A DNA stretch of 56,077 bases from Flavobacteriaceae bacterium (GTDB lineage Bacteria; Bacteroidota; Bacteroidia; Flavobacteriales; Flavobacteriaceae): positions 1 through 56,077 of the forward strand of contig JADHLZ010000008.1 of NCBI GenBank assembly GCA_016780345.1, written 5' to 3'. The translations under genes and the position numbers were made by a program. The notes under the pieces were generated by a model. It worked only from the letters and a program-made list of their open reading frames with translations, had not been told where the DNA came from and ran no database searches. Numbering within the stretch: the first letter of the stretch is position 1; each line of letters starts with the position of its first letter. Below, in pieces: positions 1 through 56,077 of this stretch.

Positions 1-232
1 AGATAAATCCAGTAAAATTTACATTAATGGAGAAAAATTTAATAAAGAAAAAGAATATTATGTTTTAACCTCTAATTTTCTTCAGGAAGGAGGTGATAAC
101 ATGACTTTTTTTTCAGACCCGATCGAACTCCATTCTCTTGAACTTAATCTTAGAGACGTTTTGATTAAACACATAAAAAATAAAAAAATAATAGTAAGTA
201 AACTTGATAATAGAATAGAAAGAATCCAATGA
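1..232 (+). CDS. 5'-nucleotidase C-terminal domain protein (3' end only)
   Basis: The reading frame enters from the left edge and stops with TGA at 230-232; about 76 residues are visible. The stretch YYVLTSNFLQEGGDNMTFF matches the conserved region near the end of the 5'-nucleotidase C-terminal (substrate-binding) domain, where a Gly-Gly-Asp motif helps form the nucleotide pocket. In single-chain periplasmic 5'-nucleotidases this domain follows the metallophosphatase domain. Here it is a separate gene placed before the metallophosphatase gene, and the two overlap in ATGA (229-232), so they are very probably co-translated and may form one two-subunit enzyme. The start and any signal peptide lie outside the window. 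Confidence 0.8.
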   Translation, partial: DKSSKIYINGEKFNKEKEYYVLTSNFLQEGGDNMTFFSDPIELHSLELNLRDVLIKHIKNKKIIVSKLDNRIERIQ

Positions 233-1149
233 AAAGAAGACATTTTTTAAAGCATATAAAATCTTCATCTATTTATGGATTGACTTTTCCATTGATAAAT
301 CTAAATGAAGAACTAAGTATAGGATTAAAAAAAATCACTATTCTTCATACAAATGATGTTCATAGTCATATTGACCCTTTTCCATTAAATGATCCAATTA
401 ATCCAGGTAGCGGTGGAGTTATTTCAAGAGCAAATCTTATTAATTTTTTTAAAAAAGAAAATCCAAATACTTTAGTTTTTGATGCAGGAGATATATTTCA
501 AGGTACTCCATACTTTAATTTTTTTGGTGGTGAAATTGAATTAAAATTGATGAATAAAATGAGTTACAATGCTTCAACATTGGGAAATCATGAATTTGAT
601 AATGGTATCGATAAGCTTTCAAAAGTTTTAAAATTAGCTGAGTTTTCTTTTTTGAACTGTAACTATAATTTAAAAAACACTCCACTAGAAAACCAAATAA
701 AAAAATATGAAATTTTTAAAGTTGATGGAATTAAAATTGGAGTATTTGGTCTAGGAATTAATCTTGAAGGTCTTGTAGAAAAAAAATTATATAATGGGAT
801 TGATTATTTTGATCCTATTGAAATTTCAAAGGATATCTCTAATGAATTAAAAAATGATCACAATTGTGATTTAATTATATGTCTATCACATCTTGGATAT
901 TCATATTCAAAAGATAAAAACATTATGTGTGATCTAATTTTAGCAGAAAAAACAAAAAATATTGATTTAATTATTGGAGGTCACACTCACACTTTTATGA
1001 AAAAACCTGTTGTTGTTAAGAATTTAGAAAATAAAGATGTTTTAATTAATCAAGTAGGATGTTTCGGAATTAACTTAGGTAAAATTGATTTTTATTTCTC
1101 AACCAAAAAGAAAATTGAAAAAGAAAATTCTGAAATAATTTATATTTAA
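229..1149 (+). CDS. Metallophosphatase (5'-nucleotidase catalytic half) with Tat-type signal
   Basis: This 306-residue protein has the calcineurin-type metallophosphatase motifs of the UshA/5'-nucleotidase family in order: TNDVHSH near residue 41 (metal binding), GDIFQGT near 87, GNHEFD near 117, SHLGY near 219 and GGHTHTF near 251. These bind two metal ions and hydrolyse nucleotide phosphates. The N-terminus KRRHFLK resembles a twin-arginine export signal, so the protein is probably exported folded. It lacks the C-terminal substrate-binding domain of full-length 5'-nucleotidases, which is encoded by the preceding overlapping gene. Its stop overlaps the convergent ligA stop by 4 bases. The family is clear; the exact substrate is not. 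Confidence 0.88.
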   Translation: MKRRHFLKHIKSSSIYGLTFPLINLNEELSIGLKKITILHTNDVHSHIDPFPLNDPINPGSGGVISRANLINFFKKENPNTLVFDAGDIFQGTPYFNFFGGEIELKLMNKMSYNASTLGNHEFDNGIDKLSKVLKLAEFSFLNCNYNLKNTPLENQIKKYEIFKVDGIKIGVFGLGINLEGLVEKKLYNGIDYFDPIEISKDISNELKNDHNCDLIICLSHLGYSYSKDKNIMCDLILAEKTKNIDLIIGGHTHTFMKKPVVVKNLENKDVLINQVGCFGINLGKIDFYFSTKKKIEKENSEIIYI

Positions 1150-3140
1150 ATTTTAATCATATGATTGAAATCAGTTTCAGAGATAATTTTAGTGCCAAGG
1201 TCTTCAGCTTTTTTTAACTTGCTTGGACCCATTTTATTACCTGCTAAAAGAAAATTAGTATTTGAAGTTATAGTGCTTGAGTTTTTACCCCCATATAATT
1301 CAATCAATGACTTTAACTCGTCTCTTGAATAACTATTAAAAACACCTGAAACTACAAAAGTTTTTCCATCAAAAATATTTTTTACTTTATCTACTTTTTG
1401 TGTATTAAATTGTAAACCTACAGATTTTAATCTATCAATGATTTTAATATTGTTGTTATCATTAAAAAATTTAACTACACTTTCTGCAATCCTCTCTCCG
1501 ATCTCATCAACTTTAATCAATTCTTCATAAGACTTTGAAATTAAATTATCTATTGATTTAAAATTTTGGGCTAGATTTTTTGAAACAGTTTGACCAACAT
1601 GTCTTATTCCTAAAGCAAACAAAACTCTTTCGAATGGAATTCTTTTAGATTTATCCAGTCCAATAAAAATATTATCTACAGATTTTTCTGCCATTCTATC
1701 AAGTTTAATCAAATCTTCTTTATTCAAAAAATACAAATCAGAATAATTTGAAATCAAATTATTTTCAAACATTAGTTCAATAGTTTCATTACCAATACCA
1801 TTAATATCCATAGCTTTTCTAGAAATAAAATGTTGAATTCTGCCAGTAACTTGTGGTCTACAAGAATAATAATTCAAGCAAAAATGTTGAGCTTCAGAAT
1901 TGTTTTTATTTAAAACCGAATTACAAGATGGACAATTTTTAATAAAGTCAATTTTTTTTGAAAAAAATCCTCTTTTAGAATTTTCAATTTTTACAATTTT
2001 TGGAATTATTTCTCCACCTTTTTCAATATAGACCATGTCATTTAAATGAAGATTTAATTTTTCAATTTGATCTTGATTGTGTAAAGAAGCTCTTTTTACA
2101 ATGGTTCCGCCTAGTAAAACTGGATCCAAATTTGCCACAGGTGTTATAGCTCCGGTTCTTCCAACTTGATATGAAACGGATCTTAAAACTGTGGAAACTT
2201 GATCAGTTTTGTATTTATAGGCTATAGCCCACCTTGGGTATTTTGAAGTAAAACCTAAAATATTTTGTAATTGTATTTGATTTACTTTAATAACAATTCC
2301 ATCAATTTCAAAATCTAGTTCGTTTTTTTTATTATACCAAAAGTTTATGTAATCAAAAACTTCATTAATATTTTTACATAATTTAGATGAATTAGAAACT
2401 TTAAAACCCCAGGATTTAGCATAATTTAAATTTTCAAATTGAGTTTTTGAATTATTATCTTCAGAAACAATTTTATATAAAAAACATTGTAATGGTCTTT
2501 TTGCTACTTCACTACTATCTTGAAGTTTAAGAGTTCCTGATGCAGTATTTCTTGGATTCATATAAGCTTCCAAATTGTTGTTTAACCTTTCCTCATTCAT
2601 TTTTTTAAAATCTTTTAAACCAATGAATATTTCACCTCTTATTTGAAATTTTTTAGGATAATTTCCTTTTAATTTAAGTGGAATTGTTTTGATTGTTTTT
2701 ACATTATCAGAAACATCATCACCCTGAACTCCGTCACCTCTGGTTACAGCCCTTAAAAACATCCCATTCTCATATGTAATATTTATTGATACTCCATCGA
2801 ATTTTAATTCGCACATATAATCAATATTATTTTTTGGGATTTTTTTTAGTATTCTTTCATTAAAATCATTCAAATCATCTTCCGAATAAGAATTATCTAA
2901 TGAAAACATTGGGTAATCGTGTTTTACAGTTTTAAAGGTTTTAGAAATAGCTCCTCCTACTCTTTGAGTAGGTGAATTAGGATCATAAAAAATTGGATTT
3001 GCACTTTCTAACTCGATTAAATTTTTCATAAGCTCATCAAACTCATAATCACTAATAATAGGAGAATCTTCTACATAGTATAAATGTGTATGCTTATGTA
3101 TTTGATTTCTTAAATTGATTATCTCTTGCTGAATATTCAT
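1146..3140 (-). CDS. ligA: NAD-dependent DNA ligase LigA
   Basis: At 664 residues this has the usual LigA length and the full domain order. An N-terminal Ia/adenylation region carries the nucleotide-binding lysine in ELKFDG (Lys113). An OB-fold follows, then a four-cysteine zinc finger (Cys403, 406, 421, 427), helix-hairpin-helix repeats around 440-580 and a C-terminal BRCT domain from about residue 588. It seals nicks in replication and repair using NAD+. The start codon ATG at 3138-3140 overlaps the prmC stop in ATGA, so the two genes are translationally coupled. The far end meets the metallophosphatase gene tail to tail with a 4-base overlap. No catalytic residue appears missing. Confidence 0.97.
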   Translation of the reverse strand: MNIQQEIINLRNQIHKHTHLYYVEDSPIISDYEFDELMKNLIELESANPIFYDPNSPTQRVGGAISKTFKTVKHDYPMFSLDNSYSEDDLNDFNERILKKIPKNNIDYMCELKFDGVSINITYENGMFLRAVTRGDGVQGDDVSDNVKTIKTIPLKLKGNYPKKFQIRGEIFIGLKDFKKMNEERLNNNLEAYMNPRNTASGTLKLQDSSEVAKRPLQCFLYKIVSEDNNSKTQFENLNYAKSWGFKVSNSSKLCKNINEVFDYINFWYNKKNELDFEIDGIVIKVNQIQLQNILGFTSKYPRWAIAYKYKTDQVSTVLRSVSYQVGRTGAITPVANLDPVLLGGTIVKRASLHNQDQIEKLNLHLNDMVYIEKGGEIIPKIVKIENSKRGFFSKKIDFIKNCPSCNSVLNKNNSEAQHFCLNYYSCRPQVTGRIQHFISRKAMDINGIGNETIELMFENNLISNYSDLYFLNKEDLIKLDRMAEKSVDNIFIGLDKSKRIPFERVLFALGIRHVGQTVSKNLAQNFKSIDNLISKSYEELIKVDEIGERIAESVVKFFNDNNNIKIIDRLKSVGLQFNTQKVDKVKNIFDGKTFVVSGVFNSYSRDELKSLIELYGGKNSSTITSNTNFLLAGNKMGPSKLKKAEDLGTKIISETDFNHMIKI

Positions 3141-3979
3141 TTCTTAACAGCCTTTATCATTCTGTTTTTTTGTCTAAAATCTTTTCTAAGTTTAATATCG
3201 TGAAATTCATTATTATATAAAAGTTCTTTAACATCTTTTGATAAATTTTCATTTATTTCAAGATATATAATTCCCTTAGATTTTAAATGACGCTCACTAA
3301 ATTTTAAAATTTTTTTATAATAAAACAAGGGTTCATTTTGAGGAACAAACAAAGCAATATGAGGTTCAAAATTTAAAACTTTTTTTGACATATTTTGTTT
3401 ATCTATATGAGTTACATATGGTGGATTTGACACTATAATATCAAATTTGTTGTCATAAAATATATCATTTCTAATATCTTTCAATTTAAAAGTAATTTTT
3501 GTTTTATGTTTTTTACTATTTCGTTTTGCTACAGAAATTGCCTCTTTACACACATCCCAAGCTTCAAAGAAACAATCTTCTAAAGATTTTGATAAAGAAA
3601 TAGCAATACATCCTGAACCTGTTCCAATGTCTAATATTTTTTTATTTTTAGGGTTATCTTCCAAAATCCAATTCACTAATTCTTCAGTTTCAGGTCTTGG
3701 AATTAATACATTTGAGTTTACACAAAAATTTATGCCCTTAAACTCAGTTGAGCCAATAATATACTGAATAGGTGTTTCTTTTTTTAATAATTCTATAGCA
3801 TTTTGAAGGTCTTCTTTTTCCTGAATTTTTAATTTATAATTTTGATTTAGTATATAGCTTATTTTATCAATTTTACAATAATGTTCAATCAACCAAAAAA
3901 ACAATTCATTCAATTCATTTTGATCAATTTGAGATTCTAAATTTTCTACAAAAATGTTTTTGAAATCTAAAACAGTCAT
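3137..3979 (-). CDS. prmC: Peptide chain release factor N5-glutamine methyltransferase PrmC
   Basis: PrmC (HemK) methylates the glutamine of the GGQ motif of release factors RF1 and RF2 using S-adenosylmethionine. Visible are a helical N-terminal domain, the SAM-binding motif DIGTGSGCIAISL and the substrate-gripping NPPY motif (SNPPYVTH). I place the start at the ATG at 3977-3979 (280 residues), because it shares one base with the stop of the upstream acetyltransferase gene (TAATG) and begins MTVLDFKNIF, as in relatives. A frame extension to 4009 would overlap that gene by 31 bases and adds only 10 unconserved residues. The stop overlaps the ligA start by 4 bases. Confidence 0.94.
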   Translation of the reverse strand: MTVLDFKNIFVENLESQIDQNELNELFFWLIEHYCKIDKISYILNQNYKLKIQEKEDLQNAIELLKKETPIQYIIGSTEFKGINFCVNSNVLIPRPETEELVNWILEDNPKNKKILDIGTGSGCIAISLSKSLEDCFFEAWDVCKEAISVAKRNSKKHKTKITFKLKDIRNDIFYDNKFDIIVSNPPYVTHIDKQNMSKKVLNFEPHIALFVPQNEPLFYYKKILKFSERHLKSKGIIYLEINENLSKDVKELLYNNEFHDIKLRKDFRQKNRMIKAVKK

Positions 3980-4473
3980 TATAAATCTTTTAACATCCAT
4001 ACTGGACATGAGGAATGTCCGGTATTTCCAATCGGATTTTTGATATATTTAAAACCTTTTTTTAAATACAGAATCTGAGCAGCTTTCATATTAAACATTG
4101 TTTCAATATAACACTGTTTAAAACCAAATAACTTAGCTTTTTTTAAACACAAATCAATTAATTCTTCTCCTAATCCTTTTCCTCTGGCATCATTTAAAAA
4201 ATACATTTTTTGAAGTTCACAAATAGATTTATCACAATCTCTTAACTTTGAAATTCCTGCACCCCCAAAAATCATATTTTCTTTTTCTATAACATAATAA
4301 ATAGACCTAGGCTTATTATAAGTTTGAAATATTTCTTTGAGCTCAGGATCAGCCAATGCAGTACCTTGTTCTGGAACATTAAATTCTCTCATGACTTTGG
4401 ATAAAACAACTTCAATTAATTTATTATCAATTTCTTTAACTTTTCGAATAATAAAACCATGTTTCACTTTCAT
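3979..4473 (-). CDS. GNAT family N-acetyltransferase
   Basis: This 164-residue protein is a single GNAT domain. The acetyl-CoA pyrophosphate loop reads ARGKGLGEELI (near residues 94-104) and is followed by the typical ending in which a hydrophobic strand leads to YLKKGFKYI. GNAT enzymes transfer an acetyl group from acetyl-CoA to an amine; the substrate cannot be told from sequence. It is the first gene of a minus-strand run with prmC and ligA, joined by TAATG and ATGA overlaps. It lies divergent from ribD across a 59-base gap. Confidence 0.85.
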   Translation of the reverse strand: MKVKHGFIIRKVKEIDNKLIEVVLSKVMREFNVPEQGTALADPELKEIFQTYNKPRSIYYVIEKENMIFGGAGISKLRDCDKSICELQKMYFLNDARGKGLGEELIDLCLKKAKLFGFKQCYIETMFNMKAAQILYLKKGFKYIKNPIGNTGHSSCPVWMLKDL

Positions 4474-4532
4474 ATTTTAAAGCTATTTTTGTAGAGTGAA
4501 TATACATCATTAATAGATAAACTTTACAAACT

Positions 4533-5534
4533 ATGAACGAATTAGAAATACACGAAATGTTTATGCAAAGATGTATTGAAATTGCAAAAAAAAATTCAAA
4601 TGACTATTACCCAAACCCTTCAGTTGGTGCTTTAATAGTAAAAAACAATAAAATTATTTCTGAAAGTTTTACAAGTTACTATGGTGGTAATCACGCTGAA
4701 GTCAATGCAATTAGTTCTGTGAAAAATAAAAATGATCTTATTAATTCTACAATATATGTAACATTAGAACCTTGCTCTCATTATGGAAAAACTCCACCCT
4801 GTTCTAAACTTATTATTGAAAGTGGTATTAAAAAAGCCGTAATTGGATGCGTTGACAATAGCTCAAAAGTAAATGGTCAGGGAATTATGATGCTAAAAAA
4901 TAACGGTGTTGATGTTATCTCAAATATTCTTGAGGAAGATTGCAAAAAACTTCATAGAAATTTTTTGCATTTTAATAACCACAAAAGGCCCTACATAATA
5001 TTAAAATGGGCAAAATCAAAAGATCAATTTATTGCTCCAAATAATAAAAAGAAAAACAAATCATTCAATATTACTAGTCTAGAAAGCAGACAATTAGTGC
5101 ACAAGTGGAGATCTGAGGAGCATGCAATTTTAATTGGTTATCAAACAGTAATAGATGATAATCCAAAATTAACAACAAGACACCTAAGTGGAAGAAATGC
5201 CGTAAGAATAATTTTAGATGAGAAAAAATCTTTAAAAACATCTTTTAATGTTTTTAATAATGAATCTGAAACAATAGTAATTGATAATTATTTAAATCAG
5301 TCTTCATTTAATATTTGTAAAAAATTATTTGAATTAAATATTCAATCGGTAATTGTTGAAGGTGGAAAAAAAACACTTGAATTGTTCATTAATAATGATT
5401 GTTGGGATGAAGCTAGAATATTTGAAAGTCAAGATTTGTTAAAAGATGGTACTGAGTCACCTAGGATTAACGGAATACTTAAAATTGAAAAAAATATTGG
5501 AAAGGATAAATTAAAAATATTTACAAAAAGTTAA
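4533..5534 (+). CDS. ribD: Bifunctional riboflavin biosynthesis deaminase/reductase RibD
   Basis: RibD carries out the second and third steps of riboflavin synthesis: deamination of the GTP-derived pyrimidine, then NADPH-dependent reduction of its ribosyl side chain. The N-terminal deaminase domain (about 1-145) has the zinc motif HAE (His54, Glu56) and PCSHYGKTPPC (Cys81, Cys90). The C-terminal reductase domain (about 150-333) contains ILKWAKSKD and the later VEGGKKTLELF motif. The length of 333 is usual. The gene stands alone on the plus strand; ribH, a later step, is about 30 kb away. Its stop overlaps the convergent thioesterase gene by 14 bases. Confidence 0.95.
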   Translation: MNELEIHEMFMQRCIEIAKKNSNDYYPNPSVGALIVKNNKIISESFTSYYGGNHAEVNAISSVKNKNDLINSTIYVTLEPCSHYGKTPPCSKLIIESGIKKAVIGCVDNSSKVNGQGIMMLKNNGVDVISNILEEDCKKLHRNFLHFNNHKRPYIILKWAKSKDQFIAPNNKKKNKSFNITSLESRQLVHKWRSEEHAILIGYQTVIDDNPKLTTRHLSGRNAVRIILDEKKSLKTSFNVFNNESETIVIDNYLNQSSFNICKKLFELNIQSVIVEGGKKTLELFINNDCWDEARIFESQDLLKDGTESPRINGILKIEKNIGKDKLKIFTKS

Positions 5535-5916
5535 TTTTTTTTAATATAAAATCAGGACAACGAATGGGTTTATTATTTTCAGCATTTAAAAAAATTAATT
5601 TTGTATACCCTGTACTTAAAAGTTCTTTATCTCTATGGATTAAATAATCAAATTCAATCATATATGATGGTTCTTCTCTTAAAGTTGTAGTTAAAATAAT
5701 ATTGTCATCAAATTTAGCATGTTTTCTAAATTTTATTTGTAAATCAATAACTGGATTAATTATACCTATTTCTTCCATTTCTCTGTAAGAAACACCTATT
5801 TTTTTTAACCAAGCTATTCGGCCCATTTCAAAAAATTTAACATAATTACCATGATAAACAAATGACATTTGATCGGTCTCAGAATATCTAATTAATATTT
5901 GAATTTTGTCTACCAC
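5521..5916 (-). CDS. Acyl-CoA thioesterase, 4HBT (YbgC/FadM-like) family
   Basis: A hot-dog-fold thioesterase: RYSETDQMSFVYHGNYVKFFEMGR carries the family's catalytic aspartate and conserved Tyr-His-Gly-Asn-Tyr. Such proteins hydrolyse acyl-CoA thioesters in the cytoplasm. I choose the GTG at 5914-5916 (131 residues), which puts VDKIQILIRYSETD at the N-terminus as in relatives. The in-frame ATG at 5982 would add 22 very hydrophobic residues, an unlikely membrane anchor for this family. The start is therefore uncertain while the family is clear. The gene overlaps the ribD tail by 14 bases and is divergent from dnaA. Confidence 0.82.
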   Translation of the reverse strand: MVDKIQILIRYSETDQMSFVYHGNYVKFFEMGRIAWLKKIGVSYREMEEIGIINPVIDLQIKFRKHAKFDDNIILTTTLREEPSYMIEFDYLIHRDKELLSTGYTKLIFLNAENNKPIRCPDFILKKINFL

Positions 5917-6085
5917 AAAAAGGAAAATGAATAACAATTTTAATATGCACAAAAAAAAATTAATATTCAATAGCAAAATCATTTTTTTTTAATAAAAATT
6001 TGCACATATTTGTTTAATAATAATTATCATTTGGATTTAACAATTCATGTGATTTTTCAACAACTAAAAAAAGGGAATTTTTAAA

Positions 6086-7510
6086 ATGGCTACAGCTGAA
6101 TCTGTTTGGAATAATTGTCTAAATTTTATAAAAGATAACATACAGATTCAAGCATACAATACTTGGTTTGAACCGATTAAGCCCTTAAAATTCGAAAACA
6201 ATGTACTTAGTGTTCAAGTTCCCAGTAAGTTTTTTTATGAATGGCTTGAAGAACATTACGTCAAATTATTAAAATTAGCCTTGAATAAAGAACTTGGTGA
6301 AAATGCAAGATTAGTTTATATAATTAAGATGGAAAATACATTCGGCAACCTTAATCCATTTACTGAAAAAATTCCTAGTCAATACAAAACTGATCTATCA
6401 TCTCAGCAAGTTGATTTTTCATTTAGTCAAATACAAACTGAATTAAAAAATCCATTTGTTATTCCTGGTATTAAAAATTTAAAAATAGAATCTCAATTAA
6501 ATCCAAATTACACATTTGAAAATTTTCTTGAAGGTGACGCCAATAGGCTTGCCAGGTCTGCTGGTTTAGCAGTTTCCAATAAACCCGGTGGAACGTCATT
6601 TAATCCTTTATTAATATTTGGAGGAGTTGGTTTAGGTAAAACACACCTTGCTCATGCAATTGGTGTCAATGTAAAAGAAAAATTTCCTGAAAAAACTGTT
6701 TTATATATTTCGGCTGAAAAATTCACTCAACAATACATAGAATCTGTAAAAAAAAATAATAGAAATGACTTTATTCATTTTTACCAAATTATAGATGTTT
6801 TGATTATTGATGATGTTCAATTTTTTTCTGGAAAAACCGGAACTCAAGATGTTTTTTTCCATATTTTTAATCATTTACACCAAAATGGAAAACAAGTTAT
6901 TTTAACATCAGATAAAGCTCCAGTTGATATGCAAGACATTGAACAAAGGTTGTTATCTAGATTTAAATGGGGATTATCTGCTGAATTGCAAAGACCAGAT
7001 TATGAGACTAGAGTTTCAATTCTTAAGAATAAACTTTATAGGGATGGTTTAGAAATTTCTGAAGAAGTTATTGACTATGTAGCTAAAAATGTAAAAGTAA
7101 ACATAAGAGAATTGGAAGGTGCTGTTATTTCTTTGATTGCCCAATCATCATTTAATAAAAAGGAAATCACTATTGAATTAGCTAAAAATGTTGTAGAAAA
7201 GTTTGTAAAAAACACCAAAAGAGAAGTATCTATTGATTACATACAAAAAATCGTCTCAGATTATTTCCAAATGGATGTTTCAACTTTACAATCTAAAACA
7301 AGAAAGAGACATATTGTTCAAGCAAGACAACTAGCTATGTTTTTTGCAAAAAAATTCACTAAAGCTTCTCTCGCAAGTATAGGATCTCAAATTGGACACA
7401 GAGATCATGCAACTGTTCTTCATGCCTGTAAAACTGTAGACAATCTTTCATTTACAGATAAACAATTTAGAAAATATGTTGAAGATTTGTCAAAAAAATT
7501 TACAGTTTAG
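6086..7510 (+). CDS. dnaA: Chromosomal replication initiator DnaA
   Basis: DnaA binds DnaA boxes and melts the replication origin. The 474-residue protein shows an N-terminal domain I (about 1-85), a linker, and an AAA+ domain with Walker A GGVGLGKT (about 179-186) and Walker B LIIDDVQF (about 239-246). The C-terminal helix-turn-helix domain carries the DnaA signature SQIGHRDHATVLHACKTV near residues 437-454. The start ATG follows an A-rich leader. I found no convincing cluster of DnaA boxes in the 103 bases upstream or elsewhere nearby, so the origin need not be here. An RsmI-like methylase gene follows 12 bases downstream. Confidence 0.98.
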   Translation: MATAESVWNNCLNFIKDNIQIQAYNTWFEPIKPLKFENNVLSVQVPSKFFYEWLEEHYVKLLKLALNKELGENARLVYIIKMENTFGNLNPFTEKIPSQYKTDLSSQQVDFSFSQIQTELKNPFVIPGIKNLKIESQLNPNYTFENFLEGDANRLARSAGLAVSNKPGGTSFNPLLIFGGVGLGKTHLAHAIGVNVKEKFPEKTVLYISAEKFTQQYIESVKKNNRNDFIHFYQIIDVLIIDDVQFFSGKTGTQDVFFHIFNHLHQNGKQVILTSDKAPVDMQDIEQRLLSRFKWGLSAELQRPDYETRVSILKNKLYRDGLEISEEVIDYVAKNVKVNIRELEGAVISLIAQSSFNKKEITIELAKNVVEKFVKNTKREVSIDYIQKIVSDYFQMDVSTLQSKTRKRHIVQARQLAMFFAKKFTKASLASIGSQIGHRDHATVLHACKTVDNLSFTDKQFRKYVEDLSKKFTV

Positions 7511-7522
7511 ATATAATTTAAA

Positions 7523-8224
7523 ATGAATTATGGAAAACTTTATTTGGTTCCAAATCATCTAGGGGAATTCAATAATGATATAATAACAAATTCAATAATC
7601 AACATTATTAAAAATATAGATTACTATATTTTCGAAAATGAAAAACCAGGTAGAGCATATATTAAAAATATATTTCCTAGTAAAGATCAATCCAAATTAG
7701 AAATTTATTTAATTAATAAAAAAACTAATCTTAATGAGATAGATTCTTTTTTAAATCCTTGTAAAATGGGACTTAATATGGCTCTAATTTCTGATGCTGG
7801 TTGTCCTGGAATTGCAGATCCTGGTTCTGAAATTATTTATAATGCTCACAAAAACGGAATTAAAGTTATTCCACTAGTTGGTCCTTCTTCTATATTTTTA
7901 GCATTAATGAGCTCGGGGATGAATGGACAAAATTTTAAGTTTAATGGATATTTACCCATAGAGAAAAACGAAAGAAAAAAAACCATTAAATTTCTTGAAA
8001 AAAAATCAATTTTAACCACCCAAATTTTTATGGAGACTCCTTACAGGAATAACAAATTATTTAATGAACTAATAAATGAACTTTTTCCAGAAACAAAACT
8101 TTGTATTGCTTGTGATATTAGTTTAAAATCTGAGTCAATTAAAACAATGAAAATTAAAGAGTGGAAAAACAAAAAAATTGATTTAAATAGGAAACCTTCT
8201 ATATTCTTGATTCAGTCAGAATAA
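7523..8224 (+). CDS. RsmI-like SAM-dependent methyltransferase (tetrapyrrole methylase fold)
   Basis: This 233-residue protein has the tetrapyrrole (corrin/porphyrin) methylase fold with RsmI-type motifs: LISDAGCPGIADPGSE (near residues 88-103), VGPSSIFLALMSSG (near 119-132) and the late METPYRNNKLF. RsmI 2'-O-methylates C1402 of 16S rRNA. This shorter form lacks the C-terminal extension of the 286-residue E. coli enzyme, so the exact target is inferred. It sits 12 bases after dnaA and probably shares its transcript. Its tail overlaps the convergent lysozyme-like gene by 9 bases. Confidence 0.82.
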   Translation: MNYGKLYLVPNHLGEFNNDIITNSIINIIKNIDYYIFENEKPGRAYIKNIFPSKDQSKLEIYLINKKTNLNEIDSFLNPCKMGLNMALISDAGCPGIADPGSEIIYNAHKNGIKVIPLVGPSSIFLALMSSGMNGQNFKFNGYLPIEKNERKKTIKFLEKKSILTTQIFMETPYRNNKLFNELINELFPETKLCIACDISLKSESIKTMKIKEWKNKKIDLNRKPSIFLIQSE

Positions 8225-8833
8225 CATTACTTTAGGGTTTTTAACAGCTTTTATCATTGATAGATCGTATCCTTTAAAATATTCCATGTACTTAGAAATT
8301 GATGTACCAAAAGCGTCCTTTGGGTTATATTTTCCTCCAGATCTAAGATATTTTTTAACATTTCCCGGACCAGCTAAATGGGCTGCAGCTATAATACCTG
8401 ATTCTGTTATATTAGTGTTATAAATATCACTACCAACAAACCATTTGATATCTTTTCTTAAAATCCATTTATTTCTTTGAACATTAATTAAAAAAACTCT
8501 TTCTTGAAGTTCAGCATTATTAATGAATTTTTGAGAATTTTTAATTTTATACATTTTCAATGTATTTATATTAAACTGATATTTACCAATAAATCCAAAT
8601 TTGTTTATTTTTTTATAATCAGATGTTGACTCCTTGTAACCAAGAAACTCTTTGAATCCAATAAAATCTTTTTGAAGAAAAATGAAATTAGGAAAAGTGT
8701 AATCAATAATATTGAAATAATCTGCAGTAACTAAATTTTCTGAAAGTATCTCAGGATCTGCATCATCAAAGCTGGTAAAAGATGTAATAATAAAAAAAAC
8801 TATCGTATATTTTTTAAAAATACTAGAAAACAT
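8216..8833 (-). CDS. Lysozyme-fold, transglycosylase-like exported protein
   Basis: This 205-residue protein starts with a hydrophobic export signal (about residues 8-22). Its core resembles a lysozyme-like or lytic-transglycosylase domain: a candidate catalytic glutamate in FLGYKES (Glu68), then GFIGKYQFNINTLK, and the later TESGIIAAAHLAGPGNVKKYL and DAFGTSISKYMEYF. These elements recall flavobacterial proteins often labelled peptidoglycan-binding or muramidase-like. The likely role is cleavage or remodelling of peptidoglycan outside the cytoplasm, though this is inferred. It follows mltG on the same strand after 78 bases that hold their own promoter-like box, so it may be transcribed separately. 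Confidence 0.65.
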   Translation of the reverse strand: MFSSIFKKYTIVFFIITSFTSFDDADPEILSENLVTADYFNIIDYTFPNFIFLQKDFIGFKEFLGYKESTSDYKKINKFGFIGKYQFNINTLKMYKIKNSQKFINNAELQERVFLINVQRNKWILRKDIKWFVGSDIYNTNITESGIIAAAHLAGPGNVKKYLRSGGKYNPKDAFGTSISKYMEYFKGYDLSMIKAVKNPKVMLF

Positions 8834-8871
8834 AAAAAATAAATTAATAGAACCAATTTTATATTATTCCG

Positions 8872-8879
8872 CAAACATA
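8872..8879 (-). promoter_or_regulatory. Bacteroidota -7 promoter box for the lysozyme-like gene
   Basis: On the minus strand this reads TATGTTTG, an exact TAnnTTTG -7 element, about 38 bases upstream of the start at 8833. The best upstream TTTG is about 25 bases away, longer than usual, so the -33 element is weak. Confidence 0.45.
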
Positions 8880-8911
8880 CATAAAATTTTAATTATCTGT
8901 AAATCAAACAC

Positions 8912-9964
8912 TTATCTTTTTATATTGTTTTTTTTAAGCCAATTTGTATATTGACGTTTATTTCTGTTATGTTCCTTATTGGTTGATGCAAACATGTGAT
9001 AACCAGGTCTTTTCACATCAGCAACAAAAAAAAGAAATTGATGATTTTCAAGATTTAAAACAGATTCAATTGAAGAAAAATCAGGCATGCATATTGGACC
9101 TGGCGGAAGTCCTTTGTAAACATAAGTATTATAAGGAGATTTTATTTTTAAATCTTTGTAAAGAACTCTTCTAATTTTAGTATTAAATCCATTTTTTTCT
9201 TTTAATGTATATACTACAGTTGGGTCAGCCTGTAATTTCATATTTTTTTTCAATCTGTTGTAATAAACTCCAGAAATAGTTGGTCTTTCTTCAACTTTTG
9301 GAGTTTCACGTTGAACAATTGAAGCTAAAATAGATACTTCAATTGGTGAAAGATTTAAATATTTAGCTTTTTCTATTCTAGATTCATTCCAATATGATCT
9401 AAATTGACTCAACATTTTATCTCTAAACTGATCAGCGCTGGTATTCCAATAAAACTCGTAAGTATCTGGAAGAAAAATAGAAAAAACAGACTCGGAATTT
9501 AAATCATTTTGTTTTAAAAAATTAATGTTATTAAAAGAACTCATCAAACTCAAACTATCTGCTTCAATTAGATTGGATATTTTTAATGCTAAATCTTCTA
9601 TTCTTTCTAGATTATTAAAAGTAACCTTTACAGGCTTGTTTTGAAATTTGAGTGTATTAATTATTTCTTTATTTGAATATCCTTTTTTTATTTCATATTT
9701 ACCAGCTTTAATATTCAATAAATACTCTGTCTTATGTGCAGCATTAAAAAAAGTTGTTGAATCTTTAAGAATTGAAACTATTTGATTTTTAAAACTATTA
9801 AGTTCTGAACCTGATTTAATATATATAATAACTGATTGATCCTCAAATTTTGTATTATCACTGTAATAAGTTTTGTAATAATTGTATGAGATTATTATGG
9901 ATATTAACATAAAAATTAAAATCCCAATAGAAATAAATATTTTATTTGATTTATTATTTATCAT
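8912..9964 (-). CDS. mltG: Endolytic murein transglycosylase MltG (YceG-like)
   Basis: MltG is an inner-membrane enzyme that cuts nascent glycan strands and so terminates peptidoglycan elongation. The protein (350 residues) has one N-terminal membrane segment (about residues 9-27) and a YceG/LysM-like region. The catalytic core has ASIVQRET, with the conserved catalytic glutamate, then SGVYYNRLKKNMKLQADPTV and YNTYVYKGLPPGPICMP. The ATG at 9962-9964 is preferred because it lies one base after the dapF stop; an upstream in-frame TTG at 9976 would overlap dapF. dapF, which makes the meso-diaminopimelate of peptidoglycan, is immediately upstream, consistent with a cell-wall operon. Confidence 0.93.
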   Translation of the reverse strand: MINNKSNKIFISIGILIFMLISIIISYNYYKTYYSDNTKFEDQSVIIYIKSGSELNSFKNQIVSILKDSTTFFNAAHKTEYLLNIKAGKYEIKKGYSNKEIINTLKFQNKPVKVTFNNLERIEDLALKISNLIEADSLSLMSSFNNINFLKQNDLNSESVFSIFLPDTYEFYWNTSADQFRDKMLSQFRSYWNESRIEKAKYLNLSPIEVSILASIVQRETPKVEERPTISGVYYNRLKKNMKLQADPTVVYTLKEKNGFNTKIRRVLYKDLKIKSPYNTYVYKGLPPGPICMPDFSSIESVLNLENHQFLFFVADVKRPGYHMFASTNKEHNRNKRQYTNWLKKNNIKR

Positions 9965-9965
9965 T

Positions 9966-10748
9966 TTATATCTCAATCACTCCCGAGAAAACTAATTCTG
10001 CTTTACCTATTAATTTAATATCAAAAAATCCCTTATCATTATGTTTAAATTCAACACTTAAATTACCTCCTTTTGTGAATATTTTAATATTATTTGAATT
10101 TGTTTTTCCAAGGTGAAACATTGAAATTGCAACCGCAGTAACTCCAGTTCCACAGGAAAATGTTTCATTTTCAACTCCTCTTTCGTAAGTTCTAACTGAA
10201 AATTCATCTTCAGAAATTTGTTCAACAAAGTTCACATTAACTCCATTTTTATTAAAAAAAGAACTATTTCTTATTTTCTTACCATTTTCAAAGACTTTAT
10301 AATCTCTTAAATTATTAACTATTTTTACATAATGAGGAGATCCAGTATCTAAAAATAAATCTTCTTTGTAATTTATTATTTCTTTAACTGGGTTCATTGA
10401 AAGATAGATCATATTATTATCAATTCTTGCAGAATGACTACCATCACAAGCTTTAAAAGAGGTTTCTTTAGAAATTATAATATTATTAATTTTAGCAAAC
10501 TTAACAGAACATCTTGCTCCATTTCCACACATTGAACCCTCCTTGCCATCAGAATTATAGTAAATCATTTCAAAATCAGAGTCTTTTGAGGGGTTAATTA
10601 AAATTAAACCATCGCATCCAATACCAAATTTCCTGTCACAAAGTTTTTTAATAAGTTTGTTGTTTTTTGATGGAAAGGATAAGTCTTTATTATTTATTAT
10701 AATAAAATCATTTCCAGCACCTTGAAATTTTTGAAATTTTATCTTCAT
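9966..10748 (-). CDS. dapF: Diaminopimelate epimerase DapF
   Basis: DapF converts LL- to meso-diaminopimelate, the precursor of lysine and the peptidoglycan cross-link residue. Both catalytic cysteines are visible, in MCGNGARC and FSCGTGVTAVA, each in its classic motif, and the N-terminus reads FQKFQGAGNDF. I choose the ATG at 10746-10748 (260 residues), which gives the conserved MKIKFQKFQGAGNDF start; the frame is open to 10778 but those ten residues are not conserved. The first gene of the dapF-mltG pair, it is divergent from the HtrA gene across 101 bases. Confidence 0.96.
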   Translation of the reverse strand: MKIKFQKFQGAGNDFIIINNKDLSFPSKNNKLIKKLCDRKFGIGCDGLILINPSKDSDFEMIYYNSDGKEGSMCGNGARCSVKFAKINNIIISKETSFKACDGSHSARIDNNMIYLSMNPVKEIINYKEDLFLDTGSPHYVKIVNNLRDYKVFENGKKIRNSSFFNKNGVNVNFVEQISEDEFSVRTYERGVENETFSCGTGVTAVAISMFHLGKTNSNNIKIFTKGGNLSVEFKHNDKGFFDIKLIGKAELVFSGVIEI

Positions 10749-10849
10749 AAAAAATTTTTGACGAATATATAAAAACAATAATTTGTTAAAAAGTAGTTAA
10801 AATATATTTTCTAATTTTCAAAAAAATTAATTTTGAAAAAAATTTTATA

Positions 10850-12238
10850 ATGAAAAAGATAATATTAGCATTTTTAGTATCAATTTTTGGAGGTTTATTA
10901 GCATTAACTATCCATAATTATTTTTACGATCACAAAGTTAATTATGAAAATAGTGAAAAAGATAACGTTTTAAATATTTCATACAAACCTTCTTCTGAAA
11001 TTTCAAATAATAGTTCAATTAAAAATGTAGATTTTGTTGAAGCAGCTGAAAAAACTATTCATTCTGTAGTTCATGTAAAAAACACCAGTATTTCAAGATC
11101 CAGTTCATCTCTTTGGGATTATTTTAATAATCAAGGTGAAAGAACTAGAGTTGGAATGGGCTCCGGAGTAATTGTTTCTGAGGATGGTTACATTATTACA
11201 AATAATCATGTAATTGAAAATGCTACAACTATCGAAGTTACAACTAATGACAACAAGACTTATGAAGCTGAGCTTTTAGGTAATGACGAGGTTTCTGATA
11301 TAGCGGTTTTAAAAATTAAAAGAAAAGAGCCTTTTCCATACATTAGATTTGCAGATTCTGATCAAACTAGAATTGGAGAATGGGTTTTAGCTGTTGGAAA
11401 CCCCTTCAATTTAACGTCTACGGTTACAGCAGGTATAATAAGTGCTAAATCAAGAGATCTTAACGATTACGATTCAAAAAATCAGTCTTTTATACAAACG
11501 GATGCAGCAGTTAATTCGGGCAATAGCGGAGGGGCATTAGTAAATACCGACGGTGATCTGATTGGTATTAATACCGCCATAACAAGTGGAACTGGAGGAT
11601 TTGTAGGATATTCGTTTGCTGTTCCTAGTAATGTTGCCAGAAAAATATTTGAAGACATAATTGAATATGGCAATGTTCAAAAAGGTCTTCTTGGTGTAAC
11701 TGGATTTGGTTTAAATTCAAGATCTGCAAAAGAATTAAATATAAACTTGACAGAAGGGTTTTACATAAATGATGTTCAATCTGACATGGGAGCTTCCAAA
11801 GCTGGGATAAAAAAAGGAGATGTCATAATTAGCTTAGATAATATTCAAATTGTTAAATTTTCAGATCTTTCTGGATATCTAAGTACTAAAAGGCCTGGAG
11901 ATAAAATTTCAGTTGGTATAGTTAGGAATGATAATAAAATCAATTTAAATGTCATTTTAGAGAAAAATACCAATGTTAGTTTCTTGGGAATGATATTAAA
12001 AAATATGCCAAAGGAAGAATTAAAAAAACTAAATTTGACCAACGGAATTAAAGTTATAAATAATAGAAATAGATCATTGTACAACATGGGAATTAAAGAA
12101 GGTTATGTTTTAACAGAAATTAATTCGATTACTATTAAAAATACCGATGATCTATCCTCTATAAATTCAAATACAAAAATAAATCAAATGATATTTTACA
12201 GTCCAGATGGTGAAAAGGAAAGACTTATTTTCGAGTAA
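10850..12238 (+). CDS. HtrA/Deg family periplasmic serine protease with PDZ domains
   Basis: HtrA/Deg proteases degrade or refold damaged envelope proteins. The 462-residue protein starts with a hydrophobic segment (about 4-24) that acts as signal or anchor. It then has a trypsin-like domain with the full triad: His120 in TNNHVIEN, Asp150 in SDIAVLKI and Ser226 in GNSGGAL. A PDZ domain covers about residues 275-370, and a second, poorly conserved one ends the protein. The layout matches DegP/DegQ-type proteases, though DegS-like or other subtypes cannot be excluded. trmD begins 2 bases after its stop. Confidence 0.93.
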   Translation: MKKIILAFLVSIFGGLLALTIHNYFYDHKVNYENSEKDNVLNISYKPSSEISNNSSIKNVDFVEAAEKTIHSVVHVKNTSISRSSSSLWDYFNNQGERTRVGMGSGVIVSEDGYIITNNHVIENATTIEVTTNDNKTYEAELLGNDEVSDIAVLKIKRKEPFPYIRFADSDQTRIGEWVLAVGNPFNLTSTVTAGIISAKSRDLNDYDSKNQSFIQTDAAVNSGNSGGALVNTDGDLIGINTAITSGTGGFVGYSFAVPSNVARKIFEDIIEYGNVQKGLLGVTGFGLNSRSAKELNINLTEGFYINDVQSDMGASKAGIKKGDVIISLDNIQIVKFSDLSGYLSTKRPGDKISVGIVRNDNKINLNVILEKNTNVSFLGMILKNMPKEELKKLNLTNGIKVINNRNRSLYNMGIKEGYVLTEINSITIKNTDDLSSINSNTKINQMIFYSPDGEKERLIFE

Positions 12239-12240
12239 AT

Positions 12241-12915
12241 ATGAGAATTGATATTATTAGTGTTTTACCTGAATTAATTGAAAGTCCATTCAATGCTTCT
12301 ATTTTAAGGAGAGCTATTGAAAAAAAATTAATTGAAGTTTTTTTTCATGATCTAAAAGACTATTCTTCTAACAAAAGAAAACAAGTTGATGACTATCAAT
12401 TTGGTGGGGGCTCTGGGATGGTTTTAATGATTGAACCTATAACAAAATGTATTAATATTTTAAAAAGTCAAAGGGCATACGATGAAGTTATTTACATGTC
12501 TCCTGATGGAAAAATGTTGAATCAAAAAACGTCAAACAAATTATCTTTAAAAAAGAATTTGATCATATTATGTGGTCATTACAAAGGAGTAGACCAAAGA
12601 GTTAGAGATAGCTTAATTACTATGGAAATTTCAATTGGAGATTATGTGTTATCTGGAGGTGAACTTCCTGCTGCAGTTCTATGTGATTCAATAATAAGAT
12701 TAATACCAGGTGTTCTTGGGAACGAAACATCTGCTTTGACTGATTCATTTCAAGATAACTTATTAGCCCCACCAGTTTACACTAGACCTTATTCGTTCAA
12801 TGACAAAAACGTCCCTGAAATACTTATTTCAGGAAATCAAAAGAAAATTGAAGAATGGAGAGAAAACAAAGCTATTGAAAGAACAAAAAAATTACGTCCT
12901 GATATTTTTGATTGA
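12241..12915 (+). CDS. trmD: tRNA (guanine-N1)-methyltransferase TrmD
   Basis: TrmD methylates G37 next to the anticodon of several tRNAs, which prevents +1 frameshifting. The 224-residue SPOUT protein shows the usual start RIDIISVLPELIESPF, the GGGSGMV loop, the knotted SAM site LCGHYKGVDQRV and the motif EISIGDYVLSGGELPA. rplS follows after 105 bases; trmD and rplS are often neighbours in bacteria. The gene appears complete and ordinary. Confidence 0.96.
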   Translation: MRIDIISVLPELIESPFNASILRRAIEKKLIEVFFHDLKDYSSNKRKQVDDYQFGGGSGMVLMIEPITKCINILKSQRAYDEVIYMSPDGKMLNQKTSNKLSLKKNLIILCGHYKGVDQRVRDSLITMEISIGDYVLSGGELPAAVLCDSIIRLIPGVLGNETSALTDSFQDNLLAPPVYTRPYSFNDKNVPEILISGNQKKIEEWRENKAIERTKKLRPDIFD

Positions 12916-12920
12916 TTTCT

Positions 12921-12950
12921 TTCGAGAAATAAAAAAAAAATGTAAATTCG
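12921..12950 (+). promoter_or_regulatory. Possible rplS promoter in the trmD-rplS spacer
   Basis: TTCG (12921-12924) and TAAATTCG (12943-12950) are separated by 18 nt. Each is one base off the Bacteroidota TTTG and TAnnTTTG elements. The rest of the 105-base spacer would be an approximately 65-nt rplS leader, with a short ACGAT-A-ATCGT inverted repeat near 12974-12984. This is suggestive only. Confidence 0.3.
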
Positions 12951-13020
12951 CATTCGATTTTGATATAACCACTGACGATAATCGTGTATGTTGTATTAAA
13001 TAAACTTAAAATCTTACATA

Positions 13021-13371
13021 ATGGAATCTTTAATTAAATTCGTACAAGACGAATTTGTAACCAAAAAAGAAATCCCTTCTTTTAAATCCGGAGACACAAT
13101 TACAGTTTATTATGAAATACGTGAAGGCGAAAAAGTTCGTACTCAGTTTTTCAAAGGAGTTGTAATTCAAATAAAAGGAACTGGATTGACTAAAACTTTT
13201 ACAATTAGAAAAATGTCAGGTACTATTGGCATTGAAAGAATTTTCCCATTTAATTTACCTGCAATACAAAAAATTGAAGTGAACAAAAGAGGAAAAGTTA
13301 GAAGATCTAGGATATACTATTTTAGAGAATTAAGAGGTAAGAAAGCTAGAATTAAGGAAGTTAAAAGATAA
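13021..13371 (+). CDS. rplS: 50S ribosomal protein L19
   Basis: L19 sits at the 30S/50S interface of the ribosome. The 116-residue sequence has the family features FKSGDTITVYYEIREGEKVR, QFFKGVVIQIKG, GIERIFPFNLPAIQKIEV and the basic C-terminus beginning KVRRSRIYYFR. The start ATG follows a long spacer after trmD, which may hold a promoter and leader. icd begins 11 bases after the stop, so the two may share a transcript. Confidence 0.97.
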   Translation: MESLIKFVQDEFVTKKEIPSFKSGDTITVYYEIREGEKVRTQFFKGVVIQIKGTGLTKTFTIRKMSGTIGIERIFPFNLPAIQKIEVNKRGKVRRSRIYYFRELRGKKARIKEVKR

Positions 13372-13382
13372 TTTAATACTTC

Positions 13383-14609
13383 ATGAAAAAAATATTAGTA
13401 AAAAATCCTGTCGTTGAGTTAGATGGAGATGAAATGACAAGAATTATTTGGGATTTTATAAAATCTAAACTAATTCTGCCCTATTTAGATCTCGATATTA
13501 AATATTTTGATTTAAGTATTCAACATAGGGATTTTACTGATGATCAAGTAACAATTGATTCTGCTGAAGCTATTAAAAAATACAACGTAGGTATTAAATG
13601 TGCTACAATAACACCTGATGAAGATAGAGTAGTAGAGTATACATTAAAAAAAATGTGGAGATCTCCCAATGGAACTATTCGAAACATAGTTGGTGGTACA
13701 GTCTTTAGAGAACCCATAATAATGAACAACGTTCCTAGATATGTTCAAGGATGGACAAAACCAATTTGCATTGGAAGACATGCATTTGGTGATCAATATA
13801 AAGCAACAGACATAGTTACTCACGGAAAAGGTAAACTTACAATGACATTTACACCTGAAAATGGTGAAAATCCAAAAACTTGGGAAGTTTATAATTTTCA
13901 AGAAAACGGTGTGGCTATGAGTATGTATAATATAGATTCTTCAATTTATGGATTTGCAAGATCATGTATGAATCAAGCTCTTACAAAAAAATGGCCATTA
14001 TATCTTTCAACAAAAAATACCATTTTAAAAGCATACGACGGACGATTTAAAGATATTTTCCATGAAGTTTATGTAAATGAATTTCAAGAGAAATTTGAAG
14101 AGATCGGGATCACTTATGAGCACCGATTAATTGACGACATGGTTGCAGCAGCAATGAAATGGAATGGAGGATTTGTTTGGGCTTGTAAAAATTATGATGG
14201 AGATGTTCAATCCGATACCGTTGCTCAAGGGTTTGGATCCTTAGGTCTTATGACTTCTACCCTAGTAACACCTGACGGAAAGACTATGGAAGCTGAAGCA
14301 GCGCATGGAACAGTAACAAGACATTATAGAGAGCATCAAAAAGGAAAAGAAACTTCTACTAATCCTATTGCTTCAATTTTTGCATGGACAAGAGGTTTAA
14401 CTCATAGAGGGAAACTCGATAACAATAAAGATTTAATTGAGTTTTGCTCAACTCTTGAAGATGTTTGTATAAAAACTGTAGAGAATGGCCAAATGACTAA
14501 AGATTTAGCTCTTCTAATTCATGGAAAAAATCTCGACAGATCTCATTATCTTAACACTCAAGAATTTTTAGATTCTATCAAAAATGGTCTAGAATCTAGA
14601 TTAGCTTAG
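13383..14609 (+). CDS. icd: NADP-dependent isocitrate dehydrogenase (eukaryotic-like type)
   Basis: This enzyme oxidises isocitrate to 2-oxoglutarate, giving NADPH and CO2 in the TCA cycle. At 408 residues it belongs to the homodimeric, eukaryotic-like subfamily: the start has [18 protein letters not shown], then [19 protein letters not shown] (isocitrate binding), [12 protein letters not shown] and the cofactor region [19 protein letters not shown]. It is unlike the E. coli Icd type and far shorter than the monomeric type. It follows rplS closely. A short inverted repeat lies just after its stop. Confidence 0.95.
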
Positions 14610-14624
14610 TTAAATTATCGTTGG

Positions 14625-14643
14625 CATATTATTTGTTAATATG
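14625..14643. repeat. Inverted repeat between icd and the TonB receptor gene
   Basis: CATATTA, TTTGT, TAATATG: a perfect 7-bp inverted repeat with a 5-base loop. It lies 15 bases after the icd stop and 28 bases before the receptor ATG. No T-run follows, so it is not an obvious terminator. It could be an operator or chance in AT-rich DNA. Confidence 0.35.
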
Positions 14644-14670
14644 TATTAGATTAACTACTAATTTAATTAC

Positions 14671-17028
14671 ATGTTAAAAAAAAATCTTTTCTTTTTATTT
14701 TTTTTAACATTTTACTCATACTTATTCTCTCAAGATAAATTCCATACACTAAGTGGATATGTAATGTCATTAAATAGTAATGAATTAATAATTGGTGCCA
14801 ATATCTTCTTTCCAGAAATTGAAAATGGTACTACAACGAACAGCTATGGATTTTACTCAATTACTTTGCCAAGTAGTGTTTATAAAATTGAAATAAGTTC
14901 AATAGGATTTAAATCTATTAATGAATCTGTAGATTTACAAAAGGATCAAAAAGTTAATTATTATTTAGAAGAAAATATTGAAAATTTAAAAGAAGTTGTA
15001 GTTACTCAAAATGTTGAAGAAATTGATATTAAAAAACCTATTATGAGTCTTAATATCCTTTCAAACCAAACCATTAAACAAACTCCAGTACTATTTGGTG
15101 AATCTGATTTATTAAAGTCAATACAATTACTTCCAGGTGTCTCTAATTCCGGTGAAGGAACTGGTGGATTCAATGTCAGAGGAGGAGCAGGAGATCAAAA
15201 TTTGATATTGTTTGACGAGGCTATTATGTATAATTCATCACATTTGTTTGGTTTATTTTCTGTTTTTAATTCTGATGCTGTAAAAGAACTTAAATTGTAT
15301 AAAGGAGGCATACCATCATCATACGGCGGAAGATTATCATCTGTATTGGATGTATACCAAAAAGATGGTAATAGTAAAGAGAATAAATTGAGTGGTGGTA
15401 TAGGACTAATTTCAAGTAGATTACTTTATGAAGGACCAATACAAAAAGAAAAAAGTTCTTTTTTAATCGCTGGTAGAGGATCATATGCTCATTTATTTTT
15501 AAAATTCACTGACATTGAAAATGTTGCTTACTTTTATGATTTGAATACTAAATCTAATTTTAAAATAGATGAAAAAAACACACTTTTTTTATCGGGTTAT
15601 TTTGGAAGAGATAAATTTAGTCTGAATAATACCTTTTCTAATACCTACGGAAATTCAACATTTAATGTTAGATGGAATCATTTAATTAATGATAAAACAT
15701 TTTCTAACACTTCATTAATTTACAGTGATTATTATTATGGTCTAACTTTAGATTTTATTGGATTCAACTGGAACTCTGGCATAAATAACCTAAACATAAA
15801 ATTCGACTTAAAAAATTATTTTAACGAAAATATTCAGTTTAACTACGGATTAAATTCGATTTATTATCAATTTAATCCTGGTGAAATAAAACCAATTGAA
15901 AATTCAGGAATAAATTATAAAAACCTAAACAAAAAATATGCTCTTGAAAATTCCGCCTATTTTGATGTAATTCAAAAGGTATCTCGAAAAATATCTTTAA
16001 GGTATGGACTTAGATTCAATCAATTTTTAAGATTCAAACAAAATGGACTAAACACATATCTAGAATCTAATCCTGTTTATTTTGATAGCACATTAGGTAT
16101 ATACAAAGGGGCCAATCCAATCGGTGAGTATAATAGAGATAAAACTACTATTAAAGAATATGGTAATATTGAACCACGAGTTAATATAGCATATAATTTC
16201 AACAAAAGTTCTTTAAAATTTAGTTATAATAAATTAAACCAATACATACATTTAATTTCAAATACAAGTGCACCTGCCCCTTTGGATGTTTGGACACCAA
16301 GCGGTCCTTATTTAAAACCTCAAAGACTTGATCAATGGGCTCTCGGCTTTCAATCAAAAGTTAAAAATAAATTTAATTTAGAAACAGAGATTTTTTATAA
16401 AAAAATTAAAAACCGACTTGACTACATTGACGGTGCTGATTTGGTTGCAAATGAAGCAGTAGAAAGGATTCTTCTTTCTGGAAAATCTCGAGCATACGGC
16501 TTAGAAGTATTATTTAAAAAAAATACTGGTAATCACAATTACTGGATTGCGTATACTTATTCAAAATCTCAACAAAAAACAGAGGGAAGAACTCAATTTG
16601 AAACTGGTATAAATAATGGTCAATGGTATTACACTCCTCATGATAAAACACATGATGTTAGCTTTGTATCAAATCTCAAACTTTCAAAAAAATTAACTTT
16701 AAACACAAACTTAATTTTTCAAACTGGACAACCAACTAATTACCCAGTTGGTCAATATACTTTTATGGACTTAAATATTCCAAACTATAGTATTAGAAAT
16801 TCAGAAAGATTGCCAAACTACCATAGGCTTGATATTTCAGTTTCCTTGAAACCAACAAAAACTAAAAGCTACAATAGTGAATGGATTTTTGGGTTTTACA
16901 ATATATATAACAGAGACAACGCTAATTCTATTTTTTTTAGAGAAAATAGTGAAACATTAAAAAATGAGGCTATTCAACTTTCAATTTTTGGAATCGTTCC
17001 AAGTGTAACATATAACTTTAACTTTTGA
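14671..17028 (+). CDS. TonB-dependent outer-membrane receptor with carboxypeptidase-like regulatory domain
   Basis: This 785-residue protein has a signal peptide (about 1-20, ending FSQ). A carboxypeptidase-regulatory-like beta-sandwich follows (about 23-110, starting HTLSGYVMSLNS). Next is a TonB plug domain (about 125-230, with FNVRGGAGDQNLILFDEA) and a beta-barrel that ends in an aromatic residue (NFNF). Such receptors take up large or scarce ligands with energy from TonB/ExbBD. The plug and extra domain are typical of Bacteroidota, but this is not a canonical SusC. The stop shares bases with the next start (TGATG), coupling it to a DUF4249 lipoprotein. The ligand cannot be read from sequence. 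Confidence 0.92.
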   Translation: MLKKNLFFLFFLTFYSYLFSQDKFHTLSGYVMSLNSNELIIGANIFFPEIENGTTTNSYGFYSITLPSSVYKIEISSIGFKSINESVDLQKDQKVNYYLEENIENLKEVVVTQNVEEIDIKKPIMSLNILSNQTIKQTPVLFGESDLLKSIQLLPGVSNSGEGTGGFNVRGGAGDQNLILFDEAIMYNSSHLFGLFSVFNSDAVKELKLYKGGIPSSYGGRLSSVLDVYQKDGNSKENKLSGGIGLISSRLLYEGPIQKEKSSFLIAGRGSYAHLFLKFTDIENVAYFYDLNTKSNFKIDEKNTLFLSGYFGRDKFSLNNTFSNTYGNSTFNVRWNHLINDKTFSNTSLIYSDYYYGLTLDFIGFNWNSGINNLNIKFDLKNYFNENIQFNYGLNSIYYQFNPGEIKPIENSGINYKNLNKKYALENSAYFDVIQKVSRKISLRYGLRFNQFLRFKQNGLNTYLESNPVYFDSTLGIYKGANPIGEYNRDKTTIKEYGNIEPRVNIAYNFNKSSLKFSYNKLNQYIHLISNTSAPAPLDVWTPSGPYLKPQRLDQWALGFQSKVKNKFNLETEIFYKKIKNRLDYIDGADLVANEAVERILLSGKSRAYGLEVLFKKNTGNHNYWIAYTYSKSQQKTEGRTQFETGINNGQWYYTPHDKTHDVSFVSNLKLSKKLTLNTNLIFQTGQPTNYPVGQYTFMDLNIPNYSIRNSERLPNYHRLDISVSLKPTKTKSYNSEWIFGFYNIYNRDNANSIFFRENSETLKNEAIQLSIFGIVPSVTYNFNF

Positions 17029-17870
17029 TGAAAAAATTAAAATTCATATTATTTTTTTTTATTTTATTAGGCTGCGAAAAAGTAATTGATATAGAAACTG
17101 ATTTTAATGATACTCGACTTGTTGTAGATGCTAATATTTCTAAACACAGAGATAGTTTAAATGCAAAAGCATCTGTAAAACTTAGTGAAACAGTTCCTTA
17201 TTTTTCAAATGAAGAAAGTATAATTAATGATGCTATTGTTTCAATTGAGATTAATCAAAAAACACATAACCTTTATTATGATAATCCAACAAAATTATAT
17301 GTATCTGATATTAATTTTATTGAAAATAATAGTGACTTTGTCTTACTTATTGAACATAAGAATAATAATTACACATCCAGTTCAAAACTTGTTAAAACTC
17401 CAAAGATTGAATCGGTTGTATTTGGTGACAGAAAATCACTAAATAAAGATGAAGTTGAATTAAAAGTTACATTCACTGATCCACCTGAACAAGGAAATTA
17501 TTATTTATGGAAATTTGGACCAAAAAAATCAGGAAAATTTGATTATTTACCTGCTCTTGATAAATATATTAATGGTAATAAATTTACCTTTTCATTTTTT
17601 ATTGATAAGACAGAATATCTTCAAGATAGTGATTACATTAATATTGAAATTAATGGTATTACAGAAGACTATTTCAATTACTTAAATATATTAACTAGTC
17701 AAGCAGGTGCTCAAAATGGAAGACCTTTTTCAACATCGAGTTCAGTTATTAAGGGAAATGTAGTAAATAACACTAATATTGAAAACTTTCCCTTAGGCTA
17801 TTTCAGAGTTTATGAATTTGATTATTTTAGATTATATAAAGAAGATGCGCCTGACGGTTATTTTGATTAA
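17028..17870 (+). CDS. DUF4249 family lipoprotein
   Basis: This protein of 280 residues starts with a lipoprotein signal: a hydrophobic stretch then LLGC, with the lipidated cysteine at residue 16. The body (IDIETDFNDTRLVVDANI and on) matches DUF4249, a beta-rich family found next to TonB receptors in Bacteroidota. By position it may be the outer-membrane partner of the receptor, playing a role like SusD, but this is inferred from context. I use the ATG at 17028-17030, which overlaps the receptor stop; an in-frame TTG one codon earlier is less likely. murQ begins 8 bases later. Confidence 0.82.
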   Translation: MKKLKFILFFFILLGCEKVIDIETDFNDTRLVVDANISKHRDSLNAKASVKLSETVPYFSNEESIINDAIVSIEINQKTHNLYYDNPTKLYVSDINFIENNSDFVLLIEHKNNNYTSSSKLVKTPKIESVVFGDRKSLNKDEVELKVTFTDPPEQGNYYLWKFGPKKSGKFDYLPALDKYINGNKFTFSFFIDKTEYLQDSDYINIEINGITEDYFNYLNILTSQAGAQNGRPFSTSSSVIKGNVVNNTNIENFPLGYFRVYEFDYFRLYKEDAPDGYFD

Positions 17871-17878
17871 TTTATATT

Positions 17879-18691
17879 ATGAATTTTAAAAAAATCACTG
17901 AATCTGATTCAAATTATGATAATTTGGAGAAAAAATCTTCATCTGACTTATTAAAAATAATTAATAAAGAAGACCAATCTGTAGCCAACAACGTTAAAGA
18001 GGCTATTCCTCAGATTGATAAATTAGTTAAAAAAATAGTTAAACAGTTAAATAAAAATGGAAGATTGTTTTACATTGGTTCAGGAACAAGTGGTAGACTT
18101 GGTGTAGTGGATGCTTCAGAATGTCCACCAACTTTTGGAGTTGATTATGATCTAGTAATTGGAATTATTGCAGGTGGTGATAAGGCAATTAAAAAAAGTA
18201 TAGAAAATGCAGAAGATGATTTTTTTCAAGGATGGAAAGATTTAAAAAATTATAACGTAAATAAAAATGATTTTGTTATTGGAATAGCAGCATCTGGAAC
18301 AACTCCCTACGTACTTGGTGCTATTAAACAATGTAATTCAAATGAAATCCCTACTGGCTGCATAACTTGTAATCCAGGAAGTCCTCTTTCAGAATTATCT
18401 AAATTCCCTATTGTTGTTAATGTTGGACCTGAGGTTGTTACTGGAAGTTCTAGAATGAAAGCTGGAACAGCCCAAAAAATGGTTCTAAATATGATTTCAA
18501 CAACATGTATGATATTAATTGGAAAGGTAGAAGGAAACAAAATGATTGATATGCAATTGACAAATGATAAACTTTCTAAAAGAGCAACAAAAATGGTTAT
18601 GACTAAATTAGGTGTAGATGAAGCTAAAGCAAAAGATCTGTTAACAAAGCATAAAAGTGTTAGATTAGCAATAAATAGTCAGAAAATATGA
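17879..18691 (+). CDS. murQ: N-acetylmuramic acid 6-phosphate etherase MurQ
   Basis: MurQ removes the lactyl ether from MurNAc-6-phosphate, giving GlcNAc-6-phosphate and D-lactate in recycling of peptidoglycan sugars. The 270-residue protein is a SIS-domain sugar-phosphate enzyme with YIGSGTSGRLGVVDASECPP, the later GIAASGTTPYVLGA and TGSSRMKAGTAQKM. Family signatures are clear and the length is slightly below that of the E. coli protein (298). It lies directly behind the TonB receptor and DUF4249 genes, and its stop overlaps the DUF6095 start by 4 bases. A MurNAc kinase is not seen in this window. Confidence 0.95.
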   Translation: MNFKKITESDSNYDNLEKKSSSDLLKIINKEDQSVANNVKEAIPQIDKLVKKIVKQLNKNGRLFYIGSGTSGRLGVVDASECPPTFGVDYDLVIGIIAGGDKAIKKSIENAEDDFFQGWKDLKNYNVNKNDFVIGIAASGTTPYVLGAIKQCNSNEIPTGCITCNPGSPLSELSKFPIVVNVGPEVVTGSSRMKAGTAQKMVLNMISTTCMILIGKVEGNKMIDMQLTNDKLSKRATKMVMTKLGVDEAKAKDLLTKHKSVRLAINSQKI

Positions 18692-18906
18692 ATAAAAACT
18701 TCTTTAGAATGGGATTAAAAAATATTGCACAATCAATTTTTTTTATGTTTCTAGGACCTACCTTAATGTTTCAGTCTTTAAATAATAAAGAACACCCATG
18801 GTTTTTATTTATTTTCATATTAAGTATTTTAGTTTGCTTATTTGCTATTTACAAAGGTGTAAAAGGACTGAAAAATATTATGAATTCTATTTTTAAAAAA
18901 AACTAG
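18688..18906 (+). CDS. DUF6095 small membrane protein
   Basis: This 72-residue protein has two membrane segments (about residues 12-31 and 39-60) with FLGPTLMFQSLNNKEHPW between them, matching the flavobacterial DUF6095 family. Its function is unknown. The start overlaps the murQ stop (ATGA), so the two are translated together. This ends the operon that begins with the TonB receptor; the thrS promoter lies just after its stop. Confidence 0.8.
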   Translation: MNKNFFRMGLKNIAQSIFFMFLGPTLMFQSLNNKEHPWFLFIFILSILVCLFAIYKGVKGLKNIMNSIFKKN

Positions 18907-18913
18907 AGTTGGG

Positions 18914-18943
18914 TTGGTATATAAAACATTGAATGTATCTTTG
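18914..18943 (+). promoter_or_regulatory. Promoter of the thrS-infC-rpmI-rplT operon
   Basis: TTG at 18914-18916 and TATCTTTG at 18936-18943 are separated by 19 nt, an exact match to the Bacteroidota TTG/TAnnTTTG promoter. It lies 20 bases upstream of the thrS ATG. Confidence 0.72.
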
Positions 18944-18963
18944 TCAAAATTTATTTTAAATAA

Positions 18964-20904
18964 ATGCTAAAAATTAGATTTCCAGATGGAGCTATAAGAT
19001 CATTTGAATTATATTCAACTCCTTTTCAAATTGCTTCGTCCATAAGTCAAGGATTGGCAAGAAATATTATTTCTGCTGAATTTAATGGAAAAAAAATTGA
19101 AACATCAACAAAATTAAATGAAGATGGAGATTTAAAGTTTTTCACCTGGGAAGACAAGCAGGGAAAAGAAGCTTTTTGGCATTCTTCAGCTCATTTGTTA
19201 GCTCAAGTCTTAGAAGAACTTTATGATGGAATTAAGCTAACAATAGGTCCTGCAATTTCAAATGGTTTTTATTATGATGTTGATTTTGGTAACAAAACAA
19301 TGTCAGAAAAAGATTTCTCAAAAATCGAAAAGAGAATGATTGAAATAGCTAGAAATCAGCATGAGTTTAAATTAAGGTCTGTTTCAAAAAAAAAAGCAAT
19401 TGATTTTTATTCTAAAAATAATAATCAATATAAAGTTGAACTCATTGAAAATTTAGAGGACGGAAAAATAACATTTTGTGATCATGATAATTTTACTGAT
19501 TTGTGTAAAGGAGGACATATCCCCCATACTGGATTAATTAAAGCAGTTAAATTAACAAGTGTTGCAGGTGCTTATTGGAGAGGTGATCAAAACAATACTC
19601 AATTAACAAGAGTTTATGGTATTTCCTTTCCTAAACAAAAACAACTAACTGATCACTTGAATTTTTTAGAGGAAGCCAAGAAAAGAGACCATAGAAAACT
19701 AGGAAAAGAATTAGAACTGTTCACTTTTTCTTCAACTGTTGGACAAGGCTTACCATTATGGCTTCCTAAAGGAGCTGAACTTAGAGAAAGATTAGAAAGT
19801 TTTTTAAAGAAAGCCCAAAAAAAATCTGGATATCAACAGGTTATATCTCCACATATTGGAAATAAAGAATTATATACTAAATCTGGTCATTATCAAAAGT
19901 ATGGAGAAAGTAGTTTTCAACCAATTTTAACTCCTGCAGATGGTGAAGAGTTTTTATTAAAGCCCATGAATTGTCCTCATCATTGTGAGATATACAATTC
20001 AAAACAATGGAGTTATAAAGAATTGCCTGTTAGATATGCTGAATTTGGAACAGTTTATAGATATGAACAAAGTGGAGAACTCCATGGACTTACTAGAGTA
20101 AGAGGATTTACTCAAGATGATGCACATATTTTCTGTACAGAAGAACAACTAAATGATGAGTTTAAAAATGTTATTGACTTGGTACTTTATGTTTTTAATT
20201 CATTAGGGTTTGAAAACTTTACAGCTCAAGTATCTTTGAGAGACACTAAAAATAAAGATAAATATATTGGATCTGATTCAAGTTGGGAAGAGGCTGAAAA
20301 AGCAATAATTAATGCAACTAAAGAAAAAGGGCTTAAATACAAAATTGAATATGGTGAAGCTGCATTTTATGGTCCGAAGTTAGACTTTATGGTTAAAGAT
20401 GCCCTTGGAAGAGAATGGCAACTTGGTACAATTCAAGTAGATTACAACCTACCTGAAAGATTCGAATTGTCTTATGTAGATCAAAATAATTCTTCCAAAA
20501 GACCTGTCATGATACATAGAGCTCCTTTTGGAAGTATGGAAAGATTTATTGCAATTTTAATCGAGCATACTGGTGGAAATTTGCCCCTATGGTTAACTTC
20601 AAATCAAGTAACTTTAATTCCAGTTGGGGAAAAACATAAAAAATACACTGAAAAAGTTTTTAAATTACTAGAAAATAACGAAATTCGCGCGACTGTTGAC
20701 ATGAGAAATGAGACTGTCGGGAAAAAAATAAGAGAGTCTGAACTTAAAAAAGTTCCATTTATGTTAATAATTGGAGATGAAGAGAAGAAAAATAAAATTT
20801 TTTCTATACGAGAACATGGAGGAAATGACTTAGGAAAAATGGAAATTAATGATTTTATAAAATATATATTAGATAAAACTAAAAAAACTCTTAAAGAATT
20901 TTAA
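18964..20904 (+). CDS. thrS: Threonyl-tRNA synthetase
   Basis: ThrS charges tRNA-Thr. The 646-residue protein has the usual order. An N-terminal TGS domain (about 1-60) is followed by the editing domain (about 65-230), with the motif WHSSAHLLAQVLEE and the cysteine-bearing ITFCDHDN and CKGGH. The class II catalytic core has the zinc ligand region MNCPHHCEIY and motif 3 (HRAPFGSMERF), and the anticodon-binding domain lies at the C-terminus. It is the first gene of a thrS-infC-rpmI-rplT operon, a widely conserved arrangement, with infC starting 18 bases after its stop. Confidence 0.98.
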   Translation: MLKIRFPDGAIRSFELYSTPFQIASSISQGLARNIISAEFNGKKIETSTKLNEDGDLKFFTWEDKQGKEAFWHSSAHLLAQVLEELYDGIKLTIGPAISNGFYYDVDFGNKTMSEKDFSKIEKRMIEIARNQHEFKLRSVSKKKAIDFYSKNNNQYKVELIENLEDGKITFCDHDNFTDLCKGGHIPHTGLIKAVKLTSVAGAYWRGDQNNTQLTRVYGISFPKQKQLTDHLNFLEEAKKRDHRKLGKELELFTFSSTVGQGLPLWLPKGAELRERLESFLKKAQKKSGYQQVISPHIGNKELYTKSGHYQKYGESSFQPILTPADGEEFLLKPMNCPHHCEIYNSKQWSYKELPVRYAEFGTVYRYEQSGELHGLTRVRGFTQDDAHIFCTEEQLNDEFKNVIDLVLYVFNSLGFENFTAQVSLRDTKNKDKYIGSDSSWEEAEKAIINATKEKGLKYKIEYGEAAFYGPKLDFMVKDALGREWQLGTIQVDYNLPERFELSYVDQNNSSKRPVMIHRAPFGSMERFIAILIEHTGGNLPLWLTSNQVTLIPVGEKHKKYTEKVFKLLENNEIRATVDMRNETVGKKIRESELKKVPFMLIIGDEEKKNKIFSIREHGGNDLGKMEINDFIKYILDKTKKTLKEF

Positions 20905-20922
20905 TAATTTAAACATACAACT

Positions 20923-21474
20923 ATAGCAATTAGAAGAAAAAAAAGCAGAAGTCCTGCTCGAATACTTAAAGAAAATCCTCACAAAATAAATGAGGACATT
21001 AGATCCAACGAAATAAGATTGGTAGGTGATAATATTGAAGTAGGGATATACTCTCTAAAAGATGGGTTAGAAAAAGCTAGGGAGCTTGAACTTGATTTGG
21101 TTATGATTTCACCAAAAGCTGTACCTCCTGTTTGTAAAATTATAGATTATAGGAAATTCCTTTATGAACAAAAAAAGAGAGAGAAAGTATTAAAGAGCAA
21201 ATCTACAAAAGTAGTTGTTAAAGAAATTAGATTTGGACCTAACACTGATGAACATGATTATGAGTTTAAAAAGAAACATGGAATAAAATTTTTGAAAGAG
21301 GGAGCAAAGTTAAAAGCTTACGTTTTTTTTAAGGGAAGATCCATTATTTTCAAAGAACAAGGTCAAATATTGCTTTTAAAACTTGCGCAAGAACTAGAAC
21401 AATATGGAAAAGTTGAGTCTTTACCAACAATGGAAGGAAAAAAAATGATTATGTTTGTTGCCCCAAAGAAATAG
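20923..21474 (+). CDS. infC: Translation initiation factor IF-3 (non-canonical ATA start)
   Basis: IF-3 keeps ribosomal subunits apart and checks the initiator codon. The frame gives a 183-residue protein from ATA at 20923-20925: it begins (I)[13 protein letters not shown], then [17 protein letters not shown], as in other flavobacterial IF-3 proteins. No in-frame ATG, GTG or TTG exists in the conserved N-terminal part; the first TTG, at 21019, would remove 32 conserved residues. ATT at 20929 is an alternative. Rare ATT, ATA or ATC starts on infC are known elsewhere and let IF-3 repress its own translation. The C-terminal half has [17 protein letters not shown]. rpmI follows after 21 bases. 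Confidence 0.93.
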
Positions 21475-21495
21475 ATAATTAAGAACTAACAAGTT

Positions 21496-21693
21496 ATGCC
21501 TAAACAAAAAACAAAATCCAGCGCTAAAAAAAGATTTAAAATCACTGGAACAGGTAAGATTAAGAGAAAGCACGCTTTCAAGAATCATATTTTGACAAAA
21601 AAATCAAAGAAAAGAAAGTTAAAATTAACTCATTCTGGACTTGTTAATGATAGTGACAGTAATAATATTAAAAGACAATTACGTTTAAAATAA
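21496..21693 (+). CDS. rpmI: 50S ribosomal protein L35
   Basis: This 65-residue, very basic protein begins [20 protein letters not shown] and continues [21 protein letters not shown], the L35 signature. It is part of the large ribosomal subunit. It lies between infC and rplT as in most bacteria. An 81-base spacer follows, longer than its neighbours. Confidence 0.97.
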
Positions 21694-21774
21694 ACGGTTT
21701 ATTAAATATGTTTAACCAGGAAAAAGGTTTAAAGTTCGTTGTTTGACACCTTATCCAAAAAAAATTAAAATATA

Positions 21775-22119
21775 ATGCCAAGATCAGTAAACTCAGTAGC
21801 TTCAAGAAACAGAAGAAAAAAAATCCTTAAAAAAGCTAAAGGTTATTTTGGAAGAAGAAAAAATGTTTGGACAATTGCTAAGAATGCAGTTGAAAAAGGT
21901 CTTTCATATGCATACAGAGACAGAAAAAATAAAAAAAGAACTTTTCGTTCACTGTGGATTACAAGAATTAATGCTGGTGCAAGAATTCATGGTTTGACTT
22001 ATGCTGAACTAATCGGGAAACTAAAATCAAATAACATTGATATTAATAGAAAAGTTCTAGCTGATTTAGCAATGAATAACCCAGAAGCATTTGCAGATAT
22101 TGTAAATAAGGTAAAATAA
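21775..22119 (+). CDS. rplT: 50S ribosomal protein L20
   Basis: L20 binds 23S rRNA early in large-subunit assembly. The 114-residue sequence has the conserved [37 protein letters not shown] and [19 protein letters not shown]. In many bacteria L20 also represses its operon by binding the mRNA, and the 81-base spacer before this gene could hold such a site, though I cannot show it. The stop is only 2 bases from the stop of the convergent dnaB gene. Confidence 0.98.
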
Positions 22120-22121
22120 AT

Positions 22122-23639
22122 CTAGAAAGGCATATCCTCGTTATCCTCTCTATAACCACCACTTTCAAAAGCCTGATCAGGATTTACTTTTAGATTATCC
22201 TTATTTATTTTAGATTGGTATTCAAATGGAGTTTCAAAATTGTCCAGATTTTCAAATTTACCAAGATTTGAAACGAACTTAAGTTTTATATTATTGAGAC
22301 CACCATTCCTATGTTTTGCAACAATAAATTCAGCCTGACCTGATGAGGGGGTTCTTTCTTCATCATCCCACTCATCAATTTTATAATATTCTGGTCTGTA
22401 TATAAAAGAAACTATGTCAGCATCTTGTTCAATTGCTCCAGATTCTCTTAAATCAGAAAGAATAGGCCTTTTACTACCTCCTCTAGTTTCAACAGCTCTT
22501 GATAGCTGAGATAAAGCAATTACCGGAACATTAAGTTCTTTGGCTAGAGCTTTTAAATTTCTTGAAATAGTAGAAATTTCCTGTTCTCTATTACCATTTT
22601 TATTGGATCCTCCTGCGGTCATTAATTGAAGATAATCAATAACTATTAACTTAATATCGTGCTGCGATGAAAGTCTTCTAGCTTTCGCTCTTAAATCAAA
22701 AATAGAAAGAGATGGAGTGTCATCAATGAAAATAGGAGCATTTTCTAATGCTGAAACTTTTACATTTAATTGTTCCCATTCAAATTTTTCTAAATTTCCT
22801 GTTCTTAATTTTTCAGAGGACAAGCCGGTTTCAGAAGATATTAATCTAGTAATTAGCTGAATTGATGACATCTCTAAGGAAAAAAAAGCAATTGGAATAT
22901 TGTTAGCTACAGAAATATTTCTTGCCATAGAAAGAGTTAAAGCAGTTTTTCCCATACCAGGTCTAGCTGCAATGATGATAAGGTCACTAGGTTGCCATCC
23001 AGATGTTAATTTATCTAACTCACTAAAACCGGAAGGTATACCGCTTAATCCATCTTTGTTTGAAATTTCCTCAATTTTCTTTTTGGCTTGAATTACCAAG
23101 CTTTGGGCAGTTTCTGTTGATTTTTTAATATTTCCTTGGGTTACATCATATAATTTTGATTCAGCTCTATCCAATAAATTAAATACATCATTAGTTTCAT
23201 CATAGGACTCCTCAATTATTTCAGTAGAAATTTTAATTAAACTTCTTTGTATAAACTTTTGTAGAATTATTCTAGCATGATATTCGATGTGAGCAGAGGA
23301 TGAAACCTTTTGTGTTAGTTGAACTAAATAATATTCACCACCTGCTTTTTCAAGCATTCCTTCTGATTTTAGTTTTGCCGAAACAGTAAGAATATCAATA
23401 GGTTCGGTATTTTCAAAAAGCTTGACGATACTTTGGAAAATAATTTGATGAGATTCTTTATAAAAAGCTTCGTGATGTAAAATATCAATAACTGCATCTA
23501 CCCCCTTTTTGTCAATCATCATTGCTCCTAAAACCACTTCTTCTAAATCAATAGCCTGAGGGGGAAGTTTACCTTTTTCAAAGGGAACAACAGTTGGGGA
23601 ATTATAAGATCTTTCAAAATTCTGCTTAACTTTTTCCAT
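22122..23639 (-). CDS. dnaB: Replicative DNA helicase DnaB
   Basis: DnaB is the hexameric helicase of the replication fork. The 505-residue protein has the N-terminal helical domain (about 20-125, starting PPQAIDLEEVVLGAMM), a linker helix region and a RecA-like core with Walker A ARPGMGKTAL and the H4 motif area IDYLQLM. The conserved ending SDLRESGAIEQDADIV is present. No intein interrupts it. Two palindromes lie in the 103-base region before the start. The acidic C-terminus (REDNEDMPF) is typical of Bacteroidota proteins. Confidence 0.98.
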   Translation of the reverse strand: MEKVKQNFERSYNSPTVVPFEKGKLPPQAIDLEEVVLGAMMIDKKGVDAVIDILHHEAFYKESHQIIFQSIVKLFENTEPIDILTVSAKLKSEGMLEKAGGEYYLVQLTQKVSSSAHIEYHARIILQKFIQRSLIKISTEIIEESYDETNDVFNLLDRAESKLYDVTQGNIKKSTETAQSLVIQAKKKIEEISNKDGLSGIPSGFSELDKLTSGWQPSDLIIIAARPGMGKTALTLSMARNISVANNIPIAFFSLEMSSIQLITRLISSETGLSSEKLRTGNLEKFEWEQLNVKVSALENAPIFIDDTPSLSIFDLRAKARRLSSQHDIKLIVIDYLQLMTAGGSNKNGNREQEISTISRNLKALAKELNVPVIALSQLSRAVETRGGSKRPILSDLRESGAIEQDADIVSFIYRPEYYKIDEWDDEERTPSSGQAEFIVAKHRNGGLNNIKLKFVSNLGKFENLDNFETPFEYQSKINKDNLKVNPDQAFESGGYREDNEDMPF

Positions 23640-23646
23640 TTAACTA

Positions 23647-23665
23647 AACTATAAAATCTATAGTT
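23647..23665. repeat. Inverted repeat just upstream of dnaB
   Basis: AACTATA, AAATC, TATAGTT: a perfect 7-bp inverted repeat with a 5-base loop, 7 bases upstream of the dnaB start. In the mRNA it would fold right before the initiation codon. It could be an operator or a translational control hairpin. Confidence 0.4.
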
Positions 23666-23672
23666 GAAAAGC

Positions 23673-23684
23673 TTGAAATTTCAA
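23673..23684. repeat. 12-bp palindrome upstream of dnaB
   Basis: TTGAAATTTCAA is a perfect 12-bp palindrome, 33 bases upstream of the dnaB start and 7 bases from the inverted repeat at 23647-23665. A site for a dimeric repressor is possible but not shown. Confidence 0.35.
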
Positions 23685-23742
23685 ATTTTAAAACAAACAA
23701 GTTTATGTTGATAATTAAAAAAAAATGTTAATATCTATAGAA

Positions 23743-24696
23743 TTAACCTTCAAAAACACCCATTGAAATGAATTTATTCATTCGATCAGAAATTAATTGA
23801 TCCATATTCTTTTTTGATAAATCATCATAAGAGCTTAATATAGCTTTTTTAACAGATTTGAATATTTTTTCTCTATCACTATGCGCTCCTCCTAATGGCT
23901 CATTAATAATTTTATCAATTAAACGATTTTTTTTCATATCACTCGGTGTTAATTTAAGTGATTCAGCAGCTTTTTCCTTATAATCCCAACTTCTCCATAA
24001 AATTGATGAACATGATTCAGGTGAAATTACAGAATACCAAGTATTCTCTAACATCATGACATGATCTCCTATAGCTATTCCTAGCGCTCCACCTGATGCT
24101 CCTTCACCAATTACTATTGATATTATTTGTGTTCTAAGGTTAAACATTTCAAATATGTTTCTAGCTATTGCTTCACCTTGCCCCCTTTCTTCAGCTTCCA
24201 TTCCAGGATATGCACCAGGAGTGTCAATTAAAGTTACAATTGGAATTTCAAACTTTTCAGCAGACTTCATTAACCTTAAAGCTTTTCTATATCCTTCAGG
24301 ATTAGCCATTCCAAAATTTCTATATTGTCTAGTTTTTGTGTTAAAACCCTTTTGTTGACCAACAAATAAGAATGATTGATTATCTATTTTTCCAAAGCCA
24401 CCAATCATAGCCTTGTCATCGCTTATATTTCTGTCTCCATGAAGTTCTAAAAAAGATCCATTAGTTAGCGCATTTATATAGTCTAAAGTGTAAGGTCTTG
24501 AGGGATGTCTTGAAAGTTGGACTCTTTGCCAAGGAGTAATATTTTTATAAATTTCTTTTTTAGTAGTTTCTATTTTGTAAAGTAGTTTTTTACAAGTTTC
24601 AGAAACATCAATCTCACTTTTATCACCAATAACTTTACACTCTTTAAGCTGCTCTTCTAGTTCCTTTAAAGGGGCTTCAAAATCTAAATATTCCAT
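23743..24696 (-). CDS. accA: Acetyl-CoA carboxylase carboxyltransferase subunit alpha
   Basis: AccA with AccD moves the carboxyl group from biotin to acetyl-CoA, forming malonyl-CoA for fatty acid synthesis. The 317-residue protein shows [16 protein letters not shown] at the start, [17 protein letters not shown], and the carboxyltransferase motifs [20 protein letters not shown] and [15 protein letters not shown]. The length is that of the family. accD is not nearby. A clear promoter lies 14 bases upstream. Confidence 0.97.
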
Positions 24697-24709
24697 AAAA
24701 AAATGTATT

Positions 24710-24737
24710 CAAATATATAAATAATTCATAAATACAA
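24710..24737 (-). promoter_or_regulatory. accA promoter
   Basis: On the minus strand TTG (24735-24737), 17 nt, TATATTTG (24710-24717): an exact TAnnTTTG box with good spacing, 14 bases upstream of the accA start. It sits entirely in the short gap between the DMT transporter stop and accA. Confidence 0.68.
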
Positions 24738-25619
24738 TTATTGTTTTTTGTTTTTAAGTTTAATAATTCCATTTAAAAAAATCGAAAAAAAAATTAATAA
24801 AAATCCAATATAAAAACTATGAGAAAGAGTTTTATTTTCATCTAAAAATATGATAGCCATAATAATTCCATAGACTGGCTCCATGTTAATGGAAATCATT
24901 GTTGAATAAGGTGTTAAATGCTTTAAAACATTAACGGAAACAACATAAGCATATGCAGTACAAAAAACACCTAAAATTAAAATCCATAAAAAATCTAAAT
25001 CATTTAAATTAAAGAAGTTTAAATCAAATTGATCGGAAATTAAAAGAGTTATTGTAATAAAAATAAATCCTGCAAAAAGTTCATATATTGAAATAACTAT
25101 TGCTGAGGACTTTTCAATTAATTTACCGTTAATTAAAGCAAATAAAACACTCAATAATACAGAAATTAAAGCGTAAACTATACCTTCAAAATAATGCATT
25201 TGAGATTGAAAAATTAAAAAAGTACCAATAAATACTAATGTTCCTAAAAAAATTTCATATTTAATTATTTTTCTTCTGTAAATTAATGGTTCTAAAAATG
25301 AGGTAATAAATGCACCTAAAGAAAGGACAGATAAAGTAATTGAAACATTGGATACTTTTATTGCTTTAAAAAAAGTAACCCAGTGAAGAGATATTAAAAT
25401 ACCTGCAATTAGCATTTGAAAAAAAATATCTTTTTTTACTTTTAAATTAATCCTCATTATTAAGGCTATTGTTATTAGTATTACAGAAGCAATAGACATT
25501 CTGTACCAGACCAATGATAATGAATCAATTGAAATAAGTGAACCTAGAATTGCTGTAAAACCAAAAATAAAAACAATAAAATGAAAGTGAATTAAACTTT
25601 TTAATTTATTTTTTTGCAT
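24738..25619 (-). CDS. DMT superfamily (EamA) transporter
   Basis: This 293-residue protein is almost entirely hydrophobic, with about ten membrane segments in two similar halves. This is the pattern of EamA drug/metabolite transporters. Motifs such as YRMSIASVILITIALIM (first half) and FCTAYAYVVSVNVLKHLTP with SINMEPVYGIIMAIIFLDE (second half) are typical. It sits in the inner membrane; the substrate is unknown, and members export amino acids or other metabolites. Its start overlaps the end of the upstream LptF/G gene by 14 bases, so the two are coupled. Confidence 0.85.
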   Translation of the reverse strand: MQKNKLKSLIHFHFIVFIFGFTAILGSLISIDSLSLVWYRMSIASVILITIALIMRINLKVKKDIFFQMLIAGILISLHWVTFFKAIKVSNVSITLSVLSLGAFITSFLEPLIYRRKIIKYEIFLGTLVFIGTFLIFQSQMHYFEGIVYALISVLLSVLFALINGKLIEKSSAIVISIYELFAGFIFITITLLISDQFDLNFFNLNDLDFLWILILGVFCTAYAYVVSVNVLKHLTPYSTMISINMEPVYGIIMAIIFLDENKTLSHSFYIGFLLIFFSIFLNGIIKLKNKKQ

Positions 25620-26682
25620 TATTTAAAAAATATAAAGCTAGAATTAAGAAAAGAATATTTGAAATCCATGCTCCCAAAAAAGGAGATAAATTTGATTTAC
25701 TAACCATAACTGCAAAAAATTTATCAAAAAAGACAAAAGTAAATGCAGTTATAATTCCAAATGCTAGGTTAATTCCCATTCCACCTCTTCTTTTAAAAGA
25801 AGATACAGAAACAGCAAGTAAAGTAAGAATATAAACTGACAATGGTGTACTCCATCTTTTGTGTCTTACTAATAGATGATTGTTAATAAGAGGAGATCCA
25901 CTTTTAGTTTCTTCTTCAATAAATTTATTTAACTGGAAAAAATTCTGAGTTTCAGCCATGTAATTTAAAGTTGACAATTCTTTTATTTTAAAAGGAAAAA
26001 TAGTGTCTTTTAATCTAGCTGACTCAATTAATTGTTTATCTCCAGAAAAACTTCTTTTAAAATAATCGCTCAACCTGTAAATACTATCTTTTTCTATCCA
26101 TCTTATATTTCGGGCTGTAATTTTATAGACTAGTGAATTATCTTCAAAATTCTCATACGAAAAATCATAAGCCATTTCCCTAGTTGGATTATAACTACTT
26201 ACATACACAAAATCTTCATCATTAATTTGTTTATATATTTTTGAGGTCTCTCTTGATTTTTTATTTTTTTTCAAGTATTTATACTGAAATTCATTATAGT
26301 TCTTATTCTTATTTGGAACAATAAACATTCCTGAAAAAAGAGCAATAACAGCGACTATGGTTGCGGAAATCATAAAAGGTTTCAAATACCTGTTAAATGA
26401 AATTCCGGAGCTTAAAATTGCTATAATTTCAGAATCATTCGCAACTTTAGATGTAAACCAAATAACTGATAAAAAAACAAAAATGGGATATAATGTATTT
26501 CCAAAATACCAAACAAAATTTAAATAATAATCTAAAATTTCATTAAAAGGAACATCAAATTCCTTTAATTTATCGATCTTTTCTGATAAATCTACTAAAA
26601 TTCCTATAGGAACAAATAATAGCAACATTGCTGATAATGTTGACAAATATTTTAAAATGATATATTTATCTAATATTTTCAA
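25606..26682 (-). CDS. LptF/LptG family permease
   Basis: LptF and LptG are the membrane permeases of the ABC transporter that pulls lipopolysaccharide out of the inner membrane. The 358-residue protein has three N-terminal membrane segments (about 10-120), a periplasmic beta-jellyroll region (about 125-265) and three more segments (about 275-355). The start KILDKYIILKYLSTL is typical. The start codon is TTG (26680-26682), one base after the tgt stop; no ATG fits. Bacteroidota genomes usually have two such genes, and which subunit this is cannot be decided here. Confidence 0.88.
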   Translation of the reverse strand: MKILDKYIILKYLSTLSAMLLLFVPIGILVDLSEKIDKLKEFDVPFNEILDYYLNFVWYFGNTLYPIFVFLSVIWFTSKVANDSEIIAILSSGISFNRYLKPFMISATIVAVIALFSGMFIVPNKNKNYNEFQYKYLKKNKKSRETSKIYKQINDEDFVYVSSYNPTREMAYDFSYENFEDNSLVYKITARNIRWIEKDSIYRLSDYFKRSFSGDKQLIESARLKDTIFPFKIKELSTLNYMAETQNFFQLNKFIEEETKSGSPLINNHLLVRHKRWSTPLSVYILTLLAVSVSSFKRRGGMGINLAFGIITAFTFVFFDKFFAVMVSKSNLSPFLGAWISNILFLILALYFLNNAKK

Positions 26683-26683
26683 A

Positions 26684-27814
26684 TTATATTCTATTATTCA
26701 TTTGATTAACCATAGTGTTTTTCCATTGTAAAAAATCACCATTTAAAATACGATTTCTTGCCTCTCTTACCAACCATAAATAGAATGCTAAGTTATGAAT
26801 AGTTGCAATTTGTCTTCCTAATGATTCTTTTACAGAAAAAAGATGTCTCAAATATGCTTTGGAGTAAAATTTATCAACGTAACAATAATCATTATCGTCA
26901 ATTGGAGTAAAGTTATTTTTCCATTTTTCATTTTTAATATTTATTGTTCCTTTTGCAGTAAATAACATACCATTTCTTGCATTTCTTGTTGGCATAACAC
27001 AATCAAACATATCAACACCAAGAGCAATGTTTTCTAATAGATTAATTGGTGTACCAACACCCATTAAATATCTAGGTTTATTTTCAGGAAGAATATTACA
27101 AACAACTTCGCTCATTGCATACATCTCCTCAGCAGGTTCACCAACAGAAAGACCGCCAATTGCATTTCCAAAACAATTAGTTTCTGAAATGTATTCAGCC
27201 GATTGCGTTCTTAAATCTTTATATACACTTCCTTGAACTATTGGAAAAAATGTCTGGGAATAACCATATATAGGATCTTTACTATTAAATTCTTGTATAC
27301 ACCTGTTAAGCCACCTATGTGTCATATGCATTGATTTTTTTGCATAGTTATAGTTACACGGATATGGTGTACATTCATCAAAAGCCATAATAATATCTGC
27401 TCCAATAAATCTTTGAATATCAATAGCTTTTTCTGGAGTAAAAAAATGGTATGAACCATCAATATGAGACTTAAACTTTACTCCCTCTTCTTTGATTTTT
27501 CTATTGGCTGATAATGAATAAACTTGATAGCCTCCACTATCGGTTAATATGGGGGACTTCCAGTTCATAAACTTATGAATACCTCCAGCCTTTGAAATAA
27601 TTTCTGGTCCTGGTCTAAGATATAAATGGTAATTATTAGCTAAAATAATATCAGGATTAATTTCATTTTTTAAAGTAATTTGATCAATACCTTTTACAGT
27701 AGCTGCTGTTCCAACGGGCATAAATATTGGAGTATTTATACTACCATGGTCAGTCTCAATTTCACAAGCTCTAGCTTTAGTTTGAGAATCTTTTTTTTGC
27801 AGAGTAAATTTCAT
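26684..27814 (-). CDS. tgt: tRNA-guanine transglycosylase (queuine tRNA-ribosyltransferase)
   Basis: Tgt swaps guanine 34 of GUN-anticodon tRNAs for a queuosine precursor. The 376-residue TIM-barrel protein has the general acid Asp92 (TDSGGYQ), the nucleophile Asp271 (MFDCVMPTRNARNG) and the conserved FDECTPYP. I choose the ATG at 27812-27814 because the sequence MKFTLQKKDS starts like relatives and because a promoter box lies at 27826-27833, inside the longer 27838 option. The usual zinc site CxCxxC is degraded: only Cys311 and His340 remain, and positions 309 and 314 are Asp. LptF/G follows one base after the stop. Confidence 0.95.
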   Translation of the reverse strand: MKFTLQKKDSQTKARACEIETDHGSINTPIFMPVGTAATVKGIDQITLKNEINPDIILANNYHLYLRPGPEIISKAGGIHKFMNWKSPILTDSGGYQVYSLSANRKIKEEGVKFKSHIDGSYHFFTPEKAIDIQRFIGADIIMAFDECTPYPCNYNYAKKSMHMTHRWLNRCIQEFNSKDPIYGYSQTFFPIVQGSVYKDLRTQSAEYISETNCFGNAIGGLSVGEPAEEMYAMSEVVCNILPENKPRYLMGVGTPINLLENIALGVDMFDCVMPTRNARNGMLFTAKGTINIKNEKWKNNFTPIDDNDYCYVDKFYSKAYLRHLFSVKESLGRQIATIHNLAFYLWLVREARNRILNGDFLQWKNTMVNQMNNRI

Positions 27815-27825
27815 AAAAACAAATT

Positions 27826-27833
27826 CAAATATA
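27826..27833 (-). promoter_or_regulatory. tgt promoter -7 box
   Basis: The minus strand reads TATATTTG, an exact TAnnTTTG element, 12 bases upstream of the chosen tgt ATG. No good TTG lies 17-20 nt further upstream, so the -33 element is weak. Confidence 0.5.
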
Positions 27834-27899
27834 ATCATATAGAGTTATTAATATTATTAAAAAAAAATGTTAATTAATTATGTATTTAAATTTTAAAAA

Positions 27900-27927
27900 T
27901 TGTTTGTAGAGTTTATCTATATATTTA
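27900..27927 (+). promoter_or_regulatory. Possible transketolase operon promoter
   Basis: TTG (27900-27902), 17 nt, TATATTTA (27920-27927): one mismatch from the Bacteroidota -7 box, 27 bases before the first transketolase ATG. Confidence 0.4.
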
Positions 27928-27953
27928 TTTTAGGTTAATAAAATGTTCATATT

Positions 27954-28793
27954 ATGAATTACACATTGGATGAGTTAACTACTCAGGTAAGACGAGATAT
28001 TTTAAGAATGGTTCACAAGGTAAATTCTGGACATCCTGGAGGGTCCTTAGGTTGTGCCGAATTTTTCGTAGTTCTTTATTTTGAAATAATGATTAGAAAA
28101 AAAAAATTTGAAATGAACGGTTTAAATGAAGATTTATTTTTTTTATCGAATGGGCATATCTCACCAGTTTTATACAGCGTTTTATCAAGAAGTGGATACT
28201 TTCCAATCGAAGAATTGAATACATTTAGACAATTGAATTCAAGATTACAAGGTCATCCAACGACTCACGAAGGTCTTCCTGGTATTAGAATTGCCTCAGG
28301 TTCGTTAGGCCAAGGAATGTCCGTTGCAATAGGTGCTGCACATGCAAAAAAATTAAATAATGATGATAATTTAGTTTATTCACTTCATGGGGATGGTGAA
28401 CTTCAAGAGGGACAGAATTGGGAAGCAATTATGTATGCTTCAGCTAAAAAAATTGATAATTTAATAGCAACGATTGATTTGAATGGAAAACAAATTGATG
28501 GCTCTACTGATGATGTTTTATCAATAGGTAGTTTAAAAAATAAATTTGAAGCTTTTGATTGGCTCGTAGTAGAAATAAATGATGGAAATAATATTAATCA
28601 AATTCGTAATGGAATGTTGAAAGCAATAAGTCTTACAAGAAAAGGAAAGCCTGTTTGTATTTTACTTAAGACTGTGATGGGAAATGGTGTTGACTTTATG
28701 ATGCATACTCATGCATGGCATGGAAAAGCTCCAAATGACGAAGAACTTGAAATTGCCTTAGCTCAAAATTCAGAAACTATTGGAGATTATTAA
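27954..28793 (+). CDS. Transketolase, N-terminal (thiamine diphosphate-binding) subunit
   Basis: Transketolase moves two-carbon units between sugar phosphates in the pentose phosphate pathway. This 279-residue protein equals the first domain: VNSGHPGGSLGCAEFF, then GSLGQGMSVAIGAAHA and the thiamine diphosphate motif GDGELQEGQNWEA, ending with MHTHAWHGKAPNDEE. The remaining domains are in the next gene, 10 bases downstream. The split form is common in Bacteroidota and archaea. The two proteins should assemble into one enzyme. Confidence 0.95.
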   Translation: MNYTLDELTTQVRRDILRMVHKVNSGHPGGSLGCAEFFVVLYFEIMIRKKKFEMNGLNEDLFFLSNGHISPVLYSVLSRSGYFPIEELNTFRQLNSRLQGHPTTHEGLPGIRIASGSLGQGMSVAIGAAHAKKLNNDDNLVYSLHGDGELQEGQNWEAIMYASAKKIDNLIATIDLNGKQIDGSTDDVLSIGSLKNKFEAFDWLVVEINDGNNINQIRNGMLKAISLTRKGKPVCILLKTVMGNGVDFMMHTHAWHGKAPNDEELEIALAQNSETIGDY

Positions 28794-28803
28794 ATTGTAA
28801 TAA

Positions 28804-29763
28804 ATGAAAAAATACACTTATACAGAGAAAAAAGATACAAGAAGCGGATTTGGTGATGGCTTAACCGAACTAGGCCGTAAAAATCCTAACGTTGTGGCTC
28901 TTTGTGCTGATCTGATTGGATCTTTGAAAATGAATAAATTTATGGAAGAGAATCCCAATAGGTTTTTTCAAATTGGAATTGCAGAAGCTAACATGATGGG
29001 AATAGCTGCTGGCCTCACAATTGGAGGAAAAATTCCCTTCACCGGAACATTTGCAAATTTTTCTACTGGAAGAGTTTATGATCAAATTAGACAATCAATT
29101 GCTTATTCAGGAAAAAATGTAAAAATATGTGCATCTCATGCAGGTTTAACGTTAGGTGAAGATGGAGCAACACATCAGATACTTGAAGATATTGGGCTTA
29201 TGAAAATGCTTCCAGGAATGGTAGTAATTAATCCATGTGACTACAATCAAACAAAAGCTGCAACAATAGCGATTGCTGAACATAACGGTCCTGTATATTT
29301 AAGATTTGGAAGACCTGCTGTTCCAGTATTTACGGAGAAAAACCAAACTTTTGAAATAGGAAAAGCTATTAACCTAATTGAAGGGAATGACGTTACAGTT
29401 ATTGCCACTGGTCACCTAGTTTGGGAAGCTTTAGAAGCATCAAAACTTCTTTATGAAAAAGGAATTAATATTGAGGTTATTAATATACACACGATTAAAC
29501 CTTTGGATATTAAAGCTATTCTAAAATCAGTTAAAAAAACTGGATGTGTTGTTTCAGCTGAAGAACATAACTATCTTGGTGGATTAGGTGAAAGTATTTC
29601 AAGAGTTTTAGCTCAAAACATTCCAGTTCCTCAAGAATTTGTTGCTACAAACGATACTTTTGGAGAATCCGGAACTCCAAAGCAATTAATGGAAAAATAT
29701 GGTATTGATTCAAAATCTATTGTGAATGCTTGCTTGAAAGTTTTAAAAAGAAAACAAAATTGA
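28804..29763 (+). CDS. Transketolase, C-terminal subunit
   Basis: This 319-residue protein carries the pyrimidine-binding and C-terminal domains of transketolase: RSGFGDGLTELGRKNPNVV, the FFQIGIAEANMMGIAAGL motif with its cofactor-activating glutamate, SHAGLTLGEDGATHQ and the final domain with VVSAEEHNYLGGLGES. It pairs with the preceding N-terminal subunit. The stop TGA overlaps the TTG start of the next gene (TTGA at 29760-29763), so an outer-membrane protein is coupled to it, an unusual neighbour. Confidence 0.95.
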   Translation: MKKYTYTEKKDTRSGFGDGLTELGRKNPNVVALCADLIGSLKMNKFMEENPNRFFQIGIAEANMMGIAAGLTIGGKIPFTGTFANFSTGRVYDQIRQSIAYSGKNVKICASHAGLTLGEDGATHQILEDIGLMKMLPGMVVINPCDYNQTKAATIAIAEHNGPVYLRFGRPAVPVFTEKNQTFEIGKAINLIEGNDVTVIATGHLVWEALEASKLLYEKGINIEVINIHTIKPLDIKAILKSVKKTGCVVSAEEHNYLGGLGESISRVLAQNIPVPQEFVATNDTFGESGTPKQLMEKYGIDSKSIVNACLKVLKRKQN

Positions 29764-30377
29764 ATAAAATATTTTTAATTATTTTTTTAATTTACAGTTC
29801 AATTTACTCTCAGATTGAATATGGATTAAAAGGAGGAATAAGTTTTAATAGTAAACTTAATATTTCTGCTAATATAGAATCGATTGATAATGCCATTAAC
29901 ATTTTTGAATCAAGAAATGGCATTCACTTTGGAGGCTTTGCAAAACTCTCAATAGGAAATTTCTTTATTAGACCTGAAATAATTTATTCAAAAATTGATA
30001 ATTCTTACAACATTCCAGACATTCTTGTAAAAACTAAAAATGTGATTACTGATTTTTCACAAAATAAAATTGATATGCCAATTTTGATTGGTTACAAATT
30101 TTATAGAATAGTCAATGCTTTTGCTGGACCAAGATTTGAATATATTGGAAAAGTTAAATACGATAATTTAAATGTAGATGATTTAAAAGATAAGATTGAA
30201 ACAGGTTTACAGTACGGAATAGGTATAAAGTTTGGAAAAATAGAAGTTGATCTTAGAGTTGAACGTGGATTTTCTAAAAATGAAATAAAATTTATGGAAA
30301 ATCAAATTGGCGAAAAAAATCAATATATTTCTTCTCAAGGAAAATTATATCTTTTAGGAATTTCTTATTACTTTTAA
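29760..30377 (+). CDS. Outer-membrane beta-barrel protein (PorT-like)
   Basis: From a TTG at 29760-29762 this is a 205-residue protein with a signal peptide (NKIFLIIFLIYSSIYSQ) followed by alternating amphipathic strands. Examples are YGLKGGISFN, GIHFGGFAKLSIGNFFIRPEI and VNAFAGPRFEYIGKV, and it ends YLLGISYYF, an aromatic end as in barrels. It resembles small porin-family or PorT-like barrels of Bacteroidota. A longer frame from 29730 would place the signal peptide inside the previous coding sequence and is unlikely. The function is unknown. The next gene's stop abuts it tail to tail. Confidence 0.75.
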   Translation: MNKIFLIIFLIYSSIYSQIEYGLKGGISFNSKLNISANIESIDNAINIFESRNGIHFGGFAKLSIGNFFIRPEIIYSKIDNSYNIPDILVKTKNVITDFSQNKIDMPILIGYKFYRIVNAFAGPRFEYIGKVKYDNLNVDDLKDKIETGLQYGIGIKFGKIEVDLRVERGFSKNEIKFMENQIGEKNQYISSQGKLYLLGISYYF

Positions 30378-31280
30378 TTAATTGTCATTATCCAAATAAT
30401 CTGGAACCCCATCACCATCTGAATCATCAACTAAACCATCACCATCTGCATCATACTCATCTTTAGTTAAAATTCCGTCTCCATCATCATCCATATCTCT
30501 ATAATTTGGTATACCATCTTCATCAGTGTCATCATTAGAAAATATATTATCACCATTTAAATCTTCTTCAATAGTTAATATGCCATCGGCATCATGATCT
30601 GTAGAATTAAGTGTGTACAAATTGATTTGAAATATTAATGGGGAATATGATGAAATAGATAATGTAGAAGATTCGTAATATCCCAATGCAGATGGCATTA
30701 TTACAAAACCAATTCCAAAATTATTAAATTCATAGGTGCCGTTTAGATTTGAAGAAATTTCTCCTCTTTTTAAAAGTGTAGAAAACTCACCAAACCCTCT
30801 AACAGTTGATGTATTATCTAACCATATTGGGTTTTTTCTTGTATCAAAAGAAGTTTTATCAAGAGTCATTCCTTTGTATGAAACAAAAACAGAATCTGCA
30901 ACTGTAGGATTACTACCGTTTCCTTCTCTGTTTATTACATAATACATATTGTGAGGAATAACTTCATCATTCTCATCAATTAAATCAATTGTAAATGTTT
31001 TAACCTGGTCAAAAATTGGAGTTTTGTCTAAATTATCACCAGCAATTGTGTCTATTATAAGTTCAACTGAAGAATTTAAAGAAAGATTATCAAAATCTTC
31101 ATAATTATAAAAATGAGTTTTCATAAATTCAATGATAGAATCATTTTCAATTACATATTGATCTTTAAGAGGCTCCAAGGGAACATTACTTATATCGTCA
31201 TCACTATCAGAGTCAGAGCAAGAATTGAATAAAACGATAATAGATAAAAATAAAAGTAGAAATTTATATAAATTATTCAT
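30378..31280 (-). CDS. FKBP-type peptidyl-prolyl isomerase lipoprotein with calcium-binding repeats
   Basis: This 300-residue protein starts with a lipoprotein signal (lipid cysteine at residue 21 in LFNSCSDSDSDDD). The acidic run after the cysteine recalls surface-export signals of Bacteroidota lipoproteins. An FKBP domain follows (about residues 125-220: VADSVFVSYKGMTLDKTSFD through SYSPLIFQINLYT). The C-terminal 75 residues are Asp-rich thrombospondin type 3-like repeats (DADGDGLVDDSDGDGVPDYL), which bind calcium. The likely role is protein folding in or outside the outer membrane. I use the ATG at 31278-31280; nine upstream residues are not signal-like. Confidence 0.82.
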   Translation of the reverse strand: MNNLYKFLLLFLSIIVLFNSCSDSDSDDDISNVPLEPLKDQYVIENDSIIEFMKTHFYNYEDFDNLSLNSSVELIIDTIAGDNLDKTPIFDQVKTFTIDLIDENDEVIPHNMYYVINREGNGSNPTVADSVFVSYKGMTLDKTSFDTRKNPIWLDNTSTVRGFGEFSTLLKRGEISSNLNGTYEFNNFGIGFVIMPSALGYYESSTLSISSYSPLIFQINLYTLNSTDHDADGILTIEEDLNGDNIFSNDDTDEDGIPNYRDMDDDGDGILTKDEYDADGDGLVDDSDGDGVPDYLDNDN

Positions 31281-31350
31281 ATAAAATAAATATGGCGCAA
31301 GATACAATTTTCTTATATTTTTAAAATATTTTAGAAGCTTATTTTAAAGT

Positions 31351-31710
31351 ATGAGAATTGACCTTTTTTTATGGTATACTAGAATTTATAAATCGAGAAC
31401 TACAGCAAGTAATTCATGCAAAAAAGGACATGTAAAAATTAATTCAAGTTCTGTTAAACCATCATTTGATGTTTTTAATGGCACAAAGTTTATTGTAAAA
31501 AAAAATCAGATTCTTTATCAATTTGAAATTTTAGATTTACCAAGTTCTAGAGTCGGAGCAAAAATTGTTAACTTATTTTTGAGAAATTTAACTCCAAAAT
31601 CTGAAAATGAAAAAAAAGATATGATGGTAGGGATTAAAAATACTTTCAAATTTAAAGGCAAACCATCTAAAAAGGAAAGAAGAGATATCAATAACTTTTT
31701 AAACGAATAG
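31351..31710 (+). CDS. S4 domain RNA-binding protein (Hsp15-like)
   Basis: This 119-residue protein has an N-terminal S4 RNA-binding domain (RIDLFLWYTRIYKSRTTASN, then KKGHVKINSSSVKPS) and a basic tail (KGKPSKKERRDI). This is like Hsp15/HslR, which rescues stalled 50S subunits carrying peptidyl-tRNA, a function that is likely but not certain here. A phosphoribosyltransferase gene follows after 24 bases. Confidence 0.85.
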   Translation: MRIDLFLWYTRIYKSRTTASNSCKKGHVKINSSSVKPSFDVFNGTKFIVKKNQILYQFEILDLPSSRVGAKIVNLFLRNLTPKSENEKKDMMVGIKNTFKFKGKPSKKERRDINNFLNE

Positions 31711-31734
31711 TTATATTTGATAAAAAATTAAAAA

Positions 31735-32229
31735 TTGGAAAATAAAATTTTAGATAATAACAAGATTAATAAAATAATTAAGCGATTAGCTTACCAAATT
31801 CTTGAAGGTAATTTGAAATCAGATGAAATTATTTTGATTGGTATTTTTAAAAATGGATATGAAATCGCAAAAAAAATAAAAATTGAGTTAAATGAAATTT
31901 GTGATGTAAATGTTCAACTCTTATTTGTGAAAATCAATAAGAAATCTCCTCTTGAGAAAGTCGTTTTTGAAAAAGACATTGAATATTTTAAAAACAAATC
32001 AATAGTTTTAGTTGATGATGTCTTAAATACTGGAAAAACTTTAATTTATTGTGTTAAAAACCTATTAGAAGTTGAATTAAACAACTTCAAAACTGTTGTA
32101 CTAATTGACAGAAATCATAAAAAATATCCTGTAAAAGTGGATTACAAAGGAATCTCTCTATCTACATCTATGAATGATCGTGTAGAATTAGTTATTAAAA
32201 ACAATAATAATTATGCAGTAATTAATTGA
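31735..32229 (+). CDS. Phosphoribosyltransferase family protein
   Basis: This 164-residue protein has the PRPP-binding loop of type I phosphoribosyltransferases (IVLVDDVLNTGKTLIY, near residues 85-100) and resembles PyrR-like proteins, though it is not clear whether it acts on uracil or regulates pyrimidine genes. The start is TTG (31735-31737), since no suitable ATG exists. The stop region overlaps aroK by 8 bases, tail to tail. Confidence 0.78.
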   Translation: MENKILDNNKINKIIKRLAYQILEGNLKSDEIILIGIFKNGYEIAKKIKIELNEICDVNVQLLFVKINKKSPLEKVVFEKDIEYFKNKSIVLVDDVLNTGKTLIYCVKNLLEVELNNFKTVVLIDRNHKKYPVKVDYKGISLSTSMNDRVELVIKNNNNYAVIN

Positions 32230-32752
32230 AAGTATCAATAATTTCCTCGCAAACATCATCTATAGTTTTGTTGTCACTACAATCAATTTTGTATGTTGAC
32301 ATATCATAAAATGGTTTTCTTTCAAAAAGATGTTTAGCTATAAACTCTTTTAATTCATTTTTATCTTTAAACCTTGAAATCATAGGTCTAAATTCTTTTT
32401 CATTAAATAATCTTTCATTTAATAAATTAAGTGAAGTGTTTATATAATATATCTGTTTAGTTATTTTTTTTATGATATCCATATTATCAAAATAACATGG
32501 TGTTCCGCCACCAAGTGAAATAATAGTTTTATCTTTTCTATTTAAAGTACTCAGCAGTACTTTTCTCTCAATATTTCTAAATTCAATTTCCCCTTTTGTC
32601 TCAAATATATTAGAAATAGACATTTGATATTTTTTAGCTCTTTCATCATCAAGATCTATAAAAGGCAATTTTATTTTGGAACTTAATTTTTTTCCAACCA
32701 AAGATTTACCTGATCCCATATAACCTACAATAATCAAATGAGAATTATCCAT
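32222..32752 (-). CDS. aroK: Shikimate kinase
   Basis: Shikimate kinase phosphorylates shikimate on the way to chorismate and aromatic amino acids. The 176-residue protein has the Walker A loop GYMGSGKSLVGKKL, the shikimate-binding DLDDE, FRNIERKVLL and the GGGTPC motif. I choose the ATG at 32750-32752. Upstream, the minus strand has TAAATTTG at 32787-32794, a -7-type box inside the region it shares with the divergent tRNA promoter. Confidence 0.94.
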   Translation of the reverse strand: MDNSHLIIVGYMGSGKSLVGKKLSSKIKLPFIDLDDERAKKYQMSISNIFETKGEIEFRNIERKVLLSTLNRKDKTIISLGGGTPCYFDNMDIIKKITKQIYYINTSLNLLNERLFNEKEFRPMISRFKDKNELKEFIAKHLFERKPFYDMSTYKIDCSDNKTIDDVCEEIIDTFN

Positions 32753-32806
32753 AAACAAACATTTATATAAGAACTCTTGAGTTTGACAAATTTATAAGAA
32801 AATCTC

Positions 32807-32838
32807 TTTGAATAATAAATTTATTGAACCTATATTTG
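32807..32838 (+). promoter_or_regulatory. tRNA-Lys/Lys/Leu cluster promoter
   Basis: TTTG (32807-32810), 20 nt, TATATTTG (32831-32838): an exact Bacteroidota promoter, 19 bases upstream of the first tRNA. It may also serve crtI-crtB-crtZ. Confidence 0.75.
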
Positions 32839-32857
32839 CACCCTCTAATAAAGATAA

Positions 32858-32930
32858 GACTTGGTAGCTCAGTTGGTAGAGCATCTCCCTTTTAAGGAGA
32901 GGGTCCTGGGTTCGAGCCCCAGCCAAGTCA
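32858..32930 (+). tRNA. tRNA-Lys (anticodon TTT), copy 1
   Basis: This 73-base cloverleaf has acceptor GACTTGG pairing with CCAAGTC, anticodon stem TCTCC/GGAGA with loop CTTTTAA, T-stem CTGGG/CCCAG and discriminator A. CCA is not encoded. Copy 2 begins 7 bases later and differs only by a U-A to C-G change in the acceptor stem. Confidence 0.97.
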
Positions 32931-32936
32931 CAAAGA

Positions 32937-33009
32937 GACCTGGTAGCTCAGTTGGTAGAGCATCTCCCTTTTAAGGAGAGGGTCCTGGGTTCGAGCCCCA
33001 GCCAGGTCA
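32937..33009 (+). tRNA. tRNA-Lys (anticodon TTT), copy 2
   Basis: This 73-base cloverleaf is nearly identical to copy 1. Acceptor GACCTGG pairs with CCAGGTC: the fourth acceptor base pair is C-G instead of U-A, a compensated double change. The anticodon loop and all other arms are the same. The tandem pair looks like a local duplication. Confidence 0.97.
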
Positions 33010-33021
33010 CTTCTCAATTTT

Positions 33022-33107
33022 GCGCACGTGGCGGAATTGGTAGACGCGCTAGGTTGAGGGCCTAGTGGGAGTTAAATCCCGTGGAGGTTCAAATCCTCTC
33101 GTGCGCA
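33022..33107 (+). tRNA. tRNA-Leu (anticodon GAG)
   Basis: This is an 86-base class II tRNA with a long variable arm. Acceptor GCGCACG pairs with CGTGCGC, and the anticodon stem CTAGG/CCTAG has loop TTGAGGG, so the anticodon is GAG, reading CUC and CUU. crtI begins 15 bases after its end. Confidence 0.96.
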
Positions 33108-33122
33108 CTAACAATTAATTTA

Positions 33123-34595
33123 ATGAGTAAAAAAATTTCTATAATTGGTTCAGGATTTTCATCTCTGGCCTCTGCATGTTATTTAGCCAAAAATGGTTTT
33201 AATGTTTCAATTTTTGAAAAAAATAACTCTTTAGGCGGAAGAGCTAGGCAATTTAAAATGAAAGGTTTTACATTTGATATGGGTCCTAGCTGGTATTGGA
33301 TGCCCGACGTTTTTGATAAATTTTTTAATGACTTTGGAAAAAAAACTAGTGATTATTATAGTTTAAAAAAACTCAACCCTGCATATAGAGTATATTTTGG
33401 TAAAAACGATTTTATTGAAATAGAAGATTCTTTAGAAAAAATAAAAAAAGTTTTTGAAAAACACGAAAAAGGTAGTTCACTCGCTCTTGAAAAATTTATG
33501 AGTATTGCTAAAGAAAACTATTCTATTGCCGTTACTGACCTATTATATAAAATGCCTGGACTTTCGCCAATGGAGCTTGTCACAAAAAAAACAGTTTTAA
33601 AGGCAGGATCTTTTTTAAGTAACATTAGAAGAGAGGTTAGAAAAAATTTTAAAAATAAAAAATTAAGATCAATCCTTGAATTTCCAGTATTATTTTTAGG
33701 TGCAAAAGCATCTGACACGCCGGCTTTTTACAATTTTATGAATCATGCTGATTTTGGACTAGGAACTTGGCAACCAACAAACGGTTTTTATGATGTTGTT
33801 AATGCAATGGTTGATTTAGGCAAATCTCTTGGAGTAAAATATTACACTAACCACAATGTATCCTCATTAAATATTAATGAAGGAAAAGTTGAAAGTATAA
33901 CAATTAACAATAAACTATTTGACAGTGATATAGTTCTTTCAGGAGCTGATTACGCTTATACTGAGAGTTTGATAGATCCAAAATATCGACAATATTCAAA
34001 CAAGTATTGGATTAAAAAAACATGGGCTCCATCCTCTTTATTATTTTACGTAGGTTTCGATAAAAAAATCAAAAACGTATCTCATCATAATCTTTTTTTT
34101 GATACTGATTTTGATAATCATGCAAAAAATATTTACGATATTCCAGATTGGCCAAAAGATCCTCTATTTTATGCTAATTTTACTTCAATCACCAATCCAA
34201 AAACAGCACCCACAGGCTATGAAAACGCTTTTTTTTTAGTTCCAATTGCAACAAATCTGGAGGACAGTAATGATGTAAGAGAAAAGTATTTTAAAATCAT
34301 CATTCAAAGACTAGAGAATTTGACTGATCAAAAACTCAAGAAAAATATTATTTTTAAAACCAGTTATTGTGTTAATGATTTTAAAAAAGATTATAATTCA
34401 TATGGAGGTAATGCATATGGATTAGCCAACACATTATTTCAAACTGCTTTTTTAAGACCAAAAATTAAAAGTAAAAAACTTAAAAATTTGTACTTTTGTG
34501 GTCAGCTGACAGTTCCTGGACCCGGTGTTCCACCTGCAATTGTTTCTGGAAAACTAGTCAGTGATCTAATTTTAGTTGATGATAAAGCTATTTGA
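33123..34595 (+). CDS. crtI: Phytoene desaturase (CrtI-type)
   Basis: CrtI desaturates phytoene to lycopene in carotenoid synthesis. From the ATG at 33123-33125 it has 490 residues: an N-terminal FAD-binding motif SIIGSGFSSLASACYLAKNG, GGRARQFKMKGFTFDMGPSW and the C-terminal signature FCGQLTVPGPGVPPAIVSGK. The frame stays open upstream through the tRNA-Leu but that is not protein-coding. The gene begins 15 bases after the tRNA, with no room for a promoter of its own. The crtB start overlaps its tail by 17 bases. A hydroxyneurosporene desaturase is a less likely alternative. Confidence 0.93.
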   Translation: MSKKISIIGSGFSSLASACYLAKNGFNVSIFEKNNSLGGRARQFKMKGFTFDMGPSWYWMPDVFDKFFNDFGKKTSDYYSLKKLNPAYRVYFGKNDFIEIEDSLEKIKKVFEKHEKGSSLALEKFMSIAKENYSIAVTDLLYKMPGLSPMELVTKKTVLKAGSFLSNIRREVRKNFKNKKLRSILEFPVLFLGAKASDTPAFYNFMNHADFGLGTWQPTNGFYDVVNAMVDLGKSLGVKYYTNHNVSSLNINEGKVESITINNKLFDSDIVLSGADYAYTESLIDPKYRQYSNKYWIKKTWAPSSLLFYVGFDKKIKNVSHHNLFFDTDFDNHAKNIYDIPDWPKDPLFYANFTSITNPKTAPTGYENAFFLVPIATNLEDSNDVREKYFKIIIQRLENLTDQKLKKNIIFKTSYCVNDFKKDYNSYGGNAYGLANTLFQTAFLRPKIKSKKLKNLYFCGQLTVPGPGVPPAIVSGKLVSDLILVDDKAI

Positions 34596-35418
34596 CCAAG
34601 TAAGTGAAAGATGTTCTAAGATTGTTACTGAATCTTACAGTACCTCGTTTACATTAGCCACAAAAATGCTTGATTTCTCAATAAGACAAGATATATACAA
34701 TATTTACGGATTTGTTCGTTTTGCAGATGAAATAGTTGATAGTTTTCATGAGTTTAACAAAAAAGAACTTTTAAATTTATTTGAAAATGATCTAAAAAAA
34801 TCCATTAATGACAAAATTAGTTTAAACCCTATTCTTAATTCTTTTCAAAAAACCTTATACAAATATGATATTGATTATGAATTAGTAGATAGCTTTTTAA
34901 ATAGCATGAAACTAGATTTAGACAAAAACAAATATTTAAGTAAAAAAGAGTTTGATCAATATGTATATGGTTCAGCTGATGTTGTCGGATTAATGTGTCT
35001 TAAAGTATTTGTTAAAGGAGATCAACAACAATATGAAGAACTAAAACCTTATGCAATGTCTCTTGGTTCAGCTTTTCAAAAAGTAAATTTTCTGAGAGAT
35101 TTAAAAGCAGATCATGATGGGCTAAACAGAAGTTATTTCCCAAATTTAAATATTGAGAAATTTGACGAGAGTTCAAAACAAAGAATTCTTAAAGAAATCG
35201 ATAATGACTTTTCTTATGCATTAAAAGGAATTTTCAAATTACCATCTTCAGCAAAATTTGGAGTATATACTGCTTATAAATATTATTTAAAACTTTTAAA
35301 TAAATTAAGAAAAACTCATCCATTAAAAATAAAATCATCCAGAATTAGAGTTTCTAATTATCAAAAAGTTGATGTTTTGGCAAGATCTTATTTAAGATAT
35401 AGACTTAATATTTTATAA
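34579..35418 (+). CDS. crtB: Phytoene synthase
   Basis: CrtB joins two geranylgeranyl diphosphates into phytoene. The 279-residue squalene/phytoene synthase-fold protein has SYSTSFTLATKML near the start, the first aspartate-rich motif FADEIVDSF and the second FLRDLKADHDGLNRSYFP. I use the ATG at 34579-34581, since a TTG one codon earlier is less likely. It overlaps the crtI tail by 17 bases and shares one base of its TAA stop with the crtZ start (TAATG). It forms one transcript with its neighbours. Confidence 0.92.
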   Translation: MIKLFDQVSERCSKIVTESYSTSFTLATKMLDFSIRQDIYNIYGFVRFADEIVDSFHEFNKKELLNLFENDLKKSINDKISLNPILNSFQKTLYKYDIDYELVDSFLNSMKLDLDKNKYLSKKEFDQYVYGSADVVGLMCLKVFVKGDQQQYEELKPYAMSLGSAFQKVNFLRDLKADHDGLNRSYFPNLNIEKFDESSKQRILKEIDNDFSYALKGIFKLPSSAKFGVYTAYKYYLKLLNKLRKTHPLKIKSSRIRVSNYQKVDVLARSYLRYRLNIL

Positions 35419-35864
35419 TGTACACAAGTATTTGGATTTTTACTGTAATTATAACTTTTTGTATCATGGAATTCGTTGCATGGTTTTCTCACAAATATAT
35501 AATGCACGGTTTTTTATGGTTTTTACATAAAGATCATCACAAAAAGGACCATAATTCTTGGTTTGAAAGAAATGATATGTTTTTTTTACAATACGCTGCG
35601 ATTAGTATATTTTTTACAGTTCTTTGGGGTGAATATAATTTTTGGTTGGGATTACCAATAGCAATTGGTATTTTTTTGTATGGTTTAGCATATTTTATAG
35701 TTCACGATATCTTCATTCATCAAAGATTTAAAATTTTTAGAAATATTGATAGTAAATATGCAAGAGGAGTAAGAAGAGCTCATAAAATTCATCATAAACA
35801 TATAGGTAAAAAAGATGGAGAATGTTTTGGAATGTTGATAGTTCCTAGAAAATTCTTTAAATAA
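35418..35864 (+). CDS. crtZ: Beta-carotene hydroxylase (CrtZ-type)
   Basis: CrtZ adds hydroxyl groups to the rings of beta-carotene, giving zeaxanthin. The 148-residue membrane protein has three or four hydrophobic segments and the iron-binding histidine boxes HKYIMHG, HKDHHKKDH, FIVHDIFIH and HKIHHKHIG. It ends the crtI-crtB-crtZ run. A lycopene cyclase and geranylgeranyl diphosphate synthase, needed for the pathway, are not in this window. The tail overlaps the convergent ribH by 8 bases. Confidence 0.9.
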   Translation: MYTSIWIFTVIITFCIMEFVAWFSHKYIMHGFLWFLHKDHHKKDHNSWFERNDMFFLQYAAISIFFTVLWGEYNFWLGLPIAIGIFLYGLAYFIVHDIFIHQRFKIFRNIDSKYARGVRRAHKIHHKHIGKKDGECFGMLIVPRKFFK

Positions 35865-36330
35865 GAGCCATTTCAATTGCTGCAATAGCAACTTCGACTC
35901 CTTTATTCCCAAATTTACCACCACTTCTATCCAAAGATTGTTGAATATTATCATCTGTAAGAACACAAAATAAAACAGGACATTTTCCAAGTAAATTCAA
36001 ATCTTTTATTCCGTTGGATGTAGCATGACAAATAAAATCAAAATGATTGGTTTCTCCTCTAATAACACTACCTATCGCAATAATAGCATCATAGCCTTTA
36101 TCAATTAAAGAATTACAGCCATAAACTAACTCAAAACTTCCAGGAACGTATATTACTTCAATATTTTCATCAATAACATCTTTGTTTTTAAGTAGATTTA
36201 AACAACCGTCTAAAAGATTACGAGTTATTTGACTGTTCCATTTAGACACAACAATACCAAACTTTAAACCTTTAGCAGATGGAATTTTATCAAAATCAAG
36301 ATTTTTTAAATTGCTATTAGCAGAGGACAT
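35857..36330 (-). CDS. ribH: 6,7-dimethyl-8-ribityllumazine synthase
   Basis: RibH makes lumazine, the direct riboflavin precursor. The 157-residue protein has the family core GIVVSKWNSQITRNLLDG, VPGSFELVYG, IGSVIRGETNHFDFI and the final GNKGVEVAIAAIEMAL. The length is usual and it should form the capsid-like 60-mer or a pentamer. It is encoded just after a TPR gene (5 bases) on the minus strand; ribD is about 30 kb away. Confidence 0.96.
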   Translation of the reverse strand: MSSANSNLKNLDFDKIPSAKGLKFGIVVSKWNSQITRNLLDGCLNLLKNKDVIDENIEVIYVPGSFELVYGCNSLIDKGYDAIIAIGSVIRGETNHFDFICHATSNGIKDLNLLGKCPVLFCVLTDDNIQQSLDRSGGKFGNKGVEVAIAAIEMALI

Positions 36331-36335
36331 TATGT

Positions 36336-37088
36336 TTATTTTACAAGATTTTTCTCAAACTGAACTTCTATTAAATTTGACTCCGCTGATTTTGGATAAT
36401 TCTTTTTAATTATTGAATAATAATTTGAAGCTTTGTTTTTATTCTCTAAGTAAGAAGCAATATTAGCAGCCTTTAAAAGAAACTTAGGAGAGGTGAAATT
36501 ATTTTCTGAAACTTTAAAAGCTGATTCGTAAAAACCTAGTGCTTCTTCAAGCTGATCAAGTTGAGCAAAAGAATCTCCAATACCTCCCAGAGCTAAAGCC
36601 ATTAAGATTTTATCATCACTATCAAAATCTTCTAAAAATTTAATAGCATTCTTAAAATCTTTTAATTGAAAATATGCCATACCTGCACTGTAAGTAGCTA
36701 GGTTTGCAGCATGAGTGCCTGAATAATTTTCTATAATATCTAAAAAGCCATATTTACCATCAGCTCCGTTTAAAGATAAATTAAGTAAAGAATCACTATT
36801 TTCAGTATCAATAAGGGCTTGACCAAAAAAATTTTGAGCAGTAAATAATTCATTATTAGCTTCGTCAGATTTAGGGTCCAATATTAAACTAGAATAACCC
36901 AAAAAGCCAAGAACCATTACCACAACTAATAATAGAAAACCAATAATATAATTTTGATATTTAGCTACAATTTTTTCAGTGGATGATGCACTCTGATCAA
37001 GAGTTTCAAAAACTTCTGCAGTCGTACTTTGATTCTGATTTAAATCTTTATTTTTTCTCTTTAATCCTTTTTTTTTATACGTTGCCAT
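36336..37088 (-). CDS. TPR-repeat membrane-anchored protein
   Basis: This 250-residue protein has a basic N-terminus, one membrane segment (about residues 47-66) and a periplasm-facing region with tetratricopeptide repeats: ALGGIGDSFAQLDQLEEALGFYESA is the clearest copy. The layout resembles YfgM-like or general TPR adaptor proteins found beside ribH in Flavobacteriia. Its role is unknown; a part in envelope protein folding is possible. It is divergent from recF across 111 bases. Confidence 0.8.
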   Translation of the reverse strand: MATYKKKGLKRKNKDLNQNQSTTAEVFETLDQSASSTEKIVAKYQNYIIGFLLLVVVMVLGFLGYSSLILDPKSDEANNELFTAQNFFGQALIDTENSDSLLNLSLNGADGKYGFLDIIENYSGTHAANLATYSAGMAYFQLKDFKNAIKFLEDFDSDDKILMALALGGIGDSFAQLDQLEEALGFYESAFKVSENNFTSPKFLLKAANIASYLENKNKASNYYSIIKKNYPKSAESNLIEVQFEKNLVK

Positions 37089-37199
37089 AGTATTTCATAA
37101 TATTGAGTAAAAATAAAATTTTATTCTAATGATTTAGGAATAAAACTAATTATTTTTATATAATTTGCAATGTTTACATTAATTTCTCTTTAATAACTA

Positions 37200-38288
37200 A
37201 TGAAATCTCTTTTTCTTGAAAATATTACAATTGTTAATTATAAAAATATCGAATCTAAAAAATTTGAACTGGATCAAAAAATTAATTGTTTTATAGGAAA
37301 TAATGGTGTTGGAAAAACTAATATTTTAGACTCTATTTATCATTTATCATCAGGAAAAAGCTATTTCAATTCTATAAATTCTCAATCTATCAAACATGAT
37401 GAAAATTATATGTTTATTGAGGGAGACTTCAAAAAAAACAATGCCATTGAAAATATAATATGCAGTCTTAAAAGAGGAAAAAAGAAAACTTTAAAAAGAA
37501 ATGGTAAAGTTTATAAAAAGTTTTCTGAACATGTTGGTCTTATTCCAATGGTTATGATATCACCTTCAGATAGAGATTTAATACAAGAGGGAAGCTCACT
37601 TAGAAGAAATTTTATTGACAACATAATTTCACAAAATAATAAGAACTATTTAATAAATTTAATTAACTATAACAAAGTTTTAATCCAAAGAAATGCTCTT
37701 TTAAAATTTTTTAACAAATCAAATTCTTTTGACATTGATAATTTAATAATTTATAATAATCAAATGTCAGAACTTAGTGTACCAATTTACGAAACTAGAA
37801 AACAGTTTTTTAAGAGTTTTAAACCAGTATTTTCAAAATACTACAATTTAATAAGTCAAAGTTCTGAAAGTATTGTTATAAATTATGAGAGTCAACTTGA
37901 TTTTGAATCTATGGACAAACTATTGGAAAAAAATATTAATAAAGATAGAATAATGCAATTTACTAGTTGTGGAATTCATAAAGATGATTTAATAATGAGT
38001 ATTGAAGGATATCCTATTAAAAAATACGGAAGTCAAGGACAGCAAAAATCTTTATTAATAGCTTTAAAATTAGCTCAATTTGAGTATTTAAAATCTGAAT
38101 TTAATTCGTCTCCAATACTTTTACTTGATGACATTTTCGACAAACTCGATAATAATAGAGTTAGGCAATTAATAAATTTAGTAAACAATAATTTATTTGG
38201 ACAGATCTTTATTTCAGATACTGATTTAGAAAGAACAAACAAAATTATAAGTGATATAGATTCAACAAGTAAAGTATTTAATGTATGA
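37200..38288 (+). CDS. recF: DNA replication and repair protein RecF
   Basis: RecF loads RecA at gaps in DNA. The 362-residue SMC-like ATPase has Walker A FIGNNGVGKTNILDS, the signature YGSQGQQKSLLIALKLA and Walker B ILLLDDIFDKLD. The frame starts at ATG 37200. The stop overlaps the DUF721 gene start by 4 bases (ATGA), so the two are coupled. recF and DUF721 (DciA-like) are common neighbours in this group. Confidence 0.96.
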   Translation: MKSLFLENITIVNYKNIESKKFELDQKINCFIGNNGVGKTNILDSIYHLSSGKSYFNSINSQSIKHDENYMFIEGDFKKNNAIENIICSLKRGKKKTLKRNGKVYKKFSEHVGLIPMVMISPSDRDLIQEGSSLRRNFIDNIISQNNKNYLINLINYNKVLIQRNALLKFFNKSNSFDIDNLIIYNNQMSELSVPIYETRKQFFKSFKPVFSKYYNLISQSSESIVINYESQLDFESMDKLLEKNINKDRIMQFTSCGIHKDDLIMSIEGYPIKKYGSQGQQKSLLIALKLAQFEYLKSEFNSSPILLLDDIFDKLDNNRVRQLINLVNNNLFGQIFISDTDLERTNKIISDIDSTSKVFNV

Positions 38289-38581
38289 AAAGAAATTTTG
38301 AATCTAAAAGCTTAAAAAAAATTTTAAATAATTTAATCGACAACTCAAATAAATTAAACTCAGGCTTAAACAATATTAAAGTTCAAAACTTATGGAAAGA
38401 CATCATGGGTAAAAATGTAAATTCTTACACAGATGAAATTTTTTTAAAAAATACAACTCTTTATGTTCATTTATCTTCCTCAGTTCTTAGACAAGAATTA
38501 AATTATGGAAGACAAAAAATTATTGATATGTTAAATAAAGAATTAGGAAAAGAAATAATAAAAAAAATTGTATTAAGATAA
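38285..38581 (+). CDS. DUF721 (DciA-like) protein
   Basis: This small 98-residue protein of the DUF721 family contains the conserved [20 protein letters not shown] and the [20 protein letters not shown] segment. DciA proteins load the replicative helicase DnaB onto DNA in bacteria that lack DnaC or DnaI. That role is a family-level inference here. Its start overlaps the recF stop and its tail overlaps the convergent ndk by 9 bases. Confidence 0.86.
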
Positions 38582-38992
38582 AATTTCGTCATCTGAAAAA
38601 TGAAATGTTCCTTCAATTTCAGCATTTTCATCGCTATCTGATCCGTGAACTGCATTTTCTCCCATTGAAGTTGCATATAAACTCCTAATTGTACCCTCTT
38701 TAGCCTCTGCAGGGTTTGTTGAACCAATAAGCTTTCTAAACTCCTCAACTGCATTTTCTTTTTCTAAAATAGCTACTACAATTGGTCCCCTACTCATAAA
38801 GGATACAAGTTCTCCATAAAATGGACGTTCACTATGAACTTGATAAAATTTTTCAGCTTTTTCCTTAGTAAGCTTAGTAAGTTTCATAGCAATTATTTTG
38901 AAGCCTGAAGCAATAATTTTATTTAAAATCGCACCTATATGTCCGTTTTCTACAGCATCAGGTTTTATCATTGTAAAAGTTTTATTACCCAT
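38573..38992 (-). CDS. ndk: Nucleoside diphosphate kinase
   Basis: Ndk balances nucleoside triphosphate pools by passing phosphate through an active-site histidine. The 139-residue protein has [33 protein letters not shown] and the catalytic region [15 protein letters not shown] with the phosphorylated histidine. The promoter box at 39007-39014 would start transcription very near the ATG. The tail overlaps the DUF721 gene by 9 bases. Confidence 0.97.
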
Positions 38993-39006
38993 ATTATATT
39001 TTTGTG

Positions 39007-39014
39007 CAAACGTA
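39007..39014 (-). promoter_or_regulatory. ndk promoter -7 box
   Basis: The minus strand reads TACGTTTG, an exact TAnnTTTG element, 14 bases upstream of the ndk ATG, giving a very short leader. The nearest TTG upstream is 27 nt away, so the -33 element is poor. Confidence 0.45.
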
Positions 39015-39063
39015 AGAAAAAAATGGATTTAATAGAATTAACAATATATTGTATTTTTAATAA

Positions 39064-39822
39064 GTGATTAATATATCTATAATTGGAACTGGAAACGTAG
39101 CATATCACTTAAGTAATGCTTGTTTAAATAATAAAGAAATTAATTTAAATCAATTGTATGGAAGAAAAAACAAACTTCCAGTTAAATTTAACCAATCAAT
39201 AAATTACACTTCAGATTTAGGGAGTCTAAAACCGTTTGATCTTTGTTTAATATGTGTAAGTGACGATCAAATTGAACATATTTCAAATAAAATAAAGGCT
39301 GAACCGTATAGCATAATATTGCATTGTTCTGGTTCAACTTCAATAAATGCTTTAAATCAGCATTCTAATTTTGGTGTATTTTATCCTGTTCAAACTTTTA
39401 GTGTAGGCAAAAAGATAGATTTCAATAAGATTCCAATAGCAATTGAAAGTAATTCAAAAAAAAATTTAAAAAAAATTAAAGATTTTGCTTGTTTACTTTC
39501 AAAAAAAGTAATTGAAGCTAATAGTGAACAAAGACAATCTATTCACGTTGCAGCTGTTTTTGCTAGTAATTTCACAAATTATATGAGAATTATTGCAGAC
39601 GAAATACTAGAAAACAATAATATAGATACTAAAGTATTAGATCCATTAAGTGAGGAAACGGCAGAAAAATTAAAATTTTTAAACCCTAAAGACGCACAAA
39701 CCGGACCAGCTCTTAGAAACGACATAAAAACTATGAAAAAACATTTAAATTTACTAAAAGGCTCTAGTCATCAAAAAATATATAAGATAATTAGCTCAGG
39801 AATAATAAAATTAAAAAAATGA
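39064..39822 (+). CDS. Rossmann-like and DUF2520 domain protein
   Basis: This 252-residue protein has an N-terminal dinucleotide-binding motif ISIIGTGNVAYHLSNA and a C-terminal helical DUF2520 domain (HVAAVFASNFTNYM through the final GSSHQKIYKIISSG). It resembles NADP-dependent oxidoreductases of the F420-linked family and ketopantoate-reductase-like folds; the substrate is unknown. The start codon is GTG (39064-39066), the first codon that fits. The stop overlaps kdsC in ATGA. Confidence 0.82.
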   Translation: MINISIIGTGNVAYHLSNACLNNKEINLNQLYGRKNKLPVKFNQSINYTSDLGSLKPFDLCLICVSDDQIEHISNKIKAEPYSIILHCSGSTSINALNQHSNFGVFYPVQTFSVGKKIDFNKIPIAIESNSKKNLKKIKDFACLLSKKVIEANSEQRQSIHVAAVFASNFTNYMRIIADEILENNNIDTKVLDPLSEETAEKLKFLNPKDAQTGPALRNDIKTMKKHLNLLKGSSHQKIYKIISSGIIKLKK

Positions 39823-40340
39823 ATTATAAGGAAAAGTTAAATAAAATAAAAACATTTGTATTTGATATTGATGGTGTATTTACAGATGGTAAAATTCTTG
39901 TTGATAGTAAAGGTAACGAATCTAGAAATTTTAATACAAAAGATGGTATTGCAGTAAAAATGGCAATAGATCTTGGATATAATGTTGCTATTATTACCGG
40001 TGCAAATAATGCAGGAATTAGGTTAAGGTTAAACCGCTTAGGTGTTAAAAATGTTTACATTAATTCTTATGACAAAGTGAAAGATTTAAATGATTTTGCA
40101 GAAAAAAATAAAATAGATTTAAATGAAACTGTTTATATGGGAGATGACCTTCCAGATATTTTCCCAATGAAATTAGTTTATCTCAAAGTTTGCCCATTCG
40201 ATGCAGCCCCTGAAGTAAGAGAAATTTCAGACTACATTTCAAATAAAAAAGGTGGTAAAGGTTGTGTAAGAGATTTAATAGAACAGACTCTTAGATTACA
40301 TGGCAAATGGAATTTGAATAAAAAAAATCAAAATATTTGA
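39819..40340 (+). CDS. kdsC: 3-deoxy-D-manno-octulosonate 8-phosphate phosphatase (KdsC)
   Basis: KdsC removes the phosphate from KDO-8-phosphate, giving KDO for lipopolysaccharide. The 173-residue C0-type HAD protein has the aspartate pair FDIDGVFTDGK, GIAVKMAIDLGYNVAIITG and the metal motif YMGDDLPD. The C-terminal CPFDAAPEVR segment is characteristic. The start overlaps the preceding gene in ATGA; the frameshifted maf gene starts 3 bases after its stop. Confidence 0.93.
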   Translation: MNYKEKLNKIKTFVFDIDGVFTDGKILVDSKGNESRNFNTKDGIAVKMAIDLGYNVAIITGANNAGIRLRLNRLGVKNVYINSYDKVKDLNDFAEKNKIDLNETVYMGDDLPDIFPMKLVYLKVCPFDAAPEVREISDYISNKKGGKGCVRDLIEQTLRLHGKWNLNKKNQNI

Positions 40341-40343
40341 TTA

Positions 40344-40930
40344 ATGTTCCTAAATAAATTAGAAAACTATAATGTTTTACTTGCTTCAAATTCAAAAAGA
40401 AGACACGAATTATTATCACAACTGAATATAAATTTTAGTCTAATCAATCAGAAAACTGACGAATCTTTTTCAGAAAAATTAAAAGAAGATCAGATAACTG
40501 ATTATTTGGCAAAAAAAAATCTTCATTCTTTCTAAAAAAATTAAAGAAAAATGATATTCTCATAACTTCTGATACAATAGTATGGCATAAGAATAAAGCA
40601 CTTGGAAAACCTAAAAGTAAACAAGAAGCATTCAATATGATTAAATCTTTAGAAAACGATTACCATCAGGTCATATCTTCAATCTGTATTTCAACTTTAA
40701 AAACTCAAGTTATTGTTAATGAAAAAACAAAAGTTTATTTTGACAAAATAAACGAAGATGATTTACTTTATTATGTAAATAGCTCTGATGTGACAGACAG
40801 AGCCGGTGGTTATGGAATTCAAGACTTTATTGGATCTGTTGTTATAAGTAAAATAGAAGGAAGTTATAATAACGTATTAGGATTTCCAACAAATAAATTT
40901 ATTAAAACAATAAATTCAATGGATCTATGA
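40344..40930 (+). pseudogene. maf: Maf-like nucleotide pyrophosphatase, frame broken at an A9 run
   Basis: Maf proteins hydrolyse non-canonical nucleoside triphosphates. The N-terminal part reads LLASNSKRRHELLSQLNI from the ATG at 40344, but that frame ends at TAA 40533-40535. The rest continues in the -1 frame: SDTIV with the catalytic aspartate, GKPKSKQEAFNMI, DRAGGYGIQ and the final PTNKF, stopping at 40930. The break is at nine A bases (40511-40519). One extra A gives a normal protein of about 195 residues. It may be a homopolymer sequencing error, slippage that restores the frame, or a real mutation. All motifs are otherwise intact. Confidence 0.8.
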
Positions 40931-41016
40931 AATGGCGTAGAGCTTACAGCATAATATTATTTTTAAATATAATCTATATTATATTTTACATAATTCTAAC
41001 TTATTACTACTCATAA
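40927..41016 (+). CDS. Putative 29-residue single-pass membrane protein
   Basis: ATG at 40927-40929 overlaps the maf stop (ATGA), and the stop TAA ends 2 bases before the symporter ATG at 41019. The product starts MKWRRAY, then an almost unbroken hydrophobic run (SIILFLNIIYIIFYIILTYYY). It has a basic N-terminus and one membrane helix, so the N-terminus should stay inside. The tight packing and overlap support a real gene. It resembles no family I can name; a regulator or subunit of the following symporter is possible but only inferred. Confidence 0.5.
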   Translation: MKWRRAYSIILFLNIIYIIFYIILTYYYS

Positions 41017-41018
41017 CT

Positions 41019-42680
41019 ATGTCATCAATTGATTGGTTTATTTTAATTGGAACAATATCCTTAATAGTCATTTACGGAGTATATAAAACAAGAAAATTTA
41101 ATACAATAAAAGATCATCTTAAAGGTGGTGAATCCGCTAATTGGTTGACAATCGGACTTTCTGTTATGGCTACTCAAGCAAGTGCTATTACTTTCTTATC
41201 TACACCTGGTCAAGCCTTTGATGAAGGAATGGGTTTTGTGCAATTTTATTTTGGACTACCACTAGCAATTATTGTAATTTGTATGGTTTTTATCCCAATT
41301 TACCATAAACTTAAAGTTTACACTGCTTACGAATATTTGGAACAAAGATTTGACGGGAAAACTAGAACTTTAGCTTCAATCTTATTTTTAGTTCAAAGGG
41401 GATTGGCGGCTGGAATAACGATTTTTGCACCAGCAATTATTTTATCTACCATATTAGGTTGGGATTTAAAAATATTAATTTTTACAATTGGCACATTAGT
41501 TATTATTTATACAGTAAGTGGAGGAACAAAAGCAGTAAGCATAACCCAAAAACAGCAAATGTTTGTTATCATGATTGGTATGCTAATAGCATTTGTTCTG
41601 ATATTGAATTCTTTACCTGAAAATATCAACTTTAGTAATGCTTTAAAACTAGCAGGAATTGGAGGAAAAATGGAGATTGTAGATTTTTCTTTTGATATTG
41701 AGAAAAAATATACTTTTTGGAGTGGAATTACAGGTGGATTTTTTTTAGCTCTTTCTTATTTTGGAACTGATCAAAGTCAAGTTCAAAGATACCTTTCAGG
41801 AAAAAGTGTTAAAGAAAGTCAATTAGGTCTAATGTTTAATGCTGTTTTAAAGATCCCGATGCAATTCTTTATTTTATTGACTGGCGTAATGGTATTTATT
41901 TTTTTCGAATTCAATGATGCCCCCATAAACTTTAATCCTCAGGTTACTAATTATTTAGAGGAAGTTCAAAACGAAGATTATTTAATAGAAAAAGAAAAAT
42001 TCATTTCATTAAGACAAGAAAAAAAAGATTTACAGTTAAAATATATACAAAACAATGATCCGTTAAATGCATATCCAACCGATAAAAAGATTGCTGAACT
42101 ACATACTCAGGAGAAGGAAATCAGACAAAAGGTAAAAGCAATCACAAATGAAATAGCTCCCTCCTCTGTTGAAACAAATGATTTAGATTATATTTTTATT
42201 TTTTTTATTTTAAACTATTTACCCAAGGGTTTAATAGGATTGTTACTTGCGGTAATTCTCAGTGCAGCCATGTCGTCTACAGCATCAGAACTTAATGCAT
42301 TATCTACTACAACTGTCATTGACTTATATAAAAGAAATCACATAGTTAAGAAATCTGACAATCATTATTTAAACGCATCAAAATGGTTTACAGTAATGTG
42401 GGGAGTAATTGCAATAATATTTGCAAGCGTTGGGAGGTTATTTGAAAACTTAATCGAACTAGTTAATTTAATTGGATCACTTTTTTATGGTACTGTTTTA
42501 GGAATTTTTATTGTTGCTTTTTTCTTTAAAAAAATAAATGGAAATCAAGTTTTTTACGCAGCATGTTTATCTCAAATTTTGATATTTTTTATATACGGAT
42601 TTTTTGAAATTGGCTACCTATGGTTGAACTTTATTGGAGCAATAATGACTATACTATTTTCTAATATCTTTAAAAAATAA
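41019..42680 (+). CDS. Sodium:solute symporter (SSS family)
   Basis: This 553-residue protein has the SSS fold with about 13 membrane helices. The conserved region GGESANWLTIGLSVMATQASAITFLSTPG lies near residues 35-65, and GGTKAVSITQKQQMFVIM near 165-182. A hydrophilic, charged insert of about 75 residues (about 306-380) lies between helices 8 and 9. These proteins take up solutes with sodium; the substrate, perhaps a sugar or organic acid, cannot be told. It follows the 29-residue ORF by 2 bases. Confidence 0.9.
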   Translation: MSSIDWFILIGTISLIVIYGVYKTRKFNTIKDHLKGGESANWLTIGLSVMATQASAITFLSTPGQAFDEGMGFVQFYFGLPLAIIVICMVFIPIYHKLKVYTAYEYLEQRFDGKTRTLASILFLVQRGLAAGITIFAPAIILSTILGWDLKILIFTIGTLVIIYTVSGGTKAVSITQKQQMFVIMIGMLIAFVLILNSLPENINFSNALKLAGIGGKMEIVDFSFDIEKKYTFWSGITGGFFLALSYFGTDQSQVQRYLSGKSVKESQLGLMFNAVLKIPMQFFILLTGVMVFIFFEFNDAPINFNPQVTNYLEEVQNEDYLIEKEKFISLRQEKKDLQLKYIQNNDPLNAYPTDKKIAELHTQEKEIRQKVKAITNEIAPSSVETNDLDYIFIFFILNYLPKGLIGLLLAVILSAAMSSTASELNALSTTTVIDLYKRNHIVKKSDNHYLNASKWFTVMWGVIAIIFASVGRLFENLIELVNLIGSLFYGTVLGIFIVAFFFKKINGNQVFYAACLSQILIFFIYGFFEIGYLWLNFIGAIMTILFSNIFKK

Positions 42681-42682
42681 AA

Positions 42683-43534
42683 TTATTTTTTACTTAGTCT
42701 TTTGTAAATAATTTCTAAACTATTTATTCCATCAATTGCTTTGTTATCTTTTGCGTTTTCATATCCTCTTTTTGCATACTTCAATGCTTCATTTAGTCTT
42801 CCAGCCTTTTCGTAAATAAGCGCTTTGTATCTTAAATGCCAATATCTTAAGTCGTCGGAATCTTTATAGGCTTTATTAATCCAGTCCAATGCTTTTTTTA
42901 TATCTATATCCTCTTCATAGTAATACATAGCTGCTCTACTGTAATCATTAGATGACGGATTTCCATTCATTATTTTATCAATGTTATTAATCATTTTATC
43001 TTTAGTTAAAGCATCTACAGTGAAAATTGCCACTTTGTTATCCCACGCAATATTAAGAGTTGAACCATTATTTGAAATATTTTCAAATGAGATTGTGAAC
43101 GTTTCAACATTATAAGGCAGATTGATAAAATTAGTTTCAATACGAGCCTTAATTAGAGAATCATCAAAATATGGAAGTGAACCCCAAGCCTCAGTTTTTT
43201 CATAAATGACTAAGTCAAGCTTAGATTCAGTTGGAACAGAATAAACATGATATTCACCAGCTCCAATTAATTGATTATTAATTTTTACGTCATCAGAAAA
43301 TGAAATAGTGGTTGGATTATTTGCACCTGTTCTCCAAATTTTATTGAAAGGAACTAATCCACCAAAAATCTTTCTTCCTTTTTTGGAGGGTCTTGAATAA
43401 TCTAAATTTACTTTAACAAGACCTATGATTTGTGAAATATTTGTTCTTGGACTTGCATTAGGAGATTTTAGTTGAGCAAAGGATGATGAACCGATAATTA
43501 AAGATAGTATCAGCAGAAATGATTTTTTTTTCAT
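42683..43534 (-). CDS. DUF2911 family exported protein with TPR-like tail
   Basis: This 283-residue protein starts with a signal peptide (MKKKSFLLILSLIIGSSSFAQ). The DUF2911 domain (about 25-185) carries SPRTNISQIIGLVKVNLDYSRPS, IWRTGANNPTTI and AGEYHVYSVPT. TPR-like helices follow (KALDWINKAYKDSDD, LNEALKYAKRGYENA). DUF2911 proteins are frequent in Bacteroidota and their function is unknown. It is tail to tail with the symporter (2 bases). Its start is divergent from the photolyase cluster. Confidence 0.85.
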   Translation of the reverse strand: MKKKSFLLILSLIIGSSSFAQLKSPNASPRTNISQIIGLVKVNLDYSRPSKKGRKIFGGLVPFNKIWRTGANNPTTISFSDDVKINNQLIGAGEYHVYSVPTESKLDLVIYEKTEAWGSLPYFDDSLIKARIETNFINLPYNVETFTISFENISNNGSTLNIAWDNKVAIFTVDALTKDKMINNIDKIMNGNPSSNDYSRAAMYYYEEDIDIKKALDWINKAYKDSDDLRYWHLRYKALIYEKAGRLNEALKYAKRGYENAKDNKAIDGINSLEIIYKRLSKK

Positions 43535-43583
43535 GGTTTTAAAGTTGGTATACTTTTTGAAAGTTATTAATAAATTTAGAAAG

Positions 43584-44045
43584 TTGAAATTATATCAAAT
43601 TAAAACAAAACAAAGGCTGCCAATTTCTTTAGAAAAAGCCTGGAATTTTTTAAGTAATCCAAAAAATCTTGCTGAAATAACTCCCACTTATATGAATTTT
43701 AGAATATTAAGTGGAGCCGATAAAAAAATTTTTCCTGGGCAAATAATACAATACAAAGTAAGTCCTTTATTAGGTTTAAATCTTAACTGGGTTACCGAAA
43801 TTACTCACGTAGTCGATAAACAATATTTTGTTGATGAACAACGATTTGGTCCATATTCCCTTTGGCACCACAAACATTTCATAAAAGAAATTGATGGAGG
43901 TATTGAAATGGTAGATGTCGTAGATTACAAACTTCCCTTTGGAATTCTAGGTCAAATTGCTCATCCCTTGTTTGTTAAAAATAAATTAAAACAAATCTTT
44001 AAGTTCAGAGAAAATAAACTAAATGAACTTTTTGGAAAACTATAA
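43584..44045 (+). CDS. SRPBCC-fold lipid/ligand-binding protein
   Basis: From a TTG at 43584-43586 this is a 153-residue START/SRPBCC-like protein: KLYQIKTKQRLPISLEKAWNF and WVTEITHVVDKQYFVDEQRFGPYSLW are typical of a group often called cell-division inhibitor-like or polyketide-cyclase-like. It probably binds a hydrophobic small molecule. The frame is open from an ATG at 43533, but that ATG overlaps the divergent DUF2911 start, so I prefer the TTG. It is first in a five-gene run with SDR, photolyase, photolyase-related and DUF2805 genes. Confidence 0.78.
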   Translation: MKLYQIKTKQRLPISLEKAWNFLSNPKNLAEITPTYMNFRILSGADKKIFPGQIIQYKVSPLLGLNLNWVTEITHVVDKQYFVDEQRFGPYSLWHHKHFIKEIDGGIEMVDVVDYKLPFGILGQIAHPLFVKNKLKQIFKFRENKLNELFGKL

Positions 44046-44049
44046 TAAA

Positions 44050-44748
44050 ATGAAAAAAAATATATTATTTATTGGTGGATCAACTGGAATAGGATTCGAA
44101 ACAATTAAATTAATTCATAATGAACACAATGTATTTGTGGCTTCCAGATCTGATGAGAGTTTTTCTGACTTAAATATTACCCATATAAAATATGATATTC
44201 TTTCTGATGATTTTAATATTGAAGCTGTTCCTGAAAAGCTTCATGGATTTGTTTATTGCCCAGGAAGTATTAATCTAAGACCTTTTAGAAGTATAAAGCC
44301 ATCAACTTTTGAGGAAGATTTAAATATAAATTTCATATCAATGGTAAAAACTTTGCAAATAGTAATTAATAACTTAAAAAAATCAGAAAATTCAAGTATT
44401 GTGTTATATAGTACAGTAGCTGTAAAAGTTGGTATGCCTTTCCACACTAGTGTTTCGGCTTCAAAAGGTGCAATTGAAGGATTTGCGAGATCTTTAGCTG
44501 CAGAATACGCTCCAACTGTCAGGGTTAACATTGTTGCGCCCTCACTTACAAATACTCCTATGGCCGAGAGATTTTTAAATAATGACATTAAAAAAGAAAA
44601 AGTTAGTGAGAAACACCCATTAAAAAGATTTGGAAATCCTTGTGACATTGCAAATATTACTGCATTTTTATTAGAAGACAAAAGCTCCTGGATCACAGGT
44701 CAAACATTTGGAGTTGACGGAGGAATGTCAATAATCAATTTATCATAA
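44050..44748 (+). CDS. Short-chain dehydrogenase/reductase
   Basis: This 232-residue SDR has the cofactor motif FIGGSTGIGFE near residue 7, the catalytic tetrad region with Ser (SSIVLYSTVAVKVGMPFH) and the usual S-x10-A-S-K (SASKGAIEGFARSLA) with its lysine, and a C-terminal TGQTFGVDGGMS. It reduces or oxidises an unknown small molecule with NAD(P). The ATG at 44050-44052 is chosen over upstream codons; it lies 4 bases after the SRPBCC stop. It belongs to the photolyase run. Confidence 0.88.
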   Translation: MKKNILFIGGSTGIGFETIKLIHNEHNVFVASRSDESFSDLNITHIKYDILSDDFNIEAVPEKLHGFVYCPGSINLRPFRSIKPSTFEEDLNINFISMVKTLQIVINNLKKSENSSIVLYSTVAVKVGMPFHTSVSASKGAIEGFARSLAAEYAPTVRVNIVAPSLTNTPMAERFLNNDIKKEKVSEKHPLKRFGNPCDIANITAFLLEDKSSWITGQTFGVDGGMSIINLS

Positions 44749-46047
44749 TTGAAAGATAAAATTTCTATATTTTGGTTTAGAAGAGACCTGAGATTAAATG
44801 ATAATACAGGTCTATTTCACTCGCTAAATGAAAATTCAAAAGTTCTTCCTCTCTTTATTTACGACACCAATATAATTAGTCAACTTAAAAATAATGACCA
44901 TAGACTTCATTTTATTAATACATCGATTAATAAAATGAACCATTTGCTAAAAAAAGAAAATAAATTTATTTATAAACTTAAAGGCGATCCTCTTGATGTA
45001 TTTAAAAGTCTTTTAAAAAATTTCAATATTGAAAAAGTATATACAAATAGAGATTACACACCCTATGCTATAAAGAGAGATTCTAAAATCAAAAAATTAT
45101 TGAATGATAACGATATAGAATTTAATGACTATAAAGATCATGTTCTTTTTGAAAAAAATGAAATTACAAAAGATGATGGATCTCCTTACAAAGTATATAC
45201 TCCATATTCAAGAAAATGGATTTCAAGAATGATAGAGCAAGGAATAGATGAGTATAAATCAGAAAATTTAACTAAAAATTTCATTGATTTAAGTATTGGT
45301 TTAGATTCTGATACAGTCAACCTTCAAAAGAATAACATTAATTTTTTAAAAGTTGATACTTCTTCTAATTTAATTGATCAATATGAGTTTATTAGAAATT
45401 TTCCCTCGAAGGATGGAACTTCTAAAGTAGGTGTAGAACTAAGGTTTGGAACAATAAGTACTAGAAAATTGATAAAAAAAGCATATGAATCTAATAATAA
45501 AACGTATTTAAAAGAGCTTATATGGAGAGAGTTTTTTCAACAAATATTATATCATTTTCCTAAAACAGTAACTAATAGTTTTAAACCATTATACGATAGA
45601 ATTGAATGGATTAATAATGAAGGTGATTTCAAAAAATGGTGTGATGGAGAAACTGGTTACCCACTTGTAGATGCTGGAATGAGAGAACTAAATAATACAG
45701 GTTTTATGCATAACAGAGTTAGGATGCTGGTTGGTAGCTTTCTGTGTAAACATTTATTAATTGACTGGAGATGGGGTGAGGCTTATTTCAGAGAAAAACT
45801 TTTTGATTATGAGACTGCAAGTAATGTTGGGAATTGGCAATGGGTAGCTGGATGTGGAGTTGATGCAGCTCCATATTTTAGAATATTTAATCCATCAGAA
45901 CAATTAAAAAAGTTTGACAAAGAATTAAAATATACTAAAAAATGGGTTCCGGAACTTAATTCGGATAAATATGTTGAACCTATAGTTGAACACAAATTTG
46001 CAAGGGAAAGATGCCTTTTAACTTATAAAAAAGCATTGGGTAAATGA
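44749..46047 (+). CDS. Deoxyribodipyrimidine photolyase/cryptochrome
   Basis: This is a photolyase of 432 residues that uses blue light to repair UV-made pyrimidine dimers. It has the N-terminal antenna domain (IFWFRRDLRLNDNTG, TNRDYTPYAIKRD) and a FAD-binding C-terminal domain (ELIWREFFQQIL, NTGFMHNRVRMLVGSFL, WQWVAGCGVDAAPYFRIFNP), pointing to a class I CPD photolyase. The start is TTG at 44749-44751, directly after the SDR stop. Its stop overlaps the next gene in ATGA. The second chromophore cannot be told from sequence. Confidence 0.93.
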   Translation: MKDKISIFWFRRDLRLNDNTGLFHSLNENSKVLPLFIYDTNIISQLKNNDHRLHFINTSINKMNHLLKKENKFIYKLKGDPLDVFKSLLKNFNIEKVYTNRDYTPYAIKRDSKIKKLLNDNDIEFNDYKDHVLFEKNEITKDDGSPYKVYTPYSRKWISRMIEQGIDEYKSENLTKNFIDLSIGLDSDTVNLQKNNINFLKVDTSSNLIDQYEFIRNFPSKDGTSKVGVELRFGTISTRKLIKKAYESNNKTYLKELIWREFFQQILYHFPKTVTNSFKPLYDRIEWINNEGDFKKWCDGETGYPLVDAGMRELNNTGFMHNRVRMLVGSFLCKHLLIDWRWGEAYFREKLFDYETASNVGNWQWVAGCGVDAAPYFRIFNPSEQLKKFDKELKYTKKWVPELNSDKYVEPIVEHKFARERCLLTYKKALGK

Positions 46048-47516
46048 GTTGCATTAATATTATTTTTCCAAATCAATTATTTGAAAAAAGCTTTTCAATA
46101 TTTAATAAATGTAAAACATATTTGATTGAAGAAAATTTATTTTTTAAACAATATAATTTTCACAAACAAAAAATATTTTTTCACAGGAGCTCAATGAAAA
46201 GTTACGAAAACTTCTTAATTAAAAAAGGGGTTGAAGTTATTTATATAGATTCAAATGATGAAAATTCAGATATTAGAAACTTTATTAACAACGTTGAAAT
46301 TTCGAAAATAAATATATATGATCCAGAGGATAATTGGTTAGAAAAGAGAATAAAAGAAACTTGTAAAATAAAAAAAATTGAAATTAAAATTTATGAAAAT
46401 CCTTTATTTCTAATATCAAAAGATTCTCTTTTTCCATTTTTTAATCCTGAAAAGAAGAAATTATTTCAAACATCATTTTATAAAAGCCAAAGAAAAAAAT
46501 TTAATATTCTTATCAATGAATATGACAAGCCAACAGGGGGAAAGTGGACATATGATGATATGAATAGAAAAAAATTTCCTAAAAATAAAAAAACCCCTGT
46601 TATTGATTACACAAAAATAAAAAACAAAAACTTTTTAGATTCTTATAACTATGTAAAAAATAATTTTTCTAAAAATTTTGGGGAAATTAATTCTTTACAA
46701 CTCTATCCAACTGATTTTAAATCAGCAAAAATTTGGTTTAATAATTTTTTAAAAACAAGGTTTGATGAGTTTGGAATTTACGAAGATGCTGTTTTGATTA
46801 ATGAATCAATAATTAATCATAGTGTCATATCACCACTCATTAATTCTGGTTTATTAGATCCCAACTATATAGTAAAAACTAGTTTAGATTATTATAAGAA
46901 ATATTATATCCCACTTAACTCAATAGAGGGTTTTATAAGACAAATTATAGGATGGAGAGAGTTCATAAGGGGAGTCTATTATTCAAAGGGAACTGAAGAA
47001 AGAACAAAAAATTATTGGAATTTTAAAAGAAAAATTCCAAAGTCATTTTATGAGGGTTCAACTGGAATTGATCCAATTGACGATACAATAAAAAAAGTTA
47101 AAAAAACTGCGTATGGAAACCATATCGAAAGATTAATGATTCTAGGAAATTTCATGGTTTTATGTGAATTTGACCCCGATGAAGTATATAAATGGTTCAT
47201 GGAAGTTTTTATAGATTCATATGATTGGGTTATGGTTCCTAATGTATACGGAATGAGTCAATTTGCTGATGGAGGGATGATGTCTACAAAACCTTACATA
47301 AGTAGTAGTAATTATATTATCAAAATGAGTGATTATAAAAAAGGGAAATGGTGTGAGATTTGGGATGGTTTATTTTGGAATTTCATGGACAAACAAAGAG
47401 ATTTCTTTAAAAAAAATCCAAGAATGAGAATGCTTATAAAAAGTTATGATAAAATGGATTTAAAGAAAAAAGAAAAACTTTTATTAGATGCTGATGATTT
47501 TTTAAATAATCTTTAA
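46044..47516 (+). CDS. Photolyase-related protein (FeS-BCP/DPRP-like), Fe-S ligands degraded
   Basis: This 490-residue protein is of the prokaryotic (6-4) photolyase/cryptochrome-related type. It begins INIIFPNQLF and has a large FAD-binding half (IEGFIRQIIGWREFIRGVYY, NHIERLMILGNFMVLC, VMVPNVYGMSQFADGGMM). In the Agrobacterium PhrB group four cysteines hold a 4Fe-4S cluster. Here the matching positions read P344, K432 and K435, and only Cys437 may correspond to the fourth. It may therefore lack the cluster, as in some Bacteroidota relatives. It probably still repairs UV damage or senses light. It overlaps the preceding photolyase by 4 bases. Confidence 0.88.
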   Translation: MSCINIIFPNQLFEKSFSIFNKCKTYLIEENLFFKQYNFHKQKIFFHRSSMKSYENFLIKKGVEVIYIDSNDENSDIRNFINNVEISKINIYDPEDNWLEKRIKETCKIKKIEIKIYENPLFLISKDSLFPFFNPEKKKLFQTSFYKSQRKKFNILINEYDKPTGGKWTYDDMNRKKFPKNKKTPVIDYTKIKNKNFLDSYNYVKNNFSKNFGEINSLQLYPTDFKSAKIWFNNFLKTRFDEFGIYEDAVLINESIINHSVISPLINSGLLDPNYIVKTSLDYYKKYYIPLNSIEGFIRQIIGWREFIRGVYYSKGTEERTKNYWNFKRKIPKSFYEGSTGIDPIDDTIKKVKKTAYGNHIERLMILGNFMVLCEFDPDEVYKWFMEVFIDSYDWVMVPNVYGMSQFADGGMMSTKPYISSSNYIIKMSDYKKGKWCEIWDGLFWNFMDKQRDFFKKNPRMRMLIKSYDKMDLKKKEKLLLDADDFLNNL

Positions 47517-47517
47517 A

Positions 47518-47793
47518 ATGAAAAGCTTAAGTCAAGAACAAATAGATAGAATAATAGAAATGGCTTGGGAGGATAGGACTACATTCGAAGCAATAAAATT
47601 CCAATTCAAGTTAAGTGAAAAAGATGTTATAACAATTATGAGACAAGAAATGAAGTCGAAAAGCTTCGCAATGTGGAGAAAAAGAGTTCAAGGAAGAAAA
47701 ACAAAACATACAAAATTGCGTGAAAATTCTGTAAAAAGATTTAAATGCTCTAGACAACGTACAACAGGAAATAAAATCTCTAAGAGAAACTAA
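47518..47793 (+). CDS. TIGR03643/DUF2805 family protein
   Basis: This 91-residue, strongly basic protein begins SLSQEQIDRIIEMAWEDRTTFEAI and then KDVITIMRQEMKSKSFAMWRKRVQGRKTK, the TIGR03643 signature. It looks like a helix-turn-helix-like DNA- or RNA-binding fold, but the family has no established function. It is regularly found next to photolyase-related genes, as here (1 base gap), and a regulatory role is only inferred. It ends the cluster; its stop overlaps the murA stop region by 4 bases. Confidence 0.84.
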   Translation: MKSLSQEQIDRIIEMAWEDRTTFEAIKFQFKLSEKDVITIMRQEMKSKSFAMWRKRVQGRKTKHTKLRENSVKRFKCSRQRTTGNKISKRN

Positions 47794-49097
47794 ATTCTTT
47801 TTATTTGTGCTCCTAAAAGTCTCAATTTTTCATCAATATTTTCATAACCACGATCAATTTGTTCAATATTATGAATGATACTTTCTCCTTGGGCAGAAAG
47901 AGCTGCAATCAATAAAGAAATACCTGCTCTAATATCAGGAGAAACCATTGTAGTAGACTTAAGCTGAGATTTGAAATCATGACCAATTACATTAGCTCTG
48001 TGAGGATCACAAAGAATAATTTTAGCACCCATGTCAATTAATTTATCTACAAAAAATAATCGACTTTCAAACATTTTCTGATGAATTAACACGCTTCCTT
48101 TCGATTGAGTAGCAACTACTAAAACTATACTTAATAAATCTGGTGTAAATCCAGGCCATGGTGCATCTGAAACAGTTAAAACTGAACCATCAATATAATT
48201 TTGAATTTCATATCCATTTTTATGTTCGGGTATGAATATATCGTCGTTTATTTTTTCAACTTTTATTCCTAGTTTTCTAAAAACATTTGGAATTTGACCC
48301 AAATTATCCCAACTAACATTTTTGATTGTAATTTCGCTTTTAGTCATAGCCGCTAAACCAATCCAACTTCCAATTTCAATCATGTCAGGCAATAGCTTGT
48401 GAATTGTCCCTGAAAGATATGATACTCCATTAACAATAAGTAAATTAGAACCAACTCCTTTAATATTTGCACCCATTGAAATAAGCATTTTACACAACTG
48501 TTGAATATATGGTTCACAAGCAGCATTATATATTTGTGTTTCTCCAATAGCTAATACTGCAGCCATTAAAACATTTGCAGTTCCAGTTACCGAGGCTTGA
48601 TCTAGTAATATGTAATTACCATATAATTTTTCAGATTCAACTCCATAAAAATATTCTTCATTATTATATCTAAAAGATGCTCCCAATTCAATTAAACCTA
48701 AAAAATGAGTATCTAATCTTCTTCTTCCAATTTTATCTCCACCCGGTTTAGGAATATAACCTTTTCCAAATCTTGCTAACAGTGGACCAACTATCATTAT
48801 GGATCCTCTCAAGCTACTTCCTTTATTCTTAAATTCTTTTGATTGTAAATAATCTATATTTACATTATCTGCTTTAAATGAAAATTTATTGTTACTTAGT
48901 TTTTCAACTTTAACTCCAATAGACGATAACAAATCAATAAGTTTAAGAACATCTATAATTTCAGGAATATTGTCTATAATGACCTTTTCTGGTGTAAGAA
49001 GACTAGCACAAATAACCTGTAATGCTTCATTTTTGGCACCTTGAGGAGTAACTTCCCCTTTAAGTTTAATTCCACCTTTAATAGAAAAAGTACCCAT
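47790..49097 (-). CDS. murA: UDP-N-acetylglucosamine 1-carboxyvinyltransferase MurA
   Basis: MurA makes the first committed peptidoglycan precursor from UDP-GlcNAc and phosphoenolpyruvate. The 435-residue protein shows the inside-out alpha/beta barrel motifs: GAKNEAL near Lys22, SLRGSIMIVGPLLARFGKG, and KPGGDKIGRRRLDTHF. In most bacteria the active-site loop has cysteine (GGC); here it is Asp121 (GGD). That change gives natural resistance to fosfomycin in other species and is common in Bacteroidota. The stop overlaps the DUF2805 gene by 4 bases. Confidence 0.95.
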   Translation of the reverse strand: MGTFSIKGGIKLKGEVTPQGAKNEALQVICASLLTPEKVIIDNIPEIIDVLKLIDLLSSIGVKVEKLSNNKFSFKADNVNIDYLQSKEFKNKGSSLRGSIMIVGPLLARFGKGYIPKPGGDKIGRRRLDTHFLGLIELGASFRYNNEEYFYGVESEKLYGNYILLDQASVTGTANVLMAAVLAIGETQIYNAACEPYIQQLCKMLISMGANIKGVGSNLLIVNGVSYLSGTIHKLLPDMIEIGSWIGLAAMTKSEITIKNVSWDNLGQIPNVFRKLGIKVEKINDDIFIPEHKNGYEIQNYIDGSVLTVSDAPWPGFTPDLLSIVLVVATQSKGSVLIHQKMFESRLFFVDKLIDMGAKIILCDPHRANVIGHDFKSQLKSTTMVSPDIRAGISLLIAALSAQGESIIHNIEQIDRGYENIDEKLRLLGAQIKRI

Positions 49098-49105
49098 AAA
49101 ATAAT

Positions 49106-49759
49106 TTAATTATTATTTCTTTTTTTGAAGTTTCTATAATGCTTTTTGTTATTCTTGTTAGTTTGGGAATTTCCAAATTTTTTGTTTGATAATTTTATCA
49201 AATTCTGAGATTCAGAAAGTGATTTTTCTTTTGAATCGTATACAATTTTACCATTAGAAAGTTCATTTAAATGGGAAAAAATAACATCATCTTCAACTGT
49301 ATCTTTATTCCAGTTTAAGAAACATTTTTTCATATGATTAGCAATCACATAAACAAGTTGCTTTTTCATTTCTCCTTCCTCCCAACTAACAGCAATATCA
49401 ATCATTCTTTTAATATTATTTCCATAGAATCTATATTTTGGAAAATTTTGAGGATATTCTAATTTATCAGGTCGTTCTTCATATACTTCTTTGGATGGTA
49501 AAGGATATGGTGAATCTATATCTAATTCAAAATTAGACATAATAAATAACTGATCCCATAATTTATGTTGAAATTCAGGAACATCCCTTAAATGTGGATT
49601 CATGTTCCCCATAACTCCAATTATAGCTTTTGCTAAATTATTTCTCTTTACTCTATTATTACATTCCAAAGCTTGATCAATCATTTTATGTAAATGTCTG
49701 CCATATTCAGGAATAATAAGCTTTGTCCGTTCAGTATTGTATTGTAAATTTTCTATCAA
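49106..49759 (-). CDS. DUF4290 domain-containing protein
   Basis: This 217-residue protein matches DUF4290, a Bacteroidota-specific family: EYGRHLHKMIDQALE, NMNPHLRDVPEFQHKLWDQLF and RFYGNNIKRMIDIAVSWEEGEMK. It lacks a signal peptide or membrane segment. The C-terminal quarter is low-complexity and rich in Asn and Lys. The function is unknown. The start is TTG (49757-49759), the codon that aligns with the family N-terminus. It is followed by murA after 8 bases, a usual pairing, so a cell-wall link is possible. Confidence 0.82.
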   Translation of the reverse strand: MIENLQYNTERTKLIIPEYGRHLHKMIDQALECNNRVKRNNLAKAIIGVMGNMNPHLRDVPEFQHKLWDQLFIMSNFELDIDSPYPLPSKEVYEERPDKLEYPQNFPKYRFYGNNIKRMIDIAVSWEEGEMKKQLVYVIANHMKKCFLNWNKDTVEDDVIFSHLNELSNGKIVYDSKEKSLSESQNLIKLSNKKFGNSQTNKNNKKHYRNFKKRNNN

Positions 49760-49806
49760 TGTTTGTGTAATTTAATTGTGAAGTTCTACAAATTTACTAA
49801 ATTAAA

Positions 49807-50091
49807 TTATAATGAAATTATCCCTTTTATTTTTGAGGCTAATTTATATTTTTCAATAACAAAGTATGGAGATTCCATAACTGCAATCAAAGAAACACTA
49901 GTAAAATTATTGTTTGAAGATTTTCTAAATGAAATTTTCACATCTTTAAGATCATCAAAAATAGATTCTAACTCTGAAATATCACTGTTGTTAGATTTTA
50001 ATATAAACTTAAATTGATATTTGCTCGGCCAAACTGAGGAATTTAGCAACTGCTCTTCAAGTTTTGAGTAAAAATCCTCACTACTATTCAT
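49807..50091 (-). CDS. DUF493 family protein
   Basis: This 94-residue protein fits the DUF493 (YbeD-like) fold: SVWPSKYQFKFILKSNNSDIS, then a helix and strands ending in the tail MESPYFVIEKYKLASKIKG. This small ACT-like domain has no established function. A plus-strand frame over the same bases is not conserved and is rejected. It lies divergent from the AAA ATPase and 47 bases upstream of DUF4290. Confidence 0.78.
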   Translation of the reverse strand: MNSSEDFYSKLEEQLLNSSVWPSKYQFKFILKSNNSDISELESIFDDLKDVKISFRKSSNNNFTSVSLIAVMESPYFVIEKYKLASKIKGIISL

Positions 50092-50143
50092 GTGGTAAAT
50101 ATATTATAAATACTATTAATTGATTATTTTGCGGATTAAATTT

Positions 50144-50689
50144 ATGTATAAAAAAATTCTAATTACTGGAGGACCTGGAACAGGAAAAACTGAATTAGTT
50201 AAAGGGCTTGAAAAAAAAGGATATGAATGTGAGCATGAAATAGTCAGAAAACTCACTGAAGAAGGTCAAAAAAAAGGAATTGAGCAACTATTTCTAAAAG
50301 ATCCAATAGAGTTTAGTAATAAACTAATGAATTTAAGATTAGAACAATTTAAAACATCATCAAAAAAATCACATGTATTTTTTGATAGAGGAGTTCATGA
50401 AATTATTGCTTATTTAAATTTTCTAGAAATTGAATTTGATAAAATTTTGTTCAATAAATCAAAAAATGTAGTTTATGACCATATTTTTATTCTACCTCCA
50501 TGGAGAGAAATTTATAGGAATGATAATGCCAGGTATGAAAGTTTTGAAGATTCTGTTAAAATTTATAATGAAATTTCTAATATATATAAAGAACTAAATG
50601 TTGAAATTATAGTGTTAGAAAAAACATCTATTAAAAACAGAATTGATAAAATTTTAAAAAAAATTGATAGTTCAAAAGATGAAATCTAA
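50144..50689 (+). CDS. AAA family ATP-binding protein
   Basis: This 181-residue P-loop protein has Walker A ITGGPGTGKTELVKGLE near residues 7-23 and a kinase-like body (VFFDRGVHEIIAY, FILPPWREIYRNDNARYE) that resembles small AAA or nucleoside-kinase-like proteins. The substrate is unknown. I choose the ATG at 50144; the frame is open to 50120 through a TTG but those residues are not conserved. fmt starts inside its tail (11-base overlap). Confidence 0.8.
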   Translation: MYKKILITGGPGTGKTELVKGLEKKGYECEHEIVRKLTEEGQKKGIEQLFLKDPIEFSNKLMNLRLEQFKTSSKKSHVFFDRGVHEIIAYLNFLEIEFDKILFNKSKNVVYDHIFILPPWREIYRNDNARYESFEDSVKIYNEISNIYKELNVEIIVLEKTSIKNRIDKILKKIDSSKDEI

Positions 50690-51632
50690 AAGTTTAAATA
50701 TAATTTTCATGGGTTCACCTGATTTTGCGGTAAAGAGCTTAGAAGTTCTTATAAAATCAAAACACAATGTGATAGCTGTTGTAACTTCCCCAGATAAAAA
50801 AGCAGGTAGAGGTAAAAAGATTAAATTTTCTGATGTAAAAAATTTTTCAATAAAACACAAACTAAAGATTTTTCAACCAACTAATTTAAAAGATGAAAAT
50901 TTCATTAAAGAAATCAAATCTCTAAAGCCTGAAGTTTTTATTGTAGTTGCTTTTAGAATGCTTCCCGAAAATGTATGGAAAATTCCGAATCTGGGGACAA
51001 TAAATTTACATGCATCAGTTCTTCCAAATTTAAGAGGAGCAGCTCCAATTCACTGGTCAATTATAAATGGTCTTGAAGAAACAGGTGTAACTACATTTTT
51101 TATAAACGAGAAAATAGATTGTGGAAAAATTATTCAGCAATCTAAAGTAAAAATTGAAAAAAATGATAACACAGGGATTTTATATAATAAATTAAAAATT
51201 ATAGGATCTAAACTATTAATTTCAACTTTAGATTTTATCCAAACAAAAGATTTTAAAACTAAAAATCAAGATTTTTCTCAAGACTACTTGATCGCACCTA
51301 AGCTAAATAAAACTAATACCAAAATTAATTGGAACGAAAATTCAGAAACAATTCACAATAAAATTAGAGGATTATCTCCATTTCCTGTTGCTTGGTGTAA
51401 ATTCATGAAAAATGATAAAATTCTAAAAATTTATAAATCTAAATTAACTTCAAAAAAAACACCTAAAACTGCTGATACTGGCAAGTTAATTTTTGATAAA
51501 AATTCTATTTTTATAACAACAAATAATTATTTGATTGAAATTCTAGAATTACAAATTGAGGGCAAAAGAATTATGAATAATATTGAATTTTCAAACGGTT
51601 ATAAAATTTTAAAAAATCAGCAACTACATTGA
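50679..51632 (+). CDS. fmt: Methionyl-tRNA formyltransferase
   Basis: Fmt adds the formyl group to initiator Met-tRNA. The 317-residue protein has the formyl-transfer domain motifs IIFMGSPDFAVKSLE, NLHASVLPNLRGAAPIHWS and a C-terminal domain (FPVAWCKFMKNDKILKIYKS). I choose the ATG at 50679-50681 (the frame is open to 50664). It overlaps the AAA gene by 11 bases, and the stop overlaps the TTG start of the next gene. The sequence appears complete. Confidence 0.95.
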   Translation: MKSKSLNIIFMGSPDFAVKSLEVLIKSKHNVIAVVTSPDKKAGRGKKIKFSDVKNFSIKHKLKIFQPTNLKDENFIKEIKSLKPEVFIVVAFRMLPENVWKIPNLGTINLHASVLPNLRGAAPIHWSIINGLEETGVTTFFINEKIDCGKIIQQSKVKIEKNDNTGILYNKLKIIGSKLLISTLDFIQTKDFKTKNQDFSQDYLIAPKLNKTNTKINWNENSETIHNKIRGLSPFPVAWCKFMKNDKILKIYKSKLTSKKTPKTADTGKLIFDKNSIFITTNNYLIEILELQIEGKRIMNNIEFSNGYKILKNQQLH

Positions 51633-52174
51633 AAAAAGGAAACATTTTATACGCTAACCCAACTTGTAATAATGATGTAAACTTTAGAAGATCTGTTGTC
51701 ATTATAGTTGAAGAAAATAATTTTGGTTATGTTGGATTTATTATAAATAAAAAATCAATTTATTCAACGTTAGATTTAATACCCGAAATAAAAGAAAATT
51801 TCGAAATATTTGATGGAGGTCCTGTTGAAAAAGAAAATCTTTATTTCATTCACAATGTCCCAAATCTTATAAAAAATTCAATTGAAATCAAAAAAAATTT
51901 GTACTGGGGTGGTAATTTTGAGCAAGTAGTTAATCATATAAATAGAAAAAAAATAAGAAAAAATAATATCAAGTTTTTTCTAGGATACTCAGGTTGGAAT
52001 AAAGATCAATTAGAGAATGAATTAGAAACCAAATCCTGGATAATTAGTGAAGATGACAAAATCGATGAAAAAACTTTTAATGATTATATTTATTTATGGA
52101 AAAATAAATTAAACGAGCTTGGTGGCGAATATTTATTATGGTCTAATTCGCCAGAAAATCCTCAACACAATTAA
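51629..52174 (+). CDS. YqgE/AlgH family protein
   Basis: This 181-residue protein of the YqgE/AlgH family (DUF179) has FRRSVVIIVEENNFGYVGFIINK near the start, then FDGGPVEKENLYFIHN and FFLGYSGWNKDQLENELETKSW, a signature of the family. Its function is not known, though some members are called transcription regulators. The start is TTG at 51629-51631, overlapping the fmt stop (TTGA); the family N-terminus fits this start. It is tail to tail with the aminotransferase gene. Confidence 0.86.
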   Translation: MKKGNILYANPTCNNDVNFRRSVVIIVEENNFGYVGFIINKKSIYSTLDLIPEIKENFEIFDGGPVEKENLYFIHNVPNLIKNSIEIKKNLYWGGNFEQVVNHINRKKIRKNNIKFFLGYSGWNKDQLENELETKSWIISEDDKIDEKTFNDYIYLWKNKLNELGGEYLLWSNSPENPQHN

Positions 52175-52177
52175 TTT

Positions 52178-53011
52178 CTAATTCTTAATTTGATTATTAA
52201 TTATTTCTAAAAACCTTAGAGCTAATAGATTTGAAAATTTTTTTTTTCTATAATTAGTAATAGGTGTAATTCCTGAAATAGTATTGGTCATCCAAATTTC
52301 ATCTCCAGATAACAATTCAAAAGGTGAAAAATTTTCCTCAATTATTGAAATATCAGGTACTAATTTAGAAAAACTTAATATTTTTTTTCTCATTATTCCT
52401 TTTAAACAACCCGAAGATAAAGGAGGTGTTTTAATATTATTATTTTTTACAAAAAATAAATTACCATTATAAAATTCTACAACATTTTTCTCATGATTAA
52501 GTAAAATACAGTTATCTAATCCATTTTCTTTAGCAAAAATTCCAGCTAAAACATTAATTATTTTATTATTTGTCTTTAAATTGGAAAGTAAGTCATTATT
52601 CATATAATAATCCTTAAAAAGATCAACCTTGTAATTAGCCTCACTTATTTCATATAAATTATTTGAATCTGTTTTAACATTAATAATAAAATTTGGAAGC
52701 ATTGAATTAGGACTGTACAAACCTCCACCAGATCTATATACTGATAATCTAATTCTTCCAGAAAAGTTAGAACTTATCTTACTAAATGTATTTTCAATAT
52801 GTAATTTGAAAAACTCAGGTGTATAATTTAATGGGATTTCTAATCTAATTACCCTTAAAGATGACATTAATCTCAAATAATGATCTTCCCAAAAAATAAT
52901 TTTATTGTTAATTACTTTTATCGTTTCAAATACACAGTCTCCGTATAAAAACCCTCTATTTAATAAATTAGGTTCATTACCTTCGAAAATTTTACCATTA
53001 TAATTAATCAT
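52178..53011 (-). CDS. Class IV aminotransferase (BCAT/PabC-like)
   Basis: This 277-residue PLP enzyme of the class IV fold begins MINYNGKIFEGNEPNLLNRG and has FLYGDCVFETIKV. The catalytic lysine is probably in NLKTNNKIINVLAG, and LSSGCLKGIMRKKIL is a further motif. It may be a 4-amino-4-deoxychorismate lyase (pabC, folate) or a branched-chain aminotransferase. The sequence alone does not decide, although its divergence and length favour PabC. The START-like gene lies 6 bases upstream on the same strand. Confidence 0.83.
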   Translation of the reverse strand: MINYNGKIFEGNEPNLLNRGFLYGDCVFETIKVINNKIIFWEDHYLRLMSSLRVIRLEIPLNYTPEFFKLHIENTFSKISSNFSGRIRLSVYRSGGGLYSPNSMLPNFIINVKTDSNNLYEISEANYKVDLFKDYYMNNDLLSNLKTNNKIINVLAGIFAKENGLDNCILLNHEKNVVEFYNGNLFFVKNNNIKTPPLSSGCLKGIMRKKILSFSKLVPDISIIEENFSPFELLSGDEIWMTNTISGITPITNYRKKKFSNLLALRFLEIINNQIKN

Positions 53012-53017
53012 GAATTG

Positions 53018-53410
53018 TTATGAGGATCCAACTAGTTTTTTTAAGTCTGTAATTTGACTCTCCCAAAGCATTTTAGATTCCTCAATCTCGTCTTCATAAG
53101 CAAAGTCAGTTATCATTAATGATACATCTTTTGTTATTTCATCTACTACTATTCTAATTTCAAAAAAACATTTATCCTGATCATCTGAATCATCCATCCA
53201 TCTAAACCTAACAAGGGTATCAGATTTTGAAGAAATCAAATCTGCTTTTTCTTCAAAACCGTCCCATATAAATATAAAGGACTTTCCTCTAGAATTTACA
53301 TCATCTGCAAACCATTCACATAGACCAGATGCTGAAGAAATATACTGATATAACATACTTGGTGAGGCATGTATTGGAAATTCAATTTCAAACTTTTTTT
53401 TTGATTCCAT
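53018..53410 (-). CDS. START-like domain protein (SRPBCC family)
   Basis: This 130-residue protein of a Bacteroidota-specific START-like family has FEIEFPIHASPSMLYQYISS, SGLCEWFADDVNSRGKSFIF and the ending ESKMLWESQITDLKKLVG. It should bind a hydrophobic ligand or act as a chaperone-like cup (AHSA1 fold); the ligand is unknown. The first gene of a minus-strand pair, it is followed by the aminotransferase after 6 bases. On the far side lies the tRNA-Met promoter. Confidence 0.82.
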   Translation of the reverse strand: MESKKKFEIEFPIHASPSMLYQYISSASGLCEWFADDVNSRGKSFIFIWDGFEEKADLISSKSDTLVRFRWMDDSDDQDKCFFEIRIVVDEITKDVSLMITDFAYEDEIEESKMLWESQITDLKKLVGSS

Positions 53411-53474
53411 AAAATAGCAATATATAGATTAAATTAATTCTACAAAAAGAATTTTAAATATTTTTTACTCATAG

Positions 53475-53505
53475 TTTGAGCCTTTATAATTTGTTTATAT
53501 ATTTA
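53475..53505 (+). promoter_or_regulatory. tRNA-Met promoter
   Basis: TTTG (53475-53478), 19 nt, TATATTTA (53498-53505), 15 bases upstream of the tRNA. The -7 box has one mismatch to TAnnTTTG. Spacing and position match the promoter of the tRNA-Lys cluster. Confidence 0.6.
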
Positions 53506-53520
53506 CGCGCATTTTATGAT

Positions 53521-53594
53521 GGCGAGATAGCTCAGTCGGTTAGAGCGTCGGATTCATAACCCGGAGGTCGGGAGTTCAAGTCTCCCTCTCGCTA
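53521..53594 (+). tRNA. tRNA-Met (anticodon CAT)
   Basis: This 74-base cloverleaf has acceptor GGCGAGA pairing with TCTCGCT (a G-U pair at the end), D-stem GCTC/GAGC, loop TTCATAA with anticodon CAT, T-stem GGGAG/CTCCC and discriminator A. The anticodon stem TCGGA/CCCGG has an A-C mismatch next to the loop. The end base pair and general look suit an elongator Met tRNA; tRNA-Ile with a modified CAT anticodon cannot be fully ruled out. Confidence 0.88.
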
Positions 53595-53601
53595 CTACAA
53601 C

Positions 53602-53638
53602 ACTAAAAACAGTTGTTCTATTTAGTCTAACTTTTTTT
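53602..53638 (+). terminator. Probable terminator of tRNA-Met
   Basis: ACTAAA (53602-53607) pairs with TTTAGT (53621-53626), with an inner AAC/GTT pairing, followed by a run of seven T (53632-53638). It begins 8 bases after the tRNA. The stem is weak and AT-rich. Confidence 0.5.
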
Positions 53639-53820
53639 AAATTTCACATACGATTAATTTAAAAATCCTATATTTTTAAACATTAATAAATCAGAGAATA
53701 AAACATTTTTAAAAATCATTATACTAATTTTAAAAAAATAAAAAACTTAGATCTGTTAAAAGTGATATTATTTTTAGAAATGATGTTATAAAAAAAAAAA
53801 TTGTAATATAAAAAAAGCTT
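53639..53820. other. Gene-free AT-rich spacer before hisS end
   Basis: About 180 bases between the tRNA-Met terminator and the hisS stop, the longest non-coding stretch in the window. It is made up almost entirely of A and T with several homopolymer runs. I see no reading frame, RNA fold or repeat I can defend here. Confidence 0.6.
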
Positions 53821-55182
53821 TCACCTTTTTATTACGGCTTCTATAAACTCGTTAAGTTGGTAATTTAATTGTTCTCCAGTTAACATGTTTTTTAGTAAAA
53901 CTATCCCGTTTTTTCTTTCATTATCTCCAAAAATAATTACCGTAGAAACATTATGTTTATCTGCGTAATTAAATTGTTTATTTAGTTTAACGTTATCAGG
54001 ATAAATCAAAACTTCTCTATTTTTATTTCTAATTTCATCAATATAAGGTGATATAAATTTCAAGTTATCAATACCAAAATTTGCTACCATAAACTCAAAG
54101 CTTTTATCTAAATATTCTGGGAATAAATTACTTTCTTCCAATAATAAATAGATTCGATCGAGTCCAAATGAAATACCAACACCACTCATATTATTTAAAT
54201 TGAACTTGGATGTTAAATCATCATATCTACCACCACCTCCAATTGACCCAATTCTAGTGTTTGTTTTTGATGAAACTTCAATAATTGTTCCAGTATAATA
54301 GTTTAAACCTCGGGCTAATCTTAGATCAAATTTAAGATCATTAACCAAATTATTAGATGAGAAAAAATTTAATATTTGATCGATTTCATCGATTGCTAAA
54401 ATCGAATCAGAATTTTTTATAAATATTTTTTTTAAGTATGTTAAATCAAATTCTTTCTCTGATAAAATATTTTTTAATTGTTTTTCGGAAAAATTTGAGG
54501 AAATTAATTTTATTTCCTCTAATACTTTATCTACACCAATTTTATCAATCTTATCTAAAGCACTTATAAATTTCATTATATTTTTATCTGCACCAAAATG
54601 GCAAGCTAATCCTTTTAGAATTCCTCTATGATTAATTTTTAAAACTAGATCTTTAAAGCCTAATTGATTAAAAATAGAGTCGTACATTTTAATCAACTCA
54701 ATTTCTTGAATTATAGAATTACTTCCTATAACATCTGCATCACATTGTGTAAACTCTTGAAAACGTCCATGTTGAGGACGATCTGCTCTCCAAACATTTT
54801 GTATTTGAAATCGTTTAAATGGAAATATGATTTCATTTTGATGTTGAGACACAAACCTAGCTAGAGGAACAGTCAAATCGTATTTTAGACCTTTTTCGGA
54901 GACAGATCTAACAAAGGAATTTAAATCACCTGATTGGAGTGAAAGAATATCAGCTTTTTTTACTTTATCACCTGAATTTAAAATTTTAAATACAAGTTTA
55001 TCTCCCTCACTTCCATACTTATCGAGAAGAGTTGAACTTTTCTCTAAAGCAGGAGTCTCTATTTCAGAAAATCCAAAATTTTTAAAATTCCTTCTTAAAA
55101 TATTAATAATATAATTTCGCTTAGAAAGTTCTAGTGGAAGAAAATCCCTAGTACCTTTTGGATTTAAAGGTGATATTGACAT
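53821..55182 (-). CDS. hisS: Histidyl-tRNA synthetase
   Basis: HisS charges tRNA-His. The 453-residue class II synthetase begins with PLNPKGTRDFLP. It carries the motif YDLTVPLARFV, motif 2 FKRFQIQNVWRADRPQHGRF, FTQCDADVIGS, and the HisA/HisB signatures LARGLNYYTGTI and GSIGGGGRYDDL, then an anticodon-binding domain at the C-terminus. It is a bacterial-type enzyme with the usual length. It lies 72 bases downstream of rplI, behind the terminator-like hairpin, so it is probably transcribed separately, although I find no strong promoter. Confidence 0.97.
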   Translation of the reverse strand: MSISPLNPKGTRDFLPLELSKRNYIINILRRNFKNFGFSEIETPALEKSSTLLDKYGSEGDKLVFKILNSGDKVKKADILSLQSGDLNSFVRSVSEKGLKYDLTVPLARFVSQHQNEIIFPFKRFQIQNVWRADRPQHGRFQEFTQCDADVIGSNSIIQEIELIKMYDSIFNQLGFKDLVLKINHRGILKGLACHFGADKNIMKFISALDKIDKIGVDKVLEEIKLISSNFSEKQLKNILSEKEFDLTYLKKIFIKNSDSILAIDEIDQILNFFSSNNLVNDLKFDLRLARGLNYYTGTIIEVSSKTNTRIGSIGGGGRYDDLTSKFNLNNMSGVGISFGLDRIYLLLEESNLFPEYLDKSFEFMVANFGIDNLKFISPYIDEIRNKNREVLIYPDNVKLNKQFNYADKHNVSTVIIFGDNERKNGIVLLKNMLTGEQLNYQLNEFIEAVIKR

Positions 55183-55202
55183 AAATTGTTATATAAAACA
55201 AA

Positions 55203-55230
55203 TATCTGATTTTTTTAATAAAATCAGATA
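55203..55230 (-). terminator. Hairpin terminator after rpsF-rpsR-rplI
   Basis: TATCTGATTTT (55203-55213) and AAAATCAGATA (55220-55230) form a perfect 11-bp stem with a 6-base loop, 24 bases after the rplI stop on the minus strand. T-rich bases follow in the direction of transcription. It probably ends the ribosomal operon before hisS. Confidence 0.65.
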
Positions 55231-55254
55231 AAAAAATTATACAAACAAATAAAA

Positions 55255-55707
55255 CTAGTCTTCTTCTTTTACGACTTCAAAAGAAAACTCTTGAATTACA
55301 TTTCTATGTAATCTTAACGAAGCATTGTAAGTTCCAATTCTTTTTACAGTACCACCTTGAACTTTAATGATCTTTTTATCAAAATCAAAACCTAAATTAG
55401 ATAATTTTTCACTTAAATCAGAGTTTGATATGGAGCCAAATAATTTACCACCATTTCCAGACTTTGCGCTAATTGTTATTTCAAGGTTTAATAGCTTTTT
55501 AGCAATTTTATTAGCTTCTTCAATTTCTTTCTTTTCTTTAAATTCTCTTTGCTTAATATTTTCGGCTAATACTTTTTTAGCAGATGGAGTTGCTAAAACT
55601 GCAAATCCTTGGGGAATTAAATAATTTCTTCCATATCCGTTTTTAACAGAAACAATATCATCTTTAAATCCCAGGTTGGGCACATCATTTTTTAAAATTA
55701 ATTCCAT
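55255..55707 (-). CDS. rplI: 50S ribosomal protein L9
   Basis: L9 spans the L1 side of the large subunit and helps maintain reading frame. The 150-residue protein has the N-terminal motif MELILKNDVPNLGFKDDIV, VKNGYGRNYLIPQGFAVLA, a central helix and the C-terminal domain with KLFGSISNSDLSEKL. It is the last gene of rpsF-rpsR-rplI. A hairpin after the stop looks like a terminator. Confidence 0.97.
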   Translation of the reverse strand: MELILKNDVPNLGFKDDIVSVKNGYGRNYLIPQGFAVLATPSAKKVLAENIKQREFKEKKEIEEANKIAKKLLNLEITISAKSGNGGKLFGSISNSDLSEKLSNLGFDFDKKIIKVQGGTVKRIGTYNASLRLHRNVIQEFSFEVVKEED

Positions 55708-55712
55708 AATAA

Positions 55713-56006
55713 TTATTTTAACATGTCTGCTTGATAAGGTAATAATGCTAGGTGTCTTGCTCGCTTTACAGCAACAGAAACTTTTCTTTGATATTTTAGA
55801 GAGGTACCTGTTAATCTTCTAGGCAGAATCTTTCCTTGTTCATTAATAAACCTTAAAAGAAAATCTGGATCTTTGTAATCAACATATTTAATACCAGATC
55901 TTTTAAACATACAATATTTCTTGTTGTTTTTAGTTGCGATATCAAGTGGAGTTAAGTATCTAATTTCTCCCTGATTTGAATTTTCTGCTTTTTCTAATGT
56001 TGACAT
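55713..56006 (-). CDS. rpsR: 30S ribosomal protein S18
   Basis: S18 binds the platform of the small subunit with S6. The 97-residue protein has [24 protein letters not shown], then [21 protein letters not shown] and [20 protein letters not shown], the family core. The extra N-terminal stretch is common in Bacteroidota. It starts 2 bases after the rpsF stop and is followed by rplI after 5 bases. Confidence 0.97.
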
Positions 56007-56008
56007 AA

Positions 56009-56077
56009 TTATGTTTTTTTAGTATTTCTTTCTCTTCTCTTTACAGACCAAGCTTTAGCATATTTGTCTAGCTTAAC
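56009..56077 (-). CDS. rpsF: 30S ribosomal protein S6 (C-terminal end only)
   Basis: The last 22 codons of a minus-strand gene enter from the right edge: [18 protein letters not shown], then TKKT and TAA at 56009-56011. The basic ending and the position directly upstream of rpsR identify it as S6, which pairs with S18 on the 30S platform. The start lies outside the window. Confidence 0.82.

Follow-up and report, generated by a model that had tools for sequence, protein, structure and literature searches.

Does the cell from which this DNA was derived still carry a working maf gene, when the assembled sequence splits that gene into two reading frames meeting at a run of nine adenines? The preliminary description of the locus regarded recoding and a homopolymer error as equally plausible and also considered a pseudogene. 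We followed up this question in the window, i.e. the whole analysed stretch of 56,077 nucleotides, which represents one contig (C37) of a 1.39 Mb genome in 46 contigs that is 78% complete and has 25-30% G+C. The two explanations did not keep their equal standing, and the evidence favours a contraction of the run by one base, which is either an artefact or a recent mutation and would at most be passively rescued by slippage. The features of the locus are as follows (names of the neighbours from reading their translations).

39819-40340: KdsC-like HAD phosphatase, upstream neighbour of maf
40344..40535, + strand: N-terminal maf frame of 63 aa, with ATG at 40344 and TAA at 40533-40535; carries the signature residues S..R and E
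40511..40519, + strand: A9 homopolymer, the site of the frame break; A10 in the closest relative
40511..40930, + strand: C-terminal maf frame of 139 codons plus stop; carries the catalytic Asp (SDT), the GKP Lys and the GIQ motif
41019-42680: sodium/solute symporter family protein, downstream neighbour of maf

Judged from its sequence, the split gene is a genuine YhdE-like Maf gene lying in two frames. In the Pfam search, the stretch 40344-40535 matched positions 2-51 of the Maf profile PF02545 (E 1.6e-8) and the stretch 40511-40930 matched positions 50-186 (E 1.5e-34). Both matches are above the gathering score of the profile, and the two halves abut at the A run, exactly where the preliminary description had placed the break. 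The two-frame match is far above chance, because the second part shares 96% identity with the unbroken Maf protein of the nearest relative. The frame switch is confined to the A9 run and there is no other break within the gene. The N-terminal part had been described as extending to 40535; the + frame is indeed open from 40344 to this position, but it has left the Maf frame from 40518 on, over its last few codons (C-terminus LAKKNLHSF followed by the stop codon), and the true Maf N-terminal part stops within the A run. Taken together, the two frames contain all motifs that had been reported, namely the complete signature S-R-E-K-D-K as well as SDT and GIQ, in accordance with the YhdE subfamily to which the Maf protein of B. 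subtilis (1ex2) and YhdE of E. coli (4p0e) belong. In contrast to these proteins, the frame in the window breaks at the very run that holds the signature Lys, and the six residues are not found in one continuous frame.

The position of the break matters for the function of the product. Alignment to the solved structures places the third Lys of the KKK stretch in the relatives on Lys53 of B. subtilis Maf, i.e. the last AAA codon of the run encodes the signature Lys in the intact relatives (Lys53 in B. subtilis Maf, Lys52 in E. coli YhdE). Lys53 is one of six signature residues of the Maf family and its replacement by Ala inactivates the enzyme (PMC3899018). In the zero frame of the window, Asn takes the place of this Lys and the frame terminates after four further residues; the equivalents of Lys53, Asp70 and Lys82 are missing there and are present in the second frame. 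Going by the mutagenesis in PMC3899018, the 63-aa product should be unable to act as an active Maf, because three of the six signature residues are missing from it, namely the signature Lys, the catalytic Asp and the second Lys. A further, undamaged maf copy was looked for in the genome, which is 78% complete, and not found. The A run itself exists only owing to the Lys-Lys-Lys stretch in an AT-rich genome with many AAA codons.

As the preliminary description had proposed, the gene was compared among close relatives. Of 21 further genomes in the genus, 19 were found to carry it, with 20 copies in total; all of these read through the site without interruption and encode 195-204 aa. In the nearest relative, G015 (AG-447-O05, contig CACPPV010000020.1), A10 takes the place of the A9 of the window; its DNA identity to the window is 91% over the main aligned block, and downstream of the break the protein identity amounts to 96%. 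Of the 20 copies, ten have A10 preceded by a codon with a final A, six have A9 preceded by a codon with a different final base, and in the remaining four the run is shorter or interrupted; the frame is kept in each case. Hence, as far as the aligned sequences tell, it is the protein (typically L-A/S-K-K-K-S) that is conserved at the site and not a frameshift signal.

The age of the break can be approached by the substitution pattern between the window and G015. Within 30.8 kb of aligned DNA, the maf break is the sole frame-breaking indel that lies inside a gene, is uncompensated nearby and is not located at a gene end. After the break, dN/dS amounts to 0.064 compared to 0.078-0.103 in four other nearby genes, while the value of 0.215 before the break rests on only five changes of each kind. 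According to this comparison, normal purifying selection has acted on the sequence downstream of the break ever since the divergence of the two lineages; therefore, the break must be very young or absent from the cell. An old pseudogene in decay would explain the broken frame and the 63-aa product without half of its signature residues, but it is practically ruled out by the single lesion, the 96% protein identity to an intact copy downstream of it and the dN/dS of 0.064. The intactness of everything after the break had been put forward as an argument against an old pseudogene before, and this argument is strengthened by the low dN/dS and the 20 intact copies in the genus.

Programmed recoding, in which the shift would be maintained and slippage of the ribosome (-1) or during transcription would yield full-length Maf at a fixed ratio, perhaps to regulate the Maf level, had been called plausible. 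The slippery heptamer A AAA AAA is present at 40511-40517 in the phase that had been given for it, and the downstream frame is intact and under selection. However, the heptamer is uninformative, since it also represents Lys codons, and in most relatives such heptamers are simply Lys codons. None of the 20 same-genus copies carries or needs the shift. Furthermore, shuffled sequences fold as well as the RNA surrounding the run and the RNA downstream of it (z -0.37, +0.05), a weak hairpin (-3.9 kcal/mol, z -1.41) does not exceed them by a clear margin either, and inspection by eye of the region close upstream of the run revealed no Shine-Dalgarno-like hexamer. Programmed recoding is thus unsupported, because the shift occurs in no relative and no stimulating structure was seen, and we regard it as very improbable. 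Some -1 slippage at the A AAA AAA sequence is possible in principle.

To judge how common such breaks are, proteins of relatives were searched for matches in two frames, with the proteins of G015 and of a further sister assembly, G017, being used on the genome of the window. The survey extended over roughly 1.10 Mb from the genome of the window, roughly 0.82 Mb from G015 and 0.80 Mb from G017. In the genome of the window, 675 gene segments were covered, which comprise 665 kb and 136 A/T runs of at least nine bases, and maf was the sole genuine break among them; the search with G015 and G017 proteins for a genome-wide pattern of A-run breaks, as it would point to a slippage-tolerant lifestyle, gave nothing beyond maf in these segments. 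Two other candidates, at window position 50120 and in a dapD-like gene elsewhere in the genome, most likely result from over-extended starts of the query ORFs. Of approximately 430 shared genes, six are broken by a one-base change in G015, in most cases at a short A/T run; they are carB, purB, dapB, priA, an nqrC-like gene and the gene of a small protein (named from their translations). These breaks are probable assembly artefacts, because several of them lie in core biosynthetic or replication genes (carB, purB, dapB, priA) that should be indispensable to a living cell. Three of the six have their counterparts on a single contig in the genome of the window. In G017, nearly twenty breaks were found on 0.8 Mb of contig C3, including rpsL, rpsG, ffh, dnaE, gcvP, argG and the proteorhodopsin gene, and this assembly appears to contain uncorrected indels. 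With one break in 675 segments, the assembly of the window is therefore cleaner than its sister G015. For the GORG-Tropics pipeline for single amplified genomes, 3.0 indels per 100 kb were reported in benchmark cultures (PMC11247762); AG-447-O05 seems, by its name, to stem from this pipeline, while the genome of the window may represent another data type. Since these base rates of artefacts suffice, a single false break within 665 kb of coding DNA is to be expected and not surprising.

Against this background, we lean towards an artefact of amplification, sequencing or assembly as the origin of the A9 run, with a confidence that is somewhat above even. An ordinary YhdE-like maf would then have its A10 coding run read as A9, the missing base having disappeared through slippage on the A run at the stage of whole-genome amplification, library preparation or assembly, and the cell's own gene would probably be intact and yield a normal nucleotide pyrophosphatase of 195 aa. 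The case resembles the artefactual homopolymer indels of draft and single-cell assemblies such as G015 (PMC11247762), in which an A/T run is likewise altered by one base while the rest of the gene is intact; it differs from those in G015 by being the single case in its genome and by a run that is longer than most of theirs. It also speaks against an artefact that the one break falls on one of the longer runs, where replication slippage in vivo is expected as well. Hence, a real and recent contraction from A10 to A9 in this cell or strain has to be taken seriously, and we assign it a considerable, though less than even, probability. In that case, maf would now be mostly off, and a minority of full-length Maf could be made when the RNA polymerase adds an extra A or the ribosome slips by -1 on A AAA AAA, both of which may occur. 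Long runs are mutation hotspots, and the longer the run, the more indels are formed and bypassed (PMC3812077); transcriptional insertions, the direction needed for maf, rise exponentially with the length of A/T runs in E. coli and Buchnera, and insertions by RNA polymerase predominate on long A/T runs (PMC5574713). Frameshifts of this type were reported in eight genes of Blochmannia vafer (PMC3017870). Moreover, an E. coli yhdE knockout is viable (PMC4319933) and loss of Maf is probably tolerated, and no other break occurred among the 136 tested runs of at least nine bases. Nevertheless, relaxed selection has left no trace in the gene, the A9 allele is found in no second genome among the 21 others of the genus, and similar artefacts are common in the sister assemblies. 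On balance, the artefact appears slightly more likely than the recent contraction.

Bypass of homopolymer frameshifts is well documented (PMC3812077; for Blochmannia PMC3017870), and passive transcriptional slippage could rescue a real contraction, which would be already known biology. The poly-A frameshifts of Blochmannia and Buchnera (PMC3017870) share with the window the one-base indel, the long A run, the intact and selected gene and the AT-rich genome. However, the preliminary description's likening of this organism to AT-rich endosymbionts misfits, because proteorhodopsin is encoded in the genome and photolyase-like genes in the window (names from reading the translations), which suggests a free-living member of the marine plankton; the designation as marine Flavobacteriales-type is based on gene content and relatives. 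Furthermore, a single genome is affected in the present case, with no allele conserved across species. That A9 is the true, established allele of the species, with full-length Maf being made by slippage in such a free-living bacterium, seems very unlikely to us. Should it be true that A9 is fixed, the gene would provide a test case for slippage rescue outside endosymbionts and would extend their poly-A rescue to free-living AT-rich plankton. In a more general sense, single frame breaks at A/T runs number from one to many per assembly in AT-rich uncultured genomes and also affect genes that are probably indispensable; as long as the reads are not consulted, neither gene loss nor recoding should be concluded from them.

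The neighbourhood of maf, with the phosphatase and symporter genes listed above, is ordinary housekeeping. Some irregularities were noticed in the corresponding regions of the relatives. The start of contig C20 of G015 (1-230) matches window positions 35021-35250 in inverted orientation and then jumps to 39894 onward, which looks like an amplification chimera or an inversion. Contig C13 of G010 contains two maf regions approximately 10 kb apart and in opposite orientation, which are 83% identical over approximately 3.4 kb; possibly, two strains were joined in a chimeric contig, or the inverted duplication is real.
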